Shown here: one piece after another, positions 1-64,000 of the stretch
Layout of the letters: every line of letters begins with the position of its first letter
Position numbering within the stretch: position 1 is the first letter of the stretch
NCBI RefSeq assembly: GCF_030464365.1
Contig: NZ_VCYI01000004.1
Span: 1-64,000, forward strand
Direction of reading: 5' to 3'
Source of the DNA: Methanoculleus methanifontis
GTDB taxonomy: Archaea; Halobacteriota; Methanomicrobia; Methanomicrobiales; Methanoculleaceae
DNA length: 64,000 nt
Made by a program: the position numbers and the translations under genes
The notes under the pieces: generated by a model
What the model was told of the DNA's origin: nothing
Database searches by the model: none
What the model saw: only the letters and a program-made list of their open reading frames with translations

Positions 1-2
1 AT

Positions 3-668
3 CTCTTCGTGGATGCTTCCTACTACAAAATCCGGGACGGAGCACGGTACGTCACCAAGGCGGTCCTGGTGGTCGCCGGAGTGCGCGAGGATGGTTACCG
101 GGAGATCTTGGGCGCGAGAGTCACCGATTGTGAGAATGAAGAATTCTGGTCAGGAATGTTCGAGGAGCTCAACGAACGGGGACTCACCGGGGTTCAACTG
201 GTCGTCTCGGATGGGCATACCGGCATCCAGAAGGCGGCTGAAGCCGCCTTCCTCGGTGCATCCTGGCAGATGTGTCAGGTTCATTGTACCCGAGCCGTCT
301 TGAGGAATATTCCTCGGAAACATCAGAAGGAGGTTGTAGAGGGGCTGAAGGAGGCCTATGGAAGTGAACAAAGGCTTCAAGATCTCGCCGATGACCTGAA
401 TGCCAGGGGGTACCGGAAAGCAGCCAATACCATCGAACGGTTCCTCCCGGGGTTGATGAGTTACACGGCATTCCCAAAACAGCACGGGAAACGGATCCGA
501 ACCACAAACCTGATGGAACGGGTCAATAAGGAGCTAAAACGAAGGACCAAGGTCGTAGGAGCGTTCCCAAATGAGGAAGCCCTTCTCCGGCTGGTCGGAT
601 CTATCCTGATGGACATCAACGAGGAGTGGGTCACCGGCAGAAGGTATTTGACCATGGAGAAGGAATGA
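3..668 (+). CDS. IS256-family transposase, C-terminal part (runs off the window start)
   Basis: The frame enters from outside the window; about 221 residues are visible of a protein usually near 400. It is a DDE (RNase H-fold) transposase of the IS256/MutA type. The first catalytic Asp is in the opening LFVDASYYK motif, the second in VVSDGHTGI, and the Glu in NLMERVNKELKRR, followed by the family's typical basic helix. QMCQVHCTRAVLRNIPRK is another family hallmark. The visible part is intact, so the element may be complete if its left half lies upstream. The first in-window start-like codon (GTG at 9) is internal and is not the true start. Confidence 0.9.
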   Translation, partial: LFVDASYYKIRDGARYVTKAVLVVAGVREDGYREILGARVTDCENEEFWSGMFEELNERGLTGVQLVVSDGHTGIQKAAEAAFLGASWQMCQVHCTRAVLRNIPRKHQKEVVEGLKEAYGSEQRLQDLADDLNARGYRKAANTIERFLPGLMSYTAFPKQHGKRIRTTNLMERVNKELKRRTKVVGAFPNEEALLRLVGSILMDINEEWVTGRRYLTMEKE

Positions 669-691
669 TCAGGCAAGGAGACGGGGCTCAG

Positions 692-721
692 GCAAATTAC
701 AGAAGATCTGAGACGTTACCA
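692..721. repeat. Probable right terminal inverted repeat of the IS256 element
   Basis: About 25 bases past the transposase stop is a stretch containing AAATTACAGAAG and ending GAGACGTTACC. Its layout (a TTTACA-like core about 20 bases from a terminal TACC) resembles IS256-family ends. The left end is outside the window, so the inverted repeat cannot be checked. The target duplication should follow directly after. Confidence 0.4.
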
Positions 722-907
722 ATAAAGCCCTTCCGCTTCGAAAGGAATGCAGAATTAAGACGATTTCGCCAAGGCTAAGGAGGTCCAAATCTTGGAAAAT
801 GTGGGGCGAGCTTTGTTTGAGAGGAGACATTCCCGGACAATCTCCCATAACAAAATCTGACTTCTCCGGTTAAATAATAATATCGTGCCAAAATAGAATT
901 TGCGGAA

Positions 908-965
908 TGCAAGGGACACGATTCCAACCCACGGACCCCTGCGGGAGCGGATCGTAACCAGGCCC
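908..965 (-). pseudogene. Decayed tRNA-Leu-like fragment
   Basis: On the minus strand this stretch closely resembles the 3' half of the intact tRNA-Leu at 3589-3673: the variable arm, most of the T arm (GTGGGTTGGAAT against GTGGGTTCGAAT) and a near match to the acceptor end. The T stem no longer pairs (GTGGG against CGTGT), the anticodon stem is mismatched and no intact 5' half follows, so it cannot fold as a tRNA. It lies about 185 bases beyond the IS256 end. The rest of 669-1006, between transposase and kinase, shows no gene. Confidence 0.55.
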
Positions 966-1006
966 TCTCGGCAAGCAAAACACCTGCGAATGTGCTTCCG
1001 AAAACA

Positions 1007-3214
1007 TCAGTCACTCTCCGGCGCCGTTGCAACCGTGAACCGGAACGCCGCCCCTTCCTCCGGCCGGCCCGGCACCCGATCGTCGACCCAGACCATTCCA
1101 CCGTAGCGCTCGACCAGGATCCGCACGAGGTACAGCCCGAGCCCTTCGCCGACGCCCCGGCGTTTCTGCTCGTATCGGTGAAAGATCTCCTGCTTTTCTG
1201 TGTCAGGGACACCCGGCCCGGTATCCTCGACAGAGACCAGCACCCTGCCGTCCAGTTCTTCCACCCGGATGACGATCTCGACATCCGGACCGCCGTGCTT
1301 GACGGCATTGCCGACGAGATTATCCATGACCACCGGGAACAGATCGTCGCCCCATACCCGGGAACTCGCTCCGTCGTAGAGAATGGTGCTGCTCGGGGAG
1401 CTCCGGATCACTCCCCTGATCGCCGCATCCAGACCCACCGGCCGGAGTTCGGAGGTCGTCCGATGAATCCGGCGGATGGTGGAGACGGTCCTCAGGATCT
1501 CGATGCTCTTCTGGACGCTACGCTGGAGTTTTTTCACGTATCCGATCTCTTCCTCCTTCCCCTGCAATGCCTCAATCAGAATGTCGGCATAGAGATTCGA
1601 GACATTCTCGGTGTTGCCGATGTCGTGGGTCAGGATGTCGAGATACAGGTTCGCCTCCCGGTTTGCTATCTTCAGGTCGCGGTGGAGCCTGGCGAGCTCG
1701 GCGGTATGCCGCTTGAGCGCCTCTTCCTCCCTCTTGCGCTCGGTGATATCCTGGTTTATTCCAAGTTGACGAACAGCCTTTCGTTCCGGTCCCTCGCCCT
1801 CGAAGTACATCTTCCCTGCCGTCCGGTTCCACACCATACCGCCATCCGGGCGGATAATGCGAAACTCGGTCTCGTAGGTACCGTCTGTGGCCGGATCGAA
1901 GGCCCGGGCAAGCACAGCCTCAACCCGCGCCCGATCGTCGGGATGAATTAACCCGATGAACCCTTCGTATCCAGGCCCCCCCCTTCCGGAGACGCCAAAT
2001 ATCCGTTTCGATTGTTCGTCCCAGTTGGCCTTCCGGGTCCTGAGGTCGAAGTCGAACGTCCCGAATTGGGCGGCTTCGAGCGCGAGAGACAGACGTTCCT
2101 CACTCTCGCGCAATATCTCGGCCGCACGCGTTCGTTCCATGAGCGAAGCGGTGTGCGATGCCGCCAGATCGATCAACCGCAGATCATGCTCCGTGAAGTG
2201 ATGCGGCTGACGGAAGTGCGTTGAGATCATGCCGAAGAGTTCACCGTTGGCGAGCAGCGGCGTACTTTGAGCCGCCCGGTAGCCGAGTTTGGCAGCGGGC
2301 GTGCGATGGGCGGCCGCAGCAGGATCGCTCAGAGTGTCCTCAACGATAATGCGTTGCCGCGTCTTCAGCGCACGGCCGCATGTCGAGGGGTAATCCGGAG
2401 CGATGACTGCCGGCAGGGACGCGATCGCGGCCTCATCGAGGGCTCGGGTCGCCATAAATTTCAAACCGCCGGTAACAGGGTCGTAGACCTGAAGGGTTCC
2501 CATCTCCGCGCCGACCAGATCGATCAGCTCATCCAGCGCTTCCTGCGCCACGGTTTCGATATCCGACATCGCGAGCAGACGGGTGCTGAAGGTGTGGAGT
2601 TTGGTCAGCGTTTCTACCTCGAGCGCCAGTTGCCCTTCGCTGCGATGCAATGCATCCTCGGCTTGCTTTTGCCCGGTGATCTCCCGGGCGACTATATTGA
2701 TAGCCACGACTTCCCCCCGGTCATTCTTGAGCGGCGACCAGGTCTCTTTCCAGTACCGCACCGCACCGGGCCGTGCCGGGGTCTCCCCCTGAATCTCCGT
2801 ATTGAGCACGGCTTCACCCGTCTTTACAACCTTTCGCGTGAGTTCCTCTGCCGCATCCGCAAGGTCCGGCAAGATCTCCCGGACTCTCTTACCGATGTGC
2901 TCTCCGATGGAATATCCATTCATCTCCGCAAAAATTCTGTTGATACGAAGGTACCGGGTATCAGTGTCAATAAGGCATAGTCCGATTGGGGCCAATGCGT
3001 AGATCAGATCGAGCTCCTGCTTGCCATTCAGAAATGCCTCGTTTTCAACGCGTTTCAGCCTCTCATTTTCACGCCGAAGCGCATCGATTTCTGTTTGGAA
3101 CTCCTGCAACCGCTCTCGAACACACTGTTCGACCTCTCCGGAGATTTCCGGCGCCGTTTTGCCCAGTCCGGCGGGATAGGAACATTCGGGTATGTTTTCT
3201 GAGGGAGACGGCAT
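1007..3214 (-). CDS. Soluble PAS-GAF-PAS sensor histidine kinase
   Basis: A 735-residue cytoplasmic sensor kinase without membrane segments. In order: a short coiled coil (about 28-60), PAS (about 65-185), GAF (about 205-360), a second PAS ending in the PAC-like QDITERKREEEAL (about 370-500), a dimerisation helix with LTHDIGN (His 530 as phospho-acceptor), and a HATPase domain with N box DNLVGNAVKHG, G1 DTGPGVP and G2 GEGLGLYL. The HDIGN form is common in methanogen kinases. No receiver domain or adjacent response regulator is present, so its partner is not in view; signal and output are unknown. The gene stands alone, facing the IS element. Confidence 0.9.
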   Translation of the reverse strand: MPSPSENIPECSYPAGLGKTAPEISGEVEQCVRERLQEFQTEIDALRRENERLKRVENEAFLNGKQELDLIYALAPIGLCLIDTDTRYLRINRIFAEMNGYSIGEHIGKRVREILPDLADAAEELTRKVVKTGEAVLNTEIQGETPARPGAVRYWKETWSPLKNDRGEVVAINIVAREITGQKQAEDALHRSEGQLALEVETLTKLHTFSTRLLAMSDIETVAQEALDELIDLVGAEMGTLQVYDPVTGGLKFMATRALDEAAIASLPAVIAPDYPSTCGRALKTRQRIIVEDTLSDPAAAAHRTPAAKLGYRAAQSTPLLANGELFGMISTHFRQPHHFTEHDLRLIDLAASHTASLMERTRAAEILRESEERLSLALEAAQFGTFDFDLRTRKANWDEQSKRIFGVSGRGGPGYEGFIGLIHPDDRARVEAVLARAFDPATDGTYETEFRIIRPDGGMVWNRTAGKMYFEGEGPERKAVRQLGINQDITERKREEEALKRHTAELARLHRDLKIANREANLYLDILTHDIGNTENVSNLYADILIEALQGKEEEIGYVKKLQRSVQKSIEILRTVSTIRRIHRTTSELRPVGLDAAIRGVIRSSPSSTILYDGASSRVWGDDLFPVVMDNLVGNAVKHGGPDVEIVIRVEELDGRVLVSVEDTGPGVPDTEKQEIFHRYEQKRRGVGEGLGLYLVRILVERYGGMVWVDDRVPGRPEEGAAFRFTVATAPESD

Positions 3215-3588
3215 CTGAATCAGAGGTTCCTTTTAAATGATAAGAGGGTATTTTCCCCGGGAGATAATAACAATAGCCTTTACAGTAGCGACTTTGCCGA
3301 TCAGAATCATTTTATGACCACCGGGAGTTTTCCCGGATTGTAATGCGAGGAACCCGGCATAAAGGGCATAGTTGCATGAATCGTCTTAGACGCATACCGA
3401 CGATCGTAACGTGCGAGCATCAGGGTTCCGTCACCACACGCCCGATCTGCTCCGCGCGCCTGCGGGAGGCGGGGGCGTAAGAGATCTCAAGGGCAACCGT
3501 GCCCCCGGGCGATAAAACCCGCGTATTTGCAGAAGAAGCGCTCAATTGCAAAAAGGGCACTAATTATTCAAGAATAACCATGACAACA
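3215..3588. other. Intergenic stretch, no gene recognised
   Basis: The gap between the kinase start and the 3' end of tRNA-Leu holds no convincing reading frame. A/T-rich sequence just upstream of the kinase (about 3230-3300) probably holds its promoter, but no single TATA box stands out. A GC-rich patch near 3460-3510 can form weak hairpins. Confidence 0.4.
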
Positions 3589-3673
3589 TGCGAGGGGTGG
3601 GATTCGAACCCACGGACCCCTTCGGGACCGGATCTTAAGTCCGGCGCCGTTGGCCGGGCTTGGCTACCCTCGC
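3589..3673 (-). tRNA. tRNA-Leu(UAA)
   Basis: An 85-nucleotide tRNA with perfect 7-bp acceptor pairing (GCGAGGG with CCCTCGC), discriminator A, T arm GTGGG-TTCGAAT-CCCAC, a long class II variable arm closed around TCCCGAAGGGG, and anticodon loop CTTAAGA giving anticodon UAA. The long variable arm and the anticodon both indicate leucine. No intron is present and CCA is not encoded. A TTAATA promoter-like motif lies upstream on the minus strand near 3705-3712. Confidence 0.95.
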
Positions 3674-3792
3674 TCGAAGAGAACCAGTACCTATTGTCGA
3701 CCGCAGGTATTAAGTCCGACGCCCGGGGGAGCCTTCGAAAAAAACCGAGTCCGGCAACCCCTTCCCGCCGCAACCCCCGGATGTTCGGCCGC

Positions 3793-4209
3793 CTACCCCG
3801 CACGTGTCCTGATAAGCCCGATCCCGAGTACCAGGAGCCCCACGGCGAGGAGCACCGCTCCGGCATACACGAGGTAGATCAACGCGTTCGGCTCCGTCGC
3901 CCCCGGATCGAGGACGGAGAGGAAGAAGCCAAGCGGCAGCAGGATCGCGGAGAACGGGATCGCCTCCCGCGCGACCCGTTTCCACCCGTCCGAAAGGTTC
4001 GCCTCGTCAACGTACCGGAGCGCCACGAGCGCGAGCACGAGGACGACGCCCGCGTGCCCGTGCCCGGCCCGCCAGAGGGCCTCCCGCAGGGGGTTTTCCA
4101 TATAGGCGGGATCGCTCGTCAGCAGCGAGAGGATGCTGACGCCGCCGTATATGACGGCCGGCAGGACGACCAGGAGCATGCCGGCCGTTCGACGTGACTC
4201 TGGTTCCAT
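3793..4209 (-). CDS. Small membrane protein of unknown function
   Basis: 138 residues with four likely membrane helices (about 10-30, 52-70, 83-103 and 110-132) and short charged loops. I do not recognise the family. The ATG at 4209 gives a short basic N-terminus directly before the first helix. It is a single gene convergent with nothing nearby; the next gene upstream is the broken cupin on the other strand. Confidence 0.6.
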   Translation of the reverse strand: MEPESRRTAGMLLVVLPAVIYGGVSILSLLTSDPAYMENPLREALWRAGHGHAGVVLVLALVALRYVDEANLSDGWKRVAREAIPFSAILLPLGFFLSVLDPGATEPNALIYLVYAGAVLLAVGLLVLGIGLIRTRAG

Positions 4210-4390
4210 GGCAACCCTTCACGAACGCTGCACTATTTCAAGGCAGCTGCCGGAACTCCCCGGCCAGCGTCTGTCCTGCATCGGCCGCCCGGGTTTGCAC
4301 GCAGGTGTCAAAAGGTATTTGAGGCCGGGGCCGAACCTGCGCACGATATCGTTATGCGTTCAGAGATATCCCGAAATAACAGAGGGCAGA

Positions 4391-4824
4391 ATGGAAACAG
4401 ATCGTAAATCGCAGAATAGCGGCGCGGACAGTCCCGAAGTCCCCTACTGGCACGTCTGGACCGACGAGAACGGCGTGAGCCGGCAGGACCGCTGCCGGAT
4501 GAGCGACTTCGAATTCGCAAGCGTATCGAGCGGTGCCGCGTCGTCGTCGTCCTGCCCGCGGGCTGGGTGGGCGAGTGGCGCGAGTTCCCGGAGCCGCAGT
4601 GGATCGTGCCGCTCTCGGGCCGCTGGTTCGTCGAGACCATGGACGGCACCCGCGTGGAGATGGAGGCAGGCGACCTCTCGTTCGGGAACGACCAGAACAC
4701 CCAGCCCGACGAGCGGGGGCAGAGGGGCCACCGTTCGGGGACGGTGGGTGACGAGCCCGCGGTGCTGATGCTCGTCCAGGTGGAGCGCGGGCCCGACCCC
4801 GGCCGGCCGTGCCTGGAGGGATAG
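4391..4824 (+). pseudogene. Cupin-domain protein gene broken by a frameshift
   Basis: The first part reads METDRKSQNSG...YWHVWTDENGVSRQDRCRMSDFEFASVSSG from ATG 4391. The second part reads VVVVLPAGWVGEWREFPEPQ...LSGRWFVETMDGTRVEMEAGDLSFGNDQNTQP...GDEPAVLMLVQVERG from about 4540 in another frame. Joined, they form one cupin beta-barrel of about 145 residues (the conserved order of LPAGWVGEWREFPEPQWIV, GRWFVETMDG and MEAGDLSFGND). The frames meet between about 4530 and 4542, in a CG/TCG-rich run, where one base has been gained or lost. The function of the intact form is unknown; this could also be an assembly error. Confidence 0.6.
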
Positions 4825-5153
4825 CAAGACCTGATCGTGGAGGCATAGACCCAACTCCTGAACTCCGCGGCTCGAAGCCTACGGCTTCTCAAACTCCTTC
4901 CCCAAAGGGAAGTCGTTCTTCGCGTAAGTTAGTAGGTGCAGATAGCAATATAATCTCACGCGAAGCCGCGAAGGACGCGAAGATCGGCTTATCCGAGAGG
5001 GGACCGCCCTTCGCGGCTTCGCGCTCTTCGCGTGAGATGACGATTTATGAGCGATGGTACGGCCTCATGCGAAGTGCGACGGACGGAACGTCCGGGGCAT
5101 GAGCACCGTTAAGTACGAAGACACGAAGGGAATGCGAATCCGGGGAGAAACCG
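4825..5153 (+). repeat. Intergenic palindromic repeats (two families)
   Basis: This 329-base gap has no gene. Its first part (4858-4912) carries short hairpins such as GAAGCCTACGGCTTC and TTCCCCAAAGGGAA, the varied-arm type also seen at 34273, 45962, 52209 and 58425. Its second part (about 4955-5036) is a long interrupted palindrome with TCTCACGCGAAGCCGCGAAG on one side and CTTCGCGGCTTCGCG...CTTCGCGTGAGA on the other, related to 56755-56830. Confidence 0.7.
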
Positions 5154-5777
5154 ATGACCAGAACACTCCTTGCGGCGCTCTCGCTCGCGGTTGCAGGCGC
5201 CTGCTTCTTCGCGTACCCTGCGATCCGGCCGTACACCGATGAAGCGTCCCTCGCCGGCGCCGGGGCATTCGCCTCCCCCGCATGGCTCCTCTCACACACG
5301 CTCGCCATGGTCGGGTTCATCCTGCTCGTGCTCGGGCTGCTCGGCCTCTATGGCCGTCTCCACGAAACTAAGGCCGAACCCCGGGCCATCGCGGCGCTCG
5401 TCCTGACCTGGGCCGGCGTCGGGCTGACCCTCCCCTATTACGGGGCCGAGACGTTCGCGCTCGCCGCCGTGGGCCGGGAGGCGATCGAGCAGAACAGCGT
5501 CGATCTCCTCCTCACGCTCACAGACGCGATCCGGTTCGGGGAAGGCGTCTGGCTCTTCGGTGCGGGCCTTCTCGCTCTTGCGGCCGGGGCCATCCTCTTC
5601 GCAGCCGCGATCTGGCGCTCGGGCATCCTCGCCCGGTGGAGCGGCATCCCTCTCGCGCTCGGCTTCGCGCTCTTCCTCCCGCAGTTCTTCACCCCACCGG
5701 CCGTCCGGATCGCCCACGGCCTGCTCGTCATGGTCGGGTGCTGGCTCGTGGCGTGGAGCATGATAAAACGCCGGTAG
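5154..5777 (+). CDS. Multi-pass membrane protein of unknown function
   Basis: 207 residues with about six membrane helices (near 5-25, 44-66, 78-98, 125-150, 157-175 and 180-202), alanine- and leucine-rich with few polar residues inside. The N-terminus MTRTLLAALSLAVAGACFFAYPA is the first helix rather than a cleaved signal. I do not recognise the family. It is a monocistronic gene, convergent with the aminotransferase gene only six bases downstream. Confidence 0.6.
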   Translation: MTRTLLAALSLAVAGACFFAYPAIRPYTDEASLAGAGAFASPAWLLSHTLAMVGFILLVLGLLGLYGRLHETKAEPRAIAALVLTWAGVGLTLPYYGAETFALAAVGREAIEQNSVDLLLTLTDAIRFGEGVWLFGAGLLALAAGAILFAAAIWRSGILARWSGIPLALGFALFLPQFFTPPAVRIAHGLLVMVGCWLVAWSMIKRR

Positions 5778-5783
5778 CCGCCC

Positions 5784-6962
5784 TCACGCCAGCCTCCTTA
5801 CCACCCTCGCCAGCCGGTGCATCCCCTCCGTAATCTCCTCCTCGCCCGCCGCCGAGAAGTTCAGCCGGATCGTGTCCTCCCCGCCGCCGCCGACGTAGAA
5901 CGGCACCCCGGGAAGGACCGCAACACCCTCTTTGACGGCCTCACGGAAGACCTCCATCGACGAGACGCCGTCCGGCAGGGCCGCGGTCATGAACATCCCG
6001 CCCTCGGGGCTGGTGTGGGTCGTGCCCGGCGGCATCAGGTCATCGAGGAGGTCGCACATCAGCCGGCAGTGCCTGCCGTAGACCGCCGAGACCCGGGCGA
6101 CGTGGGCGTCGAGATCATGGGTCGAGAGGTAGCGGTGGAGGATCACCTGGCAGAGGAAGTTCGAGTGCAGGTCGGCCGCCTGCTTCGCGACGTTGAACTG
6201 CCGGAGAACCGGCGCCGGCGCGTATATCCAGCCGATCCGCATCCCGGGTGCGACGATCTTCGAAAACGACCCCGAGATCACCGTCTGCTCCGGGAGGTGG
6301 CGCTTCACCGGCGGCCGCGGCTTCCCGTCGAAGAAGAGTTCCCCGAAAGCGTCGTCCTCGTAGAAGACCGTATCCGCCCCCTCGAGGACCTCCGCGACGG
6401 CCCGCCGCTTCCCTTCCGAGTAGGTTCTTCCCGAGGGGTTCTGCGAGTTCGGGATGCCGTAGAAGAACTTCGGTGCGTGACCGCGGATGAGCGACTCGAA
6501 CGCCGCGAGATCCGGCCCGTCCTCTTCCAGGGGAACCGAATAAAAATCCGGCTCGTAGAGGGAGAAAGCCTCGATCGCGCCGAGGTAGCCCGGTCGCTCC
6601 ATCCCGACGGCGTCGCCGGGATCGAGGAAGATCTTCGCGACCAGATCCAGGCACTGCTGGGAACCGTTCACGATCTGGATCTCCTCGGGCATCGCCGGGA
6701 GGCCGAGCCTTCTCCGGTAACGGTCGGCGATGAACTCACGGAGCGGCAGGTAGCCGTCCGTCGTCGTGTACTGCAGCGCCGTCCGCCCCTCTTCGGAAAA
6801 GACCTCGCGGGCCGCCTCCCGGATTCCCTCGACGTCGATGTATGCCGAGCCCGGCAGCCCTCCTGCAAACGATATCACCCCGGGGACTCCCGAGACCCGG
6901 AAGAGTTCTTCGAGGAACGACTCCGGAACCCGCCCCATCCGGGAAGAAAACCGGTACTCCAT
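5784..6962 (-). CDS. PLP-dependent class I/II aminotransferase
   Basis: 392 residues, fold type I, closest in appearance to the 2-aminoadipate/aromatic aminotransferases (LysN- or MocR-like catalytic domain) that lack the GntR DNA-binding domain. Visible motifs: the Schiff-base lysine in SGSFSKIVAPG (Lys 235), PNSQNPSGRTYS (Asn 175), VFYEDDAFGEL (Asp near 203), and the C-terminal IRLNFS with the carboxylate-binding Arg. ATG 6962 was chosen because family N-termini begin near MEYRFSSRM; the upstream extension is not family-like. No clear Shine-Dalgarno is seen. It is the last gene of the minus-strand run from 10943; the substrate cannot be told from sequence. Confidence 0.85.
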   Translation of the reverse strand: MEYRFSSRMGRVPESFLEELFRVSGVPGVISFAGGLPGSAYIDVEGIREAAREVFSEEGRTALQYTTTDGYLPLREFIADRYRRRLGLPAMPEEIQIVNGSQQCLDLVAKIFLDPGDAVGMERPGYLGAIEAFSLYEPDFYSVPLEEDGPDLAAFESLIRGHAPKFFYGIPNSQNPSGRTYSEGKRRAVAEVLEGADTVFYEDDAFGELFFDGKPRPPVKRHLPEQTVISGSFSKIVAPGMRIGWIYAPAPVLRQFNVAKQAADLHSNFLCQVILHRYLSTHDLDAHVARVSAVYGRHCRLMCDLLDDLMPPGTTHTSPEGGMFMTAALPDGVSSMEVFREAVKEGVAVLPGVPFYVGGGGEDTIRLNFSAAGEEEITEGMHRLARVVRRLA

Positions 6963-7003
6963 AACCAGTATTGAACGGCCCAAAAGAAAAGATGCCGGGT
7001 ATC

Positions 7004-8743
7004 CTACTGCAGCATGATGTAGGCGAAGACCGAGAGCAGGAATGCGAGCACCAGGATCATGAAACTCAGCGGGGCGATGAACGCGAGCATCGCGTTCACG
7101 GTGCTCGCGAGCTGCGAGACCCGCTGCGACCCGAAGACCGTGATCCCCTCGCACGAGGCAGTCGCCGCTCCCACACGGGCCCCCGAGAGGTCAGCGAGCG
7201 CTTCGTGGACTGCCTGCTCAATGTAGGGGACGAACTCCTCCGCCGGCACCGCGTAGCCGATCGGGTTCTTCCCGCTGATCGTGTTCACCGTATGCGTGTC
7301 GGTCGTCATGATCTCCGCCTCATCGACGTGGGCGAGGGCCACCGCCCGCAACTGCTCCCGGACACCCTGCGCCACGTTGTTCCCGTCGATCAGGACGTAG
7401 GCCGCCCGCTTCCCCTCGACCTCCGTCACCAGCGCCTGCACCCCGAGCGACCCGAACCCCTGCTCGCGGGTGAACGGAACCCGGACGTGGGAGACGCCGA
7501 TCGCGAGAGGTTCGAGGGGCAGGTCCCGCGCGACCTGGAATCCCTCGCGTGCGGCGGCGATGTACTCCGTCGCGATCCGCGTCGCCGGGAGAACCGGGGA
7601 GCCCACGCTGGTCATGCAGTTGTGGGCGTCCACAAAGGCGACCTCCGAGAGGGAACCACGCCCCTCCGCCATGATAGCCATCCCGATCGAGTAATCGAGA
7701 TCCTCCGTCCGCTCCGGCGACCGGGTGCTCACCATCAGGAGGGCGTCCCCGAACCGCTGACAGAGGATCGAGACCGAGCCCGATTCGACCCGGACAGGAC
7801 GGCTCGCGACTGCGGAGAAGGCGAGCCCCTCCCGGGACGCCTCCACGGCGCGGGCGATCTTTTCAATCTCGCTCTCCGAGACCAGGTTGAAGTCGTGGGT
7901 GGCGCAGCCGTGGGCGACCAGCGTCTCCTCGGGAAACGCATCGTGGAGTATCCGGGGAAGGTTACCGCCCCCCACGTCCCCCATCGGGCCGGGGTGGACG
8001 TTCGGGACGGTGAAGAGGACGTCTTTCCCGGACTCGCGGGAGAAGAAGAGTGAGACCTGGGGAACATAGACCTCCTCGCCGATCTCGCGGAAGAAATCCT
8101 CCATGTTCTTCGAGCCGTCGGTCAAATGAGCGATGAAGGTGTTGAGGAAATTGAGCCCGCTGATCTGGAACGCCCGTTTCAGCGGCCGCTCGATAAGCCA
8201 GATCAGGAAGACGAAGACCAGCCCGAAGACCGCCTGGAGGAGGAGGGCGTAGGGGACGAATCCGGGAGTGAAGAACCAGGCCCCGACCGCTATGGCGGCT
8301 GCGCTCTGGGTGAACGCGGGAAGAGCCATCCGGCTGATCCGGTAGTCGGCCACGGCTACGAGAACCAGTAGCCGGAGACCGAAGGTCAGGCCGAGCGCGA
8401 TCGCATAGAGCGTGGGAAAGAGCCCACGGCCAAAGAGGAGAACCGGCGAAAGGCTCAGGATCACCGTAAGGACCGTGCAGGCCAGGGCGAGGAGAGCCGA
8501 CCGGTTCCAGGTGATATGCCGGCCGAAGACCCCCACGAGCGGCACCGTCAGCAGGAAAGCGATCAGTGCCGGAACCGAAAACCCGAGGGTGCCGACCAGG
8601 AAGAACTCGGTCCCGGGCCGGTAGGTAGCTATGTCGATGACGAGCCCGAGCACCACGATGATCGCAAGCGACCGCGGCCAGGACGGGGCGGAGAAAATGT
8701 ACCGGGTGAGCCGCTCGACGCGCACGTCGGGGCCGGACTCCAT
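7004..8743 (-). CDS. DUF2070-type membrane protein with a large His/Asp-rich domain
   Basis: 579 residues. About seven helices fill residues 20-190, a soluble domain of about 330 residues follows, and two helices close the protein (ending VLAFLLSVFAYIMLQ). It matches the archaeal DUF2070 pattern. The soluble domain holds conserved-looking VPNVHPGPMGDVGGGNLP, HGCATHDFNL, VDAHNCM and TTDTHTVN, which look like metal-ligand or active-site clusters, so an enzymatic role is possible although none is established. Start ATG 8743 is preferred over TTG 8746. It lies 80 bases after the PfkB gene and 41 bases before the aminotransferase. Confidence 0.75.
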   Translation of the reverse strand: MESGPDVRVERLTRYIFSAPSWPRSLAIIVVLGLVIDIATYRPGTEFFLVGTLGFSVPALIAFLLTVPLVGVFGRHITWNRSALLALACTVLTVILSLSPVLLFGRGLFPTLYAIALGLTFGLRLLVLVAVADYRISRMALPAFTQSAAAIAVGAWFFTPGFVPYALLLQAVFGLVFVFLIWLIERPLKRAFQISGLNFLNTFIAHLTDGSKNMEDFFREIGEEVYVPQVSLFFSRESGKDVLFTVPNVHPGPMGDVGGGNLPRILHDAFPEETLVAHGCATHDFNLVSESEIEKIARAVEASREGLAFSAVASRPVRVESGSVSILCQRFGDALLMVSTRSPERTEDLDYSIGMAIMAEGRGSLSEVAFVDAHNCMTSVGSPVLPATRIATEYIAAAREGFQVARDLPLEPLAIGVSHVRVPFTREQGFGSLGVQALVTEVEGKRAAYVLIDGNNVAQGVREQLRAVALAHVDEAEIMTTDTHTVNTISGKNPIGYAVPAEEFVPYIEQAVHEALADLSGARVGAATASCEGITVFGSQRVSQLASTVNAMLAFIAPLSFMILVLAFLLSVFAYIMLQ

Positions 8744-8823
8744 CAAGCGCCTCCGGAAGATCTCGGGCCGGACCCGCCGGCCAGCACAACGATCCCGGCC
8801 ATCAGCGCTGTATTTCCCATAAT

Positions 8824-9714
8824 TCAGACAATAATTTCGCCGGGCTCGTCAAAGACCTTCCGATACCGTGCAAGCATCCGCTCCCAGTCGGGGAGGTTTG
8901 TCTGGGTGCCTGTCCGCTCGACGACGAAGGATGAGACCACCGCGCCGATACGGCAACAGTCGACCGGGGCGTAGCCCCTCCGAAACGCCGTGAGGAACCC
9001 GGCACGGTAGCCGTCGCCGGCACCGGTGGGATCGACAGCCTCGACCGTGACGGCCGGGACGTGGTATTCCTCGCCGTCAATCCAGAGGATGCTCCCCTCC
9101 GCCCCCCGGGTTGTAACCGTCATCGGAACCGACGCGACGAGTGCGGTGCTCTCCAGCCCCAGCATATCGCACATCCGGTCCATCTCGTGGTTGTTCGAGA
9201 AGAGGATATCGATGTTTGCGAGGATGATCTCGAGCTGATCCGGGGTGTAGCGGAGGAGATCCTGCCCCGGGTCGAAGGAGGCGAACTTGCTCTTCTGGGC
9301 CACCCGGACGTTGAAGTCGGGGTCGGCCGTCGCCATATGGACGAAGTCGAGAGCGGGAGCCTCCGCACGGGAGAACCCGGTGGACGCCCCCCACTCAAAG
9401 AAAGTCTCCTGGTCGCCGTCGTCGTCCGTGAAGACGTACGCGGTCGCGGTCCGGGCATCCTCCACCTGGGTGAAGTCCTGCACGATCTCAAGACTGTGCA
9501 GCCACCGGTCGTAGTCGCTGCCCGGAAAGTCCCCGCCGACCGCAGAAACCAGCCGGCACCGCTCCCCGAGCATCGCAATCCCGGCCGCGATGTTCGCCGC
9601 TCCGCCGCCGAAGTAGACCTCGTGACCGGTGATGTAAGTCGAGTTGTGCCGCCCGGGGAGTTTCGGCACCCGGAAGAGATGGTCGATGGCGGTGTGCCCG
9701 ACGACGGAGATCAT
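8824..9714 (-). CDS. PfkB-family (ribokinase-like) sugar or nucleoside kinase
   Basis: 296 residues. N-terminal [18 protein letters not shown] and [15 protein letters not shown] mark the sugar-binding half of PfkB kinases; [14 protein letters not shown] near residue 240 holds the catalytic Asp and anion hole. Methanogen relatives include nucleoside kinases, but the substrate cannot be fixed from sequence. Its ATG overlaps the stop of the DUF555 gene by four bases (ATGA), so the two are translationally coupled. Confidence 0.85.
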
Positions 9715-10049
9715 AACTCCTGCACTTCCTGGACTTTCAGCGGCACGTCGTGAAGTGCTTTCCCGACGACCGACTTCGCTATCCTGGCCGCATGCTCTTC
9801 GGACTCGGCCCGGAAGACCTTCATCTGCAGCACGAGCCCGACGAGGGCGGTGCCGGCGACCACGAGAGCGGTGTTCAACTCCCCCTCGCAGAAGGGGCAG
9901 GCGATCATCCCCGCCTCGATCTCCACGAACTTCGCCGAGGGGTTGAGCCGTTTTCCGGCCTCGCTGATCGCGATGCTCACGGCATCGTCCATAGACTTGA
10001 CGTCTTTAATTATCCACGCTGATTCAAGCGTAACCAAATAATCCGGCAT
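9711..10049 (-). CDS. DUF555 (UPF0212) family protein
   Basis: 112 residues of an archaea-restricted family of unknown function. CPFCEGEL around residue 51 gives a CxxC pair that could bind metal; the rest is mixed alpha/beta with the hydrophobic segment [21 protein letters not shown], which is part of the fold more likely than a membrane span. It sits 23 bases after the nitroreductase gene and overlaps the PfkB gene by four bases. Confidence 0.75.
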
Positions 10050-10072
10050 ATTCTCTCCGAGAATGTTAGATC

Positions 10073-10600
10073 CTACCAGGTCTCGCGGTGCAGGTGCTCC
10101 TCAATGGGCATCCGTTCCATGGGCTCGAGCGGCGGCCTCCCCCTCCCGACCGCGAGGAGCGCGACGGGACGGATATGTTGCGGGAGACCGAGGAGATCGC
10201 GAACCTCGCTCTCCTCGAACGCCCCCGTCCAGCACGAATGCAGGTTCCGGGCGTGGGCGGCGAGCATCATGTAGGTGCAGGCGATCGTGGCGTCCTCAAG
10301 CGCGTAGAGGATCCCCCGCTCCCCGTAGTGCGACATCGACCGGACGTAGTTCGCGCAGACCACGAAGACCGCCGGGGCCTCCCGGATGTGCACCTGTTCG
10401 AGAGCCGCGGCCGCGAGTTCCAGCCTGACATCGTCGTCAGTGACGACGACGACGTCCCAGGCTTCACGGTTGCCAGCGCTCGGTGCCGTACTCGCGCAGG
10501 CGAGGATGTAGTCGATATCCTCCAGATCGAACGGCTCCCCGGAGTATTCCCGGACCGACGACCGTGCTCTCAGGAAACGGAGGAGATCAGAGGAGTTCAT
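10073..10600 (-). CDS. Nitroreductase-family FMN oxidoreductase
   Basis: 175 residues. The N-terminal [15 protein letters not shown] is the FMN-phosphate binding segment of the family, followed by [18 protein letters not shown] and the C-terminal [20 protein letters not shown]. Family members reduce quinones, flavins or nitro compounds with NAD(P)H as homodimers; the physiological substrate is unknown. Start ATG 10600 lies inside the 3' end of the preceding gene (14-base overlap), so the two are cotranscribed. Confidence 0.85.
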
Positions 10601-10943
10601 GTTCTTTGAGCGTTTCCCATGCGGCCTGGGCTGCGGTCGTGGCGGCGCTGACGGCCCTGCTCATCCGTTCCGACGCGGCGCCCAGGTCCATACTCTCTGT
10701 CAGGCTGATCGCCTCGTTGAGGTGATCGATGGCCTTCTTGAATTCAGAGAGTTCCGTATCCCCATACGCAAACTCGAGTTCCGAACGGATCGACTCCAGC
10801 ACCATCACAAGCATCCGTTTTCCGCCGGGCTTCTCCTGGAGCGGAAACTGGATCAGGGCTGTCGTCAGCTGCGACCCCACAATCAGTTCGGACTTCGCCC
10901 GTTCGGCAAACTGATATGTCCTGATGGCGGTTTTGAGATCCAT
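10587..10943 (-). CDS. Small helical protein of unknown function
   Basis: 118 residues, strongly alpha-helical, with the heptad-like C-terminal half SEFKKAIDHLNEAISLTESM...[23 protein letters not shown] do not recognise the family. ATG 10943 (MDLKTAIRTYQFAERAK) is preferred to the upstream in-frame GTG-type starts because the upstream extension is not protein-like. It is first in the run that continues into the nitroreductase, DUF555 and PfkB genes. Confidence 0.6.
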   Translation of the reverse strand: MDLKTAIRTYQFAERAKSELIVGSQLTTALIQFPLQEKPGGKRMLVMVLESIRSELEFAYGDTELSEFKKAIDHLNEAISLTESMDLGAASERMSRAVSAATTAAQAAWETLKEHELL

Positions 10944-10999
10944 ACCACATACTGGAACTCTCAAGTATAAAAAGTATTGAAGGAGAAGAGGGGGATGGC

Positions 11000-11296
11000 T
11001 TATCTCGATTTCTGCTTGGTTCCGAGAGCCGAAACCTTCGCGCGGCGTATGCCCCGGCGCACCCGCACATCGACCACCGAGCCTCTTCCTCCCCGGCCCC
11101 GGCCGCCGCGCCCGCCACGTCCGCCGCGGCGCTGATCCTGTCCTTCCCTGCTTTCCCGCTTCTTGATAGCCGCTGCAGGCTTGAACCGCTGGTTCGGGCC
11201 GGGTTTCTTCACTTCGCCTTCACGTGCAGGGACGAGCCGAATCTGCCCCTTAACGCCCTTGACCTGGGCCCACTGAACACTTCCTGTCTTTCCCAT
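11000..11296 (-). CDS. Small basic Gly/Arg-rich protein (DUF5350-like)
   Basis: 98 residues, very basic. The conserved-looking N-terminus MGKTGSVQWAQVKGVKGQIR is followed by KPGPNQRFKPAAAIKKRES, an RGG-type run (residues about 60-75) and a basic tail ending in ALGTKQKSR. The N-terminus resembles a small methanogen family annotated as DUF5350; I recall this from memory and it needs a search. RGG runs suggest RNA or nucleic-acid binding (inference). ATG 11296 follows AAAGGAG at good spacing. The gene starts 74 bases after gatE. Confidence 0.6.
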   Translation of the reverse strand: MGKTGSVQWAQVKGVKGQIRLVPAREGEVKKPGPNQRFKPAAAIKKRESREGQDQRRGGRGGRGGRGRGGRGSVVDVRVRRGIRRAKVSALGTKQKSR

Positions 11297-11369
11297 GATA
11301 AACTCCTTTATATTTATGCACCGATCCGATGATAAAAGTAACCCGGCCGGGACGGGCCCGGGCCGGGGA

Positions 11370-13229
11370 TCAGGAGAGTAACCGCTGGAGCTCGCGTCGG
11401 AGGGTCTCGCTGATGACCTTCCCATCGACGCTCCCGCGGAGTTCCTGCATGACGACGCCCATCAGGGGGCCGAGCGCGCCCATACCTTTCTCCCGGGCGA
11501 ACGCCTCGCGCTCGGTAACGATGCGGCGCACGATCTCCTCCACGTCTGCCTGCGAGACGGCGGGCCCCATCTTCTCGATGGCCGCGTCCACCCGTTCTCC
11601 GGGCGCTCCGGCGTCTCCGGCGGTCCGCGCGAGTTCGGTGAGGAGATCGGGAATCGCCTCCTTTGCCGCCCGGCCGCCCTCAACCGCCGAGAGAAGGGCA
11701 AGGATCTCCTCCTCGCTCACCCGGGCGACCTCGACACCGTCGCGGGCGAGCTCCCGGCAGGTGGCAAGCAACGTCCGTGCAGCAAGGGTGGGGCGGACAC
11801 CGGCGGCGACCGCCTCCTCGAAGAGCGGCAACCGCTCGGAGAACGCCACCTGCCGCGCCAGCCCTTCGTCGAGCCCAAACTCCCGGACAAACCGCGCCAC
11901 CCGGTCGGTGAGGAGTTCGGGAATCTCGACACTCTCCCAGAGTTTCTCGTCGATCGTGATCGCAAAGACGTCGGTCTCGGGGTACATCCGGGCGGCTCCC
12001 GGGAGCGGACGCATGTAGGCCGTGCTCCCTTCTTCGAGCATCTTCCGGGTCTCCTCAGGAACGCCCGAGAGGGCCATCTCCGCGCGGATCATCACCTGCT
12101 CGGCGGCACACCCGGCACGTTCTCTCCCTGCCGCGACGATGACGACGCAGTCCCCCTCCACGGCGCCGACGAACTCGCGCAGGCGAGCCACCTCTTCTGC
12201 CGTGACGCCGTAGGCAGGGAGTTCGTCGGTGTGGAAGATCCCGCCGACGCCGCACTTCTTCGCGTAGTCCGACATCTCGCTCCCGAGACGCCTTCCGGGC
12301 TGGATCTCCCGGCCGACGAGGCCCGCGAACCCGCAGAGCCGGACGGCGAGGACGGCCTTCGCCTTCTTCAGGATCGAGGACTTCGTTTCGGCAAAGAGGG
12401 CGGTGACGTCGATGACGGTGTGGTCGACCCGGGCGCCCCTCTCACGGAGGGTGTCACGGATCGCGAGGAGGTTCGTCTGCCGCTCGACCTCGCGGCGCAC
12501 CACCTCGGCGATCAGGTCGAGGTCCTGGACGCCCTTGATCTCCACCCGGGCGCCGTCGGCGATGGAGACGTTGATGTCCTGGCGGATCGTCCCGAGCCCG
12601 CGCTTCACCCGGCCGGTGGAGCGGAGCACCATCCCAATATGCGCCGCGACCTCCTGGACGGCCTCGGGGGTGTGCATGCAGGGGGCGGTGGTGATCTCGA
12701 CAAGCGGGATCCCCAAGCGGTCGAGAGAGAAGGTTTCGTCTTCCACCCGCTGCGCCGCCTCCTCCTCCAGGCAGATCGTCTCGACCTGGCAGCCGCCGGG
12801 AAGGGCGCCGGAGAGCGCGACGAGCGCCGTCCGCTGGAACCCGCTGGTGTTCGAACCGTCGATGACGAGTTTCCGCATCGTATGCACCCGCTCGACCGGG
12901 GTCATCTCGAGCATCTTTGCTATCGTGAGGCAGACCTCAAGGGCCTCGGGGTTCATCGGGGCCGGGGGCTCCTCGTCGTGCTCCACCAGGCAGACCGTGT
13001 CGTAGGTGTAGTAGCGGAACTTCCGGACGAGTTTCATCTCCTCGCGTGCCGCACGGTCGATCTCGCCAAGCTCGCTCTCCGTCGCACGGAGGTAGCGGTG
13101 AAAATCCCCGGTTCGCTCGGAGGCATCCCTGAGGGTGGTCGGGCACCGGCAGAAAAGCTTCTCGGCGGTGTCGAGCTGCTGGTGAATCTCGATACCGGCC
13201 TTGAGGCCGAGTTTCTCGTAATCCATCAT
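11370..13229 (-). CDS. gatE: Glu-tRNA(Gln) amidotransferase subunit E
   Basis: 619 residues, the usual length. GatE binds misacylated Glu-tRNA(Gln), activates the glutamate with ATP and, with GatD-derived ammonia, makes Gln-tRNA(Gln). The GatB/E cradle is visible in LGLKAGIEIHQQLDTAEKLFCRCPT and KRGLGTIRQDINVSI; an AspRS-like insertion follows, and the C-terminal YqeY-like tRNA-binding tail ends at LRRELQRLL. Start ATG 13229 overlaps the gatD stop by four bases (ATGA), giving coupled translation; an in-frame ATG follows directly. Confidence 0.95.
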   Translation of the reverse strand: MMDYEKLGLKAGIEIHQQLDTAEKLFCRCPTTLRDASERTGDFHRYLRATESELGEIDRAAREEMKLVRKFRYYTYDTVCLVEHDEEPPAPMNPEALEVCLTIAKMLEMTPVERVHTMRKLVIDGSNTSGFQRTALVALSGALPGGCQVETICLEEEAAQRVEDETFSLDRLGIPLVEITTAPCMHTPEAVQEVAAHIGMVLRSTGRVKRGLGTIRQDINVSIADGARVEIKGVQDLDLIAEVVRREVERQTNLLAIRDTLRERGARVDHTVIDVTALFAETKSSILKKAKAVLAVRLCGFAGLVGREIQPGRRLGSEMSDYAKKCGVGGIFHTDELPAYGVTAEEVARLREFVGAVEGDCVVIVAAGRERAGCAAEQVMIRAEMALSGVPEETRKMLEEGSTAYMRPLPGAARMYPETDVFAITIDEKLWESVEIPELLTDRVARFVREFGLDEGLARQVAFSERLPLFEEAVAAGVRPTLAARTLLATCRELARDGVEVARVSEEEILALLSAVEGGRAAKEAIPDLLTELARTAGDAGAPGERVDAAIEKMGPAVSQADVEEIVRRIVTEREAFAREKGMGALGPLMGVVMQELRGSVDGKVISETLRRELQRLLS

Positions 13230-14455
13230 ATCGACCTCCGCCGGATCTCGCCAGCAAGATCGGTCTGCATCAGCACCCTTGCCCGTTCGGGGTCCGGCTC
13301 GTTCCCGAGCACCCACATCAATTTGACGAGCGCCGCCTCGGGAAGCATATCCTCGCCCTCGATGACGCCGGCGGACAGCAGGTCCCTTCCCGTGTTGTAG
13401 ACCCGGTCGCAGACCCGGCCGTGCAGGCACTGCGATGTCATGACAACGGTCGTCCCATCCTCGATCATCTCCCTGAGCCGCGGGATCCACTCAGTCGCCA
13501 CGTGTCCGAGCCCCGTCCCCGATATGACCAGGCCGGCGTAGCCCTCGAAGGCGTCGAGGACCGCGGGAGGCATCCCGGGGTAGAAGTGGAGGAGGGCGCA
13601 CCGTTCCTCGAGCGCATCATGGAGTTCCGGCTCTTCGGTTCCCCGCCGGACCGCCTCGTCCGAGAGGGTGACGGAGAGCGATGGGTAGTCGACGTAGCCG
13701 AGCGGCTCCATCCCCATGCTCTGGAAGGCGTCGCGCCGGGAGGTGTGCATTTTGCGGACTCTCGTCGCCCGGTGGACGGCGCAACGGTCGTCGTTCGTCG
13801 TCGCGTGCATCACCACCGCCACCTCGCCGAGATCGCCGGCGGCGACGGCGGCGCTGCAGAGGGCATTCATGGCGTTGTCGGAACTCGGGCGGTCGGCGGA
13901 CCGCTGCGACCCGACGAAGACGACCGGCACCGGGGTCTTGAGCATGAACCTGACCGCCGCGGCCGAGTAGGCCATCGTGTCGGTGCCGTGAGTGACGATC
14001 ACCCCGGCGACGCCAGCCCGGATCTCGTCATAGACCGCCCGGGCGAGCTCCCGCCAGAGCGCCGGCTGCATGTTCTCCGAGAGGATGCTTGCAATCTGGC
14101 AGTCGCGGTAGCGGGCGATATCCCCGAGTTCCGGGATCGCCCGCAGGATATCGCTCACCGAGAACTGGCTCATCACCGCACCAGTCCGGTAGTCCACCCT
14201 GCTCGCGATCGTCCCGCCGGTGGAGATGACGGCGAGGTCGGGGAGATCGGGGTTCTGGACGACGACCCCCGCGCCTGCCGCCGGCTGTGAGGCCGGGCGC
14301 TCGACGAACTCGATCTTCTCAAGCGACGTCCCGATATTGTAGCCGCTCTCCAGTTTGATGACGGCCATTCCGTCCCGTTCGGCGATGTAAGTGCCGGTGA
14401 GCGCGGTTCCGCCGTTTGCGTACCGCACCAGGTCACCGGTCTGAAGACTCTCCAT
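13226..14455 (-). CDS. gatD: Glu-tRNA(Gln) amidotransferase subunit D
   Basis: 409 residues. An N-terminal beta domain (1-80) precedes an L-asparaginase fold that releases ammonia from Asn or Gln for GatE. Asparaginase motifs are intact: VISTGGTIASRVDY (first catalytic Thr) and VTHGTDTMAYSAAAVRFML (second Thr and Asp). Its start overlaps the argH stop by one base (TAATG) and its end overlaps gatE, so argH-gatD-gatE read as one transcript. Confidence 0.95.
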   Translation of the reverse strand: MESLQTGDLVRYANGGTALTGTYIAERDGMAVIKLESGYNIGTSLEKIEFVERPASQPAAGAGVVVQNPDLPDLAVISTGGTIASRVDYRTGAVMSQFSVSDILRAIPELGDIARYRDCQIASILSENMQPALWRELARAVYDEIRAGVAGVIVTHGTDTMAYSAAAVRFMLKTPVPVVFVGSQRSADRPSSDNAMNALCSAAVAAGDLGEVAVVMHATTNDDRCAVHRATRVRKMHTSRRDAFQSMGMEPLGYVDYPSLSVTLSDEAVRRGTEEPELHDALEERCALLHFYPGMPPAVLDAFEGYAGLVISGTGLGHVATEWIPRLREMIEDGTTVVMTSQCLHGRVCDRVYNTGRDLLSAGVIEGEDMLPEAALVKLMWVLGNEPDPERARVLMQTDLAGEIRRRSI

Positions 14456-15933
14456 TATGCTGCAAACCTCCGTGCTTCAAGGATAAGGTGTTCGAATGCG
14501 TTCGTTAGTGCTGAATCCGTCTCCTCCGCCCAAGCTGCATCGCGGGAGAGGCGTTCTTTCTCTTCCGAGATCTGCGCCGCGACCACCGCGGGCGCCGGGC
14601 CGCCGACGATCCCGCGCACGGCAACAGCGTGGCGGGGATCAAGGACGGCGTCGATCTTCTCCTGGGTTATCCCCAGGTCCACGACCGAGAGGTCGGCCGC
14701 TTCGCGAGCGGCGGCCTCGAGTGTCGCGAGGTCGAGCGATCCGTGCCTGACCGCCCGCCCGACGATCCGGTGGGCGGTGCGGAAGGGGAGCCCGTACTCC
14801 CGGACGAGGACGTCGGCGAGTTCCGTCGCGGTTGAGAAACCTCTCCCCGCCTCGGCGGCCATCCGCTCTGTATCGAATGCTGCAGAGTCGAGCATTCCGG
14901 CGAGAAGCGGGATGCTCTGCCGGGCGGCTTCGACGCCGCGCCAGAGGTGCGGGGTCAGTTCCTGGAGGTCGCGGTTGTAGCTCATAGGGAGGCCCTTCGT
15001 GATCGTGATCGCCGCTGCAAGCGAGCCTGCGGCCGACCCGGCCTTTGCCCGCATGATCTCCGCCACGTCCGGGTTTTTCTTCTGGGGCATGATCGAGGAG
15101 GAGGAGCAGTAGGCGTCGTCGAGCCGGACGAACCCGACGAACGCGGTGCTCCAGAGGACGAGTTCCTCGCAGAGCCGGCTCACCGACGTCATGCAGATGG
15201 AGGCATCGGCAAGCACCTCGATTGCGAAGTCCCGTGCTGCGACCGCGTCCATGCTGTTTGGTGCCGGGCGGGCGAACCCGAGGAGCCGGGTGGTGTAAGC
15301 GCGGTCAAGGGGGAACCCTGTCGAGGCGAACGCCGCCGAACCGAGCGGCGAGGCATCCACCCGGGCATACGCCTCACGCAGCCGGGCCGTATCGCGGGAG
15401 AAGGCCTGCTCGTAGGCGAGGAGGTAGTGAGCCAGCGTCGTGGGCTGGGCGTGCTGGAGGTGCGTGAAGCCCGGCATCACCGTCTCCGTATGGCTGGCGG
15501 CGACGTCGAGCAGGGTCACCCTGAGATCGATGAGCGACCGCACGAGAGCGAGGATCTCTTCCTTCAACCGAATCCTGATGCAGGTCGCGACTTCGTCGTT
15601 GCGGGACCGGCCCATGTGGAGGCGGCCGCCGAAGTCCTCGCCCACCCGGTCGATGAGGTATGCCTCCTTGCCCGCATGGACGTCCTCGAACCGCTCGTCG
15701 AACGCCTCCTCCGGGAGGCCGTGGTCGTAAAGATCGAGGAGCGCCGCCATCAGCGCACGTGCCGGGGCCTCGTCGATGATCCCCTGCCGCGAGAGACCGA
15801 GGAGGTGCGCCATATCCACGAGGAGGTCCGCCCTTGCAATCCAGCGGTCGGCGTCCATCGATGCAAGAAAGTGCTCGAGATCGCCCGACCGCTCGCCGGC
15901 AAGACGGCCCTGCCGAATCTGATCCGAACGCAT
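14455..15933 (-). CDS. argH: Argininosuccinate lyase
   Basis: 492 residues, fumarase/aspartase superfamily; last step of arginine synthesis, splitting argininosuccinate into arginine and fumarate. The signature SSSIMPQKKNPD is intact, with GFTHLQHAQPTTLAHYLLAY and MGRSRNDEVATCIRIRLK upstream. Start ATG 15933 follows a short leader; a TTTTAATC box near 15975 is a promoter candidate. It heads the argH-gatD-gatE operon and is divergent from the ABC importer across a 544-base gap. Confidence 0.95.
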   Translation of the reverse strand: MRSDQIRQGRLAGERSGDLEHFLASMDADRWIARADLLVDMAHLLGLSRQGIIDEAPARALMAALLDLYDHGLPEEAFDERFEDVHAGKEAYLIDRVGEDFGGRLHMGRSRNDEVATCIRIRLKEEILALVRSLIDLRVTLLDVAASHTETVMPGFTHLQHAQPTTLAHYLLAYEQAFSRDTARLREAYARVDASPLGSAAFASTGFPLDRAYTTRLLGFARPAPNSMDAVAARDFAIEVLADASICMTSVSRLCEELVLWSTAFVGFVRLDDAYCSSSSIMPQKKNPDVAEIMRAKAGSAAGSLAAAITITKGLPMSYNRDLQELTPHLWRGVEAARQSIPLLAGMLDSAAFDTERMAAEAGRGFSTATELADVLVREYGLPFRTAHRIVGRAVRHGSLDLATLEAAAREAADLSVVDLGITQEKIDAVLDPRHAVAVRGIVGGPAPAVVAAQISEEKERLSRDAAWAEETDSALTNAFEHLILEARRFAA

Positions 15934-16122
15934 TATATCAACAATCCTGTCTGTACCGTTTGACCGGGGGAGAGATTAAAACCACGCTCCCCCTGCCCGC
16001 ACGTTACGAGGACGGGGATGTGAGAGTGGCGTGCGTCTGTCAACGCAATGCCAGTTCGCTTTACAGGGGCATACCGCACTTCGAACAGTTAATCGACATT
16101 GACCCTTCCTTCGACCACACAT

Positions 16123-16231
16123 CCCCGTTCACGGCTTTCCACCGAATATCGCCGTAGAGGGGTGGGGCTGACGGGGAGGGGGGAGCATCCCCCCTCCCCT
16201 GTCCCCTCCCCCCTAATGTGATACCCCCACG
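16123..16231 (+). repeat. G-rich hairpin element, copy A
   Basis: A long hairpin, GGGGAGGGGGGAGC then ATCCCCCCTCCCC, is followed by TGTC and, downstream, GTGATACCCCCACG. Bases 16164-16203 match copy C (52017-52056, opposite strand) at all 40 positions. It lies in the 544-base divergent gap 15934-16477 between argH and the ABC importer; the remainder of that gap shows no credible gene, only the importer promoter near 16425. Confidence 0.8.
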
Positions 16232-16424
16232 ATCCAGTGCATCGGAATTGTTGGCAACTCCTATGTTCTGGCAGTTGTAATCAGAACGAGCGCCACAGTG
16301 GACTCCGATAGTCAGCCCGTGGTGCCCACACATCTCCCCACCCCGCACTCGATCACCCCTATAAGGAAAAAACAGAAGCAAAATTTACCACCAAAGTATA
16401 ACAATTCCCGGATTTTCGACAATA

Positions 16425-16433
16425 CTATATACT
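16425..16433 (+). promoter_or_regulatory. TATA-like promoter of the ABC importer operon
   Basis: CTATATACT in an A/T-rich stretch is placed to start transcription near 16450-16458, giving a leader of about 20-28 bases that contains GGAGAG five bases before the ATG at 16478. Assigned by position and composition only. Confidence 0.45.
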
Positions 16434-16477
16434 GATAACATGAAGACTAAAACATCCATATACGGATGGAGAGACCA

Positions 16478-17458
16478 ATGAGATCGTTAACCGCAATTCT
16501 TCTGGCCGTGGCCCTGGTCGCGGCGTTCACGTTTGTAAGCGGGTGCACCGAAACCAGCGACGCAACGCACCTGCGGATCGGCTACCAGCCGAGCACGCAC
16601 CAGGTATCCCACACCACCGCGATGGAGAAGGGATGGTGGCAGGAAGACCTCGAAACACTCGGCATCACGCAGGTGACCGACTATGAGTTCGGCACCGGCG
16701 CTCCCGAGATGCAGGCGATGCTTGCCGGCGACCTTGACATCGCCTTCGTCGGCGCCGCCCCGTTCGTCGCGGCCGTGAGCAGCGGGCTCGACGCGAAGAT
16801 CATAGCCGCGGTGCAGACACAAGGGTCCGACCTGGTGCTCAGGAGCGAGATCCCGTATGAGAGCCCGCAAGACCTCGTGGGCAAGAAGATCGCCACCTTC
16901 CCACCGGGAACAATCCAGGACACCATCCTGCGGTCCTGGCTTGAAGAGAACGGCGTCGACCCCGCAAGCGTTGAGATCATCGCCATGGACCCCGGCGCCG
17001 CCACCACCGCCATCTCTGCAGGGCAGGTCGACGGCGTCTTCCTGCCCCACCCGTCCCCGGCCATCATCGCGGCGGAGGGCACGGGAAGAACCGTGGTTAA
17101 ATCGGGCGAGATGATGAAAGACCACGCCTGCTGCGTCATGGTTGCAAGCGGCTCCCTGATCCGCGACCACCCCGAGATCGTCGAGCAGAGCGTGAAGACC
17201 CACATCAGAGCGACGGAGTACAACCTCGAACACCCCGACGAGGCCGCATCCATCTACGCAACGAAGACCGGACAGAACGTCGAGACCGTGAAGGCGTCCT
17301 TCCGGGACTGGGACGGCACCTGGACCGCCGACCCGCACGTCATCACGACATCGGTCGTCGAGTACACCGAGCTCCAGTACGAACTCGGCTACATCAGCAA
17401 CCCCCTCACGGAAGACGACCTCTTCGACTTCTCGTTTTACGACAGGGCCCGGGCATAA
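16478..17458 (+). CDS. ABC importer substrate-binding lipoprotein (NMT1/SsuA-like)
   Basis: 326 residues. Signal segment MRSLTAILLAVALVAAFTFVSGC ends in a lipobox-like VSGC at about residue 20-23, so it is likely lipid-anchored outside the membrane. The mature part is a two-lobed NMT1/NrtA-type fold (LRIGYQPSTHQV, EMQAMLAGDLDIAFVGAAPFVAA, DGVFLPHPSPAII). The class binds nitrate, bicarbonate, sulfonates, taurine or pyrimidine precursors; the ligand is not determinable here. ATG 16478 was preferred over ATG 16466 because GGAGAG sits 4-5 bases before it. It is followed by its permease and ATPase. Confidence 0.85.
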   Translation: MRSLTAILLAVALVAAFTFVSGCTETSDATHLRIGYQPSTHQVSHTTAMEKGWWQEDLETLGITQVTDYEFGTGAPEMQAMLAGDLDIAFVGAAPFVAAVSSGLDAKIIAAVQTQGSDLVLRSEIPYESPQDLVGKKIATFPPGTIQDTILRSWLEENGVDPASVEIIAMDPGAATTAISAGQVDGVFLPHPSPAIIAAEGTGRTVVKSGEMMKDHACCVMVASGSLIRDHPEIVEQSVKTHIRATEYNLEHPDEAASIYATKTGQNVETVKASFRDWDGTWTADPHVITTSVVEYTELQYELGYISNPLTEDDLFDFSFYDRARA

Positions 17459-17579
17459 CCCGGGAACTTCACCCATTTTCACCCCAAAAGTATCTTTTAT
17501 GGGCGTGCCGATGAAATACTGGAGAATCATCCTGGGTAAGCCCCCCGCATCGACAACAATCAGCCAACGGAATAAAGAC

Positions 17580-18356
17580 ATGAACAGACAGACACAGAAA
17601 CGACTACTCGGCATCGCAGCGCTCGTCGTTGCGGCTGCGATCTGGCAGATCGTCGCCGAATACGTGGTGAGGCGATCCTTCATCCTCCCGAGCGTCACCG
17701 ACGTCGCCGGCGCATTCGTAAACCTCCTCGAGTCCGGCACCCTCGTTGCCGATATCGCAGTAAGTTTACAGCATTTCGGAGTAGGGCTCCTCGCAGCGCT
17801 CCTTCTCGGCGTCCCCGTAGGGATCCTGATGGGATGGTTCCGGGTAGCGGACTTCCTGCTCGACCCGATCATCGAGATCCTCCGCCCCATACCGCCACTC
17901 GCCTGGATCCCGTTCGCCATCATCTGGTTCGGGCTCACCACCCAGGCGGCCGGTTTCGTCATCTTCGTCGGGGCGTTCTTCCCGATCCTGACCGCGACCT
18001 ACGCCGCGTTCCGATCCGTCCCGAAGGTCTTTGTCGAGGCGGGCAAGGTGCTCGGGTGCGACACGTCTCTTGAAGTGATTCGCTACGTCGCCCTTCCCGC
18101 CGCCGTCCCGGCGATCGCCTCCGGGATCAGGATCGCCATGGGTGTCGGGTGGATGTGCCTCGTGGCCGCCGAGATGTTCGGCGTCTCCCGGTCAGGGCTC
18201 GGCTACCAGCTCTGGCATAACTACTACCTCCACCAGATGCCCAACGTCGTCGTCTATATGCTGATCCTCGGGTTTGCGGGCCTCATCATCGACCGCATCT
18301 TCCGAAACTACGTCGACCAGAGGCTCCTGCGGTGGCATGCCGGGGAGGTGGCCTAG
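17580..18356 (+). CDS. ABC importer permease (SsuC/TauC-like)
   Basis: 258 residues with about six helices and the inner-membrane coupling motif EAGKVLGCDTSLEVIRYVALPAAVPAIASGIRIAMG (EAA loop, around residue 165). ATG 17580 (MNRQTQKRLLGIAAL) was chosen because a helix follows directly; an in-frame ATG at 17499 would add a non-conserved 27-residue extension. The stop is one base before the ATPase start. Confidence 0.88.
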   Translation: MNRQTQKRLLGIAALVVAAAIWQIVAEYVVRRSFILPSVTDVAGAFVNLLESGTLVADIAVSLQHFGVGLLAALLLGVPVGILMGWFRVADFLLDPIIEILRPIPPLAWIPFAIIWFGLTTQAAGFVIFVGAFFPILTATYAAFRSVPKVFVEAGKVLGCDTSLEVIRYVALPAAVPAIASGIRIAMGVGWMCLVAAEMFGVSRSGLGYQLWHNYYLHQMPNVVVYMLILGFAGLIIDRIFRNYVDQRLLRWHAGEVA

Positions 18357-18357
18357 G

Positions 18358-19119
18358 ATGAGCGGGGTTACGATACGGGATCTCGGCAAAGCCTTCCCGA
18401 AGGAGGACGGAACCGCGACACAGGCACTCGAGGGCGTCAACCTGGAGATCGGCGATACTGAGTTCGTCTGCCTGGTCGGGCCGTCGGGATGCGGGAAGAC
18501 GACGCTTCTCCGGATCATCGCCGGGCTCGAGACCGCGACCACCGGGGTCGTGACCGTCGACGACCACGCGGTCACCGGCCCGGACCCCAAGCGGGGGATG
18601 GTCTTTCAGGAGTACTCCCTCTTCCCCTGGCGGAGGGTGATCGACAACGTCGCCTTCGGCCTCGAGATGAAAGGCGTCGCAAAGGAGAAGCGCCGGCAGA
18701 CGGCGGATCGCTACATCGAGATGGTCGGCCTCTCCCAGTTCCGGGACGCCTACCCCTACGAGCTCTCCGGGGGGATGCGGCAGCGCGTTGCGATCGCACG
18801 AGCGCTCGCAAACGACCCTGACGTCCTTCTCATGGACGAACCGTTCGGGGCGCTGGACGCCCAGACCCGGAACCGGATGCAGAAAGAACTCCTCTCCCTC
18901 TGGGAGCAGACGAAGAAGACGATCGTCTTCGTCACCCACAGCGTCGACGAAGCGGTCTACCTCGCCAACAGGATCGTCGTCCTCTCACCGCGCCCGGGAT
19001 CTGTCCAGGAAGTCATCAAGATCCCCTGGCCGCACCCCCGGGACCGCACCAGTGCAGAGTTCGCAGAAGTCCGGCGAAGGGTGCTCCGGATGATCGACGA
19101 GACCGAAAACACCCAGTAA
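18358..19119 (+). CDS. ABC importer ATPase (SsuB/TauB-like)
   Basis: 253 residues with Walker A GPSGCGKTTLL, Q-loop MVFQEYSLFPW, signature LSGGMRQRVAIARAL, Walker B VLLMDEPFGALD and H-loop VFVTHSVDEA. This is the nitrate/sulfonate/taurine ATPase subgroup. ATG 18358 sits one base after the permease stop. Last gene of the three-gene importer operon. Confidence 0.92.
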   Translation: MSGVTIRDLGKAFPKEDGTATQALEGVNLEIGDTEFVCLVGPSGCGKTTLLRIIAGLETATTGVVTVDDHAVTGPDPKRGMVFQEYSLFPWRRVIDNVAFGLEMKGVAKEKRRQTADRYIEMVGLSQFRDAYPYELSGGMRQRVAIARALANDPDVLLMDEPFGALDAQTRNRMQKELLSLWEQTKKTIVFVTHSVDEAVYLANRIVVLSPRPGSVQEVIKIPWPHPRDRTSAEFAEVRRRVLRMIDETENTQ

Positions 19120-19180
19120 GGTTTATTAGAGGACATCTCCATTTTATAAAGCACTCAATGATCGGCAGGAGTTTTTAACG

Positions 19181-19693
19181 ATGGTACGAAAACCAGCGAA
19201 GATGTACAGGAATCTCGCAAAGAAAGCATATACGCGCAGGGAATACATGGGCGGCGTGCCGGGCAGCAAGATCGTGCAGTTTGATATGGGCAACCTCACC
19301 GAGGAGTACCCGGTCGAACTCTCCATCGTTGCCGAGGAGGCCTGCCAGATACGCCACACGGCCCTTGAGGCCGCCCGTATCGGCATCAACCGGCAGCTCC
19401 AGAAGGAGGTCGGGAGAGCAAACTTCCACTTGAAGATCCGGACGTTCCCGCACCACGTCCTCCGTGAGAACAAACAGGCGACCGGCGCAGGCGCAGACCG
19501 TGTCTCGGAAGGCATGCGCCTCGCCTTCGGGAAGGCCGTCGGCACCGCGGCGCGGGTGGATAAGGGCCAGAAGGTCTTCTCCGTCTGGACGAGCCCGCAG
19601 TACGTCGAGAAGGCCAAGGTCTCGCTCAAGCGCGGCATATACAAACTTCCGACCCCCGCAAGGATCATCGAAGAGCGGGCGCCGACAGCATAA
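19181..19693 (+). CDS. rpl10e: Large ribosomal subunit protein L10e (uL16)
   Basis: 170 residues, the usual archaeal length, starting [44 protein letters not shown] is the conserved loop that reaches toward the peptidyl-transferase centre and tRNA. ATG 19181 follows GGCAGGAG, and a TTTTATAAAG box about 30 bases further up is the likely promoter. It is a single gene ended by a T-run at 19713. Confidence 0.95.
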
Positions 19694-19712
19694 ACCCGCA
19701 TCATTTCCCATC

Positions 19713-19718
19713 TTTTTT
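19713..19718 (+). terminator. Oligo-T terminator after rpl10e
   Basis: Six T residues lie 20 bases past the rpl10e stop, with no strong hairpin, as expected for archaeal termination. Confidence 0.4.
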
Positions 19719-19757
19719 CCGGGGGACTCCCCGCAGGCGGCGTATCCGCTACCAGGG

Positions 19758-19776
19758 AAAATATAGGTATTTATAG
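19758..19776 (+). promoter_or_regulatory. Promoter of the fum-kor-suc operon
   Basis: AAAATATAGGTATTTATAG holds two overlapping TATA-like boxes. The second is centred about 25 bases before the fumA ATG at 19796, which predicts a leaderless or near-leaderless transcript; no Shine-Dalgarno is present. Confidence 0.5.
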
Positions 19777-19795
19777 TCTCTTCCCACCAGTATAC

Positions 19796-20635
19796 ATGAT
19801 GGTTCATCCGGCAGATCCGACGCTTTCGAGCGCACTGGCAGACGCCACAGAGAGGGCGTTGCAAGAGGCTGAGATCCGGCTGCCTCCCGATGTGCTCGCG
19901 GCGCTCCGGAGGGCAGCGGTTGCCGAGAGGGACGAGATCGCACGCCAGGAACTCGGAAATATCCTCGAGAATATCGCGCTTGCAGAAGAACGGCAGGTGC
20001 CGATCTGCCAGGATACCGGCGTGCCGGTGGTCTACCTCACCCTCCCGCCCGACGTCCCGTTCTCACCCGCCCTCTTTGAGGGAGTCCGGGAAGGGGTGCA
20101 GAGAGCGACGGTCACGATTCCCCTCCGCCCGAACGTCGTCGACCCCCTTACCCGTGAGAACACCGGCGACAACACCGGTGTGGGGATGCCTGCAGTCCAC
20201 GTGACGCCCGGGGAGAGGCTCACGGTGACGGTTCTCCCGAAAGGCGCGGGTTCGGAGAACGTCTCGAGGGTCGGGATGCTCCTCCCCTCGCAGGCAGGGG
20301 AGATCCCCCGGTTCGTCGCCGAGACGATGCTTCTTGCGGGAGGGAAGCCCTGCCCACCCGTCATCCTCGGCGTCGGGATCGGCGGGACGTTCGATATGGC
20401 GGCCGCCCTTGCAAAGGAAGCGCTGCTCCTCCCAGTGGACACCATGGACAACTACGAGCAGGAACTCTGCGACGTGGTCAACGCACTCGAAATAGGGCCG
20501 ATGGGGCTCGGCGGCGACACGACGGCGCTCGCAGTGAAAGTGAAACGCGCCGGCTGCCACACCGCGTCCCTCCCGGTGGCGGTGAACGTTCAGTGCTGGG
20601 CCTGCCGCCGGGCGACCGTGGAGGTGGAATGGTGA
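19796..20635 (+). CDS. fumA: Class I fumarate hydratase, alpha subunit
   Basis: 279 residues. It interconverts fumarate and malate in the two-subunit iron-sulfur fumarase. PICQDTGVPVVYL carries the first cluster Cys; GENVSRVGMLLPSQAG-type and GVGIGGTFDMAAALAKEALL segments match the family, and NVQCWACRR holds further Cys residues. ATG 19796 (another ATG follows at once) lies at the predicted transcription start. It overlaps fumB by seven bases. Confidence 0.92.
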   Translation: MMVHPADPTLSSALADATERALQEAEIRLPPDVLAALRRAAVAERDEIARQELGNILENIALAEERQVPICQDTGVPVVYLTLPPDVPFSPALFEGVREGVQRATVTIPLRPNVVDPLTRENTGDNTGVGMPAVHVTPGERLTVTVLPKGAGSENVSRVGMLLPSQAGEIPRFVAETMLLAGGKPCPPVILGVGIGGTFDMAAALAKEALLLPVDTMDNYEQELCDVVNALEIGPMGLGGDTTALAVKVKRAGCHTASLPVAVNVQCWACRRATVEVEW

Positions 20636-21189
20636 ACCTCCAGACCCCGCTCGGCACCGAGGTGCTCGACCTCCGGGCAGGCGATACGGTCACGCTTTCG
20701 GGGACAATCTACACCGCCCGGGACGAGGCCCACGTGCGGATGATGGAAGAAGGCATCCCCTTCGATCCGGAGGGCGCCGCGGTCTACCACTGCGGCCCGG
20801 TGGTGCAGGACGGCCGGCTCGTCGTCGCCGGCCCCACGACATCCGCCCGGATGAACAGGCTCTCGGAATTCCTCATCGACGCGGGCGTCCGCGCCCTCGT
20901 CGGCAAAGGCGGCATGGGGCCGGAGGTGGTCGAGCACCTCCGGGGGCGCGCCGTCTACCTCGCGCTCACGGGCGGGTGCGCCGCGCTCGCCGCCTCCCGA
21001 ATGACCCTCAAAGGCGTCTATTTCGAAGATCTCGGCATGGCCGAGGCGGTCTGGGTTATCGAGGCCGACAACCTGCCGCTGACGGTCGGGATCGACGCCC
21101 ACGGCGGCGATCTCTTCCGCGCCGTACGCGAGAAAGCGAAAACACAATTTCACCAGCGATTCAATATCAAACAGGATACCGTCTCATGA
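20629..21189 (+). CDS. fumB: Class I fumarate hydratase, beta subunit
   Basis: 186 residues matching the C-terminal half of class I fumarases: LSGTIYTARDEAHVRM, GPTTSARMNRLSEFLID, GKGGMGPEVVEHL and the ALTGGCAALAASRM loop. ATG 20629 overlaps the fumA end by seven bases; GTG 20632 is an alternative. The stop overlaps the korD start by four bases (ATGA). Confidence 0.92.
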   Translation: MVNLQTPLGTEVLDLRAGDTVTLSGTIYTARDEAHVRMMEEGIPFDPEGAAVYHCGPVVQDGRLVVAGPTTSARMNRLSEFLIDAGVRALVGKGGMGPEVVEHLRGRAVYLALTGGCAALAASRMTLKGVYFEDLGMAEAVWVIEADNLPLTVGIDAHGGDLFRAVREKAKTQFHQRFNIKQDTVS

Positions 21190-21458
21190 AACTCGTCATC
21201 GATGAAAGCCGCTGCAAAGGATGCAACCTCTGCGTGCTGGTCTGCCCTTACGGTATATTTCAGGAGGGAACGGAACTCAACAGCCGGGGAATCGTCACCC
21301 CGGTCCTCGACCGCCCCGAACGGTGCACGAACTGCAGGCTGCAGGCCCTCTACGGCCGGATGCTCTGCGGGGTCTGCCACATGATCTGCCCCGACCAGGC
21401 AATCAACTGGGTCGAGGAGAAGCCGTTCGAACCGCACAAAGTGGAGGTGGAGTTTTGA
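21186..21458 (+). CDS. korD: 2-oxoglutarate:ferredoxin oxidoreductase, delta subunit (ferredoxin)
   Basis: 90 residues with two Cys clusters: DESRCKGCNLCVLVCPYGIF (CxxCxxCxxxC, one 4Fe-4S) and a second, spread as CTNC...CGVCHMICP. It carries electrons between the TPP-bound intermediate and ferredoxin. ATG 21186 overlaps the fumB stop. The gene order korDABC and the link to sucCD support 2-oxoglutarate as the substrate. Confidence 0.92.
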   Translation: MKLVIDESRCKGCNLCVLVCPYGIFQEGTELNSRGIVTPVLDRPERCTNCRLQALYGRMLCGVCHMICPDQAINWVEEKPFEPHKVEVEF

Positions 21459-22555
21459 GCCGAACCGAGTTCATGCAGGGGAACGCCGCCTGTGCTGAAG
21501 GCGCGCTTGCCGCCGGGTGCCGGTTCTTCGGCGGCTACCCCATCACGCCGTCGACCGAGATAGCCGAGGCCATGGCCCGGAGACTCCCAAAGGCCGGCGG
21601 GGTCTTCATCTCCATGGAGGACGAACTCGCGAGCATCGCCGCGGTCATCGGCGCCGCCTGGACGGGGACGAGAGCCATGACCGCGACGAGCGGCCCCGGG
21701 TTCTCGCTGATGATGGAGAACATCGGCTACGCGGCCATGACCGAAACGCCGTGCGTCATCGTCAACATTCAGCGCGGCGGCCCGAGCACCGGGCAGCCGA
21801 CACGGGCGGCGCAGGGGGACATGCTCCAGTGCCGGTTCGGGTCACATGGCGACTACAGCACCATCGCGCTCACCCCGAATTCCGTCCAGGAGATGTTCGA
21901 CCTGACCGCAAAGGCGTTCGACCTCGCCGACCGGTACCGGGTCCCCACGTTCGTGATGTCCGACGAGATCGTCGGCCACATGCGCGAGCGGGTGACCATC
22001 CCCGACGCGGTCGAAGCCGGACGCCCCCGCCCGCTTGCGGAGGGCGCTCTCCCGTTCGAGGGAGGGGACGATGGGATCCCCGGGTTCGCACCCTTCGGCT
22101 CGGGGAGGGCCGTCCACGTGAGCGGGCTCACCCACGACGAGCGGGGCTACCCGGACACGACCGATCCCGAGGCGCATGACCGGCTGGTGCGCCGGCTGGT
22201 CGCGAAGGTCGAGTCGGCACGCCGGGATATCGCCGACTACGAGGCCGTCAACCCCGACGCCGAGACGGTCTTCGTCACCTACGGCCCGCCGTCGCGGACG
22301 GTGGAGCAGGTGATGCGCGACCGTCCCGATGAATCGATCGGCCATTTGCGTCTCCGGGTCGTCTGGCCGTTCCCTGAGTTCGCCCTCAAGGTCTTCCCGA
22401 ACGCCAGGACCTTCCTGATGCCGGAACTGAACATGGGCCAGATGGTGCGGGAGGTGCAGCGCCACGTCGACCAGCCGGTCATCTCCATCCCGAAGATCGG
22501 CGGCGAACTGCATACCCCCACCGAACTCGTCCGGGCGCTGGAGGCGTACCGATGA
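21455..22555 (+). CDS. korA: 2-oxoglutarate:ferredoxin oxidoreductase, alpha subunit
   Basis: 366 residues. GNAACAEGALAAGCRFFGGYPITPSTEI is the typical N-terminus; GTRAMTATSGPGFSLMMENIGYAAMTETPCVIVNIQRGGPSTG follows, with a Rossmann-like C-terminal part. Start TTG 21455 was chosen because GGAGGTGG lies six bases before it and TTGA overlaps the korD stop; ATG 21473 has no ribosome binding site. It overlaps korB by four bases. Confidence 0.92.
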   Translation: MSRTEFMQGNAACAEGALAAGCRFFGGYPITPSTEIAEAMARRLPKAGGVFISMEDELASIAAVIGAAWTGTRAMTATSGPGFSLMMENIGYAAMTETPCVIVNIQRGGPSTGQPTRAAQGDMLQCRFGSHGDYSTIALTPNSVQEMFDLTAKAFDLADRYRVPTFVMSDEIVGHMRERVTIPDAVEAGRPRPLAEGALPFEGGDDGIPGFAPFGSGRAVHVSGLTHDERGYPDTTDPEAHDRLVRRLVAKVESARRDIADYEAVNPDAETVFVTYGPPSRTVEQVMRDRPDESIGHLRLRVVWPFPEFALKVFPNARTFLMPELNMGQMVREVQRHVDQPVISIPKIGGELHTPTELVRALEAYR

Positions 22556-23340
22556 TCGCGCCCGACTGGTTCCGGGACGACCGCCTGCCGCACATCTACT
22601 GCACGGGGTGCGGGAACGGGACGGTCATCAACTGCACCCTTGCGGCAGTCGAGGAGATGGGCTGGAAACGGGATGAAACGGTCTTTGTCTCCGGAATCGG
22701 GTGCTCCTCCCGGGCCCCCGGCTACATCCTCACCGACTCGCTCCACACCACCCACGGCCGGGCGCTCGCGTTCGCTACGGGCGTGAAGATGGCGCGGCCG
22801 GACCTGCACGTCGTCGTCTTCACGGGAGACGGCGACCTTGCCGCCATCGGCGGGAACCACTTCATCCACGCCTGCCGCCGGAACGTGGATATGACCGTGA
22901 TCTGCATGAACAACCATATCTACGGCATGACCGGCGGGCAGGGGAGCCCGACAACCCCGGCGGGAGCCATCTCGACGACGACGCCCTACGGCATGAGCGA
23001 ACCGGCCTTCGACCTCGCGGAACTTGCCGTCGCTGCCGGCGCGAACTACGTCGCCCGGTGGACGTCCTACCACGTCAAGGAACTCACGAAAGCCGTCGCC
23101 GCCGGGCTGCAGACGCCGGGGCTCGCCTTCATCGAGGCGAGAACCCAGTGCCCGACCAACTACGGCCGCCACAACAAGCTCCGACGGGTCTCGGACATGA
23201 TTGAGCATCTCCGGAGCCACGCGATACTCGTCCAGAAGCACGACCGGTTGGTCGCAGAAGGAAAGCCAATCCCCGAAGGGGCCTTCACCGTCGGAGAACT
23301 GGTCCGGCGGAACCGGCCGGCGATGGGGGTGCAGAGATGA
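22552..23340 (+). CDS. korB: 2-oxoglutarate:ferredoxin oxidoreductase, beta subunit
   Basis: 262 residues, the TPP-binding subunit. HIYCTGCGNGTVINC gives the CxxC at the N-terminus, and VVVFTGDGDLAAIGGNHFIHACRRNVDMTVICMNNHIYGMTGGQ is the GDGD...NN thiamine diphosphate motif. ARTQCPTNYGRHNK holds a further Cys. It overlaps korA and korC by four bases each. Confidence 0.93.
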   Translation: MIAPDWFRDDRLPHIYCTGCGNGTVINCTLAAVEEMGWKRDETVFVSGIGCSSRAPGYILTDSLHTTHGRALAFATGVKMARPDLHVVVFTGDGDLAAIGGNHFIHACRRNVDMTVICMNNHIYGMTGGQGSPTTPAGAISTTTPYGMSEPAFDLAELAVAAGANYVARWTSYHVKELTKAVAAGLQTPGLAFIEARTQCPTNYGRHNKLRRVSDMIEHLRSHAILVQKHDRLVAEGKPIPEGAFTVGELVRRNRPAMGVQR

Positions 23341-23867
23341 GGCACGAGATCAGGTTCTCGGGATACGGCGGACAGGGGGTCCTCCTCTCCGCGGTCATCC
23401 TCGGGCGGGCGGCGGCGCTCTACGACGACAAATACGCCGTCCAGACCCAGGTCTACGGTCCGGAGGCGCGGGGCGGCGCCTCGATGGGGCAGGTGGTGAT
23501 CGACGACGAACCGATCCTCTACCCTGAGGTGACCGAGCCGGATATCTTCGTCATCATGTCCCAGCAGGGGTTCGAAAAGTACGGGATTCGCGCCGGAAAG
23601 GATGCAGTCATGCTCCTCGATGCCGACCTCGTCCGGTCGCGCCCGGACTGCCGCTATTACGAGATCCCGGCGACATCGGAGGCGAAAGGCACTCTCGGAC
23701 GGGAGATCGTGGCGAACATCGTGATGATCGGCGCCCTCGTGACCGCAACCGGGGTCGTGAGCAGGGAGGCGATCGAGCGTGCGGTGCTCGACAGCGTCCC
23801 GAAAGGCACCGAGGAACTGAATGTGAAGGCGTTAAAGAGGGGATTTGAACTCGGAGAACGGGCGTGA
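23337..23867 (+). CDS. korC: 2-oxoglutarate:ferredoxin oxidoreductase, gamma subunit
   Basis: 176 residues of the catalytic gamma domain: FSGYGGQGVLLSAVILGRAAAL at the N-terminus and QTQVYGPEARGGASMGQVVI. Binds the CoA-facing side in the family. It overlaps korB by four bases; sucC starts four bases after its stop. Confidence 0.92.
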   Translation: MRHEIRFSGYGGQGVLLSAVILGRAAALYDDKYAVQTQVYGPEARGGASMGQVVIDDEPILYPEVTEPDIFVIMSQQGFEKYGIRAGKDAVMLLDADLVRSRPDCRYYEIPATSEAKGTLGREIVANIVMIGALVTATGVVSREAIERAVLDSVPKGTEELNVKALKRGFELGERA

Positions 23868-23871
23868 ACCT

Positions 23872-24957
23872 ATGAAGTTACTGGAATACGAGGCAAAACG
23901 GGTCTTTGCAGAGTACGGAATACCGGTCCCGAACGGGGTCGTGATACGGGCACCGGAGGAGGTCGCGGCACACCTGCCGGACCTCGGCGACGGCCTGGTG
24001 CTGAAGGCACAGGTGGACGTCGGCGGGCGCGGAAAGGCCGGCGGCGTCCTGATGGCCGACCGCACAACAGCGGCCGGGACTGCCCGGGAGCTCTTCTCCC
24101 GGGAGATCAAGGGCATCCCGGTCAGGGAGATCCTCGCGGAGGAGCGTCTCCCGATTGAGCATGAGTATTACGTGAGCATCGCTATCGACCGGTCGAGCAG
24201 ACAACCGGTGGTGCTCTTCGCCGACGCCGGCGGGGTGGAGATCGAGAATATGGCATCGGCGGATGAGTCCGCTGTACGGAGAGTCATCGTATCTCCGCTT
24301 CTTAAGGACATCCCGCCGTTTTTGATGCGGGAACTCCTCGGCGGTGCGCCGAAGGAACTCGCCCCCGTCATCAACAACCTCTACCACGTATTCCAGGGCA
24401 AGGACGCCATGCTCGCGGAGATCAACCCGCTCGTGACGACGGCGCGGGGAGTCTACGCGGCGGACGCGAAACTGATCGTTGACGACAACGCCCTCGCCCG
24501 CCAGGGGGTAACCGTCAACCGCGACCTCTCGGAACGCGAGCGCGAGGCCGAGAAGCACGGATTCTCCTACGTGGAACTGGATGGGAGCATCGGGGTCATC
24601 GGCAACGGCGCCGGGCTCACGATGTCGACACTCGACCTGATCGAGTTTTACCACGGGCGGGCAGCGAACTTCCTCGACGTCGGGGGCGGCGCCGAACAGG
24701 AACGCGTGATGCACGCCGTCAAACTCGTCGCGAGCATGCCCGGGGTGAACGTGATCGTCGTCAACCTTCTCGGGGGCATCACCCGGTGCGACGAGGTGGC
24801 GAAGGGGATCATCGCCGCCGGCGTCGCGCCGACGATTATCGTCCGGATGGCCGGGACGAACGAGGAGGAAGGCCAGCGGCTGCTCGCTGAGTGCGGCTAC
24901 CGGATGCTCGAGAGCATGGATGCTGCCGTGAAAGCGGCGATGGAGGTCTCAGAATGA
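23872..24957 (+). CDS. sucC: Succinyl-CoA synthetase (ADP-forming), beta subunit
   Basis: 361 residues. An ATP-grasp nucleotide-binding domain (MKLLEYEAKRVFAEYGIPVPNG at the start, GDGLVLKAQVDVGGRGKAGGV) is followed by the CoA-ligase domain with LDVGGGAEQERV and VNLLGGITRCDEVAKGII. It makes succinyl-CoA from succinate, CoA and ATP, feeding the Kor complex when run reductively. ATG 23872 is preferred to an upstream in-frame start inside korC. The end overlaps sucD by four bases. Confidence 0.93.
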   Translation: MKLLEYEAKRVFAEYGIPVPNGVVIRAPEEVAAHLPDLGDGLVLKAQVDVGGRGKAGGVLMADRTTAAGTARELFSREIKGIPVREILAEERLPIEHEYYVSIAIDRSSRQPVVLFADAGGVEIENMASADESAVRRVIVSPLLKDIPPFLMRELLGGAPKELAPVINNLYHVFQGKDAMLAEINPLVTTARGVYAADAKLIVDDNALARQGVTVNRDLSEREREAEKHGFSYVELDGSIGVIGNGAGLTMSTLDLIEFYHGRAANFLDVGGGAEQERVMHAVKLVASMPGVNVIVVNLLGGITRCDEVAKGIIAAGVAPTIIVRMAGTNEEEGQRLLAECGYRMLESMDAAVKAAMEVSE

Positions 24958-25820
24958 TTTACGGGGATAAGAATCTCGGCGTGATCGTCCAGAACATCAC
25001 CGGCCGGCAGGGCACGTTTCACACGGAACTGATGAACGCCTACGCCCACGAGGTCGGGGGACGGGGCGTCGTCGCGGGGGTCGCGCCCGGGAAGGCCGGC
25101 CGGGAGGTTCACGGTGTACCCGTCTACAACACCGTCAAGGATGCGCTCGCCGAGCACGACGCGACCGCAAGCGTCGTCTTCGTCCCGGCAGGCGCTGCCG
25201 GGGACGCAGTCATGGAGGCAGCGCACGCGGGGATCGAACTCGCGGTCGTCATCACCGAGCACATCCCGGTTCACGACGCGATGAAAGCCATCGCTTACGC
25301 AAAACTCCACGACTGCACAGTCATCGGCCCGAACTGCCCGGGACTCCTCTCGCCGGGAGAGTGCAAACTCGGGATCATGCCGGCCCACCTCGCCACCCGG
25401 GGAGAGGTCGGCGTCGTCTCCCGGAGCGGCACCCTCACCTACGAGGTGGTCGACGAGCTCACCCGCGCCGGCATCGGCCAGAGCACCGTCGTCGGGATCG
25501 GCGGCGACCCGGTGATCGGCCAGACGTTCGTGGATGCGCTCGCCCGGTTCGAGGACGACCCGCAGACGAAGGCCGTCGTCGTCATCGGCGAGGTGGGCGG
25601 CAACCTGGAAGAAGAAGGCGTCCGGTCGACCGATCTCCCCGTCGTCACCTACATCGCCGGCGTGAGCGCCCCGCCCGAGAAGCGTATGGGCCACGCGGGT
25701 GCGATCATTGAGGGGGGCGAGGGGGACGCCCGGTCCAAGGTTCGGCGGCTCCGCGGCCTCGACATCCCCGTCGCGTCCCGTCCATCGGAGATACCGGGAC
25801 TGATCCGTGAGGTGTTATGA
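24954..25820 (+). CDS. sucD: Succinyl-CoA synthetase (ADP-forming), alpha subunit
   Basis: 288 residues. The CoA-binding Rossmann domain opens with [40 protein letters not shown] and [21 protein letters not shown] follow. The phospho-accepting His is in [14 protein letters not shown] near residue 245. It is coupled to sucC and to dacZ by ATGA-type four-base overlaps. Confidence 0.93.
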
Positions 25821-26629
25821 ACGGCGACCTGATGCTTGCAACCGCCTGCGAAGTGGCGGAGAAGATCGGGGCGCGGGCGGTCGTCTCGTTCATCGAACCG
25901 GCCCCGGTGCTCGCAAAGGTGCCCGACATCCCGATCATCCGGGTGCAGGAACTCCAGCTCGATGTCTTAAAAGACCTCACCATGCACGACATCCTGGAGG
26001 TGAGCGAGCGGCACATGCTCGACGCTGCCGTCCACCTCTACCTCCGGCGCAACCTGGAGAGCGGCCTCGTCGTCGGCGTTTTTTCCTACGCGATCATCCT
26101 CTACGACATCGAGGAGGGGAAGAACTTCATCAACCTCAAAGACTTCTCCGACATCGCCCCCCGCGAGGTGCTCCACGCAGCTCTCACGCTGGCCCTCGAG
26201 ATCGCGGTCGAGGGGAGGGAAGGGAGAGCCATCGGCACCGCGTTCATCATCGGCGACCCGGAGGAGATCTTCCGGCACTCCCACCAGGCGATCCTCAACC
26301 CCTACCAGGGGCAGCCCGGAACACTCCGGGACATCAAGAACCGGGACAATTGGGAGAGCGTCAAAGAATTCGCCCAGCTCGACGGTGTCTTCGTCATCGA
26401 TAAAACCGGCGAGGTGCGGGCGGCGGGCCGCTACCTGGACGTCACCGGGCGGGGCATCTCTCTTCCCGGGGGCCTCGGCGGGAGGCACCGCGCAACCGCG
26501 TCCATCACCCACGAGATCCCGGCCATCGGCATCACGGTCTCCGAGAGCGGAGGCATGGTGCGCATCTTCAGGGACGGACAATGCAAGATCAGCATCCGTT
26601 CCGATATTCGCCTCCGTAGTGACGGTTAG
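25817..26629 (+). CDS. dacZ: Archaeal diadenylate cyclase (c-di-AMP synthase), DacZ type
   Basis: 270 residues in two parts: an N-terminal alpha/beta domain of pyruvate-kinase C-terminal type (about 1-110: GARAVVSFIEPAPVLAKVPDIPIIRV) and a C-terminal DisA_N/DAC domain. The DAC motifs are LDGVFVID (a DGA-motif position, here DGV) and LGGRHRATASIT (RHR). The family condenses two ATP into c-di-AMP, which in archaea is linked to osmotic balance. ATG 25817 overlaps the sucD stop by four bases, tying its expression to the reductive 2-oxoglutarate arm. The Ala to Val change next to the catalytic Asp is conservative; activity is likely but not shown. Confidence 0.85.
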   Translation: MNGDLMLATACEVAEKIGARAVVSFIEPAPVLAKVPDIPIIRVQELQLDVLKDLTMHDILEVSERHMLDAAVHLYLRRNLESGLVVGVFSYAIILYDIEEGKNFINLKDFSDIAPREVLHAALTLALEIAVEGREGRAIGTAFIIGDPEEIFRHSHQAILNPYQGQPGTLRDIKNRDNWESVKEFAQLDGVFVIDKTGEVRAAGRYLDVTGRGISLPGGLGGRHRATASITHEIPAIGITVSESGGMVRIFRDGQCKISIRSDIRLRSDG

Positions 26630-26633
26630 AAAT

Positions 26634-26642
26634 GGTTATATG
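26634..26642 (+). promoter_or_regulatory. TATA-like promoter of mat
   Basis: GTTATATGA, about 50 bases before the mat ATG, predicts a start near 26662-26668 and a leader of about 25 bases containing GGTGG before the ATG at 26690. It starts almost directly after the dacZ stop. Confidence 0.4.
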
Positions 26643-26689
26643 AGTTGCAATCATTTCTCTTATCACACTTTAGAACTACGGTGGATTTG

Positions 26690-27892
26690 ATGACCAGGAA
26701 TATCAGCGTAGAAGGGCTTGACCAGATCCCGATCGAGAAGCAACGGATAGAACTGGTGGAGCGCAAGTGCCTCGGGCACCCGGACAGTCTCGCAGACGGT
26801 ATCGCGGAGTCGATCAGCAGGGCGCTCAGCAGGTCGTACCTGGAAGAGTGCGGCAGCGTCCTGCATCACAACACCGACCAGGGCGAGGTCGTTGCAGGAG
26901 AGTCGATCCCGATGTTCGGCGGCGGCACGATCACAAGGCCGATCTACTTCCTCATATCGGGCCGTGCCACGAAGACCTTTAACGGCATAAACATCCCCGC
27001 GGACGCGATCGCCGTCGAGGCCGCACGGGACTATATCAAGGAGATCCTCCCCACCATCAACATGGACCGCGACGTCATCGTCGACTGCCGGATGGGGAAG
27101 GGGTCGACCGACCTGCAGGACGTCTTCCGGTCGTGCGAGGGGAAGGTCCCGCGGGCGAACGACACCTCGTTCGGTGTCGGGCACGCTCCGTTCAGCGAGG
27201 CGGAGAGCATCATTAGAGGCGTCGCCACGTTCATCGACGACACGCTCCGCCCGAAGTATCCCGTCATCGGCCAGGACTGCAAGATCATGTGCCTGCGTGA
27301 CGGCGACACCATCACCCTGACCATCGCGATGGCGTTTGTGGATCGCTACTGCTCGAGCATCGCCGAATACATCGAGCAGAAGAACTTCCTGACCGAGCAG
27401 ATCGCAGCGGTCGCAAAGCAGTTCACCACAAGAGCGGTCAACGTCGCCATCAACACCGCTGACGACCTCGAGGCCGCCAGCGTCTTCCTGACGGTCTCGG
27501 GCACTTCCGCCGAGATGGGCGACGACGGCTCGGTCGGCCGCGGCAACCGCGCGAACGGGCTGATCACCCCGAACCGCCCGATGAGCATGGAGGCGACGAG
27601 CGGCAAGAACCCGATCAACCACATCGGCAAGATCTACAACCTCCTCGCGACCCAGGTTGCGCAGGACTGTGTCGCGAAGGTCGACGGCATCGAGGAGATG
27701 TACGTCCGCATGCTCTCCCAGATCGGCTACCCGATCGACCAGCCGCACGTGGCGAGCGCCCAGATACTCACGAAACCCGGCTACGATATCAAGTCCATAC
27801 AGCCCGATGTCGAGGCAATCATCGACGAGTGGCTGAAGGAGACCCCCTCCATCACCGAGAAGGTTATCAGGGGAGAACTCTCTACCTTCTAA
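26690..27892 (+). CDS. mat: Archaeal-type S-adenosylmethionine synthetase
   Basis: 400 residues, the archaeal MAT family length. It makes S-adenosylmethionine from methionine and [55 protein letters not shown] and [23 protein letters not shown]-type glycine loops are characteristic. ATG 26690 was chosen over the upstream ORF extension because [18 protein letters not shown] is the family N-terminus. Its own promoter separates it from dacZ. Confidence 0.95.
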
Positions 27893-27923
27893 CCCCTCTA
27901 ACATTTTGGAGTTGTTCTAATCC

Positions 27924-28826
27924 ATGAGTAAACCGTCACCCCGGCATCCCGTGCCCGGTCCCGGGCTCGTACGTCTCGCGATCCCGAACAAAGGAAGAAT
28001 CGCCGGGCCCATCAACGAGTTGATCGAGAAGAGCGGCCTCCACCTGGCCGAAGGCGGCAGCGAGCGCAGACTCATCACCCGGACCCGCGATCCCAACGTG
28101 GAGATCCTCTTCGCCCGCCCGATCGATATACCGGAGTACGTGGCGAACGGCGTCGCCGACCTTGGGATTACCGGGAAGGATATGGTCATGGAGCGGGGTT
28201 CCGCGGTCGAGCAGGTTCTCGACCTGCAGACGGGGAAGGCCACGCTCGTCGTCGCCGTGCCGGAGGAGTCGGACGTCGAGACCGTCACCGACCTTGCAGG
28301 CGCAAAGGTGGCGACCGAGTTCCCGGCGATCACCCGTGCGTTCTTTACCGACCACGGGGTTGCCGTCACGATCGTGACCGTCGGCGGGGCGTGTGAAGCG
28401 ACGCCGCACCTCGGGATCGCCGACGCCATCGTCGACCTCTCCTCCTCGGGGACGACGCTCCGCACGAACCACCTCCGCGTCGTCGACGAGGTGCTTGCGT
28501 CCACGACCATCCTGGTGGCGAATCCCGCCTCGCTCACGGTCAAGCGTGAGAAGATCGACGAGCTTGTCCTCGCCCTCGAGAGCGTCATCCGGGCGAAGGG
28601 ACAGTGCTACCTGATGATGAACGTCCACAAAAGCGCTCTTGCGGACGTGCGGGAGGTGCTGCCCGGCCTCTCCGGGCCGACGGTGATGGACGTGGCTTCC
28701 GACGAGAACCTGGTCGCCGTTCACGCCGTCGTGAACGAAGAACGGGTCTATCAGCTGATCAACCAGTTAAAGCAGGCCGGCGCAAAAGACATATTAGTCA
28801 TGCCCATCGAACGGATCATACGCTGA
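27924..28826 (+). CDS. hisG: ATP phosphoribosyltransferase, long form
   Basis: 300 residues. First step of histidine synthesis, joining ATP and PRPP. The two-lobed catalytic part opens [20 protein letters not shown], with [13 protein letters not shown] and the PRPP loop [17 protein letters not shown]. The C-terminal 75 residues ([30 protein letters not shown]) are the ACT-like regulatory domain of the long form, so it needs no HisZ and is probably feedback-inhibited by histidine. hisA follows after four bases. Confidence 0.93.
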
Positions 28827-28830
28827 GAGC

Positions 28831-29550
28831 ATGGAGATCTATCCTGCAGTTGATATCCTGGACGGACGGTGCGTGCAGCTTGTGCAGGGACGGCCGGAGG
28901 CGGCGACGGTCTACGGCGATCCGGCCGCCTGGGCGCACCGGTGGCTGGATCAGGGTGCAGACGGCCTGCACGTCGTCAACCTCGACGGGGCGTTCGGCCG
29001 GGCGCGCAAGAACGCCGACCTGATACGCGCCTTCACCCGCGATACGGAGACGTTCGTGGAACTCGGCGGTGGAATCAGGAGTGTCGAGGATGCCGCGGGG
29101 TGGCTAGACGCCGGCGTCGACCGGGTGATCGTCTCGACTCAGGCCGTCCGGGAGCCGGAGATCGTCCGAACGCTTTCCGATGAGTTCGGCGGCGAGCGGG
29201 TGATGGCGGGCATTGACGCCCGGGCCGGCGAGGTGATGATCGAGGGATGGGAACGCCCTGCAGGGAGTTACCTCTCCTGGGCGGAGCGGTTCGAGAGCCT
29301 CGGCGCGGGATCGCTCCTCTACACGAACGTGGACGTTGAGGGGCTCCAGCAGGGGGTCGCCATCGAGCCCGTGGCGGAACTCCTCCGCCGGGTGAAGGTT
29401 CCGGTCGTCGTCTCGGGCGGGATATCGAGTCCCGGGGACGTCGCGGCGCTCCGGAAAGCCGGAGCGGTAGGGGCAGTCCTCGGGTCCGCCCTCTACGCCG
29501 GGAAGGTGCGCCTCTCAGAGGCCATGGAGGTTGCGCATGCGAACGAGTGA
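28831..29550 (+). CDS. hisA: ProFAR isomerase (HisA)
   Basis: 239 residues, a (beta-alpha)8 barrel. [20 protein letters not shown] holds the N-terminal catalytic Asp; [27 protein letters not shown] and [11 protein letters not shown] are the phosphate-binding half-barrel repeats. It interconverts the ProFAR and PRFAR ribonucleotides. The C-terminus overlaps hisB by 14 bases. Confidence 0.93.
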
Positions 29551-30118
29551 GATCCACCGCACGACACGGGAGACCGATATCAGGCTCTCCCTCGACCTCG
29601 ACGGAACCGGGGCAGGAACCATCGAGACCGGGATACCGTTCTTTGACCACATGATGACGTCGTTTGCCCGGCACGGCCGAATGGACCTCACCATCCACGC
29701 GGCCGGCGACCTCGCCGTGGACCCCCATCATACCATCGAGGATATCGGGATCGTCCTCGGGACGGCTCTTGCCGAGGCGGTCGGGGATGGGAAGGGGATC
29801 ACCCGGTTCGCCGACGCCGCCGTCCCGATGGACGAGGCGCTCGCCCGGGTGGCGCTGGATCTCGGCGGCAGGGGCTACCTCGTCTTCGAGGGCGGCTTCT
29901 CCCCGGTAGGCCCGGGCGGCATCCCCGGCGATCTCATCGAGCACTTCTTCTACAGCCTCTGCAGCCATGCCGGGATCACCGCCCACATCACGGTCTCGGG
30001 TAGGAACGATCACCACGTCTGCGAAGCGGCGTTCAAGGCGTTCGCCCGGGCGCTCCGTGCCGCCGTGGCAATCGATCCTGCGATAGGCGACGTGCCGAGC
30101 ACCAAGGGGACGCTCTGA
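29537..30118 (+). CDS. hisB: Imidazoleglycerol-phosphate dehydratase
   Basis: 193 residues, the monofunctional form. [31 protein letters not shown] and the second repeat [13 protein letters not shown]...[20 protein letters not shown] give the paired manganese-binding His clusters. ATG 29537 is preferred over TTG 29531. It ends the hisG-hisA-hisB run; a T-run follows. Confidence 0.93.
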
Positions 30119-30138
30119 TTCCACCAGAAAAGCAACCC

Positions 30139-30145
30139 TTTTTTT
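30139..30145 (+). terminator. Oligo-T terminator after hisB
   Basis: Seven T residues lie 20 bases past the hisB stop. The rest of the 381-base gap 30119-30499 holds no gene that I can support; it separates convergent hisB and histone genes. Confidence 0.45.
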
Positions 30146-30499
30146 CTTACCGGTAGCAAAAACAACCGCCATCCAGGGAGCGACGCATCGGCTCACAGAT
30201 CGCGCATTGTGCAACAGATGTGAAAAGGTATAGTATGACGGCATAAGTAGGCTGGAATCGCAGATGTGGACGTCTGACGCGCATCAGCGATCTGTCTGCC
30301 GGGTCGCAAGAGCAGATCCTGGTATCCGACGCTGCTCCCGCTCTGCTCATCCTCGATTCTCGCCGCCCCGGTCACCGGTCACGATATCGTCCCGAAAAGA
30401 GCACCAAGCCGCCCGGGCTTTCAGCATGTATACTGCTGGAAAAGATCTGAAATGGGGCCTTGCAAGGACCCCGGTAAAGAGAAGGAAAGAGTGGCCGAC

Positions 30500-30706
30500 T
30501 TACGCGGACTTAACCGCGAGGTCGACGTCTTCCGCCTTGATCGTCTTGCGTCCCGCGTGCTGGGCAAGCCTGTTGGCTTCCTTGGTCAGCTCGGCGATGT
30601 ACGCCTCAGCCTTGGTAACCAGTGCGGCAGCGGCATCGCTGCCGACTCTCTCAGCACCATTCTTCTTTGCGATACGTACAACCGCAGCAATAGGTAGATC
30701 TGCCAT
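30500..30706 (-). CDS. Archaeal histone (HMf-like)
   Basis: 68 residues, one histone fold without tails: MADLPIAAVVRIAKKNGAER, then VGSDAAAALVTKAEAYIAEL and GRKTIKAEDVDLAVKS. It wraps DNA as dimers that stack into longer particles. The conserved loop RKTIKAEDV is intact. ATG 30706 follows GAGGTGG with nine bases between. Its promoter and leader hold a perfect dyad (separate entry). Confidence 0.95.
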   Translation of the reverse strand: MADLPIAAVVRIAKKNGAERVGSDAAAALVTKAEAYIAELTKEANRLAQHAGRKTIKAEDVDLAVKSA

Positions 30707-30718
30707 AATCTCATTCCA

Positions 30719-30754
30719 CCTCTAAAAAGAGGTGTATTAGTTAATATTTAAACA
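30719..30754 (-). promoter_or_regulatory. Histone promoter with an 18-base dyad over the start and ribosome binding site
   Basis: On the minus strand a TATA box TTTAAATATT (30754-30745) precedes CACCTCTTTTTAGAGGTG (30736-30719), a perfect 6-bp inverted repeat with a 6-base centre. Its right arm is the Shine-Dalgarno sequence of the histone gene. The TATA distance predicts transcription starting near 30724, inside the dyad, so it may work as a DNA operator; if transcription starts further upstream it would be an RNA hairpin hiding the ribosome binding site. Confidence 0.6.
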
Positions 30755-30892
30755 TTTCGGGATTATCTCGGAAATTTGCGTTTCTCTTCCCCATTGAGGG
30801 TATGTCTGGACAGAGCATCCTGATAATCGGCAGGGATCGGTGCCGATTGAAAAAAGCAAAATGCAAGCCCCCAGACAAAATCGGGAGGAAAA

Positions 30893-31654
30893 TTACAGAC
30901 TTTCCGATTGCGCCAGAGATTTCGCAAGCATTATTGCATTGGTATAATCTGCAGAGGCGCGCGACGTATCTACGAAAATTCTACCGATATTTACCACCGG
31001 AGCACCATGCCCCGCCCCGCCTCCGAGGAACGTGAGCGTGCGAAAGATCAGGTTCCCGGAGATCCCATCAGGAGCCACGACCATCCCATACCTCCCCGCT
31101 GCCTCCTCGATCAGGATCTCGGCGTGCTCCGCACCGGTCAGGCGTGCGACAAGCTCGGCATCCGCCATCGTCCGGTCGACGACCGAATGCCGCCCGAGAT
31201 CCCCGAGCCGCCCTCCTGAGAGGACCGCCACCCCTTCAGCGAGGCCGAAATTCCGGGCGATATTCCTCCCGACCCTGACGAAGCGCACCTTCTCCTCGAC
31301 CGTCCAGCCCTCGTCGACCCCGACCGGGGCGAGGAGGAAGAGGCGCCCGTCAGAGGTCTCAAGGAGGGCGATCCGTTCCAGATGGTCGACACCTGCGGCC
31401 TGCTTGAGGGCCTTTAAGGTGGAGGATGCTGGGAGCGTGCCCCTGACGGCGGCATCGATCCTCTCCGCATAGAGTGCCTCGATGAGGGCTATCTCCGGCT
31501 CCACGGCCTCGACGACCGTAACCGCGTCACCGAACGCCCCGGCGGTCCCGGGGGGAGAGAAAAGGATGAGATCGACCTCCCGGCCGACCGCCCGGGCGGT
31601 CGAGAGGATCTTTGCGTCAGGGGACGCCGCACCAAGCCCGACCGTTATTGGCAT
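30893..31654 (-). CDS. Methanogenesis marker protein 4 (MtxX-related)
   Basis: 253 residues, related to phosphate acyl/butyryltransferase folds and historically called MtxX. The C-terminal half carries VAPDGISGNLIFRTLTFLGGGAGHGAPV, typical of the family. It is found in methanogens and used as a marker of methanogenesis, but its reaction is not established. The start overlaps the end of the marker 2 gene by ten bases, so the pair is coupled. Confidence 0.85.
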   Translation of the reverse strand: MPITVGLGAASPDAKILSTARAVGREVDLILFSPPGTAGAFGDAVTVVEAVEPEIALIEALYAERIDAAVRGTLPASSTLKALKQAAGVDHLERIALLETSDGRLFLLAPVGVDEGWTVEEKVRFVRVGRNIARNFGLAEGVAVLSGGRLGDLGRHSVVDRTMADAELVARLTGAEHAEILIEEAAGRYGMVVAPDGISGNLIFRTLTFLGGGAGHGAPVVNIGRIFVDTSRASADYTNAIMLAKSLAQSESL

Positions 31655-32655
31655 GCTCCGCCGTCCGAGAAGATCCGCATGATGCCGTTCTGGTCGAGGT
31701 CAAAGACCTGCGTCTCCCGGCCCAGGTACCTGACGGAGAGCCTCCGGCTCCCGTTCACCTCCCCGATAGCGGCGGCGGTGATCCCGACGTCGGCAAACCG
31801 GCGGCAGACCTCCTCCACGTCCTCCGGTTTAACGGTCAGGATGAACCCCATGCCGGGATACATGCGCACCCACTGCTCGAAGGGAAGGCCGATCGCCGTG
31901 AGGTCCGGCCGGGGAACCGCGTCGAGGTCGATCACCGCGCCTTTCCCGCTCACCTCAAGGAGCATACCGAGTGTCCCGATGACACCCGGGTTGCTGATAT
32001 CTTTCCCGGCAGTCACCAGGTGATCCTTCCCGAGATCCTCCATCACCCGGATCTGGGCACGCACCACGTCCGCCGACTTCATCGTGACCGAGTCCCAGTT
32101 GAAGCAGCACGACGGGTGTACCCGGCCGTCAAGATCTATCGCCGCGACGACCACGTCGCCCTCCTCTGCCGTATCCGAGAAGATGATCTGATCCATTCTG
32201 CCCGTTCCGAGGATCGCCACATCTACGACGCTGTAAGGCGTATTCGGGTGCAGGTGCCCGCCCACGATCGGGACACCGAACTGGGCGGATGCCGCGACCA
32301 TGCCCCGGGTCACTTCGTCGCGGAGCTGATCATTCGTAACGGAGAGGATATCGACCATCGCAACCGGCCTTCCGCCCATGGCGGCGATGTCGTGAACGTT
32401 CACGAGCACGGCACAGTACCCCGCCCAGAACGGGTCCGCCTCCATCAGCTTGCTCCAGATACCGTCCGCCGCAAGAAGCAGCGCGTCCTCTGCATTATGC
32501 CTGATGACCGCGGCATCCTCACCGAACGAAGCGACAACATCGGGACTTTCTATCCGGAGAGACCGGATCATGTCACCGATCTCCTTCTTTCGGGTGACGC
32601 CCTCGTATTCCCTGACAGCCTGTGCTACCGTATCGGTGGAGCAATCTTTCACCAC
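31645..32655 (-). CDS. Methanogenesis marker protein 2 (AIR synthase-like)
   Basis: 336 residues of the PurM/SelD/ThiL/HypE superfamily. FGEDAAVIRH and LLLAADGIWSKL give the N-terminal ATP-binding part, NVHDIAAMGGRPVAMVDIL the conserved loop, and DISNPGVIGTLGMLLEVSG the C-terminal half. An ATP-dependent activation reaction is likely; the substrate is unknown. The start at 32655 is GTG. It is divergent from rfcL across 223 bases and precedes marker 4. Confidence 0.87.
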   Translation of the reverse strand: MVKDCSTDTVAQAVREYEGVTRKKEIGDMIRSLRIESPDVVASFGEDAAVIRHNAEDALLLAADGIWSKLMEADPFWAGYCAVLVNVHDIAAMGGRPVAMVDILSVTNDQLRDEVTRGMVAASAQFGVPIVGGHLHPNTPYSVVDVAILGTGRMDQIIFSDTAEEGDVVVAAIDLDGRVHPSCCFNWDSVTMKSADVVRAQIRVMEDLGKDHLVTAGKDISNPGVIGTLGMLLEVSGKGAVIDLDAVPRPDLTAIGLPFEQWVRMYPGMGFILTVKPEDVEEVCRRFADVGITAAAIGEVNGSRRLSVRYLGRETQVFDLDQNGIMRIFSDGGACQ

Positions 32656-32878
32656 AAGAACACCAACACTCCGTGTTTCTTTATGGTATTCTGCCTCATC
32701 AGAGATAATGTATTTGATTCACCGGTATTATGCACTCTGTTCCGCGAACCGATCGGGAAGGAAACTACCGGCAGGTATCCGGTCCGGCCGGGTACAGTCT
32801 CCTTACAGCGCATCCACCGGATCGTCTTGCATCCGCATCGGGGTGGCATTTTTGATGCACCGCGTCGAATAGTCTGGT

Positions 32879-34243
32879 ATGGACTGGGTGGAGAAGTACA
32901 GGCCGCAGCACCTTCAGGATGTCGTGGGGAACTCCAGCGCCGTCAGGCATATCTACGAGTGGGCGCGGGACTGGTCGCGGCAGAAGAAGCCGCTCATCCT
33001 GTACGGAAAACCCGGCACCGGCAAGACTTCGAGCGCATATGCCCTCGCGAACGACATGAACTGGGAGGTGGTGGAACTGAACGCCTCCGACCAGCGGACG
33101 AAAGCGGCCCTCGAGAAGGTGGCGGGCTCAGGCTCCACCACGGCCAGCCTCACCGGGGCGAGCCGCAAACTCATCCTGCTGGATGAGGCCGACAACCTGC
33201 ACGGGCAGGCCGACCGGGGCGGGGCGAAGGCGATCGTGGAGATTATCGCAGCGTCGCAGCAACCGATCATCCTGATCGCAAACGACTACTACTCCCTCAC
33301 GAGAGAACTTAAGTCGGTCACGGAGCCGGTGCAGTTCCGGGCACTACAGGCCCGATCGATCGTTCCTCGCCTCCGCCAGATCTGCGCCGCGGAAGGCGTG
33401 ACATGCGATCCCGCCGCGCTCGAAAATATCGCGAGCCGCGCCGACGGCGATATGCGGGCCGCGGTGAACATGCTCTACGCCGTGTCCATCGGGAAGGAGC
33501 ACCTCGCGGTGGGCGACGTCCATACTTCCGCAAAGGACGAGCGCTCGACCATCTTCGCACTCGTCGGAGCGACCTTCAAAGGGAAGAGAGATGCCGACCT
33601 GCTCCGCATGGCGGTGGAGGTCGAGGATACTCCCGACACCGTCGAACAGTGGCTCGAGGGGAACCTCGACCACATGCCGGATCCCGCCTCCCATGCGAAG
33701 GGCTACGCCTGCATATCAAGAGCGGACGAGTACATCGGCCGGACTTACCGGCGGCAGTACTACACCCTCTGGCGCTACGCGAGCGCGGTCATGCTCCTCG
33801 GCGTCGCCGACGCCGCCGGCGGGCACGGCGTCCATGGCCGCATCATGCCGCCGGCGCGCTGGAAGAAGATGGGGGCTTCGAAGAAGCAAAAAGCAGTCCG
33901 GGCGGGCCTCTCCCGGAAACTCAGCGAGATGACGCATATTCCACAGGACGCACTCCGGGAAGACTTCTTCACCGCAATCAGCATCCTCGTCGAGCAGGAC
34001 CCTGCAAAATACGTCCGCGAGTTCGAACTCGATGCCGACGAACTGAACCTCTTCATCCACGACAAAGCCCGGGCCACGAAAGCCGTCAAAGAGGTGGCAA
34101 AGGAAGAGAAAGCGAAGGCGAAGAAGGCCTCCGCTAAAGAGAAGGCAACCGGGAAAGGCAAGAAGGCCCGGGACGACGACCAGCCCGCCGATACCGGAGA
34201 ATCGCGACGGGATCCACCCCCGGGCCAGGCGACGCTGTTCTAG
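32879..34243 (+). CDS. rfcL: Replication factor C large subunit
   Basis: 454 residues. The clamp-loader AAA+ subunit that, with RfcS, loads PCNA. Walker A is [16 protein letters not shown], Walker [12 protein letters not shown]; the collar domain follows, then a Lys/Ala-rich tail (about 395-435). The last residues GQATLF form a PCNA-interacting (PIP) box ending exactly at the stop. MDWVEKYRP is the family N-terminus, so ATG 32879 is firm. Confidence 0.95.
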
Positions 34244-34272
34244 CGTGTCGTTGACCGGGGAGCCGGAAGGCG

Positions 34273-34540
34273 CACGTGAAGTGCGAGCGTAGCGAGCTTG
34301 AGCACCGTAGGCTTCGAGCCGCGACTGTCCACAGGACGGGAGCGTGAGAAGCCGTAGGCTTCGAGCCGCGAAGAGCGCGAAGTCTGGTTAACGGGTGCTG
34401 GCAGCCTCTTTGCGCAATTCGCACTCTTCGAGTGCTCAAACTCCGTTCCTCGAAACCCTTTGGGTTTCTCGAACTTCTGTCCTTCAGACAGTCGTTCCTT
34501 GCGGAACGTCGCACTTCATGTGAGGCTATGATGCACGTGA
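34273..34540. repeat. Run of short hairpins with different arms (array 1)
   Basis: Most of the 319-base gap 34244-34562. Hairpins include GAAGCCGTAGGCTTC, GAAACCCTTTGGGTTTC, TGTCCTTCAGACA, TTCCTTGCGGAA and CACTCTTCGAGTG, joined by GAG/CTC-type linkers. Arms differ between hairpins while the centre keeps CC-G-(n)-A-GG or its complement. No gene is present. The gap lies between the convergent rfcL and UPF0146 genes. Confidence 0.65.
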
Positions 34541-34562
34541 GCGTTTAGACGAAATGGCTCCA

Positions 34563-34973
34563 CTACAGAGCGCGCCGGCGGTAGCGATGGAGGAGAACCG
34601 GGCCGCAGTCCACGACCTCGCCGCCGTCCCCGAAGATCTCGCATCCCAGGTGGTAGACCAGGAGGTCACTATCAATCCGCCCGGCAAGCGCGATCAGCGG
34701 CGGAACCATCTCCACGCCGGGCCGCACGGCGTAGATCAGGTCCGCACCCTCATACAGCCGGATGTCTGGTTCGAAGACGTCGTCGGTCACCACAGCAAGC
34801 CCGTCGTGCCGGATACCCAGCCGGATGTCGGTGCAGAGCATCAGGGCGCCGGCAGCCGCGATCAACCTTGCGGCCTCGGGGTTGTTGCCGATACCTACTT
34901 CAACAGCCCGGCGATATCGGGCAGCGATATACTCCCCGATACTCCGTTCAATACGTTTATACCGACACATCAC
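34563..34973 (-). CDS. UPF0146 family protein
   Basis: 136 residues of an archaeal family with a short Rossmann-like start (RRAVEVGIGNNPEAARLI, a degenerate SAM-type glycine loop) and DIRLGIRHDGLAVVTDDVF. Function is unknown; a catalytically reduced methyltransferase fold is likely. ATG 34973 is followed at once by ATG 34970. It is divergent from amzA with only 14 bases between, so the amzA promoter must lie inside this gene's 5' end. Confidence 0.75.
   Translation of the reverse strand: MMCRYKRIERSIGEYIAARYRRAVEVGIGNNPEAARLIAAAGALMLCTDIRLGIRHDGLAVVTDDVFEPDIRLYEGADLIYAVRPGVEMVPPLIALAGRIDSDLLVYHLGCEIFGDGGEVVDCGPVLLHRYRRRAL
34954..34963 (+). promoter_or_regulatory. TATA-like promoter of amzA within the UPF0146 coding start
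   Basis: CGTTTATACC lies about 25-30 bases before the amzA ATG at 34988 and overlaps the first codons of the opposite gene. It predicts a near-leaderless amzA transcript. Confidence 0.45.
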
Positions 34974-34987
34974 CCAGAGATTAGGTA

Positions 34988-35527
34988 ATGGGCATCAATA
35001 TTCTTTGGGACCCGCAGGCACCGGCAGGTATCGAACTCCCGGTCGCCAGGATGATCGCGATGATCCTCAGGAAAGAGCCCGCGCTCGTCGAATACCCGTT
35101 CCTCATCGACGGCTACGACCGAAACCGCGACCAGCACGATGCTCAAAAGATCCTGGACCGCCTGCAGGACACCTTCACGCGCAGGTACGAGATCGACGGC
35201 CCTCTGCTGCTCGTCACCTCCCGCGACCTCTACGTCAACGGGTACGACTTCGTCTTCGGCCTTGCACGACCCGCATGCGGCGTTGCCGTCGTCTCAACAG
35301 CCCGCCTCGAAAACGACTACTACGACAGGATGCCGGACGATACCGACCTCATCGACCGGGCGGCAAAAGAAGGAGCACACGAACTCGGACACCTCCTCGG
35401 GCTCGACCACTGCCCAGACCCCGAATGCGTCATGTTCCGGCCGCGGACGCTGGATGAACTGGACAGAAAGAGGAAGATGCTCTGTCCAGTCTGCAGGGAG
35501 GCGCTCGCGTCGCGGGCAACGCGATGA
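34988..35527 (+). CDS. amzA: Archaemetzincin
   Basis: 179 residues. A small zinc metalloprotease with the extended motif HELGHLLGLDHC (three zinc ligands and the catalytic Glu, about residue 132), followed by the conserved CVMFR Met-turn and the CPVC pair near the C-terminus; these four Cys bind a second zinc. The cellular substrate is unknown. Confidence 0.93.
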   Translation: MGINILWDPQAPAGIELPVARMIAMILRKEPALVEYPFLIDGYDRNRDQHDAQKILDRLQDTFTRRYEIDGPLLLVTSRDLYVNGYDFVFGLARPACGVAVVSTARLENDYYDRMPDDTDLIDRAAKEGAHELGHLLGLDHCPDPECVMFRPRTLDELDRKRKMLCPVCREALASRATR

Positions 35528-35674
35528 CGGCAAACCCGGTGTACCTTCCATAAGCCCGATCCCTGCTCCCGATAACTCCTGCCGAGAGAACGGCTTCCGG
35601 CTTTTCGACAGGGCGGGGCAGAGAAGCCGGCAAACAAAAGTATCAAACGAACGCGCCGGGAAACCTCGATCACG

Positions 35675-36169
35675 ATGGGATACTCTTCTTCCTTGATCTA
35701 GCGAAAGTTCAAAGATATCGTCGGAAGGCGGTATGACTCGGTCCTGAAGGACTACGGCGAGTTCCTGACGACCGACGAGGAGATGCTCGTCCCTGAGGTC
35801 CGGTCGATCCTGGTGCCGCTCGACCTCTTCGTTCATGACATCACCGAAGAAGCAATCGACGTGCTCTCCGCCTATGACGCCGCGATCTCGCTCGCCAACA
35901 TCACGGATGTCGAGGTGATCGAACTCCTAAAACAGGCGCTCGACCGTGAATCGACGGAGGAGTTCCGGGTAAAGAAGGAAGAGTACGGCCAAAAACTCCT
36001 CGAACGGACTGCAGCCAAACTCGAAGAACACAGCTTTTCGGCCCAGACACGGATGTTTGTCGGGCATAAGGGCGACGACGTCGCCCGGATGGCGAAGAAC
36101 CACGACATGGTCGCGCTCTGCCGCCGCTACGCCGACGGGGAGTCGACCGACGCCTCGGTAAGCCCGTAA
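35675..36169 (+). pseudogene. Universal stress protein-like gene, broken at both ends
   Basis: The frame reads MGYSSSLI, a TAG stop (35699-35701), then RKFKDIVGRRYDSVLKDYGEFL...EVRSILVPLDLFVHDI and on to GDDVARMAKNHDMVALCRRYADG. The UspA core starts at SILVPLD, and the natural start would lie before KFKDIVG, but no start codon is left there; ATG 35783 is inside the domain. The C-terminus stops at SVSP, missing the last strand of the UspA fold (about 20 residues). It meets the truncated acetolactate decarboxylase remnant tail to tail. Confidence 0.65.
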
Positions 36170-36515
36170 TGTCCGTGTCGAAGAAGGTCGCAGACGCGAA
36201 GGGCGTCGTCGCGTCTCCGTCAACCGGGTAGGCCCGTCCGTCGACCCGGATCAGGTACCACTCGCCGTCGACACCGATCAGTTCCCCGTCGAGCCGGTCA
36301 CCGCACCCGATACCGAAGTCCCCGTACTCCGCGAGCTCGTCAAACGTCATGCTGCCGTCGTAGGTGCCCTGAAGGAGCACATCAATGGTCGAGACCTGAA
36401 AGAGCATATTCCCTATCTGCGCTTTCCGCGCGCACGGGCGCGGCCGGGAGAGGAGCGGCCGCAAGCCGATCCAGACCCCGACAAGGAGCGAAACAACGGC
36501 AACGGTAGCGTATGG
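36170..36515 (-). pseudogene. budA: Acetolactate decarboxylase remnant (N-terminal third)
   Basis: On the minus strand a membrane-anchor-like start (IAPYATVAVVSLLVGVWIG) is followed by NMLFQVSTIDVLLQGTYDGS, MTFDELAEYGDFGIGCGDRLDGE and YPVDGDATTPFASATFFDTD. This matches the first 90 or so residues of alpha-acetolactate decarboxylase; the remaining 150, with the zinc-binding His residues, are absent. No canonical start is left before the anchor: the codon after the upstream TAG is ATT, and the first TTG is at 36464. Confidence 0.65.
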
Positions 36516-36543
36516 AGCAATCTATCTTCAGCCGTGAACCGCC

Positions 36544-36978
36544 TCACAACTCCCCGATATCCTCATACCAGAGATCGGGATGCTGCTCGATGAACGCACC
36601 CATCATCGCCTTGCAGACGTCGAGGTCCAGATCGAGCACCTCGACACCGTGCGACTCGAGGAACTCCCGTGCCCCCGCGAAATTTACCGATTCCCCGGCC
36701 ACGACCTTCCCGATCCCGAACTGGACGACCGCTCCCGCACAGAGGTAGCAGGGCATCAGCGTGGAGTAGAGCGTGCACTCTGCGTAACTACCGATTCTCC
36801 CGGCGTTCCTCAGGCAGTCGATCTCGGCGTGGAGCACGGGATCATCATTCTGGACGCGCCGGTTCCGACCATGCCCGATGATCCGCCCATCGCGCACCAA
36901 CACCGAACCAATAGGTATTCCGCCTTCTTTCAGGCCCGCTTCCGCCTCCTCGAGGGCACACTTCATGAATATGTCCAT
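36544..36978 (-). CDS. Nucleoside/cytosine deaminase family protein
   Basis: 144 residues of the zinc-dependent cytidine-deaminase superfamily: HAEIDCL (His ligand and proton-shuttle Glu) and TLMPCYLCAGAV (PCxxC zinc ligands). The C-terminus FIEQHPDLWYEDIGEL resembles yeast-type cytosine deaminase and guanine-deaminase relatives. ATG 36978 was chosen because GAGAGGAG lies six bases before it; ATG 36984 lies too close. The exact base acted on is unclear. Confidence 0.85.
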   Translation of the reverse strand: MDIFMKCALEEAEAGLKEGGIPIGSVLVRDGRIIGHGRNRRVQNDDPVLHAEIDCLRNAGRIGSYAECTLYSTLMPCYLCAGAVVQFGIGKVVAGESVNFAGAREFLESHGVEVLDLDLDVCKAMMGAFIEQHPDLWYEDIGEL

Positions 36979-37137
36979 AGCCATCTCCTCTCGGGCGCTC
37001 AATACCATAGATAAACCTATTGCAACACCCTATCAGATATAAGAAGACGTTCCTGGATAATAAACGCATACGGGACGAGAACAGCAACTCGAGAGAGCGA
37101 TGGGCGCGGTAGCCGGACAGGCAGGGGCGCCGCCCCT

Positions 37138-37680
37138 TCAGACGCTTGGGATCTCCCGCTCGGTTCCGATCTCGTCGAGCGCCTGCCGCCCGGCGATCCT
37201 GACATCACGGTTGGCATCCCCGAGGAGGCGCAAAAGGGGTTCCCGAGCCCGCGGGTTGCCGATCCGGCCAAGCGCCCAGGCCGCCATCCTCCTGACCCGG
37301 GGTTTTGCGTCATCGAGCAGCCGGATCAACGGCTCAACCGCCCGGGGGTCGCCGATCTTTCCGAGCGCCCAGGCCGCTCCCATCCGAACCCAGGGGCTGT
37401 CGTCTTCCAGGCTTCGTATCAGCGGGAGGATGGGTTCGCGCCCATCGATGAGTCCGAGCGCCTTCGCCGCCTTCCACCGCACATCGACGTAGTCATCCTC
37501 CAGCGCCTCGATGAGCGGCTGTACCGCGCGACGGTCGCCGAGTTCCCCGAGCGCGTCCGCAGCCCGCCACCGTTCATTGAGATCCCCGGACGCAAGCATC
37601 AAAAGGTATCTGTGGAGTTTCTTCTCGCTATCGAGGCCTTTGGTCTCTCTCCCCGGCACTGGCGGATCCCCCTCTGCCAT
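37138..37680 (-). CDS. HEAT-repeat (PBS lyase-type) protein
   Basis: 180 residues with about five helical repeats of about 31 residues, each like RWRAADALGELGDRRAVQPLIEALEDD. This scaffold mediates protein binding; no catalytic motif is visible. ATG 37680 was chosen because the upstream ORF extension is not repeat-like. Divergent from the next gene by about 100 bases. Confidence 0.85.
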   Translation of the reverse strand: MAEGDPPVPGRETKGLDSEKKLHRYLLMLASGDLNERWRAADALGELGDRRAVQPLIEALEDDYVDVRWKAAKALGLIDGREPILPLIRSLEDDSPWVRMGAAWALGKIGDPRAVEPLIRLLDDAKPRVRRMAAWALGRIGNPRAREPLLRLLGDANRDVRIAGRQALDEIGTEREIPSV

Positions 37681-37782
37681 AGGCCACCTCACGCCCAACT
37701 GGAGTCGGCCGGGTATAAGGCTTTGCCCCGGAAGATGCCCACAAGGGTGCACTTTTTCTACTCTCCCTGCCTTCACCATAGT

Positions 37783-38208
37783 ATGGAAAGTCCGACGGTT
37801 ACACCGGAGGGTACGGCGTTTCCCCCGGATCTGGAGCGCCTCGGCGTCGTTGCCGGAGCGAAGATCGATATCAGAGACCTTGACGCGATGGGTCGCCGCC
37901 ATAACTTCCACGTCTTCCTCTACTTCGAGGAGGATCTGGCCAGAGATTCTACGCTCCGGGAAGACCTGCAGGAATACGGCGACGTGCCCGACCTGGAACG
38001 CCCGTTCGTCAACCTGAACGCATTCCTCCAGTACGCCGCCGAACAGGATCCCCTCTTCACCGGGCGCCTGGACGAGCTTCCGCTGGTCATCGAAGTCATG
38101 GCCTACGGGGAACTCACGACAGAAGAGGGCAAAATCGCGCCGTACGTCAAAGGGCTGATGCCGTTTCTGGACGAACTCACGATGGAGGATGCCCAGACCG
38201 CATCCTGA
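37783..38208 (+). CDS. Hypothetical protein
   Basis: 141 residues, acidic. I do not recognise the family. HNFHVFLYFEEDLARDSTLRED suggests alternating strand and helix. ATG 37783 (MESPTVTPEGTAFPPDLERLG) was chosen as the first Met with protein-like composition. Convergent with nadC. Confidence 0.6.
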   Translation: MESPTVTPEGTAFPPDLERLGVVAGAKIDIRDLDAMGRRHNFHVFLYFEEDLARDSTLREDLQEYGDVPDLERPFVNLNAFLQYAAEQDPLFTGRLDELPLVIEVMAYGELTTEEGKIAPYVKGLMPFLDELTMEDAQTAS

Positions 38209-38219
38209 ATCCCCTTATT

Positions 38220-39086
38220 TTAGGAAAGCCTGACGGTGCCCGCGCCCTTCAGGACATCCAGGCTCACGTCGAAGTTCCTGACCGTATGGGTGAGCGCGCC
38301 CATACTGATGATATCGATCCCGGTAGCGGCATACCCGGCAAGATCGTCGCCGGCGACGCCTCCCGAGACCTCGAGAGTGACCCCCTCCCGGAGACCACGG
38401 GCGGCCAGCGTCCCGACCGTCTCCCGGACGGCGCTCGGTGTCATGTTGTCGAGAAGGATTATGTCGGCACCGGCAACCGCAGCCTCGACGGCGTCCCGTG
38501 CCGTCTCGACTTCCACCTCGACCGCCCGGTAGCGGCTCTGCTCCTTTGCCTTCCGGATCGCCTCCGGTAGCGGCACCAGCGTGAGGTGGTTATCCTTGAT
38601 CAGGACCATATCCGAGAGGCAGTAGCGGTGCGGGTCGCCCCCGCCGAGGATCACCGCCTTCTTATCGAGCATCCGGAGTCCTGGAGCCGTCTTCCGGGTT
38701 GCGGCAATCCGCACGTCAGGAGAGATCGCACGGACGGCTTCGACCGCCTCCTGGGTCCGGGTCGCAATCCCGCTCATCCGCCCGATGATATTGAGCACCG
38801 TCCGTTCCAGAAGAAGGATCGTTCTCGCACGACCTTCGATCTCGAGGAGAACCGCGCCGCGAGCAACCGATCTACCATCGGTGGAACGCTGACGCACCAC
38901 AACCTCGAAATGCTCGAAGAGCGCCCGTGCTTCCTCGAGGCCGGCAACGATCCCTGTATCCTTCGCCTGGATCACCGCCCGGCAGGCGACGTCGGGGACG
39001 ACCGTCTCAGAGGTGACGTCGCCCCACGGGGCATCCTCCCGGACAAAACGGAGCAGGTCGTCGATCGGGATCATCCGCACTCTCAC
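38220..39086 (-). CDS. nadC: Nicotinate-nucleotide pyrophosphorylase (quinolinate phosphoribosyltransferase)
   Basis: 288 residues. It converts quinolinate and PRPP to nicotinate mononucleotide. IDDLLRFVREDAPWGDVTSE is the N-terminus; LLERTVLNIIGRMSGIATRT, ATRKTAPGLRMLDKKAVILGGG and VEVEVETARDAVEA hold PRPP- and quinolinate-binding residues. GTG 39086 overlaps the nadA stop by four bases (GTGA); ATG 39074 is the alternative. Confidence 0.93.
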   Translation of the reverse strand: MRVRMIPIDDLLRFVREDAPWGDVTSETVVPDVACRAVIQAKDTGIVAGLEEARALFEHFEVVVRQRSTDGRSVARGAVLLEIEGRARTILLLERTVLNIIGRMSGIATRTQEAVEAVRAISPDVRIAATRKTAPGLRMLDKKAVILGGGDPHRYCLSDMVLIKDNHLTLVPLPEAIRKAKEQSRYRAVEVEVETARDAVEAAVAGADIILLDNMTPSAVRETVGTLAARGLREGVTLEVSGGVAGDDLAGYAATGIDIISMGALTHTVRNFDVSLDVLKGAGTVRLS

Positions 39087-39979
39087 GCTCCGACGGTAAT
39101 CATCCGCTCGATCGCCCGCCGCGCCCGATCCATAACCTCAGGGGGGAGGACAACCTCGTGCTCTTCGGACTCAAGCGCGTGGTGGAGATCGGCAATGGAT
39201 ATCTCCTTCATATCCGCACAGACTGCCTCCGGATTCTCGTAAAAGACCCTTCCGGGGTAGAGCACACGCAGACGGGAAGCCATCTCCCGCTCGGTGAAGA
39301 CCCACCAGGGCTCGTCCCCGCCGGCCGCGGCGGCGCGGATCATGCCCGCCGTGGAGGCTATCCGATCGGCCTGCTCCTGGATTTCCGGCGGGCATTCAGG
39401 GTGGCAGACGATCGTGCCGCCCTTTTTCCGGGCCGCTTCGACGTCGGCAAGGGTGAATCCCATATGGACGTAGCAATGACCGCCGGGAGGCAGAGGAATG
39501 ATCGTCTTTTCGGGGAGTTCCCGCTGGACGTATGCTGCGAGGTTTGAGTCCGGCCCAAAGAGGATCGTATCGTTTGGAAGCGACGCTACGACCCGAACCG
39601 CGTTTGCCGAGGTGCAGGTGATGTCGGCGAGCGCCTTGCTCTCCGCCGTGCTGTTGACGTAGACCACCACGGCCGCATCGGGATACTGTTCTTTCGCCTC
39701 CAGGATCAGATCGGGGGTCAGGAAATCGGCAAGCGGGCATCCTGCGTCCTCCACCGGGAGGACAACTTTCCGATCAGGGTTGAGGATCTTTGCCGTTTCG
39801 GCCATGAACCGGACACCGCAGACGACGATCAGGTCCGCCGCGGTCTCCTTCGCTTTCACCGCGAGCTCGAGGCTGTCGCCCACCACGTCGGCGAGCGCCT
39901 GGATCTCCATGGGCTGGTAGTTATGCGCCATGATGACCGCGTTCTTCTCGGTCTTGAGCGCACGAATTTCCGTCTCCAT
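39083..39979 (-). CDS. nadA: Quinolinate synthase
   Basis: 298 residues. It condenses iminoaspartate with dihydroxyacetone phosphate. IMAHNYQPMEIQALADVVGDS is the family start. Cluster Cys candidates are in VVCGVRFMAET, DITCTSANAV and the ending region with AVCADMKEIS; together they bind the single 4Fe-4S. It starts two bases after the nadX stop and overlaps nadC. Confidence 0.93.
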   Translation of the reverse strand: METEIRALKTEKNAVIMAHNYQPMEIQALADVVGDSLELAVKAKETAADLIVVCGVRFMAETAKILNPDRKVVLPVEDAGCPLADFLTPDLILEAKEQYPDAAVVVYVNSTAESKALADITCTSANAVRVVASLPNDTILFGPDSNLAAYVQRELPEKTIIPLPPGGHCYVHMGFTLADVEAARKKGGTIVCHPECPPEIQEQADRIASTAGMIRAAAAGGDEPWWVFTEREMASRLRVLYPGRVFYENPEAVCADMKEISIADLHHALESEEHEVVLPPEVMDRARRAIERMITVGA

Positions 39980-39981
39980 TG

Positions 39982-40743
39982 TTACGTTCCCACCACCAGA
40001 GGGTTCTCAAGGTTCTTTAAGAGCGTCAGGATGGAGAGGGCCGCCATATAACTGGTTGCAGGATTATCGGGGCTCGGGACATTCCTGACCCGGACATAGA
40101 TGTCCCCGAAGTCGCCCTCAACGAATATCTCGTGAATGTTCCTCTCTGCTTCAGGGTCAATCCAGAGTTCCACATCAATGTCCCTGCCTGCAGCGAGTCC
40201 CAACGCAACTGCGACATTAACGTTTTTCGGGTACTGCTTAATACAGTCGTGTGCCAGACCCTTAAATATCTCCATTCGTGTCGTAACTGGCAACCCGAGC
40301 GACGCAGGAGGTTTTGTCGTACGCAGGAGAAGTTTTTTCGGCGGCGAAACCTGGCCAATCTTGATGTTATCAAGCCCGATGATTGCGCCGCTCGGAACCC
40401 GGATCTTCTTCCCCGCTTCTCGTGCAACCTCGATGAGGTGGTCGCGGAACTCCACATCCGCGAGAGCTCCGCCCGAGAGGAGGATAATATCCCTTCCCGA
40501 CCGAAGAACCGTTTCCGCATAGCACCTGACGGCACCGACAGAGGCGGCTTCTACAACTATCGAGAAATCTTCCTGCATGAAGGCGTCAAAGTCCGTATAC
40601 GCTCGGGCATGGCAGAGCGCCGCCAATTCTTCCGCCCGCCCGGGGATGATATCGAAGACCGCAACAACCTGGATGCTCTCAGCGTGTGTGGCGATGATAT
40701 GTCCAACGTTGCCGCATCCCAGCAACCCTATTTTAATCATCAA
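39982..40743 (-). CDS. nadX: L-aspartate dehydrogenase
   Basis: 253 residues. It makes iminoaspartate from aspartate with NAD(P), replacing NadB. The Rossmann motif is IGLLGCGNVGHIIA; VPSGAIIGLDNIKIGQ and the C-terminal PEAERNIHEIFVEGDFGDI match the family. ATG 40743 is followed by a second ATG. It heads nadX-nadA-nadC. Confidence 0.92.
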   Translation of the reverse strand: MMIKIGLLGCGNVGHIIATHAESIQVVAVFDIIPGRAEELAALCHARAYTDFDAFMQEDFSIVVEAASVGAVRCYAETVLRSGRDIILLSGGALADVEFRDHLIEVAREAGKKIRVPSGAIIGLDNIKIGQVSPPKKLLLRTTKPPASLGLPVTTRMEIFKGLAHDCIKQYPKNVNVAVALGLAAGRDIDVELWIDPEAERNIHEIFVEGDFGDIYVRVRNVPSPDNPATSYMAALSILTLLKNLENPLVVGT

Positions 40744-40852
40744 ATAAAGAAATTGTAATATCAGCGGTTAAGTATTGTGCTCCACACAGCGAAAAAAGAA
40801 CACCAAATTTCAGCAGTAGGACAGGCTGCCAATCATACACAGGAAGTCGATA

Positions 40853-42094
40853 ATCATCACCTTTGAAGATCTACGAGAAAAAAAGATCTACATCGAGAGT
40901 TACGGGTGCACTTATAACCACGCTGACGCACGGAGGCTCACGGCGATACTGGAAGATTTCGGCTGCACACTGACCGGCCGGGCGGAGGAGGCGGATGCTG
41001 TGATCGTCAACACCTGCACGGTGATCGGCGCGACCGAACGAAAGATGCTCCGGCGCCTGGCGGCGTTTGCCGACCGCGACCTCTACGTGACCGGATGCAT
41101 GCCGCTCGTCCAGATGGATAAGATTCGTTCGGTCTGCACCCCGCAAGTCATCCGCCCGGATGAGATCCACGAACGATCCGGCAGCGTCGGTACCCGTGGG
41201 CCGGGGGCAACCGGCGTGGTGCAGATAGCGAGCGGATGCATCGGCCGGTGCAGTTACTGCATCACCCGGTTCGCCCGGGGGCGGCTCGCGAGTGTGCCTG
41301 CACAGGACATACTCGACGCCGTCCGGGCCCTCGTCGCGTCGGGCGCCTACGAGATCCAGCTGACCGGGCAGGACGTGGCCGCATGGGGGCTTGATCGGGG
41401 CGAATCGCTCCCCGAACTCTTGCGGGAGATAACGAACATACCCGGGAGGTTCGCCGTCAGGCTGGGGATGATGAACCCGGCTGCGGTGCTCGGAATCCTT
41501 GAGCCGCTCACTGATGCCTGCGAGAGCGAAAAGGTCTTCCGGTTCCTCCACCTCCCTGTCCAGTCGGGCTCGGATGCCGTTCTCGAACGGATGCAGCGCG
41601 GCTACACTGCAGCCGACGTCGTCCGGATCGTCGATACGTTCCGGGAACGTTACCCGGATATGATGATCTCTTCCGACTTCATCACCGGGTTTCCCGGGGA
41701 GACGGACGAAGAGTTCTCACAGACGCTCGAACTCCTTCGACGGGCGGCGTTCGTAAAGGTGAACATCACCCGCTACTCACGGCGACCCGGGACGCCCGCC
41801 GCGGCCCTAAAAGACCTCCCCGAGCGGATACGCAAAGACCGTTCCCGCACACTGCTTGCCGAAGCAAACCGGAACTACGACACTTACAACGAACGCTGGA
41901 TCGGGCGGGAGACACCGGTCGTCGCGACCGAGAAGAACATGCCGGGATCGACCGTCTGCCGCAATCCCTGCTACCTCAATGTCGTCGTAGAAGAGGATCT
42001 GCCGTTCGGATTCACCGGAAAGGCGGTGATAACCGGGAACCGCCGGCACTACGTCATCGCCAAACTGGTTCCGTCCGGAGAAGAAGAGGTTTAG
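40853..42094 (+). CDS. MiaB-like tRNA methylthiotransferase (archaeal e-MtaB type), start codon unclear
   Basis: About 413 residues. It adds a methylthio group to threonylcarbamoyl-adenosine in tRNA. The N-terminal UPF0004 domain has ESYGCTYNHADARRL, NTCTVIGATERK and VTGCMP (three Cys for the auxiliary cluster); the radical-SAM motif is CIGRCSYC; the C-terminal TRAM-like part is IGRETPVVATEKNMPGS. The domain begins near 40862, yet no ATG, GTG or TTG is in frame between the TAG at 40817 and GTG 41000, which would remove the first cluster Cys. Candidate starts are ATC 40853/40856, ATA 40850 or CTG 40826. A run of seven A residues at 40878-40884 is the other suspect. Confidence 0.85.
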   Translation: MITFEDLREKKIYIESYGCTYNHADARRLTAILEDFGCTLTGRAEEADAVIVNTCTVIGATERKMLRRLAAFADRDLYVTGCMPLVQMDKIRSVCTPQVIRPDEIHERSGSVGTRGPGATGVVQIASGCIGRCSYCITRFARGRLASVPAQDILDAVRALVASGAYEIQLTGQDVAAWGLDRGESLPELLREITNIPGRFAVRLGMMNPAAVLGILEPLTDACESEKVFRFLHLPVQSGSDAVLERMQRGYTAADVVRIVDTFRERYPDMMISSDFITGFPGETDEEFSQTLELLRRAAFVKVNITRYSRRPGTPAAALKDLPERIRKDRSRTLLAEANRNYDTYNERWIGRETPVVATEKNMPGSTVCRNPCYLNVVVEEDLPFGFTGKAVITGNRRHYVIAKLVPSGEEEV

Positions 42095-42136
42095 CCCCAC
42101 CGAAACTTTTTCTTCCGTCAAGGCCTATCTCCCTCC

Positions 42137-42580
42137 ATGCAAGAGATCACCGGGCAAGAACTCTCTTCAAAGAAGGCAGAATACCTCAAATACATCCATA
42201 TGCAAGCCGATGTCGTAAAGACGACCGAGATCGCCGCCCACTTCTCTGTCGCACCCTCGACGGTAACAAAGGCGCTCACGGAGATTGCAAAAGCAGGATA
42301 TATCGAGCATACGCCCTACCGTGGGGTGAGACTCACACCTTTCGGCACCGAATACGCCCGGTTCCTGGTTCGCCGTCACCGGATCGTTGCCCTGGTGCTC
42401 AGCCGCCACGGGCTCGAGCCCGAAGAGGCCTGCAGGGAGGCAAAAAAGATCGAGCAGTGCTTCTCGAAGGACCTTACCAACAGGATGTGCATGTCGCTCG
42501 GGCACCCGATGATGAGCGTCTGCGGGGAGATTGAGCACGATCACCGCTACTGTAGTCCTCCCGGCGGGTACCACGGGTGA
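42137..42580 (+). CDS. DtxR/MntR-type metal-dependent regulator
   Basis: 147 residues: an N-terminal winged helix (SSKKAEYLKYIHMQADVVKTTEIAAHF, recognition helix SVAPSTVTKALTEIAKAGYIEH) and a dimerisation/metal domain with RHRIVALVLSRHGLEPEEACREAKKIE and MSLGHP. The SH3-like third domain is absent. The C-terminal HDHRYC may add metal ligands. It lies 67 bases upstream of a metal ABC importer, which it probably represses when metal is ample (inference from position). Confidence 0.85.
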   Translation: MQEITGQELSSKKAEYLKYIHMQADVVKTTEIAAHFSVAPSTVTKALTEIAKAGYIEHTPYRGVRLTPFGTEYARFLVRRHRIVALVLSRHGLEPEEACREAKKIEQCFSKDLTNRMCMSLGHPMMSVCGEIEHDHRYCSPPGGYHG

Positions 42581-42647
42581 CGACGGAACGTCTTCGTCTT
42601 TCACATGGGATAAATTTAGATACCTGCCAAATCAGGAGTGGAGAACG

Positions 42648-43553
42648 ATGGAGACGAAAGGCAACAACAATACCACCAGATCTCAATCTCTCGTCGCAGC
42701 CGTATTCACAGTCTTTCTGCTGGCAGCAGCCACAGCGGGATGTACCAACACCGACCGGCAGAACGGCGGGGATGTCATCGTCGCGGTCACCATCCCGCCC
42801 GAACAGGAGTTCGTAGAACAGGTGGGGGGCGATCATGTTCGGGTTATCCTGCTGGTGCCGCCGGGGGCCGACCCGCACACCTACGAACCCCCGCCGGGGG
42901 TCCTCGCCGACGTCGCAGAGGCGGATATGTACGCCGTGGTCGGTTCGGGGATCGAGTTCGAACTCACCTGGCAGGGGAAGATCGCCGCCCTGAACCCTGA
43001 GATGCTGGTCGTCGACTGTTCGCGCGGCGTCGACCTGATCGCGGTCGGTGACGCCGAACACGGGGGAGCTGACCCACATATCTGGGCATCTCCGAAAAAC
43101 GCGAAGATCATGGTCGAGAACATTCGCGAAGGGTTCATCACGGTCGATCCGGACAACGCCGAAGATTACCGCCGGAACGCCGATGCCTACCTCGGGGAAC
43201 TCGACGCCCTTGACGCGGAGATCGCCGGCGCGCTTGCCGAATCAGGGGTGAAAAAGGTCATGGTCTACCACTCGTCGTGGGCCTACCTTGCCCGGGACTA
43301 CGGGTTTATTGAAGTGCCGATTGAGAGCGAGGGAAAAGAGCCCTCGCCGCAGAGGATAGAGCACCTCATCAAGCAGGCAGAGGAGGAGGAGGTCCGGGTG
43401 ATATTCGCGTCGCCCGAGCACTCCACCCGGAGCGCAGAGGTGATTGCGGACGCGATCGGGGGCACCGTGGTGACGGTAAACCCGCTCGCGAAAGACTACC
43501 TCGCGAACATGCGGCACGTGGTCTCGGCGTTTACGGGGAGCGGCAGACCATGA
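42648..43553 (+). CDS. znuA: Zinc/manganese ABC importer substrate-binding lipoprotein
   Basis: 301 residues of the cluster A-I family. Signal segment with lipobox ATAGC (about residue 30). Metal ligands are in GADPHTYEPPPG (His), GGADPHIWASPKN (His) and YHSSWAYLARDYG (His), with the last Asp/Glu in IFASPEHSTRSAEVIADAIG. No long His-rich loop is present, so zinc or manganese cannot be separated. The end overlaps the ATPase start by four bases. ATG 42648 gives a normal signal peptide. Confidence 0.88.
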   Translation: METKGNNNTTRSQSLVAAVFTVFLLAAATAGCTNTDRQNGGDVIVAVTIPPEQEFVEQVGGDHVRVILLVPPGADPHTYEPPPGVLADVAEADMYAVVGSGIEFELTWQGKIAALNPEMLVVDCSRGVDLIAVGDAEHGGADPHIWASPKNAKIMVENIREGFITVDPDNAEDYRRNADAYLGELDALDAEIAGALAESGVKKVMVYHSSWAYLARDYGFIEVPIESEGKEPSPQRIEHLIKQAEEEEVRVIFASPEHSTRSAEVIADAIGGTVVTVNPLAKDYLANMRHVVSAFTGSGRP

Positions 43554-44317
43554 CCGCACCCGTGATCGAGGTCGAGGACGTCTGGATCAGGCTGCGCGGC
43601 CATACTGTCCTCGAAGACGTGAACTTTGCCGTCCACCAGGACGACTTCTACGCGATCATCGGGCCGAACGGCGGCGGGAAGACGACGCTCCTTAAGGTGA
43701 TCCTCGGTCTCCTTCAGCCCTCCCGCGGCGCAGTCAGGATCCTCGGCGCCACGGGGGCGGCGGCAAGGAGGGATCTCGGTTACGTCCCCCAGTTCCGGAC
43801 GTTCGACTTCGAGTATCCCATCACCGTGCGGGAGATGGTTCTCTCCGGCCGCCTCGGCCACATCACCCGAATCCCGCGGCGTTACGACGCCGAAGACCGC
43901 GCCCGGACGGAGAAGGCGCTCGAGACGATGCACATCATCGATCTTGCCGACCGGCAGATCCGGGATCTCTCCGGCGGGGAGCAGCAGCGGGCGATCATCG
44001 CCCGGGCGCTCGTTAGCGACCCGAAGGTGCTGCTCCTCGACGAACCGACGGTCTACGTGGACGCCCCGACTGCGGCCCAGTTCTACAGTGTCCTCGATCG
44101 GCTCCGCGAACGGATGGCGATCGTCCTCGTGACCCACGACATCGGGGTGATCCCTGAGCACGTGACCCGGGTCGCCTGCTTAAACCGGCGCCTCTATACG
44201 CACGACACGAACGAGATCACGCCGGATATGCTCGAAGCCGCGTATCATTGCCCGGTCGATCTCATCGCTCATGGGGTTCCGCACCGGGTCTTTTCGGAGC
44301 ATACGAAGGAGGAGTGA
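43550..44317 (+). CDS. znuC: Zinc/manganese ABC importer ATPase
   Basis: 255 residues with Walker A IGPNGGGKTTLLKVI, Q-loop VPQFRTFD, signature LSGGEQQRAIIARAL, Walker B LLLDEPTVYVD and H-loop LVTHDIG. It belongs to the ZnuC/MntB subgroup. Overlaps znuA by four bases and ends two bases before the permease gene. Confidence 0.9.
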   Translation: MTAPVIEVEDVWIRLRGHTVLEDVNFAVHQDDFYAIIGPNGGGKTTLLKVILGLLQPSRGAVRILGATGAAARRDLGYVPQFRTFDFEYPITVREMVLSGRLGHITRIPRRYDAEDRARTEKALETMHIIDLADRQIRDLSGGEQQRAIIARALVSDPKVLLLDEPTVYVDAPTAAQFYSVLDRLRERMAIVLVTHDIGVIPEHVTRVACLNRRLYTHDTNEITPDMLEAAYHCPVDLIAHGVPHRVFSEHTKEE

Positions 44318-44319
44318 GC

Positions 44320-45129
44320 ATGTTCGAGGTGCTCGGGTTCGAGTTCTTCAGGAACGCCCTCATCGCCGGGGTGCTCGCGAGCGTGGCCTGCGGCATCATC
44401 GGCACCTACGTCGTGGTGCGGCGGATGGTCTCAGTCAGCGGCGGCATATCCCACGCGGCCTTCGGCGGGATCGGCCTCGGCTACTTCCTCGGGATCGATC
44501 CGCTCCTCGGCGCGACCGGATTCACCGTGGCGACGGCGCTCGGGATGGGCACGCTCCAGCTCCGGGCCCGGCAGCAGATGGACACCATCATCGGTGCGGT
44601 CTGGGCGGCGGGGATGGCCATCGGGATCCTCTTTGTTTACTTAACGCCGGGATTCGCCCCCGACCTCTTCTCCTACCTCTTCGGGAACATCCTCCTTGTG
44701 CCGCAGGGAGATATCCTGCTGATGGGGGTGCTCGTCGCCATCATCGTCGCCGTCGTGGCCTTCCTCTACCGGGAGTTCCAGGCGGTCACGTTTGACCCGG
44801 ACTACGCGAGGGTCATGAACCTCCCGGTCGAGCGGCTCTGGCTCCTCCTCCTCGTTCTGGTTGCGCTCACGGTGGTGATGCTGATCCGGGTGGTGGGGAT
44901 AATCCTCGTGATCGCGCTCCTGACGCTCCCGGCGGCGATCAGCCGCCTCTACACCACCCGGATATGGAGCATGATGCTTCTCGCCGTCGCCCTCGGCATC
45001 GCCTTCACCCTGACGGGCATAGGGCTCTCCTACCTCCTCGACGTCCCGTCGGGCGCGACGATCATCCTCGTGAGCACGTTCGCGTATGCGGGCGCCCTCG
45101 GGGCCGAACGCCTCCGGCAGGGCGACTAG
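44320..45129 (+). CDS. znuB: Zinc/manganese ABC importer permease
   Basis: 269 residues of the ABC-3 family with about eight helices. VRRMVSVSGGISHAAFGGIGLGYFLG is the diagnostic N-terminal segment, and RVVGIILVIALLTLPAAISRLYTTR the coupling region. ATG 44320 is chosen since MFEVLGFEFFRNALIAGVLA is the usual start. Confidence 0.9.
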   Translation: MFEVLGFEFFRNALIAGVLASVACGIIGTYVVVRRMVSVSGGISHAAFGGIGLGYFLGIDPLLGATGFTVATALGMGTLQLRARQQMDTIIGAVWAAGMAIGILFVYLTPGFAPDLFSYLFGNILLVPQGDILLMGVLVAIIVAVVAFLYREFQAVTFDPDYARVMNLPVERLWLLLLVLVALTVVMLIRVVGIILVIALLTLPAAISRLYTTRIWSMMLLAVALGIAFTLTGIGLSYLLDVPSGATIILVSTFAYAGALGAERLRQGD

Positions 45130-45179
45130 CGGGACAAACCGGTGCGCTTATGCCGGCATACGTAAGAGGTGAGTGAGCA

Positions 45180-45704
45180 ATGGATCCGATCATCGAAGAG
45201 GGATACGCCCGCCTCCTCGAAACCCTTGAGGACCTGCAGGCGAAGAAGGAAGAATCGGCCTCGGAGATCCGGGGCAACATGGGTGCCCTTCTTGCGCGGA
45301 TGGGCACCGATACGGCGCCGGTCGTGAAGCAGATCGGGCTCGAGATGCTCCGGCGCGCAAAGAGGGAGGCGTCAGGGGAACTCTACGACCAGGAGTTCTA
45401 CGAGAAGAGGATGATCGTTCTCGGAAAAGGCGACCCGCTCCCCTACCGCCCTGACGACCCGACAAAGCCCGTCGATGCGCAGATCTGCGTCCTCGACGAG
45501 GATGGAGCCTTCCACGAACTGATGTATACCAACACCGATATCCGGACGGATTCCTATCTCGCCCCACTCACACCGGATGAGGCGTTCGACATCTACAGCT
45601 ACGAACTCGTCTTCATGCTCTACCGGGCGCTCTACGAGTACGCGAAGATGGACGAGGAACTGACGGCCGCACTCGCGCGGACGCTCGATTATCTCGGCTC
45701 CTGA
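45180..45704 (+). CDS. Hypothetical protein, possibly part of the znu operon
   Basis: 174 residues, acidic and helical, with N-terminal EEGYARLLETLEDLQAKKEESASEIRG. I do not recognise the family. It starts 50 bases after the permease gene on the same strand, so cotranscription is possible; a T-run follows. Confidence 0.6.
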   Translation: MDPIIEEGYARLLETLEDLQAKKEESASEIRGNMGALLARMGTDTAPVVKQIGLEMLRRAKREASGELYDQEFYEKRMIVLGKGDPLPYRPDDPTKPVDAQICVLDEDGAFHELMYTNTDIRTDSYLAPLTPDEAFDIYSYELVFMLYRALYEYAKMDEELTAALARTLDYLGS

Positions 45705-45711
45705 AAAACAC

Positions 45712-45717
45712 TTTTTT
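45712..45717 (+). terminator. Oligo-T terminator after the znu-region genes
   Basis: Six T residues seven bases after the stop of the 45180 gene, at the border of the long repeat gap. Confidence 0.4.
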
Positions 45718-45860
45718 CCCGAAGGCGGCCCCCGGATATCGAGGGAGAGGCGGCTGCAGCGGGCACCCCTGGAGGCTTTGAGTCACTGCATGCGTGCGGT
45801 GGGAGGCCAGCAGCTTCCGAGCCCCGGGGCGTCCCGAAGAGCAATGGGTGGGACACCGTA

Positions 45861-45972
45861 CCCGTGCACGGATTTCCACTGGATATCGCCCAGGGGGAGG
45901 GGCTGACGGGGCGGGGGGCTTGCCCCCCTCCCCTGTCTCCACGTACTAATGTGTTCGTATAACCCCCACTCG
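45861..45972 (+). repeat. G-rich hairpin element, copy B
   Basis: Same layout as copy A: an upstream CACGGATTTCCAC-type block, GATATCGCC, GGGGCTGACGGGG, the stem GGGGCGGGGGG...CCCCCCTCCCC and TGTC (core 45900-45938). The loop is CTTG rather than GCAT. The downstream arm ends in AACCCCCACTCG, where the hairpin array begins. In the 667-base convergent gap 45705-46371. Confidence 0.75.
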
Positions 45973-46315
45973 AAGACCTCCAGTCTTCGAGCCGGAGCGT
46001 GAGCACCGTGAGGTGCGAAGAACCGGAGCAGGAGAAGACCGAAGGTCTTAAGACTAGCGACTGACCGAAGGTGCGATGTTCCGGAGAACAACTCCCAGGA
46101 CGACAGGAGCCTGAGCACCGTTAGGTGCGGGGGCAGGAGACCGAGCACCGAAGAACGACGTTCCTTCAGGATGCGACGGTTCGTCAAAATCGGAGCTGGA
46201 GAAACCGGAAGGGTTTCGGGAATGGAGTTTGAGCACCGGAGGTGCAAAATGCGATGCTCCGGAGGAGCGGAGCACGAGAAGCCGTGAGGCTTCGAGGTGC
46301 GCAGCCTCACGATCC
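45962..46315. repeat. Run of short hairpins with different arms (array 2, longest)
   Basis: At least eight short hairpins in 350 bases, among them GCACCGTGAGGTGC, AGACCGAAGGTCT, GCACCGTTAGGTGC, AAACCGGAAGGGTTT, GCACCGGAGGTGC, GCTCCGGAGGAGC and AAGCCGTGAGGCTT. Arms change in both halves together while CCG-(n)-A-GG stays. Spacers are rich in GGAG/GAGC. No gene is visible. It follows G-rich copy B. Confidence 0.7.
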
Positions 46316-46371
46316 ACTGCACTGGACTTTTGATCGAGTCCTGCCCGTCCTACTATGCACCACCTAACCCT

Positions 46372-46824
46372 TCACCGGCGCCCGAAGATGGGAATGATCG
46401 GTTCGGTGAGATCGCACCCGGCCCTGAGCGCCGTGAGAGGGTACGAGCGCTGGAACCGCTGCCCCTCGGCGTTTTCGTAGGTGACGACCGCTTTTGCCTC
46501 CGAAACCATCGACGACAGGCTGAACCCGGACTCCTCGTCCGGGTCGAGCGAGGCGATATCGAACTCGATGTCGAGCGGAACGAGGGCCACACGGATCTTC
46601 TGCGCCTCCGCAGTCCCCGTATTGGTGACGATGATCTCCCGCGCATTCTCCGAGAGATCCGCGGTGACGAGCGGGTAGTTTCCCGCATCCCCCATAATAC
46701 GCAGACTCATCAGGATGGCAATCATGAATACCAGCGCGATGAGGCCGAAGAAAGGCTCGATGATGAACAGCCCGAGCGCAATGAGGCCCCCCATCACCAG
46801 AACGATCTTCTGGTTCTTATCCAT
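46372..46824 (-). CDS. Membrane-anchored protein of unknown function
   Basis: 150 residues: two N-terminal helices (about 7-24 and 25-43), then a soluble beta-rich domain (LVTADLSENAREIIVTNTGTAEAQKIRVALVPLD) like a CARDB/Ig-type fold on the outside. The family is not recognised. It is convergent with the znu-side genes and divergent from serS across 157 bases. Confidence 0.65.
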   Translation of the reverse strand: MDKNQKIVLVMGGLIALGLFIIEPFFGLIALVFMIAILMSLRIMGDAGNYPLVTADLSENAREIIVTNTGTAEAQKIRVALVPLDIEFDIASLDPDEESGFSLSSMVSEAKAVVTYENAEGQRFQRSYPLTALRAGCDLTEPIIPIFGRR

Positions 46825-46981
46825 GTTAATGAGTTGGTTCGCCGGGAATTATAAGAGTAGGTTTTTGTGCGGGAGTGGCGGGGCGCAGCCCGGGCGCCGT
46901 GCCCCGGGAGTCGCCCGCGTTCATCACACAGGAAGGGCAACATGACCATATACCGTCATAACGAAGTACGTACGAGACAGT

Positions 46982-48259
46982 ATGCTTGAGTTGAAGTTCG
47001 TTCGTGCACACCCCGAGATCGTCCGGGCAGACCTCACGAAGAGAGGAGACACCGAGAAACTGGCCTGGGTCGACGAGGTGCTGGAGATGGACAGGAGGGC
47101 ACGGGAACTCACCGTTGCGATCGGAGATCTCCGCAACCGGAGAAACGTCATATCCCGCGAGATCAGCCAGGCGAGGAAGGCGGGGAACGACATCACCGAG
47201 CTCCTCGCCGAAGCCGCAGGGCTTCCCGAACGGATCAAGGAGGCGGAGGCGGAGCGCGAGACGCTCACCGAAGCGGTACGCTACCGCCTGATGCGGCTCC
47301 CGAACATCCTCCACGAGAGCGTGCCCGTCGGCAAGGACGACACCGAGAACGTCGAGATCCGGCGCTGGGGTGAACCAGAGATTCCCGCGTTCGACCTGGA
47401 GAACCACGGCGCGCTCGCCGTCGAGCACGGCTGGGCGGACTTCGAACGCGCGGCGAAGGTTGCCGGGTCCGGGTTCTACTTCCTGAAGGGCAGGCTCGCC
47501 CTGCTCGATATGGCGCTCCAGCGGTTTGCGATGGATATCCTCGTCGAGCGCGGGTATACCCCGATCGTCCCGCCCTACATGATGAACCGGGCAGCATACG
47601 AGGGCGTGACCGATCTCGCCGACTTCGAGAACGTCATGTACAAGATCGACGGCGAGGACGAGTACCTGATCGCGACGAGCGAGCACCCGATGGCCGCGAT
47701 GTACTGCGACGAGATCTTCGAGGAGAAGGATCTGCCGCTCCGGCTTGCGGGCCTGAGCCCGTGCTTCCGGCGCGAGATCGGGGCGCACGGGCTCGATACG
47801 AAAGGGCTCTTCCGAGTCCACCAGTTCCACAAGGTGGAGCAGTTCATCTATGCGACGCCGGAGCAGTCCTGGGACCTTCACGAGGAGCTGATGGCGAACG
47901 CCGAGGAGGTCTTCCAGCAACTCGAACTTCCCTACCGGATCGTCTCGATCTGCACGGGGGATATCGGGACGGTCGCTGCGAAGAAGTACGATCTCGAGGT
48001 CTGGATGCCACGCGAGGAGCGCTACCGCGAAGCGGTATCGTGCTCGAACTGCACGGCCTACCAGGCGGTCAGGCTGAACATCAAGGTGCGCGACCCCGTT
48101 GAATTCACCTCGAAGCGCTTCGTGCACACCTTAAACAGCACCGCGATCGCGACGTCACGCGCGATCCGCGCAATCCTCGAGAACAACCAGAATGAGGACG
48201 GTTCGGTCACGATCCCCGAGGCCCTCAGGCCCTACCTCTACGGCGAGGAGACGCTGTAG
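46982..48259 (+). CDS. serS: Seryl-tRNA synthetase (bacterial/standard type)
   Basis: 425 residues. It charges tRNA-Ser. An N-terminal coiled-coil tRNA arm (about 25-105) is followed by the class II core: motif 2 AGLSPCFRREIGAHGLDTKGLFRVHQFHKVE and motif 3 with LNSTAIATSRAIRAILENNQ. It is the common type, not the divergent methanogenic SerRS. A hairpin and T-run follow. Confidence 0.95.
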   Translation: MLELKFVRAHPEIVRADLTKRGDTEKLAWVDEVLEMDRRARELTVAIGDLRNRRNVISREISQARKAGNDITELLAEAAGLPERIKEAEAERETLTEAVRYRLMRLPNILHESVPVGKDDTENVEIRRWGEPEIPAFDLENHGALAVEHGWADFERAAKVAGSGFYFLKGRLALLDMALQRFAMDILVERGYTPIVPPYMMNRAAYEGVTDLADFENVMYKIDGEDEYLIATSEHPMAAMYCDEIFEEKDLPLRLAGLSPCFRREIGAHGLDTKGLFRVHQFHKVEQFIYATPEQSWDLHEELMANAEEVFQQLELPYRIVSICTGDIGTVAAKKYDLEVWMPREERYREAVSCSNCTAYQAVRLNIKVRDPVEFTSKRFVHTLNSTAIATSRAIRAILENNQNEDGSVTIPEALRPYLYGEETL

Positions 48260-48267
48260 GCGCACCG

Positions 48268-48299
48268 GGCCTCCAGGAGCCCGGAAACACCTTCTTTTT
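48268..48299 (+). terminator. Hairpin plus T-run after serS
   Basis: CCGGGCCTCCAGGAGCCCGG can form a strong stem and is followed within ten bases by CTTCTTTTT. It sits directly after the serS stop. Confidence 0.55.
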
Positions 48300-48313
48300 G
48301 GCAGGACGGCAGC

Positions 48314-48403
48314 CTACTTCTGCCGCAGCCCTGCGATCTTCCCGAGCAGCACCCCGTAGAGCCGGCGCTCCTCGGCGAGCTTATCGTAGGTGACGTAATC
48401 CAT
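48314..48403 (-). CDS. Very short open frame or gene remnant
   Basis: From ATG 48403 the minus strand reads MDYVTYDKLAEERRLYGVLL to a stop at 48314, 29 residues in all and ending RQK. The frame stays open upstream for about 30 codons to TGA, with TTG and GTG starts. Its helical, charged composition looks like a real C-terminus, so it may be the leftover end of a lost gene. The rest of the 332-base gap 48260-48591 shows nothing else. Confidence 0.3.
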   Translation of the reverse strand: MDYVTYDKLAEERRLYGVLLGKIAGLRQK

Positions 48404-48591
48404 AACCCTCAGCGGGAGGCTCGCCACCGGACTCCGCGCAGCGGGCCGGATCAACTCCGAAAGTCGACGTGTCCCTCGTCAAACCCGTCACAGGTGCCAC
48501 CGAACGGCCGGAGTCGATGCTCGACGGCAGAGGCACGCCGGGTGCTCCTCCGGAAGAAAAGGATGGCATATATGTGAAAAATCTCATAGGA

Positions 48592-49821
48592 ATGATTATG
48601 CCCCTCTTCTCAAATCCGAGGTTTCATATCCTCCTTCTCGTCGGTATCGTCGTAGCGGCGGCCGTCCTCTCCTCCGGGTGCATGCAGAGCGCCGGACCCG
48701 TGCAGGAAGCAGATGATGCCTACAAAAATCCCCCGCCGCCGGCGACATCTGCCGACCTTGAGTCGGTCGTCTCGGCCGGGGTTGTCAGCGCCGGCGTCCC
48801 CGGCGCCCTGATCGAGATCTCGACGCCTGAATGGACCTGGAACTACGCGGCCGGCAACGCCTCGACCGCTCCCGCGAGACCTGCAACGCCGGAGATGCGG
48901 TTCATCATCGCGAGCGTGACGAAGACCTTCACGAGCGTCGCCATCCAGCAGCTCGCCGAGGACGGAAGACTCTCGCTCGACGACCCCATCGACCGCCGGC
49001 TGCCAGCGGACGTGGCGGCGATGATCCCGGAGAGCGACGCGATCACGATCCGCCAGCTCCTCGACCACACGAGCGGTATCGCGGATTACGACGAGGATGC
49101 GATCGTCTTTGAAGAGTACGAGAACCCCGACACCCCCGTCCCCTACCAGGAAGGGATTCGCCAGAGCCTCGATACAGGCCCCCTGTACCCGCCTGGAACG
49201 AACTACACCTATTCGAACGTGAACTACATCCTCCTGACCCTGATCATCGATGAAGCGTCCGGCGTTCCCTACGAGGACTACGTCACCCGGGAGATCCTCG
49301 TGCCCTCCGGGATGAACGACACCTTCGTCCACCGGACCAACCACATACCCGGACCGCACATGCGGGCCCAGGAGAGCGGAGAGGACGGCACCGTCATGGA
49401 CTTCAGCGATCTCTACATCCAGTTCGACCGGGGCGCCGGGGACATCGTGAGCACGACGGCCGACCTCAACAGGTTCCACCGGGCACTCCGCTCCGGGGCG
49501 CTGATCAGCCCGGCATCGTTTGCTGCAATGGAGAATACCTCTCCGCAGTCCCGAAAGATCGGGGAGGTGCAGGGTCTCGGAGAGATGAGCGTCGGATGCA
49601 GTTATGGATACTTTGCACAACAGAACGTGTCGGAGGGCCTGACCCTCTACGGCCATACCGGCGGGTATTACGGCTCGTACACGATCCTCTACTACTGGGC
49701 TGAGAAGGACACCTATATCGCCATGAACAGCAACTCTGCGGCAAAAGCGGGTGCAGTTAACCGGGAGATCCTCGCCCCGGTGCTCCTGTACCTCAAGGAC
49801 GAGGCAGCAGGCGGGCAGTAA
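48592..49821 (+). CDS. Serine beta-lactamase-like hydrolase, lipoprotein
   Basis: About 409 residues. A signal segment (FHILLLVGIVVAAAVLSSGC, lipobox LSSGC) is followed by a class C beta-lactamase/penicillin-binding fold: SxxK in IIASVTKTFTSVAIQ (nucleophile Ser and Lys), YxN in YTYSNVNYILL, and HTGGYYGSY in the KTG position. In archaea without peptidoglycan such proteins are more likely peptidases or esterases than resistance enzymes. Starts at 48592 or 48598 are both possible. Confidence 0.85.
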   Translation: MIMPLFSNPRFHILLLVGIVVAAAVLSSGCMQSAGPVQEADDAYKNPPPPATSADLESVVSAGVVSAGVPGALIEISTPEWTWNYAAGNASTAPARPATPEMRFIIASVTKTFTSVAIQQLAEDGRLSLDDPIDRRLPADVAAMIPESDAITIRQLLDHTSGIADYDEDAIVFEEYENPDTPVPYQEGIRQSLDTGPLYPPGTNYTYSNVNYILLTLIIDEASGVPYEDYVTREILVPSGMNDTFVHRTNHIPGPHMRAQESGEDGTVMDFSDLYIQFDRGAGDIVSTTADLNRFHRALRSGALISPASFAAMENTSPQSRKIGEVQGLGEMSVGCSYGYFAQQNVSEGLTLYGHTGGYYGSYTILYYWAEKDTYIAMNSNSAAKAGAVNREILAPVLLYLKDEAAGGQ

Positions 49822-50022
49822 GCCTGCCAGCAACCCGGGATCTTTGGGGCAACGGGCTCCATGAACCACCCGTTTTCCGGAGCACCCCGGATGCGAACGG
49901 AACGGCGAAACTGGCAAAGAACACTTTTGTATGCACAGGCGGGTCCGTCAGCAACCACCTGCAGCCGGGAATTGCCGGCCGAATGCCGTACGGGAAGGGG
50001 GATCGACCCCCCGCCCCGCACC

Positions 50023-50724
50023 TCACGGGATCGTCCGGACGATCCGCTCCTTCGTCACCTTCCCGGCAATGAATCGGGCGAGAGCGAGGAGCGCGAGCCC
50101 TGCTGCCGCGAAGATACCCTCCGTCGTCACCGAGAGGCCCCCGCCACCCGGTGCGACGCCCTGGAGCACGACGATGAGGAAGATGAACCCGAAGATGAAG
50201 ACGAAACCGAGGATCTGGTTCTCCCGCATCCCGAGCGCGAGTTGGGCCGCGCCGATGAGACCGGCCGAAGCGGCGATCCAGACCGGGACGACGGCTACGA
50301 AGTGAAGGATGAGCAGGGGTTCAGCGGCGATGGAGACGCCGGTGAGGGCGGTGATCGCCGCGACGCTTACTGCGGCCGAGAGAAGCATCATCACATAAGC
50401 CGGGACGGTGACCCCGATAGCCTTCCCCTCCCAGAGGCGGCGGAGCGAGACCGGGGCGCAGAGGAGTGTCTCGATGGTGCCGTCCCGCTTCTCGCGGAGG
50501 AAAGCGTCGGCGCAGAAGATGTAGCCCATGAAGACCCCGACCGGGAGGGTGATCCCAGCGATCCCGCCGGCGACGGCGGCAGCATCTCCCTCGGCACCCA
50601 CAGCGATACTGAGAGCCGACATGACCGGGAACCATACTGCAAAGATGAGCGCCGAGATGAGGACGCTCCGGTTCCGGAGGGCGAGCCGCATCTCGCGGCC
50701 GGCGATGACGCGAAACGTGTTCAT
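50023..50724 (-). CDS. ABC-2 type exporter permease
   Basis: 233 residues with six helices; the N-terminal amphipathic VIAGREMRLALRNRSVLISALIFAVWF and the conserved CADAFLREKRDGTIETLLCAPVS loop mark the ABC-2 family. Its start overlaps the ATPase stop by four bases. The cargo is unknown. A short G/C hairpin (GGGGGATCGACCCCCC, 49998-50013) lies just past its end. Confidence 0.85.
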   Translation of the reverse strand: MNTFRVIAGREMRLALRNRSVLISALIFAVWFPVMSALSIAVGAEGDAAAVAGGIAGITLPVGVFMGYIFCADAFLREKRDGTIETLLCAPVSLRRLWEGKAIGVTVPAYVMMLLSAAVSVAAITALTGVSIAAEPLLILHFVAVVPVWIAASAGLIGAAQLALGMRENQILGFVFIFGFIFLIVVLQGVAPGGGGLSVTTEGIFAAAGLALLALARFIAGKVTKERIVRTIP

Positions 50725-51647
50725 GCCTCATCCTCCGCTCGGCCGACGTGCTCGAGATAGATCTCCTCAAGCGACCGCGACGACCGGCGAACCTCCTCGA
50801 TACGGAACCCTGCCCCGACGAGGGCCGTGATGAGGTCGGGGGTCGCGGTCGGGTCGGCGAGGGTGCAGTGGAGGGCGTCGCCGTCCACGTCGCATTCCGT
50901 GACATACGGCAGGTTCCCCACGACCTCGCACGCGCCCTCGCCGGCACCGGCGAGGGTGACCGTCACGGAGGGGCGGCCGGAGGCCGTGGTGAGGTTTTCT
51001 ACCGAATCGAAGGCCCGGATCCTCCCTCCCGCAAGGATCGCGACCGTGGAGCAGATCCGCTGAACCTCATCGAGGTGGTGGGAGTTTAAGAACACGGTCA
51101 TCTCCTCCCGGCGGGAGAGTTCGATGATGAGGTCGCGGACCATCCTCTGCGCGCCGGGGTCGAGCCCGGAGGAAGGTTCGTCGAGGAAGACCACCTCGGG
51201 CCGGTGAAGGATCGCCCGGGCGATACCGAGCTTCCGCTTCATGCCGGTCGAGAACGTCCCGACCGGGTCGTCCCGCCGGTCGGCGAGATCGACGAGTGCG
51301 AGGAGTTCGTCGATCCGTTCTGCGGGGTCTTCGACGCCGTAGAGCCCGGCGTAGTAGGCCAGGTTGCCGGCGGCGCTCATCCGGTCGGAAAGACCGTTGT
51401 TCTCGAAGAGCACCCCTACGTGCGCGCGTGCTTCGTCATCGGCGGCAAGGTCGCGGCCGAGAACCCGGACCTCGCCCGTGCCGGGAGCAAGCAGGCCGAG
51501 CAGAATCCGGATTGTCGTGGTCTTTCCGGCGCCGTTCGGCCCCAGGTAGCCGAAGATCTCCCCGTGCCCGACGGTGAACGAGACGTCGCGGAGGATATCG
51601 CGGCCGTCGAAGGAACGCGAGAGCCCCCTTACCTCGACGGCGTTCAC
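50721..51647 (-). CDS. ABC-2 type exporter ATPase
   Basis: 308 residues. Walker A YLGPNGAGKTTTIRIL, signature FSTGMKRKLGIARAIL, Walker B VVFLDEPSSGLD and H-loop FLNSHHLDEV. A C-terminal 90-residue extension follows, as in drug/antibiotic exporters. GTG 51647 was chosen because GGAGGAGG lies five bases before it and VNAVEVRGLSRSFDG is the natural start; the upstream extension is not conserved-looking. Confidence 0.9.
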   Translation of the reverse strand: MNAVEVRGLSRSFDGRDILRDVSFTVGHGEIFGYLGPNGAGKTTTIRILLGLLAPGTGEVRVLGRDLAADDEARAHVGVLFENNGLSDRMSAAGNLAYYAGLYGVEDPAERIDELLALVDLADRRDDPVGTFSTGMKRKLGIARAILHRPEVVFLDEPSSGLDPGAQRMVRDLIIELSRREEMTVFLNSHHLDEVQRICSTVAILAGGRIRAFDSVENLTTASGRPSVTVTLAGAGEGACEVVGNLPYVTECDVDGDALHCTLADPTATPDLITALVGAGFRIEEVRRSSRSLEEIYLEHVGRAEDEA

Positions 51648-52003
51648 GCCTGCCTCCTCCTCCCGCGCCGCACGGCACAGGGCCGGGAGAGGGCGGGACG
51701 GATACAGGATCCAGCCGCATGACTGGGTGAAAGCATACCGATCAATTCCCGGCCACGGGGCATCAATCCATCGGTTTGTGCGGAAACAACCATGAGATTG
51801 CGCCGGAACCATATCCTGTAGGGTAGGGGAGGTCGGAGAAGGAACGCATCTGAAGTTTCACCCGGCTCTTCTCCCTCGCATTGCCGCGAAGAACCCGAGA
51901 TGAACCGGACACGACTTCCCACCGGCTATCCCCACACACTGCCCCCGCCCCGCAGGAAGGGGGAGGAGCGTGAAGCGCGGGTGGGGTGGGGGCTACAGTT
52001 ATC

Positions 52004-52158
52004 CGCGGCAGGTGGAGACAGGGGAGGGGGGATGCTCCCCCCTCCCCGTCAGCCCCTCCCCCAATTGCGATACCCCCACGAAAGCCGTATCCGGGAGGGG
52101 GGCCATACATCCCCCTATCTAGAGCCTATCCCCAGGCAGTGTACCGTGGGGGTATCGC
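52004..52158 (-). repeat. G-rich hairpin element, copy C (reverse orientation)
   Basis: On the minus strand this matches copy A: 52017-52056 is identical over 40 bases. The motif GCGATACCCCCACG (52067-52080) reappears inverted as CGTGGGGGTATCGC (52145-52158), framing about 64 bases. This is the richest part of the 823-base divergent gap 51648-52470 between the exporter and the NCS2 permease; no gene is seen in that gap. Confidence 0.8.
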
Positions 52159-52208
52159 CATGACTGCCCCCCGCCCCAAGGGGCGGGGAACGACTGCTGG
52201 AACAGCAG

Positions 52209-52262
52209 GAGTTTGAGCACCGAAGGTGCGGAGGAGGAGGCCGAAGGCCGGGTGGGGTGGGG
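52209..52262. repeat. Short hairpins with different arms (array 3)
   Basis: GAGCACCGAAGGTGC and GAGGCCGAAGGCC follow one another, preceded by CTGCTGGAACAGCAG (52194-52208). These are the same CCG-A-GG-centred hairpins as arrays 1 and 2 and lie about 50 bases from copy C. Confidence 0.6.
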
Positions 52263-52470
52263 TTACAACAGATATACCGGATTGGTAAGAGGCTGCAAAG
52301 AGGTATCGCCAAACACCCGGACGCACCGCGCCCCATATCCTCCATCCGGCCCAGACCTTCTCCCGCTGAAATGGGAACTATTATGGAGGCGGAGAGGAGA
52401 TTATCATCATTATAGGCAGGAACGCCCCGTGCTCCACCCCGGGCCGGTCGTTTCGCCAGGAGCCACTACC

Positions 52471-53757
52471 ATGGAGTTCTCTTACGGCATCGACGACCGG
52501 CCGCGACCGGCATCCCTTCTCATCTTCGGCCTGCAATGGCTCGCGGTGAGCGTGCCGGCCATCCTCATCATCGGCAAGGTGCTGGCCACCCTCCAGACCG
52601 AAGGGTCAGCCATTCCCTACCTTCAGAAACTCTTCCTCCTCGTCGCCCTGCTGCTGCTCGCGCAGATCTACCTCGGCCACAGGCTCCCCCTGGTGCTCGG
52701 CCCGGCGACGGTGCTCCTGATCGGCATCCTTGCAAGCCTTGAAGGTGGTTTTGCAGCGATCAACGCATCGATCCTGATCGGCGGGCTCCTCCTTGCAGGG
52801 ATAGCGGCAGTCGGTCTCTTTGAGTATCTTAAACGCTTCTTCACGCCCCGGGTGATCGCGGTCGTCCTCATGCTGATCGCGTTCACCCTCGCACCCACCA
52901 TCCTCAACCTGATCACGGACGGGGGCGGCACGGTTCCGGCGACGCAGACCTTCTTCTTCGCCGTCGCGTTTGCCCTCGCCCTCTTCATTGCAAACGGGCG
53001 CCTGAAGGGGATATGGAAGTCGACCCTGGCGCTCTGGGCGATCATCTTCGGGACGCTCTCCTACATCGTCCTCTTTGGTCCGGTTCCCCTGCCGCCAGAA
53101 GGCACCGCGCTGCTTGCGCTCCCTCCCAGCCTGCTCGCGCCGCTCGCCCTACCCGATGTCGGGGTTCTTGCAGCGTTCCTGATCTGCTTCCTTGCGCTCG
53201 CCATCAACGATCTCGGATCCATCCAGTCGGTGGGCGGCCTTCTCGGGGCAGATAAGATGGGCGAACGCACAAACCGCGGGGTGGCCGTCACCGGTCTCGG
53301 GAACGTCCTCGCAGGCCTCACCGGGGTGATCGGCCCCGTGAACTTCTCCCTCTCCCCCGGCGTCATCGCCGCGACCGGGTGCGCGTCTCGGTTCGCCCTG
53401 GTCCCGGCAGGTATCGCGCTCGCACTCATGGCTCTATCTCCCCTCGCCATCGCCGGCCTTGCGAGCATCCCCGGGCCGGTCATCGGCGTCGTCCTCGCCT
53501 ACGTCATGGCCTCCCAGATCGCAGCGGGGCTGATGCTCAGCCAGGAGAACAGGGCGGTCGGGACGTTTGACGAAGGGCTGATCATCGGTGTCCCCCTCCT
53601 TCTCGGGACGCTGGTGGCCTTCCTGCCTCCGGAGGTCGCCGCAGGGTTCCCGGCACTCATCCGCCCGCTGATCACGAACGGCTTCGTTGTGGGCATCGTC
53701 ACCGTTCTCGGGCTCGAGCACATCATTTACCGGCAGCGACAAGAGAACCAAACCTGA
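52471..53757 (+). CDS. NCS2-family uracil/xanthine permease
   Basis: 428 residues with about 12-14 helices. FGLQWLAVSVPAILIIGKVLA at the N-terminus, AINDLGSIQSVGGLLGADKMG, and GPVNFSLSPGVIAATG (the NCS2 signature region) identify nucleobase:cation symporters; which base is moved is not clear. ATG 52471 follows CCAGGAG by about nine bases; the long upstream ORF extension runs through repeat DNA and is not coding. Confidence 0.87.
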   Translation: MEFSYGIDDRPRPASLLIFGLQWLAVSVPAILIIGKVLATLQTEGSAIPYLQKLFLLVALLLLAQIYLGHRLPLVLGPATVLLIGILASLEGGFAAINASILIGGLLLAGIAAVGLFEYLKRFFTPRVIAVVLMLIAFTLAPTILNLITDGGGTVPATQTFFFAVAFALALFIANGRLKGIWKSTLALWAIIFGTLSYIVLFGPVPLPPEGTALLALPPSLLAPLALPDVGVLAAFLICFLALAINDLGSIQSVGGLLGADKMGERTNRGVAVTGLGNVLAGLTGVIGPVNFSLSPGVIAATGCASRFALVPAGIALALMALSPLAIAGLASIPGPVIGVVLAYVMASQIAAGLMLSQENRAVGTFDEGLIIGVPLLLGTLVAFLPPEVAAGFPALIRPLITNGFVVGIVTVLGLEHIIYRQRQENQT

Positions 53758-53983
53758 ACGGGTGCGCTCGCCCACCGCCTCCCGTTTCTCGAAATCCAGG
53801 ACCAGAGAGAGTATCCCCGGGGAACACCAAATGCGGCACGGATTCTCCATAGGGTCCCCCATAGCCGACATAAAATAAATTGGATTGTGGGAAGGCGAGA
53901 TTCGGACATACACCAACCCGGTGATCTATCGGGCACACTACCTGTTCAAAAAACTCCTGAAAACGAGATAATATGAGAAACGA

Positions 53984-54056
53984 TGGGCCCGATGCGATTC
54001 GAACGCACGACCTCCCGGTTATCAGCCGGGTGCACCACCAGCTATGCTACGGGCCC
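53984..54056 (-). tRNA. tRNA-Ile(GAU)
   Basis: 73 nucleotides: acceptor GGGCCCG pairs with CGGGCCC, discriminator A, anticodon stem CCGG/CCGG around loop CTGATAA giving anticodon GAU, T arm GTGCG-TTCGAAT-CGCAT. No intron; CCA not encoded. Alone between convergent and divergent genes. Confidence 0.95.
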
Positions 54057-54327
54057 TGATACACCTGTATTAGTGCCTACAAATATTGTACAATATTCAA
54101 TTTAAAGGTTGTGCAAGGACTCTGCTCCTGAATCGTCTGGGTATGGCACCGGCGAAGAACACGCAGGGGCAGCAGCACGGCGGCGAACTCCAGATATCGG
54201 TAGCCTTCCGGAAAAGGATCCGGCGCGCACGGTCGCAATACCCGGTATTTCAGCACCGAATTGTTCCGGACAGGCATCCAAAGGGCTATGTTGAAAACAG
54301 ATGATAGAAGTATAGTTGAGTGGAACA

Positions 54328-56097
54328 ATGGCAATACGATACCTACTCGGAAACGAGGGCATCGCTCACGCATGCCTGGAGGCAAACATCGACTTTGCCA
54401 GCGGTTATCCCGGAACACCGTCCTCCGAAGTGATCGACGTCCTCCGGATGCAGAAGGAGCGGCCCTTCACCGTGGAGTGGTCCACGAACGAGAAGGTCGC
54501 CTTCGAGAACGCACTCGCCGCCGCCTGGTGTGGAGTCCGCGCACTCTGCACCATGAAGCACGTCGGGCTGAACGTGGCGGCCGATCCCCTGATGACGAGC
54601 GCATACACCGGGGTTACCGGCGGGTTCGTCATCCTCTCCGCCGATGACCCCTTCGCGCACAGTTCCCAGAACGAGCAGGACACGCGGCGCTACGCGCACT
54701 TCGCCCGGCTCCCCTGCCTCGACCCGGCTTCAGTCCAGGAGGCGCACGACATGATGCGGGACGCCTTCGCCCTCTCCGAGGAGGTCGGTCTGCCAGTGAT
54801 CTTCCGCCCCACCACCCGGATCTGCCACTCGAAGGGCGACGTCGACCTCGGAGAGGTCGGAACCGTTCACCGGGCCGCCGAGTTCCGGCGCGACCCGAAG
54901 CAGTACGTGGTCATCCCCGCGCACACCCGGGTTCTGCATAAGGTCCTGAACGAGAAACAGCCGGCACTTAAACGGCGGCTGGTCGAACTCGGTTACAACC
55001 GTCACACCGTCCGGGGCAGGACCGCCGTCGTCGCGAGCGGCGTCTCGGCCGCCTACGTCCAGGAAGTGCTCCCCGACGACGTCTCGCTCGCGATCGTCGG
55101 CGCCTACCCGATCGACGAGGAGTGGCTGGCGGACTTCGTCGACCGGCACGAGAAGGTTCTCGTTGTCGAGGAACTCGATCCGGTCGTCGAGGAGGTGGTG
55201 CGCCAGGCGGCGACGAAGACCGAAGTATTCGGTAAGATAGACGGCACGGTTCCATACGAAGGGGAGTTCACCCCGGCGACCGTCGCCGCCGCCCTTGAGC
55301 AAGCGGGCATGGCCCCCACGGCGAACTTCCCGGCGGCCGCTCCGGTCCCGGGAGTGCCGCCCCGTCCGCCGATCCTCTGCGCAGGGTGCATGCACCGGCC
55401 GACATTCTACGCGATGCGGAAAGTCTTCCGCGACGGCATCTTCCCGAGCGACATCGGGTGTTACACCCTCGGGCTCCAGCTCGGCGCGGTGGATACCACC
55501 ATCTGCATGGGCGCCTCGATCACCGTCGGGAGCGGGATCGCCCGGTCGGGGGAGGAGCGCCCCGTGGTCTCGACCATCGGCGACTCGACGTTCCTGCACA
55601 CGGGAATACCGGGGCTCTTAAACGCCGTCTACAACGGCGCGGACATGGTCGTCGTCATCCTGGACAACCGGATCACCGCTATGACCGGCCACCAGCCAAA
55701 CCCCAATACGGGAGTGACGGCGACAGGCGTCGAGAGCACCCCAATATCGCTTGACGCGATCTGCCGGTCGTGCGGGGTCTCCTGGGTCGAGACGGTCGAC
55801 CCCTACGACCTTCCGGTGCTCCTCGACACCTTCCGGAGGGCAAAGGAGCGCAAGGGCGTCCGGGTCGTCATCGCAAAACAGCCCTGCGTCATCACCGCCC
55901 GCCGGAGCGGGATCAAACGCAAACCCTACACGGTCGACCCCGAACGGTGCACGGGCTGCGGCGCCTGCCGGTCGTTCGGCTGCCCGGCGATCGCGTTCGT
56001 CGATAAGAATGCGACGATAACCGAACTCTGCGCCGGTTGCGGCGTCTGCGCAGACATCTGTCCGTCGGGCGCGATCATCCTGGAGGGACGGCGATGA
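54328..56097 (+). CDS. iorA: Indolepyruvate:ferredoxin oxidoreductase, alpha subunit
   Basis: 589 residues. It oxidatively decarboxylates arylpyruvates to aryl-acetyl-CoA, or runs in reverse for aromatic amino acid synthesis. Pyrimidine domain: GNEGIAHACLEANIDFASGYPGTPSSE. TPP-binding domain: GCYTLG, TIGDSTFLHTGIPGL and VVVILDNRITAMTGHQPNP. C-terminal ferredoxin: two Cys clusters (CTGCGACRSFGCP and CAGCGVCADICP). ATG 54328 is preferred to TTG 54316. Overlaps iorB by four bases. Confidence 0.93.
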   Translation: MAIRYLLGNEGIAHACLEANIDFASGYPGTPSSEVIDVLRMQKERPFTVEWSTNEKVAFENALAAAWCGVRALCTMKHVGLNVAADPLMTSAYTGVTGGFVILSADDPFAHSSQNEQDTRRYAHFARLPCLDPASVQEAHDMMRDAFALSEEVGLPVIFRPTTRICHSKGDVDLGEVGTVHRAAEFRRDPKQYVVIPAHTRVLHKVLNEKQPALKRRLVELGYNRHTVRGRTAVVASGVSAAYVQEVLPDDVSLAIVGAYPIDEEWLADFVDRHEKVLVVEELDPVVEEVVRQAATKTEVFGKIDGTVPYEGEFTPATVAAALEQAGMAPTANFPAAAPVPGVPPRPPILCAGCMHRPTFYAMRKVFRDGIFPSDIGCYTLGLQLGAVDTTICMGASITVGSGIARSGEERPVVSTIGDSTFLHTGIPGLLNAVYNGADMVVVILDNRITAMTGHQPNPNTGVTATGVESTPISLDAICRSCGVSWVETVDPYDLPVLLDTFRRAKERKGVRVVIAKQPCVITARRSGIKRKPYTVDPERCTGCGACRSFGCPAIAFVDKNATITELCAGCGVCADICPSGAIILEGRR

Positions 56098-56681
56098 AAC
56101 CCTCGTTCGACGTCCTGATTGTCGGGATAGGCGGCCAGGGAACCGTTCTCGCCTCGAACGTCCTCGGGGAGGCGTGCATCATCGAGAACCGGACCGTCCG
56201 GAGCGCCGAGACTCACGGGATGGCACAGCGCGGCGGGTCGGTGGAGAGCCACATCCGCATCGACGGGAAGCACGGCTCCCTGATCGTGCCGGGGACGGCC
56301 GATCTTCTCATCGCCTTCGACCTCCTCGAGGCCCTCCGCTACCGCCACTACCTCCCCGTGGGGGGAAAACTCGTGGTGAACCGGCACCTGGTCGTCCCGA
56401 CGTCGGTCTACCAGCAGGATCTGGACGTCCCCGACGAGGAGAGCATCCTCGCCGCGCTCGCCGACCTCGACGTCACCTGCATCGACGCCGCGAGCCTCGC
56501 AGAGGAGGCGGGAAGCATCCTTTCGCAGAACATCGTGATGCTCGGGGCGGCGTCGGGAGACATTCCGCTCCGGCCCGAGACCCTCGAAGAGGCGGTGCGG
56601 CGGTGCGTGCCGCCAAAAACCGTCGAGGTCAACACCGTAGCCTTCCGGATCGGCCGGGAGAAGGGCGCCGGCACGCCCTGA
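56094..56681 (+). CDS. iorB: Indolepyruvate:ferredoxin oxidoreductase, beta subunit
   Basis: 195 residues, the gamma-type catalytic domain: VLIVGIGGQGTVLASNVLGEA and AETHGMAQRGGSVESHIRI. ATG 56094 overlaps the iorA stop by four bases. Ends the iorAB operon. Confidence 0.92.
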   Translation: MKPSFDVLIVGIGGQGTVLASNVLGEACIIENRTVRSAETHGMAQRGGSVESHIRIDGKHGSLIVPGTADLLIAFDLLEALRYRHYLPVGGKLVVNRHLVVPTSVYQQDLDVPDEESILAALADLDVTCIDAASLAEEAGSILSQNIVMLGAASGDIPLRPETLEEAVRRCVPPKTVEVNTVAFRIGREKGAGTP

Positions 56682-56754
56682 TCGGGAGGCTCCCGGGGTT
56701 TCCCCGCTCTCCCCATCACTACGGTCAACCGCATCCAGGCGTTTCATATGCCCC

Positions 56755-56830
56755 TTCGCGCCCTTCGCGGCTTCGCGTGAGACCCAATCCGAGTCTCAAA
56801 ACCTTTGGCTCACGCGAAGGCGCGAAACAT
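56755..56830. repeat. TTCGCGGCTTCGCG palindrome between iorB and the Rsm22-like gene
   Basis: CCCTTCGCGGCTTCGCGTGA on one side and GGCTCACGCGAAGGCGCG on the other flank a short spacer. This repeats the structure at 4955-5036, but with a different centre. Confidence 0.65.
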
Positions 56831-56886
56831 GAAGCACCTTTTGGCGCCCGCAACCTGTATTACCCATCCTGCCGAGCTGGTATGCC

Positions 56887-58227
56887 ATGAGTGAGCAGGG
56901 TAGCGTCGAAGGGCCGTTAGCGGTCGACGATGCCGGGCGCGAGCGACAGCTCGCGTTCTTCGAGAAGCCGGAGGTTCCGGACTATATCCAGCGTCTGGTC
57001 GAGTCCTACATCGAGAAGAAGACCGCCAAGTCCCGGGACGACCCGGTCGTGCTCGACCGGATGCGTAACGCCATCCTTGCCCAGAAGAGCCGCTACTGGA
57101 AGGAGAGGCGGGTGAGTTACCGGAAGGCCTACCAGGTTCTCGGCTACCTGGCCTACCACGCGCCGGTCTACCTGGTGCAGTTTGAGCACATCCTCTGGCA
57201 GATCATCCACCAGGGGCTCGCAAAACCCCATATGCGCATCCTCGATCTCGGCACCGGGCCGGGAGTCGTGCCGCTCGCCGTCATCGACCTTCTCGGACGG
57301 CTCGGGAACGGTTCCGCGGATGTCTACGCCGTCGAGCAATCGGAGGAGCACCTCGAGGCCTACAACGCCCTCGTCCCGGCCGCTGCCGTGGCGCGAGGTA
57401 ACGCCGTGCGGGTGGAAAAGCCCATCCGCGCCGATATCGGGGCGCTCGAGGCCGGGAACCTGCCCGACCGGATAGACCTCATGGTCTTCTCGAACGTCTT
57501 AAACGAACTCCGCCACCTCGATATCGACCGGCGCGCCGACCTTGTCACCGGCCTTGCCGAACAGCTCGCGCCAGACGGGACGATCGTCGTCGTGGAGCCC
57601 GCCGATCTCGCGAACTCCACCACTATGCGGCAGACCGTACGGGCGATCGCGGAGCGCGGCCTTGCTATCTACAGTCCCTGCTCGTTCATCCGGGGAACCG
57701 CCTGCAACCCCACCCGGTGCTGGACGTTCGAGCAGAAGGGCGACATCCGGCCGACCCGGCTCATGGAGCGCCTTGCAGCGCGGAAAGACGGCTACCGGTT
57801 CGTGAACGTCGATATCAAATACTCATCGGCACTCCTGCGAAAGGATACAAAAACGCAGCACGCCTACCACGTCCCGCCGGGAGCGAAGTTCGCCCGGCTC
57901 TCCCACCTCCGCCGTCACCGCGACAAAAAGATCAACGTCGTCGCCGCGCTGATGTCCGGCAACCTCGGGGATAACCGGACGAAGGTCTACAAGGTCTGCG
58001 ACGGGACGCCTGCGGACCCAACGTATGCCGTCGTCCCGGCAACCCTCCGCGGCACGAACCGCGACGCGCTCGAAGGTCTCCCCTACGGCGATATCGTCCG
58101 GCTCTACGGGATTCTCGTCCGGTTCAACCGCGACCACGGCGCCTACAACCTGGTCGTCCTGCCGGGGACGCGGATCGAGCCGGTCGGGTGTTCGGGGGGA
58201 GAAGGGGGCAGAGTGGCGGATATGTAA
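56887..58227 (+). CDS. Rsm22-like (small-subunit ribosome) methyltransferase-fold protein
   Basis: 446 residues. N-terminal helical part, then a class I methyltransferase fold with ILDLGTGPGVVPLAVIDLL (about residue 118) and MVFSNVLNELRHLD. A Cys cluster YSPCSFIRGTACNPTRCWTF (about residue 260) matches the Rsm22 iron-sulfur region. Family members act on the small ribosomal subunit; in many the methyltransfer activity is in doubt. ATG 56887 is the first start in frame after the repeat. Confidence 0.75.
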   Translation: MSEQGSVEGPLAVDDAGRERQLAFFEKPEVPDYIQRLVESYIEKKTAKSRDDPVVLDRMRNAILAQKSRYWKERRVSYRKAYQVLGYLAYHAPVYLVQFEHILWQIIHQGLAKPHMRILDLGTGPGVVPLAVIDLLGRLGNGSADVYAVEQSEEHLEAYNALVPAAAVARGNAVRVEKPIRADIGALEAGNLPDRIDLMVFSNVLNELRHLDIDRRADLVTGLAEQLAPDGTIVVVEPADLANSTTMRQTVRAIAERGLAIYSPCSFIRGTACNPTRCWTFEQKGDIRPTRLMERLAARKDGYRFVNVDIKYSSALLRKDTKTQHAYHVPPGAKFARLSHLRRHRDKKINVVAALMSGNLGDNRTKVYKVCDGTPADPTYAVVPATLRGTNRDALEGLPYGDIVRLYGILVRFNRDHGAYNLVVLPGTRIEPVGCSGGEGGRVADM

Positions 58228-58368
58228 GCAGGAGTTACTCCTCCTGCCGGCACTCAGGTATAGTTACCGTTATCATCACAGGCGAGAAGAGAAAACAGGA
58301 ACCGATTGCAGAACGGGCTCTTCGATAGCACCTCAGAGCAGTAAGAGCTCGATAAAAACCCGATCAAC

Positions 58369-58505
58369 TGGACCGTGGTGGCTATCGCGTCTGGGGGAGG
58401 GGTTTCAGGGGAGGGGGGAGACCCCCCTCGAAACTCTTCGAGTTTCTCATGCTCGCTGCGCTCGCACTCCCCTTTGTCCCCACCCCCCATGGCGATACCC
58501 CCTCG
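58369..58505 (+). repeat. G-rich hairpin element, copy D
   Basis: TATCGC, GGGGGAGGGG, GGGGAGGGGGGAGACCCCCCT and later GCGATACCCCCTCG follow the order of copies A-C. The right stem arm is interrupted: short hairpins (58425-58475, with CTCGAAACTCTTCGAGTTTCTC) are inserted before CCCCTTTGTCCCC. In the 417-base convergent gap 58228-58644; no gene is seen. Confidence 0.75.
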
Positions 58506-58644
58506 AAATCCGTAAATGGGGTATAGCAGGTAGCAAGTACCACCGGCGATTCCGCATGCCGATAACGTCCCCGGAAAAACCCTATGATATTAGCAAGGTT
58601 GCGGTGAATCTGCCGGACTGAGGGCATTCGGCCAAAAAAAGATA

Positions 58645-59625
58645 CTACGCCTCCCCCCCACCGGCACGGAACGGGCAGAAACTCCTGAGCGCGTAGAGCA
58701 ATCCCCCGTAACCAAGACTGACCGCGATAATCTGGACGATCGCCCCGAGCAGCGGGATGAAGAAGAGGATCTGCAGGATCACGAACCCCAGAACAAATAT
58801 CCACGAACGTCCCGTCTCCCACCCTGCCCGGGAAGCGATGATGTCCCCGAGGGCGTATGCGACAAAGAGCGACGAGAGCATCAAGGCGACGATGAAGAGC
58901 AACCCCGCTACGAGCGCGATGGGGAGGCCGATGACCGTGATTGCGACGATGACGAGGATGATCACCGATACGATGATCGCGACGAACCCAAGAACCGTCA
59001 GGAGAACCGGGTTCTTCTTGACCTGCCCGACCACCGCCGCAAACAGATCGGGGAATCCCCGGATGAGGAGAAGCCCGAGGATCAGGAACCCGATGGCGAA
59101 GAACACCGAGAAGAGGTCGGGCAGCAGCCCGGGCTCCGGCGGCTCCTCGAACGTCACGTTCCCGGCCGTACCGGGGTTGTTGAACGTCGCGCCCGACACC
59201 GTCAGGTTGCGGAGAACCGATCCTGCGTTGGTGACCTCCCCCGCCGAGATGAACGCGTCGCGCTCTATGACAGCATTCTCCCCAATTGTGACCGTTCCCC
59301 CGGTGATGAGGGCGTTCGTCGCGTTCCCGTTCAATTCGATCTCGCCTCCGGCGGCAAGCACCTTCCCGCCGACATTCCCGTTGATGACCAGGGTGCCTCC
59401 CGCGGCGATGACGTCGCCGGCGACCGGCGCATCCACCGTCACCATGCCGCCGGCGACCGTCAGGCTGTCTACGGGAGCGTTGACGGTCACGGACCCGCCC
59501 GAGGCAACCACATCGTCGGGGATGGCGGTATCGATCACCTGCTGGTCCCCGCCGAGAAACGTGAGCGCCTGAGCCCCGGACGGGATGAGCAGCAGGCCGA
59601 GGATCAGCACTGCCAGATGCTTCAT
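58645..59625 (-). CDS. Bactofilin-like polymer-forming domain fused to membrane helices
   Basis: 326 residues. A signal segment (MKHLAVLILGLLLIPSGAQA) precedes a right-handed beta-helix of short repeats (VASGGSVTVNAPV, VAGGMVTVDAPV, AAGGTLVINGNV, AAGGEIELNGNA), about 30-155, typical of the bactofilin/polymer-forming fold. Four or five helices fill the C-terminal half. Unlike cytosolic bactofilins, the helix would lie outside. ATG 59625 is preferred to 59652. Role unknown; a surface or envelope scaffold is possible. Confidence 0.75.
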   Translation of the reverse strand: MKHLAVLILGLLLIPSGAQALTFLGGDQQVIDTAIPDDVVASGGSVTVNAPVDSLTVAGGMVTVDAPVAGDVIAAGGTLVINGNVGGKVLAAGGEIELNGNATNALITGGTVTIGENAVIERDAFISAGEVTNAGSVLRNLTVSGATFNNPGTAGNVTFEEPPEPGLLPDLFSVFFAIGFLILGLLLIRGFPDLFAAVVGQVKKNPVLLTVLGFVAIIVSVIILVIVAITVIGLPIALVAGLLFIVALMLSSLFVAYALGDIIASRAGWETGRSWIFVLGFVILQILFFIPLLGAIVQIIAVSLGYGGLLYALRSFCPFRAGGGEA

Positions 59626-59760
59626 ACGGCCCGATAGATCGCTCCACCTCAAAAATGTTCGTGCAAAAGGGATGGCGATATCGGAGCGGCGGCGGTCACA
59701 GCCGACAGGAAAGCCGATCCGCCAGCCATCCAGGAGAATTGCGCCCCGGAACCGTCCCCG

Positions 59761-60393
59761 CTACACCAGATCCGCAAGGCGGCGTTTGAGTTCGGTGATC
59801 GCCTCGTCCTTCCCGGAAACATCCGAATCCTGGACGGAACGAATGTTCTCCTCGACCGAGGTTGCCATCCACTCTTTCGGGACGCCCGACGCCGCAAAGA
59901 GTTCCTGCCACTCCCCGGAGCCGAACGGGATGACCCTGACAAGTTTTCCGAGAATGTTCCAGTCGACGACCCGGTACTCTTCCCCGGTGCTGGTATCCGC
60001 CACCTGTACCGACCGGTCGTCGTTGCACCCGACGACCCGGGCGTGGATGACGTAGACGCTCACATCGTCCTTGTCGGTGAAGGAGATCTGGACGACGTCG
60101 CCCGGCTGCGGGCTCTCGGGCACCATGTAAAGGACGATATCACCCGGGTACATCAGTTCCGGCTCGTAGCGATCGGCGATACCGATGTAGCCGGTATCGG
60201 AGACGTAGAGCCGGAGATACTCCTGGTAAAACTTCCGGACGATCCAGTAGACTGCTCCCGGGTGCGTCTCCGCCAGTTTCAGGAGGAGGTTGTGGATGGA
60301 GCTCGGAATGCTCTCCGGCCGATCCAGCACCTGACGGGCCAGCCTCTCGTACGCTTCCACAACCCCGGCCTCTGTCTGCGTTGCCTCTGCCAT
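59761..60393 (-). CDS. S24/S26 peptidase-like protein lacking catalytic residues
   Basis: 210 residues. Residues about 70-160 read like the LexA/signal-peptidase beta fold: RYEPELMYPGDIVLYMVPES, QPGDVVQISF, HARVVGCNDDRSVQVADTS and EEYRVVDWNILGKLVRVIP. The position of the catalytic Ser (normally in S-M-x-P) is occupied by RY, and the Lys position has HAR, so it should not cut. Flanking parts are helical. I cannot assign a function; this fold call is by eye. Confidence 0.55.
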   Translation of the reverse strand: MAEATQTEAGVVEAYERLARQVLDRPESIPSSIHNLLLKLAETHPGAVYWIVRKFYQEYLRLYVSDTGYIGIADRYEPELMYPGDIVLYMVPESPQPGDVVQISFTDKDDVSVYVIHARVVGCNDDRSVQVADTSTGEEYRVVDWNILGKLVRVIPFGSGEWQELFAASGVPKEWMATSVEENIRSVQDSDVSGKDEAITELKRRLADLV

Positions 60394-60605
60394 ACTAACA
60401 AACCCCGGTGCATAATATCAGTGGTAGGATAAAAGTGTTCCTCCGTGTTTTCCTGACGCGCCGCCCGGATCGACGTAGGTTCTCAGCACCGTACAGGTCC
60501 TGGAGAAGGGAAAACGCTGGCACTGCCATCGAATGCGCGAGAAGATGAAAGAACTATAACGCTTATATCCGACCGTAACCATACAGTAAAGTAGAGGCTA
60601 TTGAT

Positions 60606-61019
60606 ATGGGTGGCATAAAGGATTCTACGTATCTTGATGTTCAGAAAGCCCTCGCCCGGCGGTTCTCTCCCCAGGACGGGTGGCAGTTCGCATGGTCCCC
60701 TGCCGGCAGTGCACAGCCGGAGGGTCTGGTCTCCCGCCGGGTTGCCGGCAAGACGGAACGGGTGCTCGTGAACGTGAAGATGACCCCCAGTGTCCCGGCA
60801 GGCACCATCGAGGCGCTTGCGGCAGCCGCAAGCGCCGGCAAAGCCGACAGGGCTGTTCTCGTCGTGCCGGGCGGGGCAGCCGTCCCGGAGGTTCCCGAGG
60901 GAGTCGACGTCCTGGAGATGGGCAACTGGCAGATCGTCGGCGGTCGCATCGCCTGGGCGAAGAACATCGAGAAGAGCGCGTTCCTCGAGGAGGAGCGCGC
61001 GAGAAGGGGGCTCGCGTAA
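60606..61019 (+). CDS. Hypothetical protein
   Basis: 137 residues. DSTYLDVQKALARRFSPQDGWQFAW, then RVLVNVKMTPSVPAG and KADRAVLVVPGGAAVPEVPEGVDVLEMGNWQI. The strand-helix-strand order with conserved-looking Lys and Asp residues has some likeness to a restriction-endonuclease-like core, but this is weak. A TATA-like TTATATCC lies upstream near 60563. Convergent with polB, with 21 bases between. Confidence 0.6.
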   Translation: MGGIKDSTYLDVQKALARRFSPQDGWQFAWSPAGSAQPEGLVSRRVAGKTERVLVNVKMTPSVPAGTIEALAAAASAGKADRAVLVVPGGAAVPEVPEGVDVLEMGNWQIVGGRIAWAKNIEKSAFLEEERARRGLA

Positions 61020-61040
61020 CGCGGCCCCTCAAAACTTTTC

Positions 61041-63506
61041 TCACATCCCGAAGTCAAAGAGCGTCGTCCTTGAGGGATCGACGTCGTGCCAGTCCCACCC
61101 GAGCGGCTCAATGATCCGTGAGATGGGGCCTTTGAGCGTCTTCTCGAGCATCGTCTCCCAGTCGACGACGAACTCCGGCGGCACCTGATCGGCGTACTCG
61201 AAGCAGACCACGTCCGTTCGCGGGTATTTCGCCGTGACGGTCTTTATGTAGATCCGTTTGGGCTTGCTGCCCCGCTTGAAGTCGGTTCCGAGATGCTCGT
61301 TCGAGTACTTGGCGCCCCGGATGTGGGCGTCGGCGTTCTCGTAACTATCCAGGTTTTTCCCGATCCCACCCGGAATGCCGGTTTCGTCGAGGGAGTACTC
61401 ACCACGCCGGTATTTCCTGATGACGTCGCGCAGGTATGCCTGCACGTCGCTGAACGCGTCCCCGCGCAGGATCATCTCGATGACGGCACGTTGCACCTCC
61501 CGCGTGATCTGTGGGGAGTCGCTGCGCCGGATCTCAAAGCCGACGACATCGACCTCGTCGACGTCCTTGCCCTCCTTCCAGACCAGGTGCCCGGCGTAGC
61601 GCTTCTTCTTGCCGGCCTGGAAGAAGCGGCGGTAAACCTTCTCGAACTTGATGGAGAAGTAGTGCATATCGGCGTTCAGTTCAGCTTTCGCAAAGTCGCC
61701 GTAGCCCGCGTTCAGCTCCGCCTCGATCTCCCTCGCCCGTGTGATGGTCTCTTCGAGGTTCCCCGGCGGGACCTCGACCATGCAGGAGTCGGTGTCGCCG
61801 TAGAGGACGGTGTACCCAAGCCCCGTGATGATATCCCGGGTGTGCCCGATGATCGCCCGGCCGACCGAGGTGACGGCCGACCCGATCTCACGGTCGTAGA
61901 GCCTGAACCGGGTATAGCCCGAGACCCCATAGTAGGAGTTCATGATCACCTTCAGGACGTTCTGCTGGAGGTCGTAGAGGACGTACTCCGGCGACCCGAA
62001 AGGGTAAAGGTTTCGGAGGTGCTTGCGTTCGTCCCGCTCCTCGAGGAGTTCCGCGATGATGCTCCGTGTCAACCCATCCGGCTCCCGGGAGAACCGGATA
62101 CCGTTCGGCGCCCGCAGTTCGCCGTCAGGGTTCTTCGTCTCGGGCGAGGCGTTGATCGTCATCATCGCCATCGGGTAGAGCGATTTCAGGTCGAGAACAA
62201 CCACGTTCTCCCGGAGACCGGTGGCGGGCTCAAAGACGGTCGCCCCCTCGAACTCGTCCCCGGCGGCGAGCCCTTTTGATGGGAGAACGAACCTGCCCGA
62301 CGCCTTCCGGAGAACGAAGATGTCGATGACGTTTGAGGAGTTCAGCGTTCGGTCGAGCGGGCACCCGACGTACCGGGCGATCTCCCGGTAAAACTCGATG
62401 ATGTTATTTTTCCGGTCGATCCCGACGCAGAGTTCGACGTCGCGGTAGTTGTACTCCACGAGCCGTTTCGGGTCAGACCGCCAGAGCTCGGTGATCGTCC
62501 CGGTGTAGCGGACCTTCGTCACCCCGAGTTCATCTTCGGCGATCGCATCGAGCCGGTACGACTCCTTCTGGGCCTGGTGCATCTTCCGGTAAGCGCCGAG
62601 GAGATCGAAGATCGACCGTCCACGGACGGCGTTTCGCTCGGTCTGCCCGGGGATACGGGCGAGACCCTCGGCCTTAAGATCGAGCGCCCCCATCCGTTTC
62701 ACGATGTAAGGGATGTCGAACTCCACGAAGTTCCAGCCTGAGAGGATATCGGGGTCGCGTTCTTTGACGTAATCGACGAGCCCCTTGAGCATCGAGACCT
62801 CATCCGGGTACCGGACGACCCGGTGCCGCTCGTTGACAGAGAGGTCGGGCACGTCGGCCGCCGCCTCGCCGGGCTGCCAGAGGAGCGTCGTGTAGTCGTC
62901 GTCGAACGAGTCCCAGCAGGTGACGCAGATGATCGGGTCGCGCTCAGGTTCGGGGAACCCCTGCTCGTCCACGCACTCGATATCCATGATGCAGGTGCGG
63001 GCCGGAGCCTTGATCTCGGCCGGCGCGAGTTCGCGACACTCGATCTCAAAGGCACCATCGAACGATTCAACTGCATCGGCAGGCAATTCGACACCGGCGG
63101 TAAGACCGCAGTCTATCATGAATCGGGTGGTAAACGGGATATCAGCCTCATAGTGCTGCGAAAAGACATCGCGGACGGCACGGACATCGCCGGGACGCCG
63201 GGTGTAGAGCCGCCGGAGGGGAACGGCCTGGATAGAGCGGTAGGTCGTATTCTCTTCAACGCCGACGATCTCCTGCGGGAGAGATCTGCCATCCACCTGA
63301 TCGGCAGGCGCATAGAAATAGGGCCGAAAACCGCTCACCCTAACTTGAATGGCCTTTCCAGATGCGTCCCGACCGAAGATATAAACGACCGGGGTATCGG
63401 CACCGACGTTACCGTACTCCACTTGATGAATACCGACACGGATCTTCCCGAAGTCCTCCAGCGTTGCCGGAACGCTCATGCCGGACTCAAGCACCCGGTC
63501 AACCAT
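61041..63506 (-). CDS. polB: DNA polymerase family B
   Basis: 821 residues. Proofreading motifs: Exo I CIMDIECVDE, Exo II WNFVEFDIPYI, Exo III YNYRDVELCVGID. Polymerase motifs: DLKSLYPMAMMTINASPETK, VIMNSYYGVSGYTRF and YGDTDSCMVE. The last residues RTTLFDFGM resemble a PIP box for PCNA binding, lacking the Gln. Start ATG 63506 follows CAGGAG and overlaps the upstream dehydrogenase by eight bases; the second Met at 63479 is an alternative. Confidence 0.95.
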   Translation of the reverse strand: MVDRVLESGMSVPATLEDFGKIRVGIHQVEYGNVGADTPVVYIFGRDASGKAIQVRVSGFRPYFYAPADQVDGRSLPQEIVGVEENTTYRSIQAVPLRRLYTRRPGDVRAVRDVFSQHYEADIPFTTRFMIDCGLTAGVELPADAVESFDGAFEIECRELAPAEIKAPARTCIMDIECVDEQGFPEPERDPIICVTCWDSFDDDYTTLLWQPGEAAADVPDLSVNERHRVVRYPDEVSMLKGLVDYVKERDPDILSGWNFVEFDIPYIVKRMGALDLKAEGLARIPGQTERNAVRGRSIFDLLGAYRKMHQAQKESYRLDAIAEDELGVTKVRYTGTITELWRSDPKRLVEYNYRDVELCVGIDRKNNIIEFYREIARYVGCPLDRTLNSSNVIDIFVLRKASGRFVLPSKGLAAGDEFEGATVFEPATGLRENVVVLDLKSLYPMAMMTINASPETKNPDGELRAPNGIRFSREPDGLTRSIIAELLEERDERKHLRNLYPFGSPEYVLYDLQQNVLKVIMNSYYGVSGYTRFRLYDREIGSAVTSVGRAIIGHTRDIITGLGYTVLYGDTDSCMVEVPPGNLEETITRAREIEAELNAGYGDFAKAELNADMHYFSIKFEKVYRRFFQAGKKKRYAGHLVWKEGKDVDEVDVVGFEIRRSDSPQITREVQRAVIEMILRGDAFSDVQAYLRDVIRKYRRGEYSLDETGIPGGIGKNLDSYENADAHIRGAKYSNEHLGTDFKRGSKPKRIYIKTVTAKYPRTDVVCFEYADQVPPEFVVDWETMLEKTLKGPISRIIEPLGWDWHDVDPSRTTLFDFGM

Positions 63507-64000
63507 CGAATCTCCTGCAGAGATCCCGCACGAACGCTCCCGCCTCCGCCATCTTCGCGGACTCCCAGTCATCGAGTTCCCACTCCTCGATGCCGAGAAT
63601 ACCCTCGCGGCCTATCCGGGCGGGGACGCCGAGGGAACAGCCGGAAAGACCGTATTCGCCGTCGAGCACGCATGAGCAGGGGAGCACTTCCCGCCGGTCG
63701 TCGAGGATCGCCCGGATCAGCATGGCGATATGGTATGCGGGCCCGAAGACCGTACCGCCCTTGCCGCGGATCACCTCCATGCTCGCCCCCCGCATGCGGG
63801 AGAGGATTGCTTCCCGCTCTCTGGAATCAACATCCCTGCCGGTCTTCGAGAAAACCGGCACCTGGCGATCGCCGTGCTCCCCGAGCACCCAGGCAGGCCC
63901 GCTGATCCCCGCTTCGTGGAGGAAGCCGGCAAATCGCGCACTGTCGAGCTGGCCGCCGAAACCGATGCACCGGCGCCTGTCGCTGCCCATCATCTTCCAG
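63499..64000 (-). CDS. Malate/lactate dehydrogenase family, C-terminal part (runs off the window end)
   Basis: About 167 residues are visible from inside the protein to the stop at 63499. IGFGGQLDSARFAGFL and VLGEHGDRQVPVFSKT (catalytic His) mark the LDH/MDH fold; GKGGTVFGPAYHIAMLIRAIL and PARIGREGILGIEEWELD follow. The N-terminal NAD-binding half is outside. In methanogens malate dehydrogenase links to the fumarase at 19796. It overlaps polB by eight bases, so the two are probably cotranscribed. Confidence 0.85.
   Translation of the reverse strand, partial: WKMMGSDRRRCIGFGGQLDSARFAGFLHEAGISGPAWVLGEHGDRQVPVFSKTGRDVDSREREAILSRMRGASMEVIRGKGGTVFGPAYHIAMLIRAILDDRREVLPCSCVLDGEYGLSGCSLGVPARIGREGILGIEEWELDDWESAKMAEAGAFVRDLCRRFDG

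Follow-up and report, generated by a model that had tools for sequence, protein, structure and literature searches.

What kind of element keeps the fold of a hairpin while the sequence of its arms changes? The question is raised by positions 45962-46315 of the window, by which we mean the whole stretch of 64,000 nucleotides of Methanoculleus methanifontis that was analysed (contig 25 in our scan of the 2.61 Mb genome, which has 30 contigs). A first-pass annotation had described at least eight hairpins here in about 350 bases, with arms that differ but always meet at a fixed centre. Using a stem of at least 5 Watson-Crick pairs and a loop of 3-6 nucleotides, we find nine independent stem-loops in the interval, compared to 1.3 on average and at most 6 across 1000 dinucleotide shuffles. 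The five arm pairs that had been named are all located there: GCACC/GGTGC at 46003, 46115, and 46233, AGACC/GGTCT at 46035, AAACC/GGTTT at 46201, AAGCC/GGCTT at 46278, and GCTCC/GGAGC at 46256. The hairpins are present, but the region is more aptly seen as several double-hairpin units, partly decayed, in a larger spacer repeat than as "an array of eight hairpins"; the spacer repeat was recognised by its GGGGGAGGGGCTGACGGGG core and the rPQS loop CTGAC (PMC8044849). The features are as follows.

45866..46330, no strand assigned: G-rich (rPQS-like) spacer element enclosing the array, approximate, ends set by eye
45962..46315, plus strand: array of partly decayed double-hairpin units, 9 hairpins vs 1.3 in shuffled sequence
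45969..45991, plus strand: hairpin CTCGAAGAC-CTCCA-GTCTTCGAG, from the stem-loop scan
46003..46016, plus strand: type B hairpin TGA-GCACC-GTGA-GGTGC-GA
46035..46049, plus strand: type B hairpin AAGACC-GAA-GGTCTT, with decayed 3' clamp
46077..46090, plus strand: type A hairpin, decayed, TGCGA-TGTTC-CGGA-GAACA
46115..46128, plus strand: type B hairpin TGA-GCACC-GTTA-GGTGC, which has lost its 3' clamp
46177..46192, plus strand: type A hairpin TGCGA-CGGTT-CGTCAA-AATCG-GAGC
46201..46217, plus strand: type B hairpin GGA-GAAACC-GGAAG-GGTTTC
46233..46245, plus strand: type B hairpin TGA-GCACC-GGA-GGTGC
46255..46269, plus strand: type A hairpin TGCGA-TGCTCC-GGA-GGAGCG-GAGCA
46278..46293, plus strand: type B hairpin CGA-GAAGCC-GTGA-GGCTTC-GAG

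Taken as a whole, the array is predicted to fold better than every shuffle on both strands, with shuffle-corrected z-scores of -3.9 on the plus strand and -5.4 on the minus strand. Because the score is larger on the minus strand, the preference for the GA strand described below rests on the units, and not on the array.

A typical unit is a double hairpin of ~45-50 bp, NGC-GA-[stem A]-GA-GCN-TGA-[stem B]-GA, and loci read side by side follow the alternating grammar TGCGA-[stem A]-GAGCNTGA-[stem B]-GA(A/G). Examples of stem A are CTGTCC/GGACGG, CGGATG/CATCCG, CGTTCC/GGAACG, CTTCCCC/GGGGAAG, and CGCTTC/GAAGCG; examples of stem B are GCACC/GGTGC, GAAGCC/GGCTTC, GAAGACC/GGTCTTC, GAAACCC/GGGTTTC, GAAACTC/GAGTTTC, and GAAAACGC/GCGTTTTC. 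The base of the stem is flanked by GA on either side, which gives two tandem G·A mismatches, a clamp through which the fixed linkers pair with one another. Neither this second fixed part nor the double-hairpin unit appeared in the first-pass annotation. In type A, pairing resumes outside the clamp (TGC/GCA, CGC/GCG, AGC/GCT, GGC/GCC, AAC/GTT), and these outer pairs covary: position 4 is Watson-Crick in 34 of 45 cases vs 18 when shuffled, and position 5 in 26 vs 13 (p<0.0005, with 0 of 2000 shuffles reaching the observed values). For type B, the case for outer pairs is less strong. At the other end of the stem, the loops of 118 units include 59 G-N-A and 28 G-N-N-A, so that G(N)NA accounts for 87 of 118, and 78 of these 87 sit on a C-G closing pair; the tetraloops are mostly GNYA, with GNRA in only 5 of 28. 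The fixed centre proposed earlier exists, but stems ending in TC, GC, or TG occur as well (AAACTC-GAA-GAGTTT, AAAACGC-GAA-GCGTTTT, CGGATG-GGA-CATCCG), which corrects the centre from CCG-(n)-A-GG to C-G-N(N)-A-G.

The core units carry 38 distinct arm pairs. Within ten arm families, the matching arm is found in 98 of 99 units, compared to ~33 expected by random re-pairing (arithmetic from the counts), and the single chimera lies in the window near 34302. This bears out the earlier proposal that both arms change together and, given how varied the stems are, that structure is kept rather than stem sequence. Near-perfect stems on the GA strand contain ~17 G·T mismatches vs 4 A·C, several of them at one recurrent position. 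Stability predictions favour the GA strand over its complement in 93 of 96 distinct units under DNA parameters, and in 69 of 96 under RNA parameters. In many copies of one type A stem family, for example in L001 (CTGGCC-GAA-GGGCAG) and at G000:C5:54217-54329, a G.G mismatch persists at the fourth pair.

Genome-wide, the pattern GAGCACCGN{0,5}AGGTGC, which represents a single stem variant, has 165 matches, and its reversed control has 0. The remaining statistics are based on 464 kb of the own genome and ~750 kb of relatives, with genes called by a home-made hexamer caller. The first-pass annotation had raised an equal rate in coding or shuffled DNA as the observation that would count against it; instead, 66 kb of intergenic DNA contain 72 GA-flanked hairpins vs 52 in 398 kb of coding DNA, and all 464 kb contain 124 vs 45 in a Markov simulation. 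Among the flank classes of intergenic hairpins, GA/GA ranks first, with 72 vs 19 for the next independent class. In a structure-free test, 2748 anchors were picked by the linker GAGYNNGA alone. They yielded 84 hairpins of type B, 82 of type A, and 34 double hairpins, against maxima of 4, 27, and 0 in three controls. As copies are related, these counts, like those of matching arms, mismatches, and strand stability above, are of sequences and not of independent events. About half of the units of type B have the GCACC stem, so some of the resemblance simply reflects recent copying.

The same type had also been reported at 4858, 34273, 52209, and 58425. The first three exceed their shuffles (p 0.007, 0.006, and 0.001, respectively), whereas 58425, a single hairpin, is not significant alone (p 0.09), yet has the anatomy of the family. 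The units at these loci are listed here.

4868..4920, minus strand: double-hairpin unit AACGA-CTTCCC-TTTG-GGGAAG-GAGTTTGA-GAAGCC-GTA-GGCTTC-GA, within a 9-mer spacer element
34249..34373, plus strand: units within a 9-mer spacer element, including the chimeric hairpin GCACC-GTA-GGCTTC (about 34302-34316)
34412..34500, minus strand: opposite-strand units GCACTC-GAA-GAGTGC and GAAACCC-AAA-GGGTTTC
52189..52232, plus strand: double-hairpin unit AACGA-CTGCTG-GAA-CAGCAG-GAGTTTGA-GCACC-GAA-GGTGC
58424..58470, minus strand: unit TGCGA-GC-GCA-GC-GAGCATGA-GAAACTC-GAA-GAGTTTC-GA, within a G-rich spacer element

Units are mostly intergenic, with hairpins numbering in the hundreds between genes, and two larger repeats host them. 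One is the 9-mer spacer element, CACGCGAAG-AACGCGAAG-CCGCGAAG..., and the other is the G-rich element GGGGAGGGGCTGACGGGGAGGGG, whose sequence agrees with the rPQS published for Methanomicrobiaceae (PMC8044849). The G-rich element that hosts some arrays, including the one at 45962-46315, is the rPQS sequence with its CTGAC central loop; the rPQS, however, is a fixed-sequence G-quadruplex/GC-hairpin repeat, and variable-stem inserts are not mentioned in the part of that source available to us (PMC8044849). The 9-mer element consists of (NN)CGCGAAG, repeated and inverted, at 4955-5040 and 34365-34500 of the window and at 64153-64488 of C1 (L034). It hosts many hairpin units, and is itself present or absent across relatives.

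Comparison with relatives indicates that the units move. The gene adjacent to the array has its closest relatives in Methanoculleus (protein identities of 93% in sp. MH98A and M. chikugoensis, 91% in M. sediminis, and 90% in sp. Afa-1). The equivalent spot in relatives holds other inserts or none, ranging from a short element-free spacer to ~600 bp with hairpins placed elsewhere. The right half of the array has a near-identical copy at the equivalent place in M. chikugoensis (L052); no plasmid relatives of the array were found. More generally, even close species differ in where their units lie. The evidence for mobility comes from orthologous comparison only, in which diverged spacers were compared by a gap-tolerant pairwise scan; "exact empty sites" within the genome are mostly trivial, because the 9-mer target is itself repeated. 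Against G030, whose flanking gene is 95% identical, two orthologous 9-mer elements differ by clean unit insertions of 82 and 83 bp, one of which is best read as two separate insertions. As the orthologous sites are empty in G030, the units are mobile, and parsimony suggests a direction (gain here vs loss in G030) for both differences. Junctions lie at GA words in two unrelated targets: the last bases of the left flank are GCGAAG or, in the rPQS, GGGGA, and those of the insert are CGA or CGA(A)G. Short direct repeats containing GA are found at the junctions, ambiguous between target and element; no terminal inverted repeat or fixed-length target duplication is visible, and the junctions slide within GA/CGAAG/GCGAAG.

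Copy number also differs greatly among species. Units are abundant in most congeners and few or absent in G023, G020, and G002; they are present in one neighbouring genus (G035) and rare in the rest of the order (5 copies in G071, 1-2 in two others), and in a 394-genome sample of the phylum, the matches elsewhere are only single strays. Some contigs end inside arrays of 45-47 bp tandem units (G000:C9:1-171, G000:C13:1-71, and G033:C11:14-491, with 11 copies), and true arrays may therefore exceed their assembled length. In profile searches, the Y1 transposase (PF01797) was absent from the own genome and from most hairpin-rich relatives. A RAYT/Y1 transposase was considered as the mobiliser and rejected, since the gene was not found here and is present mainly where hairpins are few. 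Within Methanoculleus, Y1 transposases and hairpin units more or less exclude each other (G020, G023, G002 vs G000, G030, G019).

With the anatomy, arm pairing, mostly intergenic sites, mobility, junction direct repeats, and copy-number differences as the computed observations to be explained, we read the units as dispersed DNA repeats defined by folded shape, selfish and copied by template switching, at a probability of roughly 0.45. In phage N4 promoters, a C-G..A-G centre lets short inverted repeats extrude from negatively supercoiled DNA in vivo, and the remaining stem bases are free so long as they pair (PMC4496689). The C-G-N(N)-A-G loop is of a type known from unusually stable DNA hairpins, and the tandem G·A clamp should stabilise one strand only; the N4-type loop together with a one-strand clamp favours DNA hairpins. 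The hairpins may act as DNA, either by extruding when DNA is negatively supercoiled or by folding on single-stranded intermediates of replication. A folded unit could then redirect DNA synthesis, leading to template switching at short GA/GCGAAG homologies, which might account for self-copying, tandem arrays of 45-50 bp, transposase-free insertion, the short direct repeats, and the loop-centred chimera. While stems drift, templated correction from arm to arm would restore complementarity. The units may chiefly be selfish passengers carried by the two larger spacer elements. That copying proceeds by template switching is our conjecture, and a structure-specific recombinase, its chief rival, could leave much the same traces.

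On one hand, the clean orthologous insertions, the recurrent insertion beside GA words, and the large differences in copy number would also be expected if an enzyme that recognises folded single strands, a transposase or recombinase of HUH or integrase type, mobilised miniature elements in trans, with the clamp and loop as recognition features. Single-strand transposases use short guide and target words, to which the fixed words flanking the hairpins are similar. On the other hand, a search for Y1_Tnp, the enzyme for which we looked, came up empty here and in most hairpin-rich congeners, the Y1-rich genomes G020, G023, and G002 have few or no units, and the insertions show neither a fixed terminus nor a fixed-length duplication, and we regard such an enzyme as rather unlikely. 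The GC-rich spacer DNA itself must also be considered, since 66 kb of GC-rich intergenic DNA hold ~1000 short dyads; chance dyads are nevertheless refuted by the controls (165 vs 0, 9 vs 1.3, and 34 vs 0), which leaves that origin scarcely conceivable. Another proposal is that the units are host-functional DNA sites that bind a nucleoid protein or topoisomerase or absorb supercoils, as proposed for bacterial BIMEs. The retention of structure as the stem drifts and the stable loops, which suit supercoil-driven extrusion, would fit such a role, as would the distribution of units among intergenic regions of at least 150 bp: 15 of 64 tandem, 11 of 35 convergent, and 4 of 45 divergent regions contain units, which are rarer between divergent genes (4/45 vs 26/99, p 0.025). 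Near-absence from congeners G023, G020, and G002, and positions that differ between close species, speak against it, and we think this improbable.

A reading of the units as RNA elements fares slightly worse still. Transcript hairpins that bind protein, guide processing, or protect mRNA ends would be consistent with the tolerance of G.T (G.U) pairs on one strand, with the greater stability of the GA strand under RNA parameters too, and with single units that lean towards the direction of tandem genes (30 same vs 17 opposite). By region, however, orientation relative to tandem genes is unbiased (7 same, 6 opposite, 2 mixed), hairpins in the phages described below are likewise mixed (26 to 21), and units are frequent between convergent genes in either orientation. 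No U-tract follows the units: TTTT within 15 nt on the 3' side occurs in 0 of 125 on the GA strand, and in 6 on the other strand. The tetraloops are mostly GNYA and not GNRA, and the C-GNA-G loop is of the DNA-extrusion type (PMC4496689). Rfam matched tRNAs alone in the window, and the hairpins of five other loci were without a match. Intrinsic terminators were ruled out on the same absence of TTTT from the GA strand.

How, then, do repeats defined by folded shape compare with known systems? The REP/BIME/REPIN families are similar in being 20-40 bp intergenic palindromes of high copy number, often paired and absent from most divergent promoters (PMC3733652). They differ in having a one-sided unpaired GTAG/CGTC tag and family-conserved stems, whereas the units have a two-sided G.A clamp and free stems; GTAG-type REPs also come with a Y1 RAYT transposase (PMC2817692), while the Methanoculleus genome has no Y1 gene. 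The units share with REPs that they are small intergenic palindromes of high copy number, but membership fails on transposase, tag, and stem conservation. This agrees with the earlier statement that they are unlike REP/BIME or ERIC repeats, as stems are variable and the Y1/RAYT gene is absent here and in most hairpin-rich relatives. The double-hairpin elements of Allomyces mitochondria (Paquin et al. 2000) and the hairpin-forming elements of sponge mitochondria (PMC2800124) are, as far as these sources were available to us, short, intergenic, scattered, and clustered, differ between close species, and have no known enzyme. The likeness is one of description, with no descent claimed; those elements belong to an organelle, and the parts of these sources available to us describe no G.A clamp or G..A loop grammar. 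Two features of the double-hairpin class are found here, namely two adjacent hairpins as the repeated unit (34 vs 0) and presence or absence between relatives (82/83 bp). The promoter hairpins of the N4 virion RNA polymerase have the C-G..A-G loop with a sheared G.A pair, partly free stems, and, in N4, extrusion at physiological supercoiling (PMC4496689). This loop on a free complementary stem is present in the units too (G(N)NA in 87/118, 78 closed by C-G), but N4 has three fixed promoters in one phage, without a basal clamp and not dispersed, while the Methanoculleus units have no polymerase link. We consider the mitochondrial double-hairpin/hairpin-forming element the nearest kind (PMC2800124), and the REP family the nearest by size and number (PMC3733652).

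Dispersed hairpin repeats are a known kind; what is new is the clamp-plus-loop grammar and its recurrence in phages. Integron attC sites resemble the units in being read as folded single strands, with structure kept while sequence varies, but they are longer and have conserved R/L boxes and extrahelical bases. In line with the first-pass view that no established description fits, no paper on the family, in archaea or in these phages, was found in the literature searched, which was mostly outside subscription journals. Bacterial and archaeal dispersed repeats are normally sequence-defined and tied to a transposase, whereas here the non-Watson-Crick modules are fixed and the Watson-Crick stem drifts in matched pairs. 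If folding at the DNA level is confirmed, the units would be evidence from nature that cells form short DNA hairpins frequently enough for these to shape how genomes evolve. As a search rule, GA-stem-G..A-stem-GA finds what sequence-based repeat finders miss.

A parallel case was found by scanning viral contigs with the commonest hairpin (GCACC) as bait. The matches fall in a set of contigs of ~38% GC and up to 327 kb (IMG/VR 3300044644_001125, the 327-kb record, 3300044655_001269, 3300043539_001010, and 3300046010_005467), which encode tail sheath, portal, and PhoH-like proteins, and therefore represent tailed phages with contractile tails. The stem-free pattern RYGA-N5-GNTA-N5-GARY has 54 sites in the 327-kb record vs 1 in the control. 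Across the four records, all five stem pairs are perfect in 65 of 76 sites, with 11 different stems; with identical sites removed, 19 of 27 are perfect vs 1.8 by re-pairing, and one site covaries to ACGA/GAGT. GCACC is the commonest phage stem in this stem-free scan too, although the records were found by that bait. No named phage relatives of the hairpin-bearing contig were found, and when a single 30-nt hairpin was compared with phages and plasmids, all matches were weak and of the kind that chance produces. The recurrence of the Methanoculleus design in unrelated phages points to selection on DNA shape and not on sequence, and suggests a general principle. It is possible, though we hold it doubtful, that the tandem G.A clamp and C-G(N)NA-G loop with a free stem mark a shape-defined class of DNA repeat that separately arose or was acquired in archaeal chromosomes and large tailed phages, and that spreads with no dedicated transposase.

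Spacers of these phages contain dozens of NGC-GA-[5 bp free stem]-GNTA-[stem]-GA-GCC hairpins (L149, L130, L139, L147, L126, and other loci), and locus L100 resembles a fusion of the flanks of two L094 hairpins, as if these were recombination points. PeSL cassettes of T4-like phages are likewise intergenic stem-loops linked to gene shuffling, but are promoter-terminator composites as described in the part of the source available to us (PMC4503421). A Polynucleobacter-1 RNA (RF01718) in the 327-kb record (L101:1362-1512, 80 bits against a cut-off of 37) hints at a freshwater bacterium as the phage host. At L139:4795-7935 on the minus strand, a phage portal protein of 1047 aa has a match to an HNH endonuclease in mid-protein, and possibly contains an intein.
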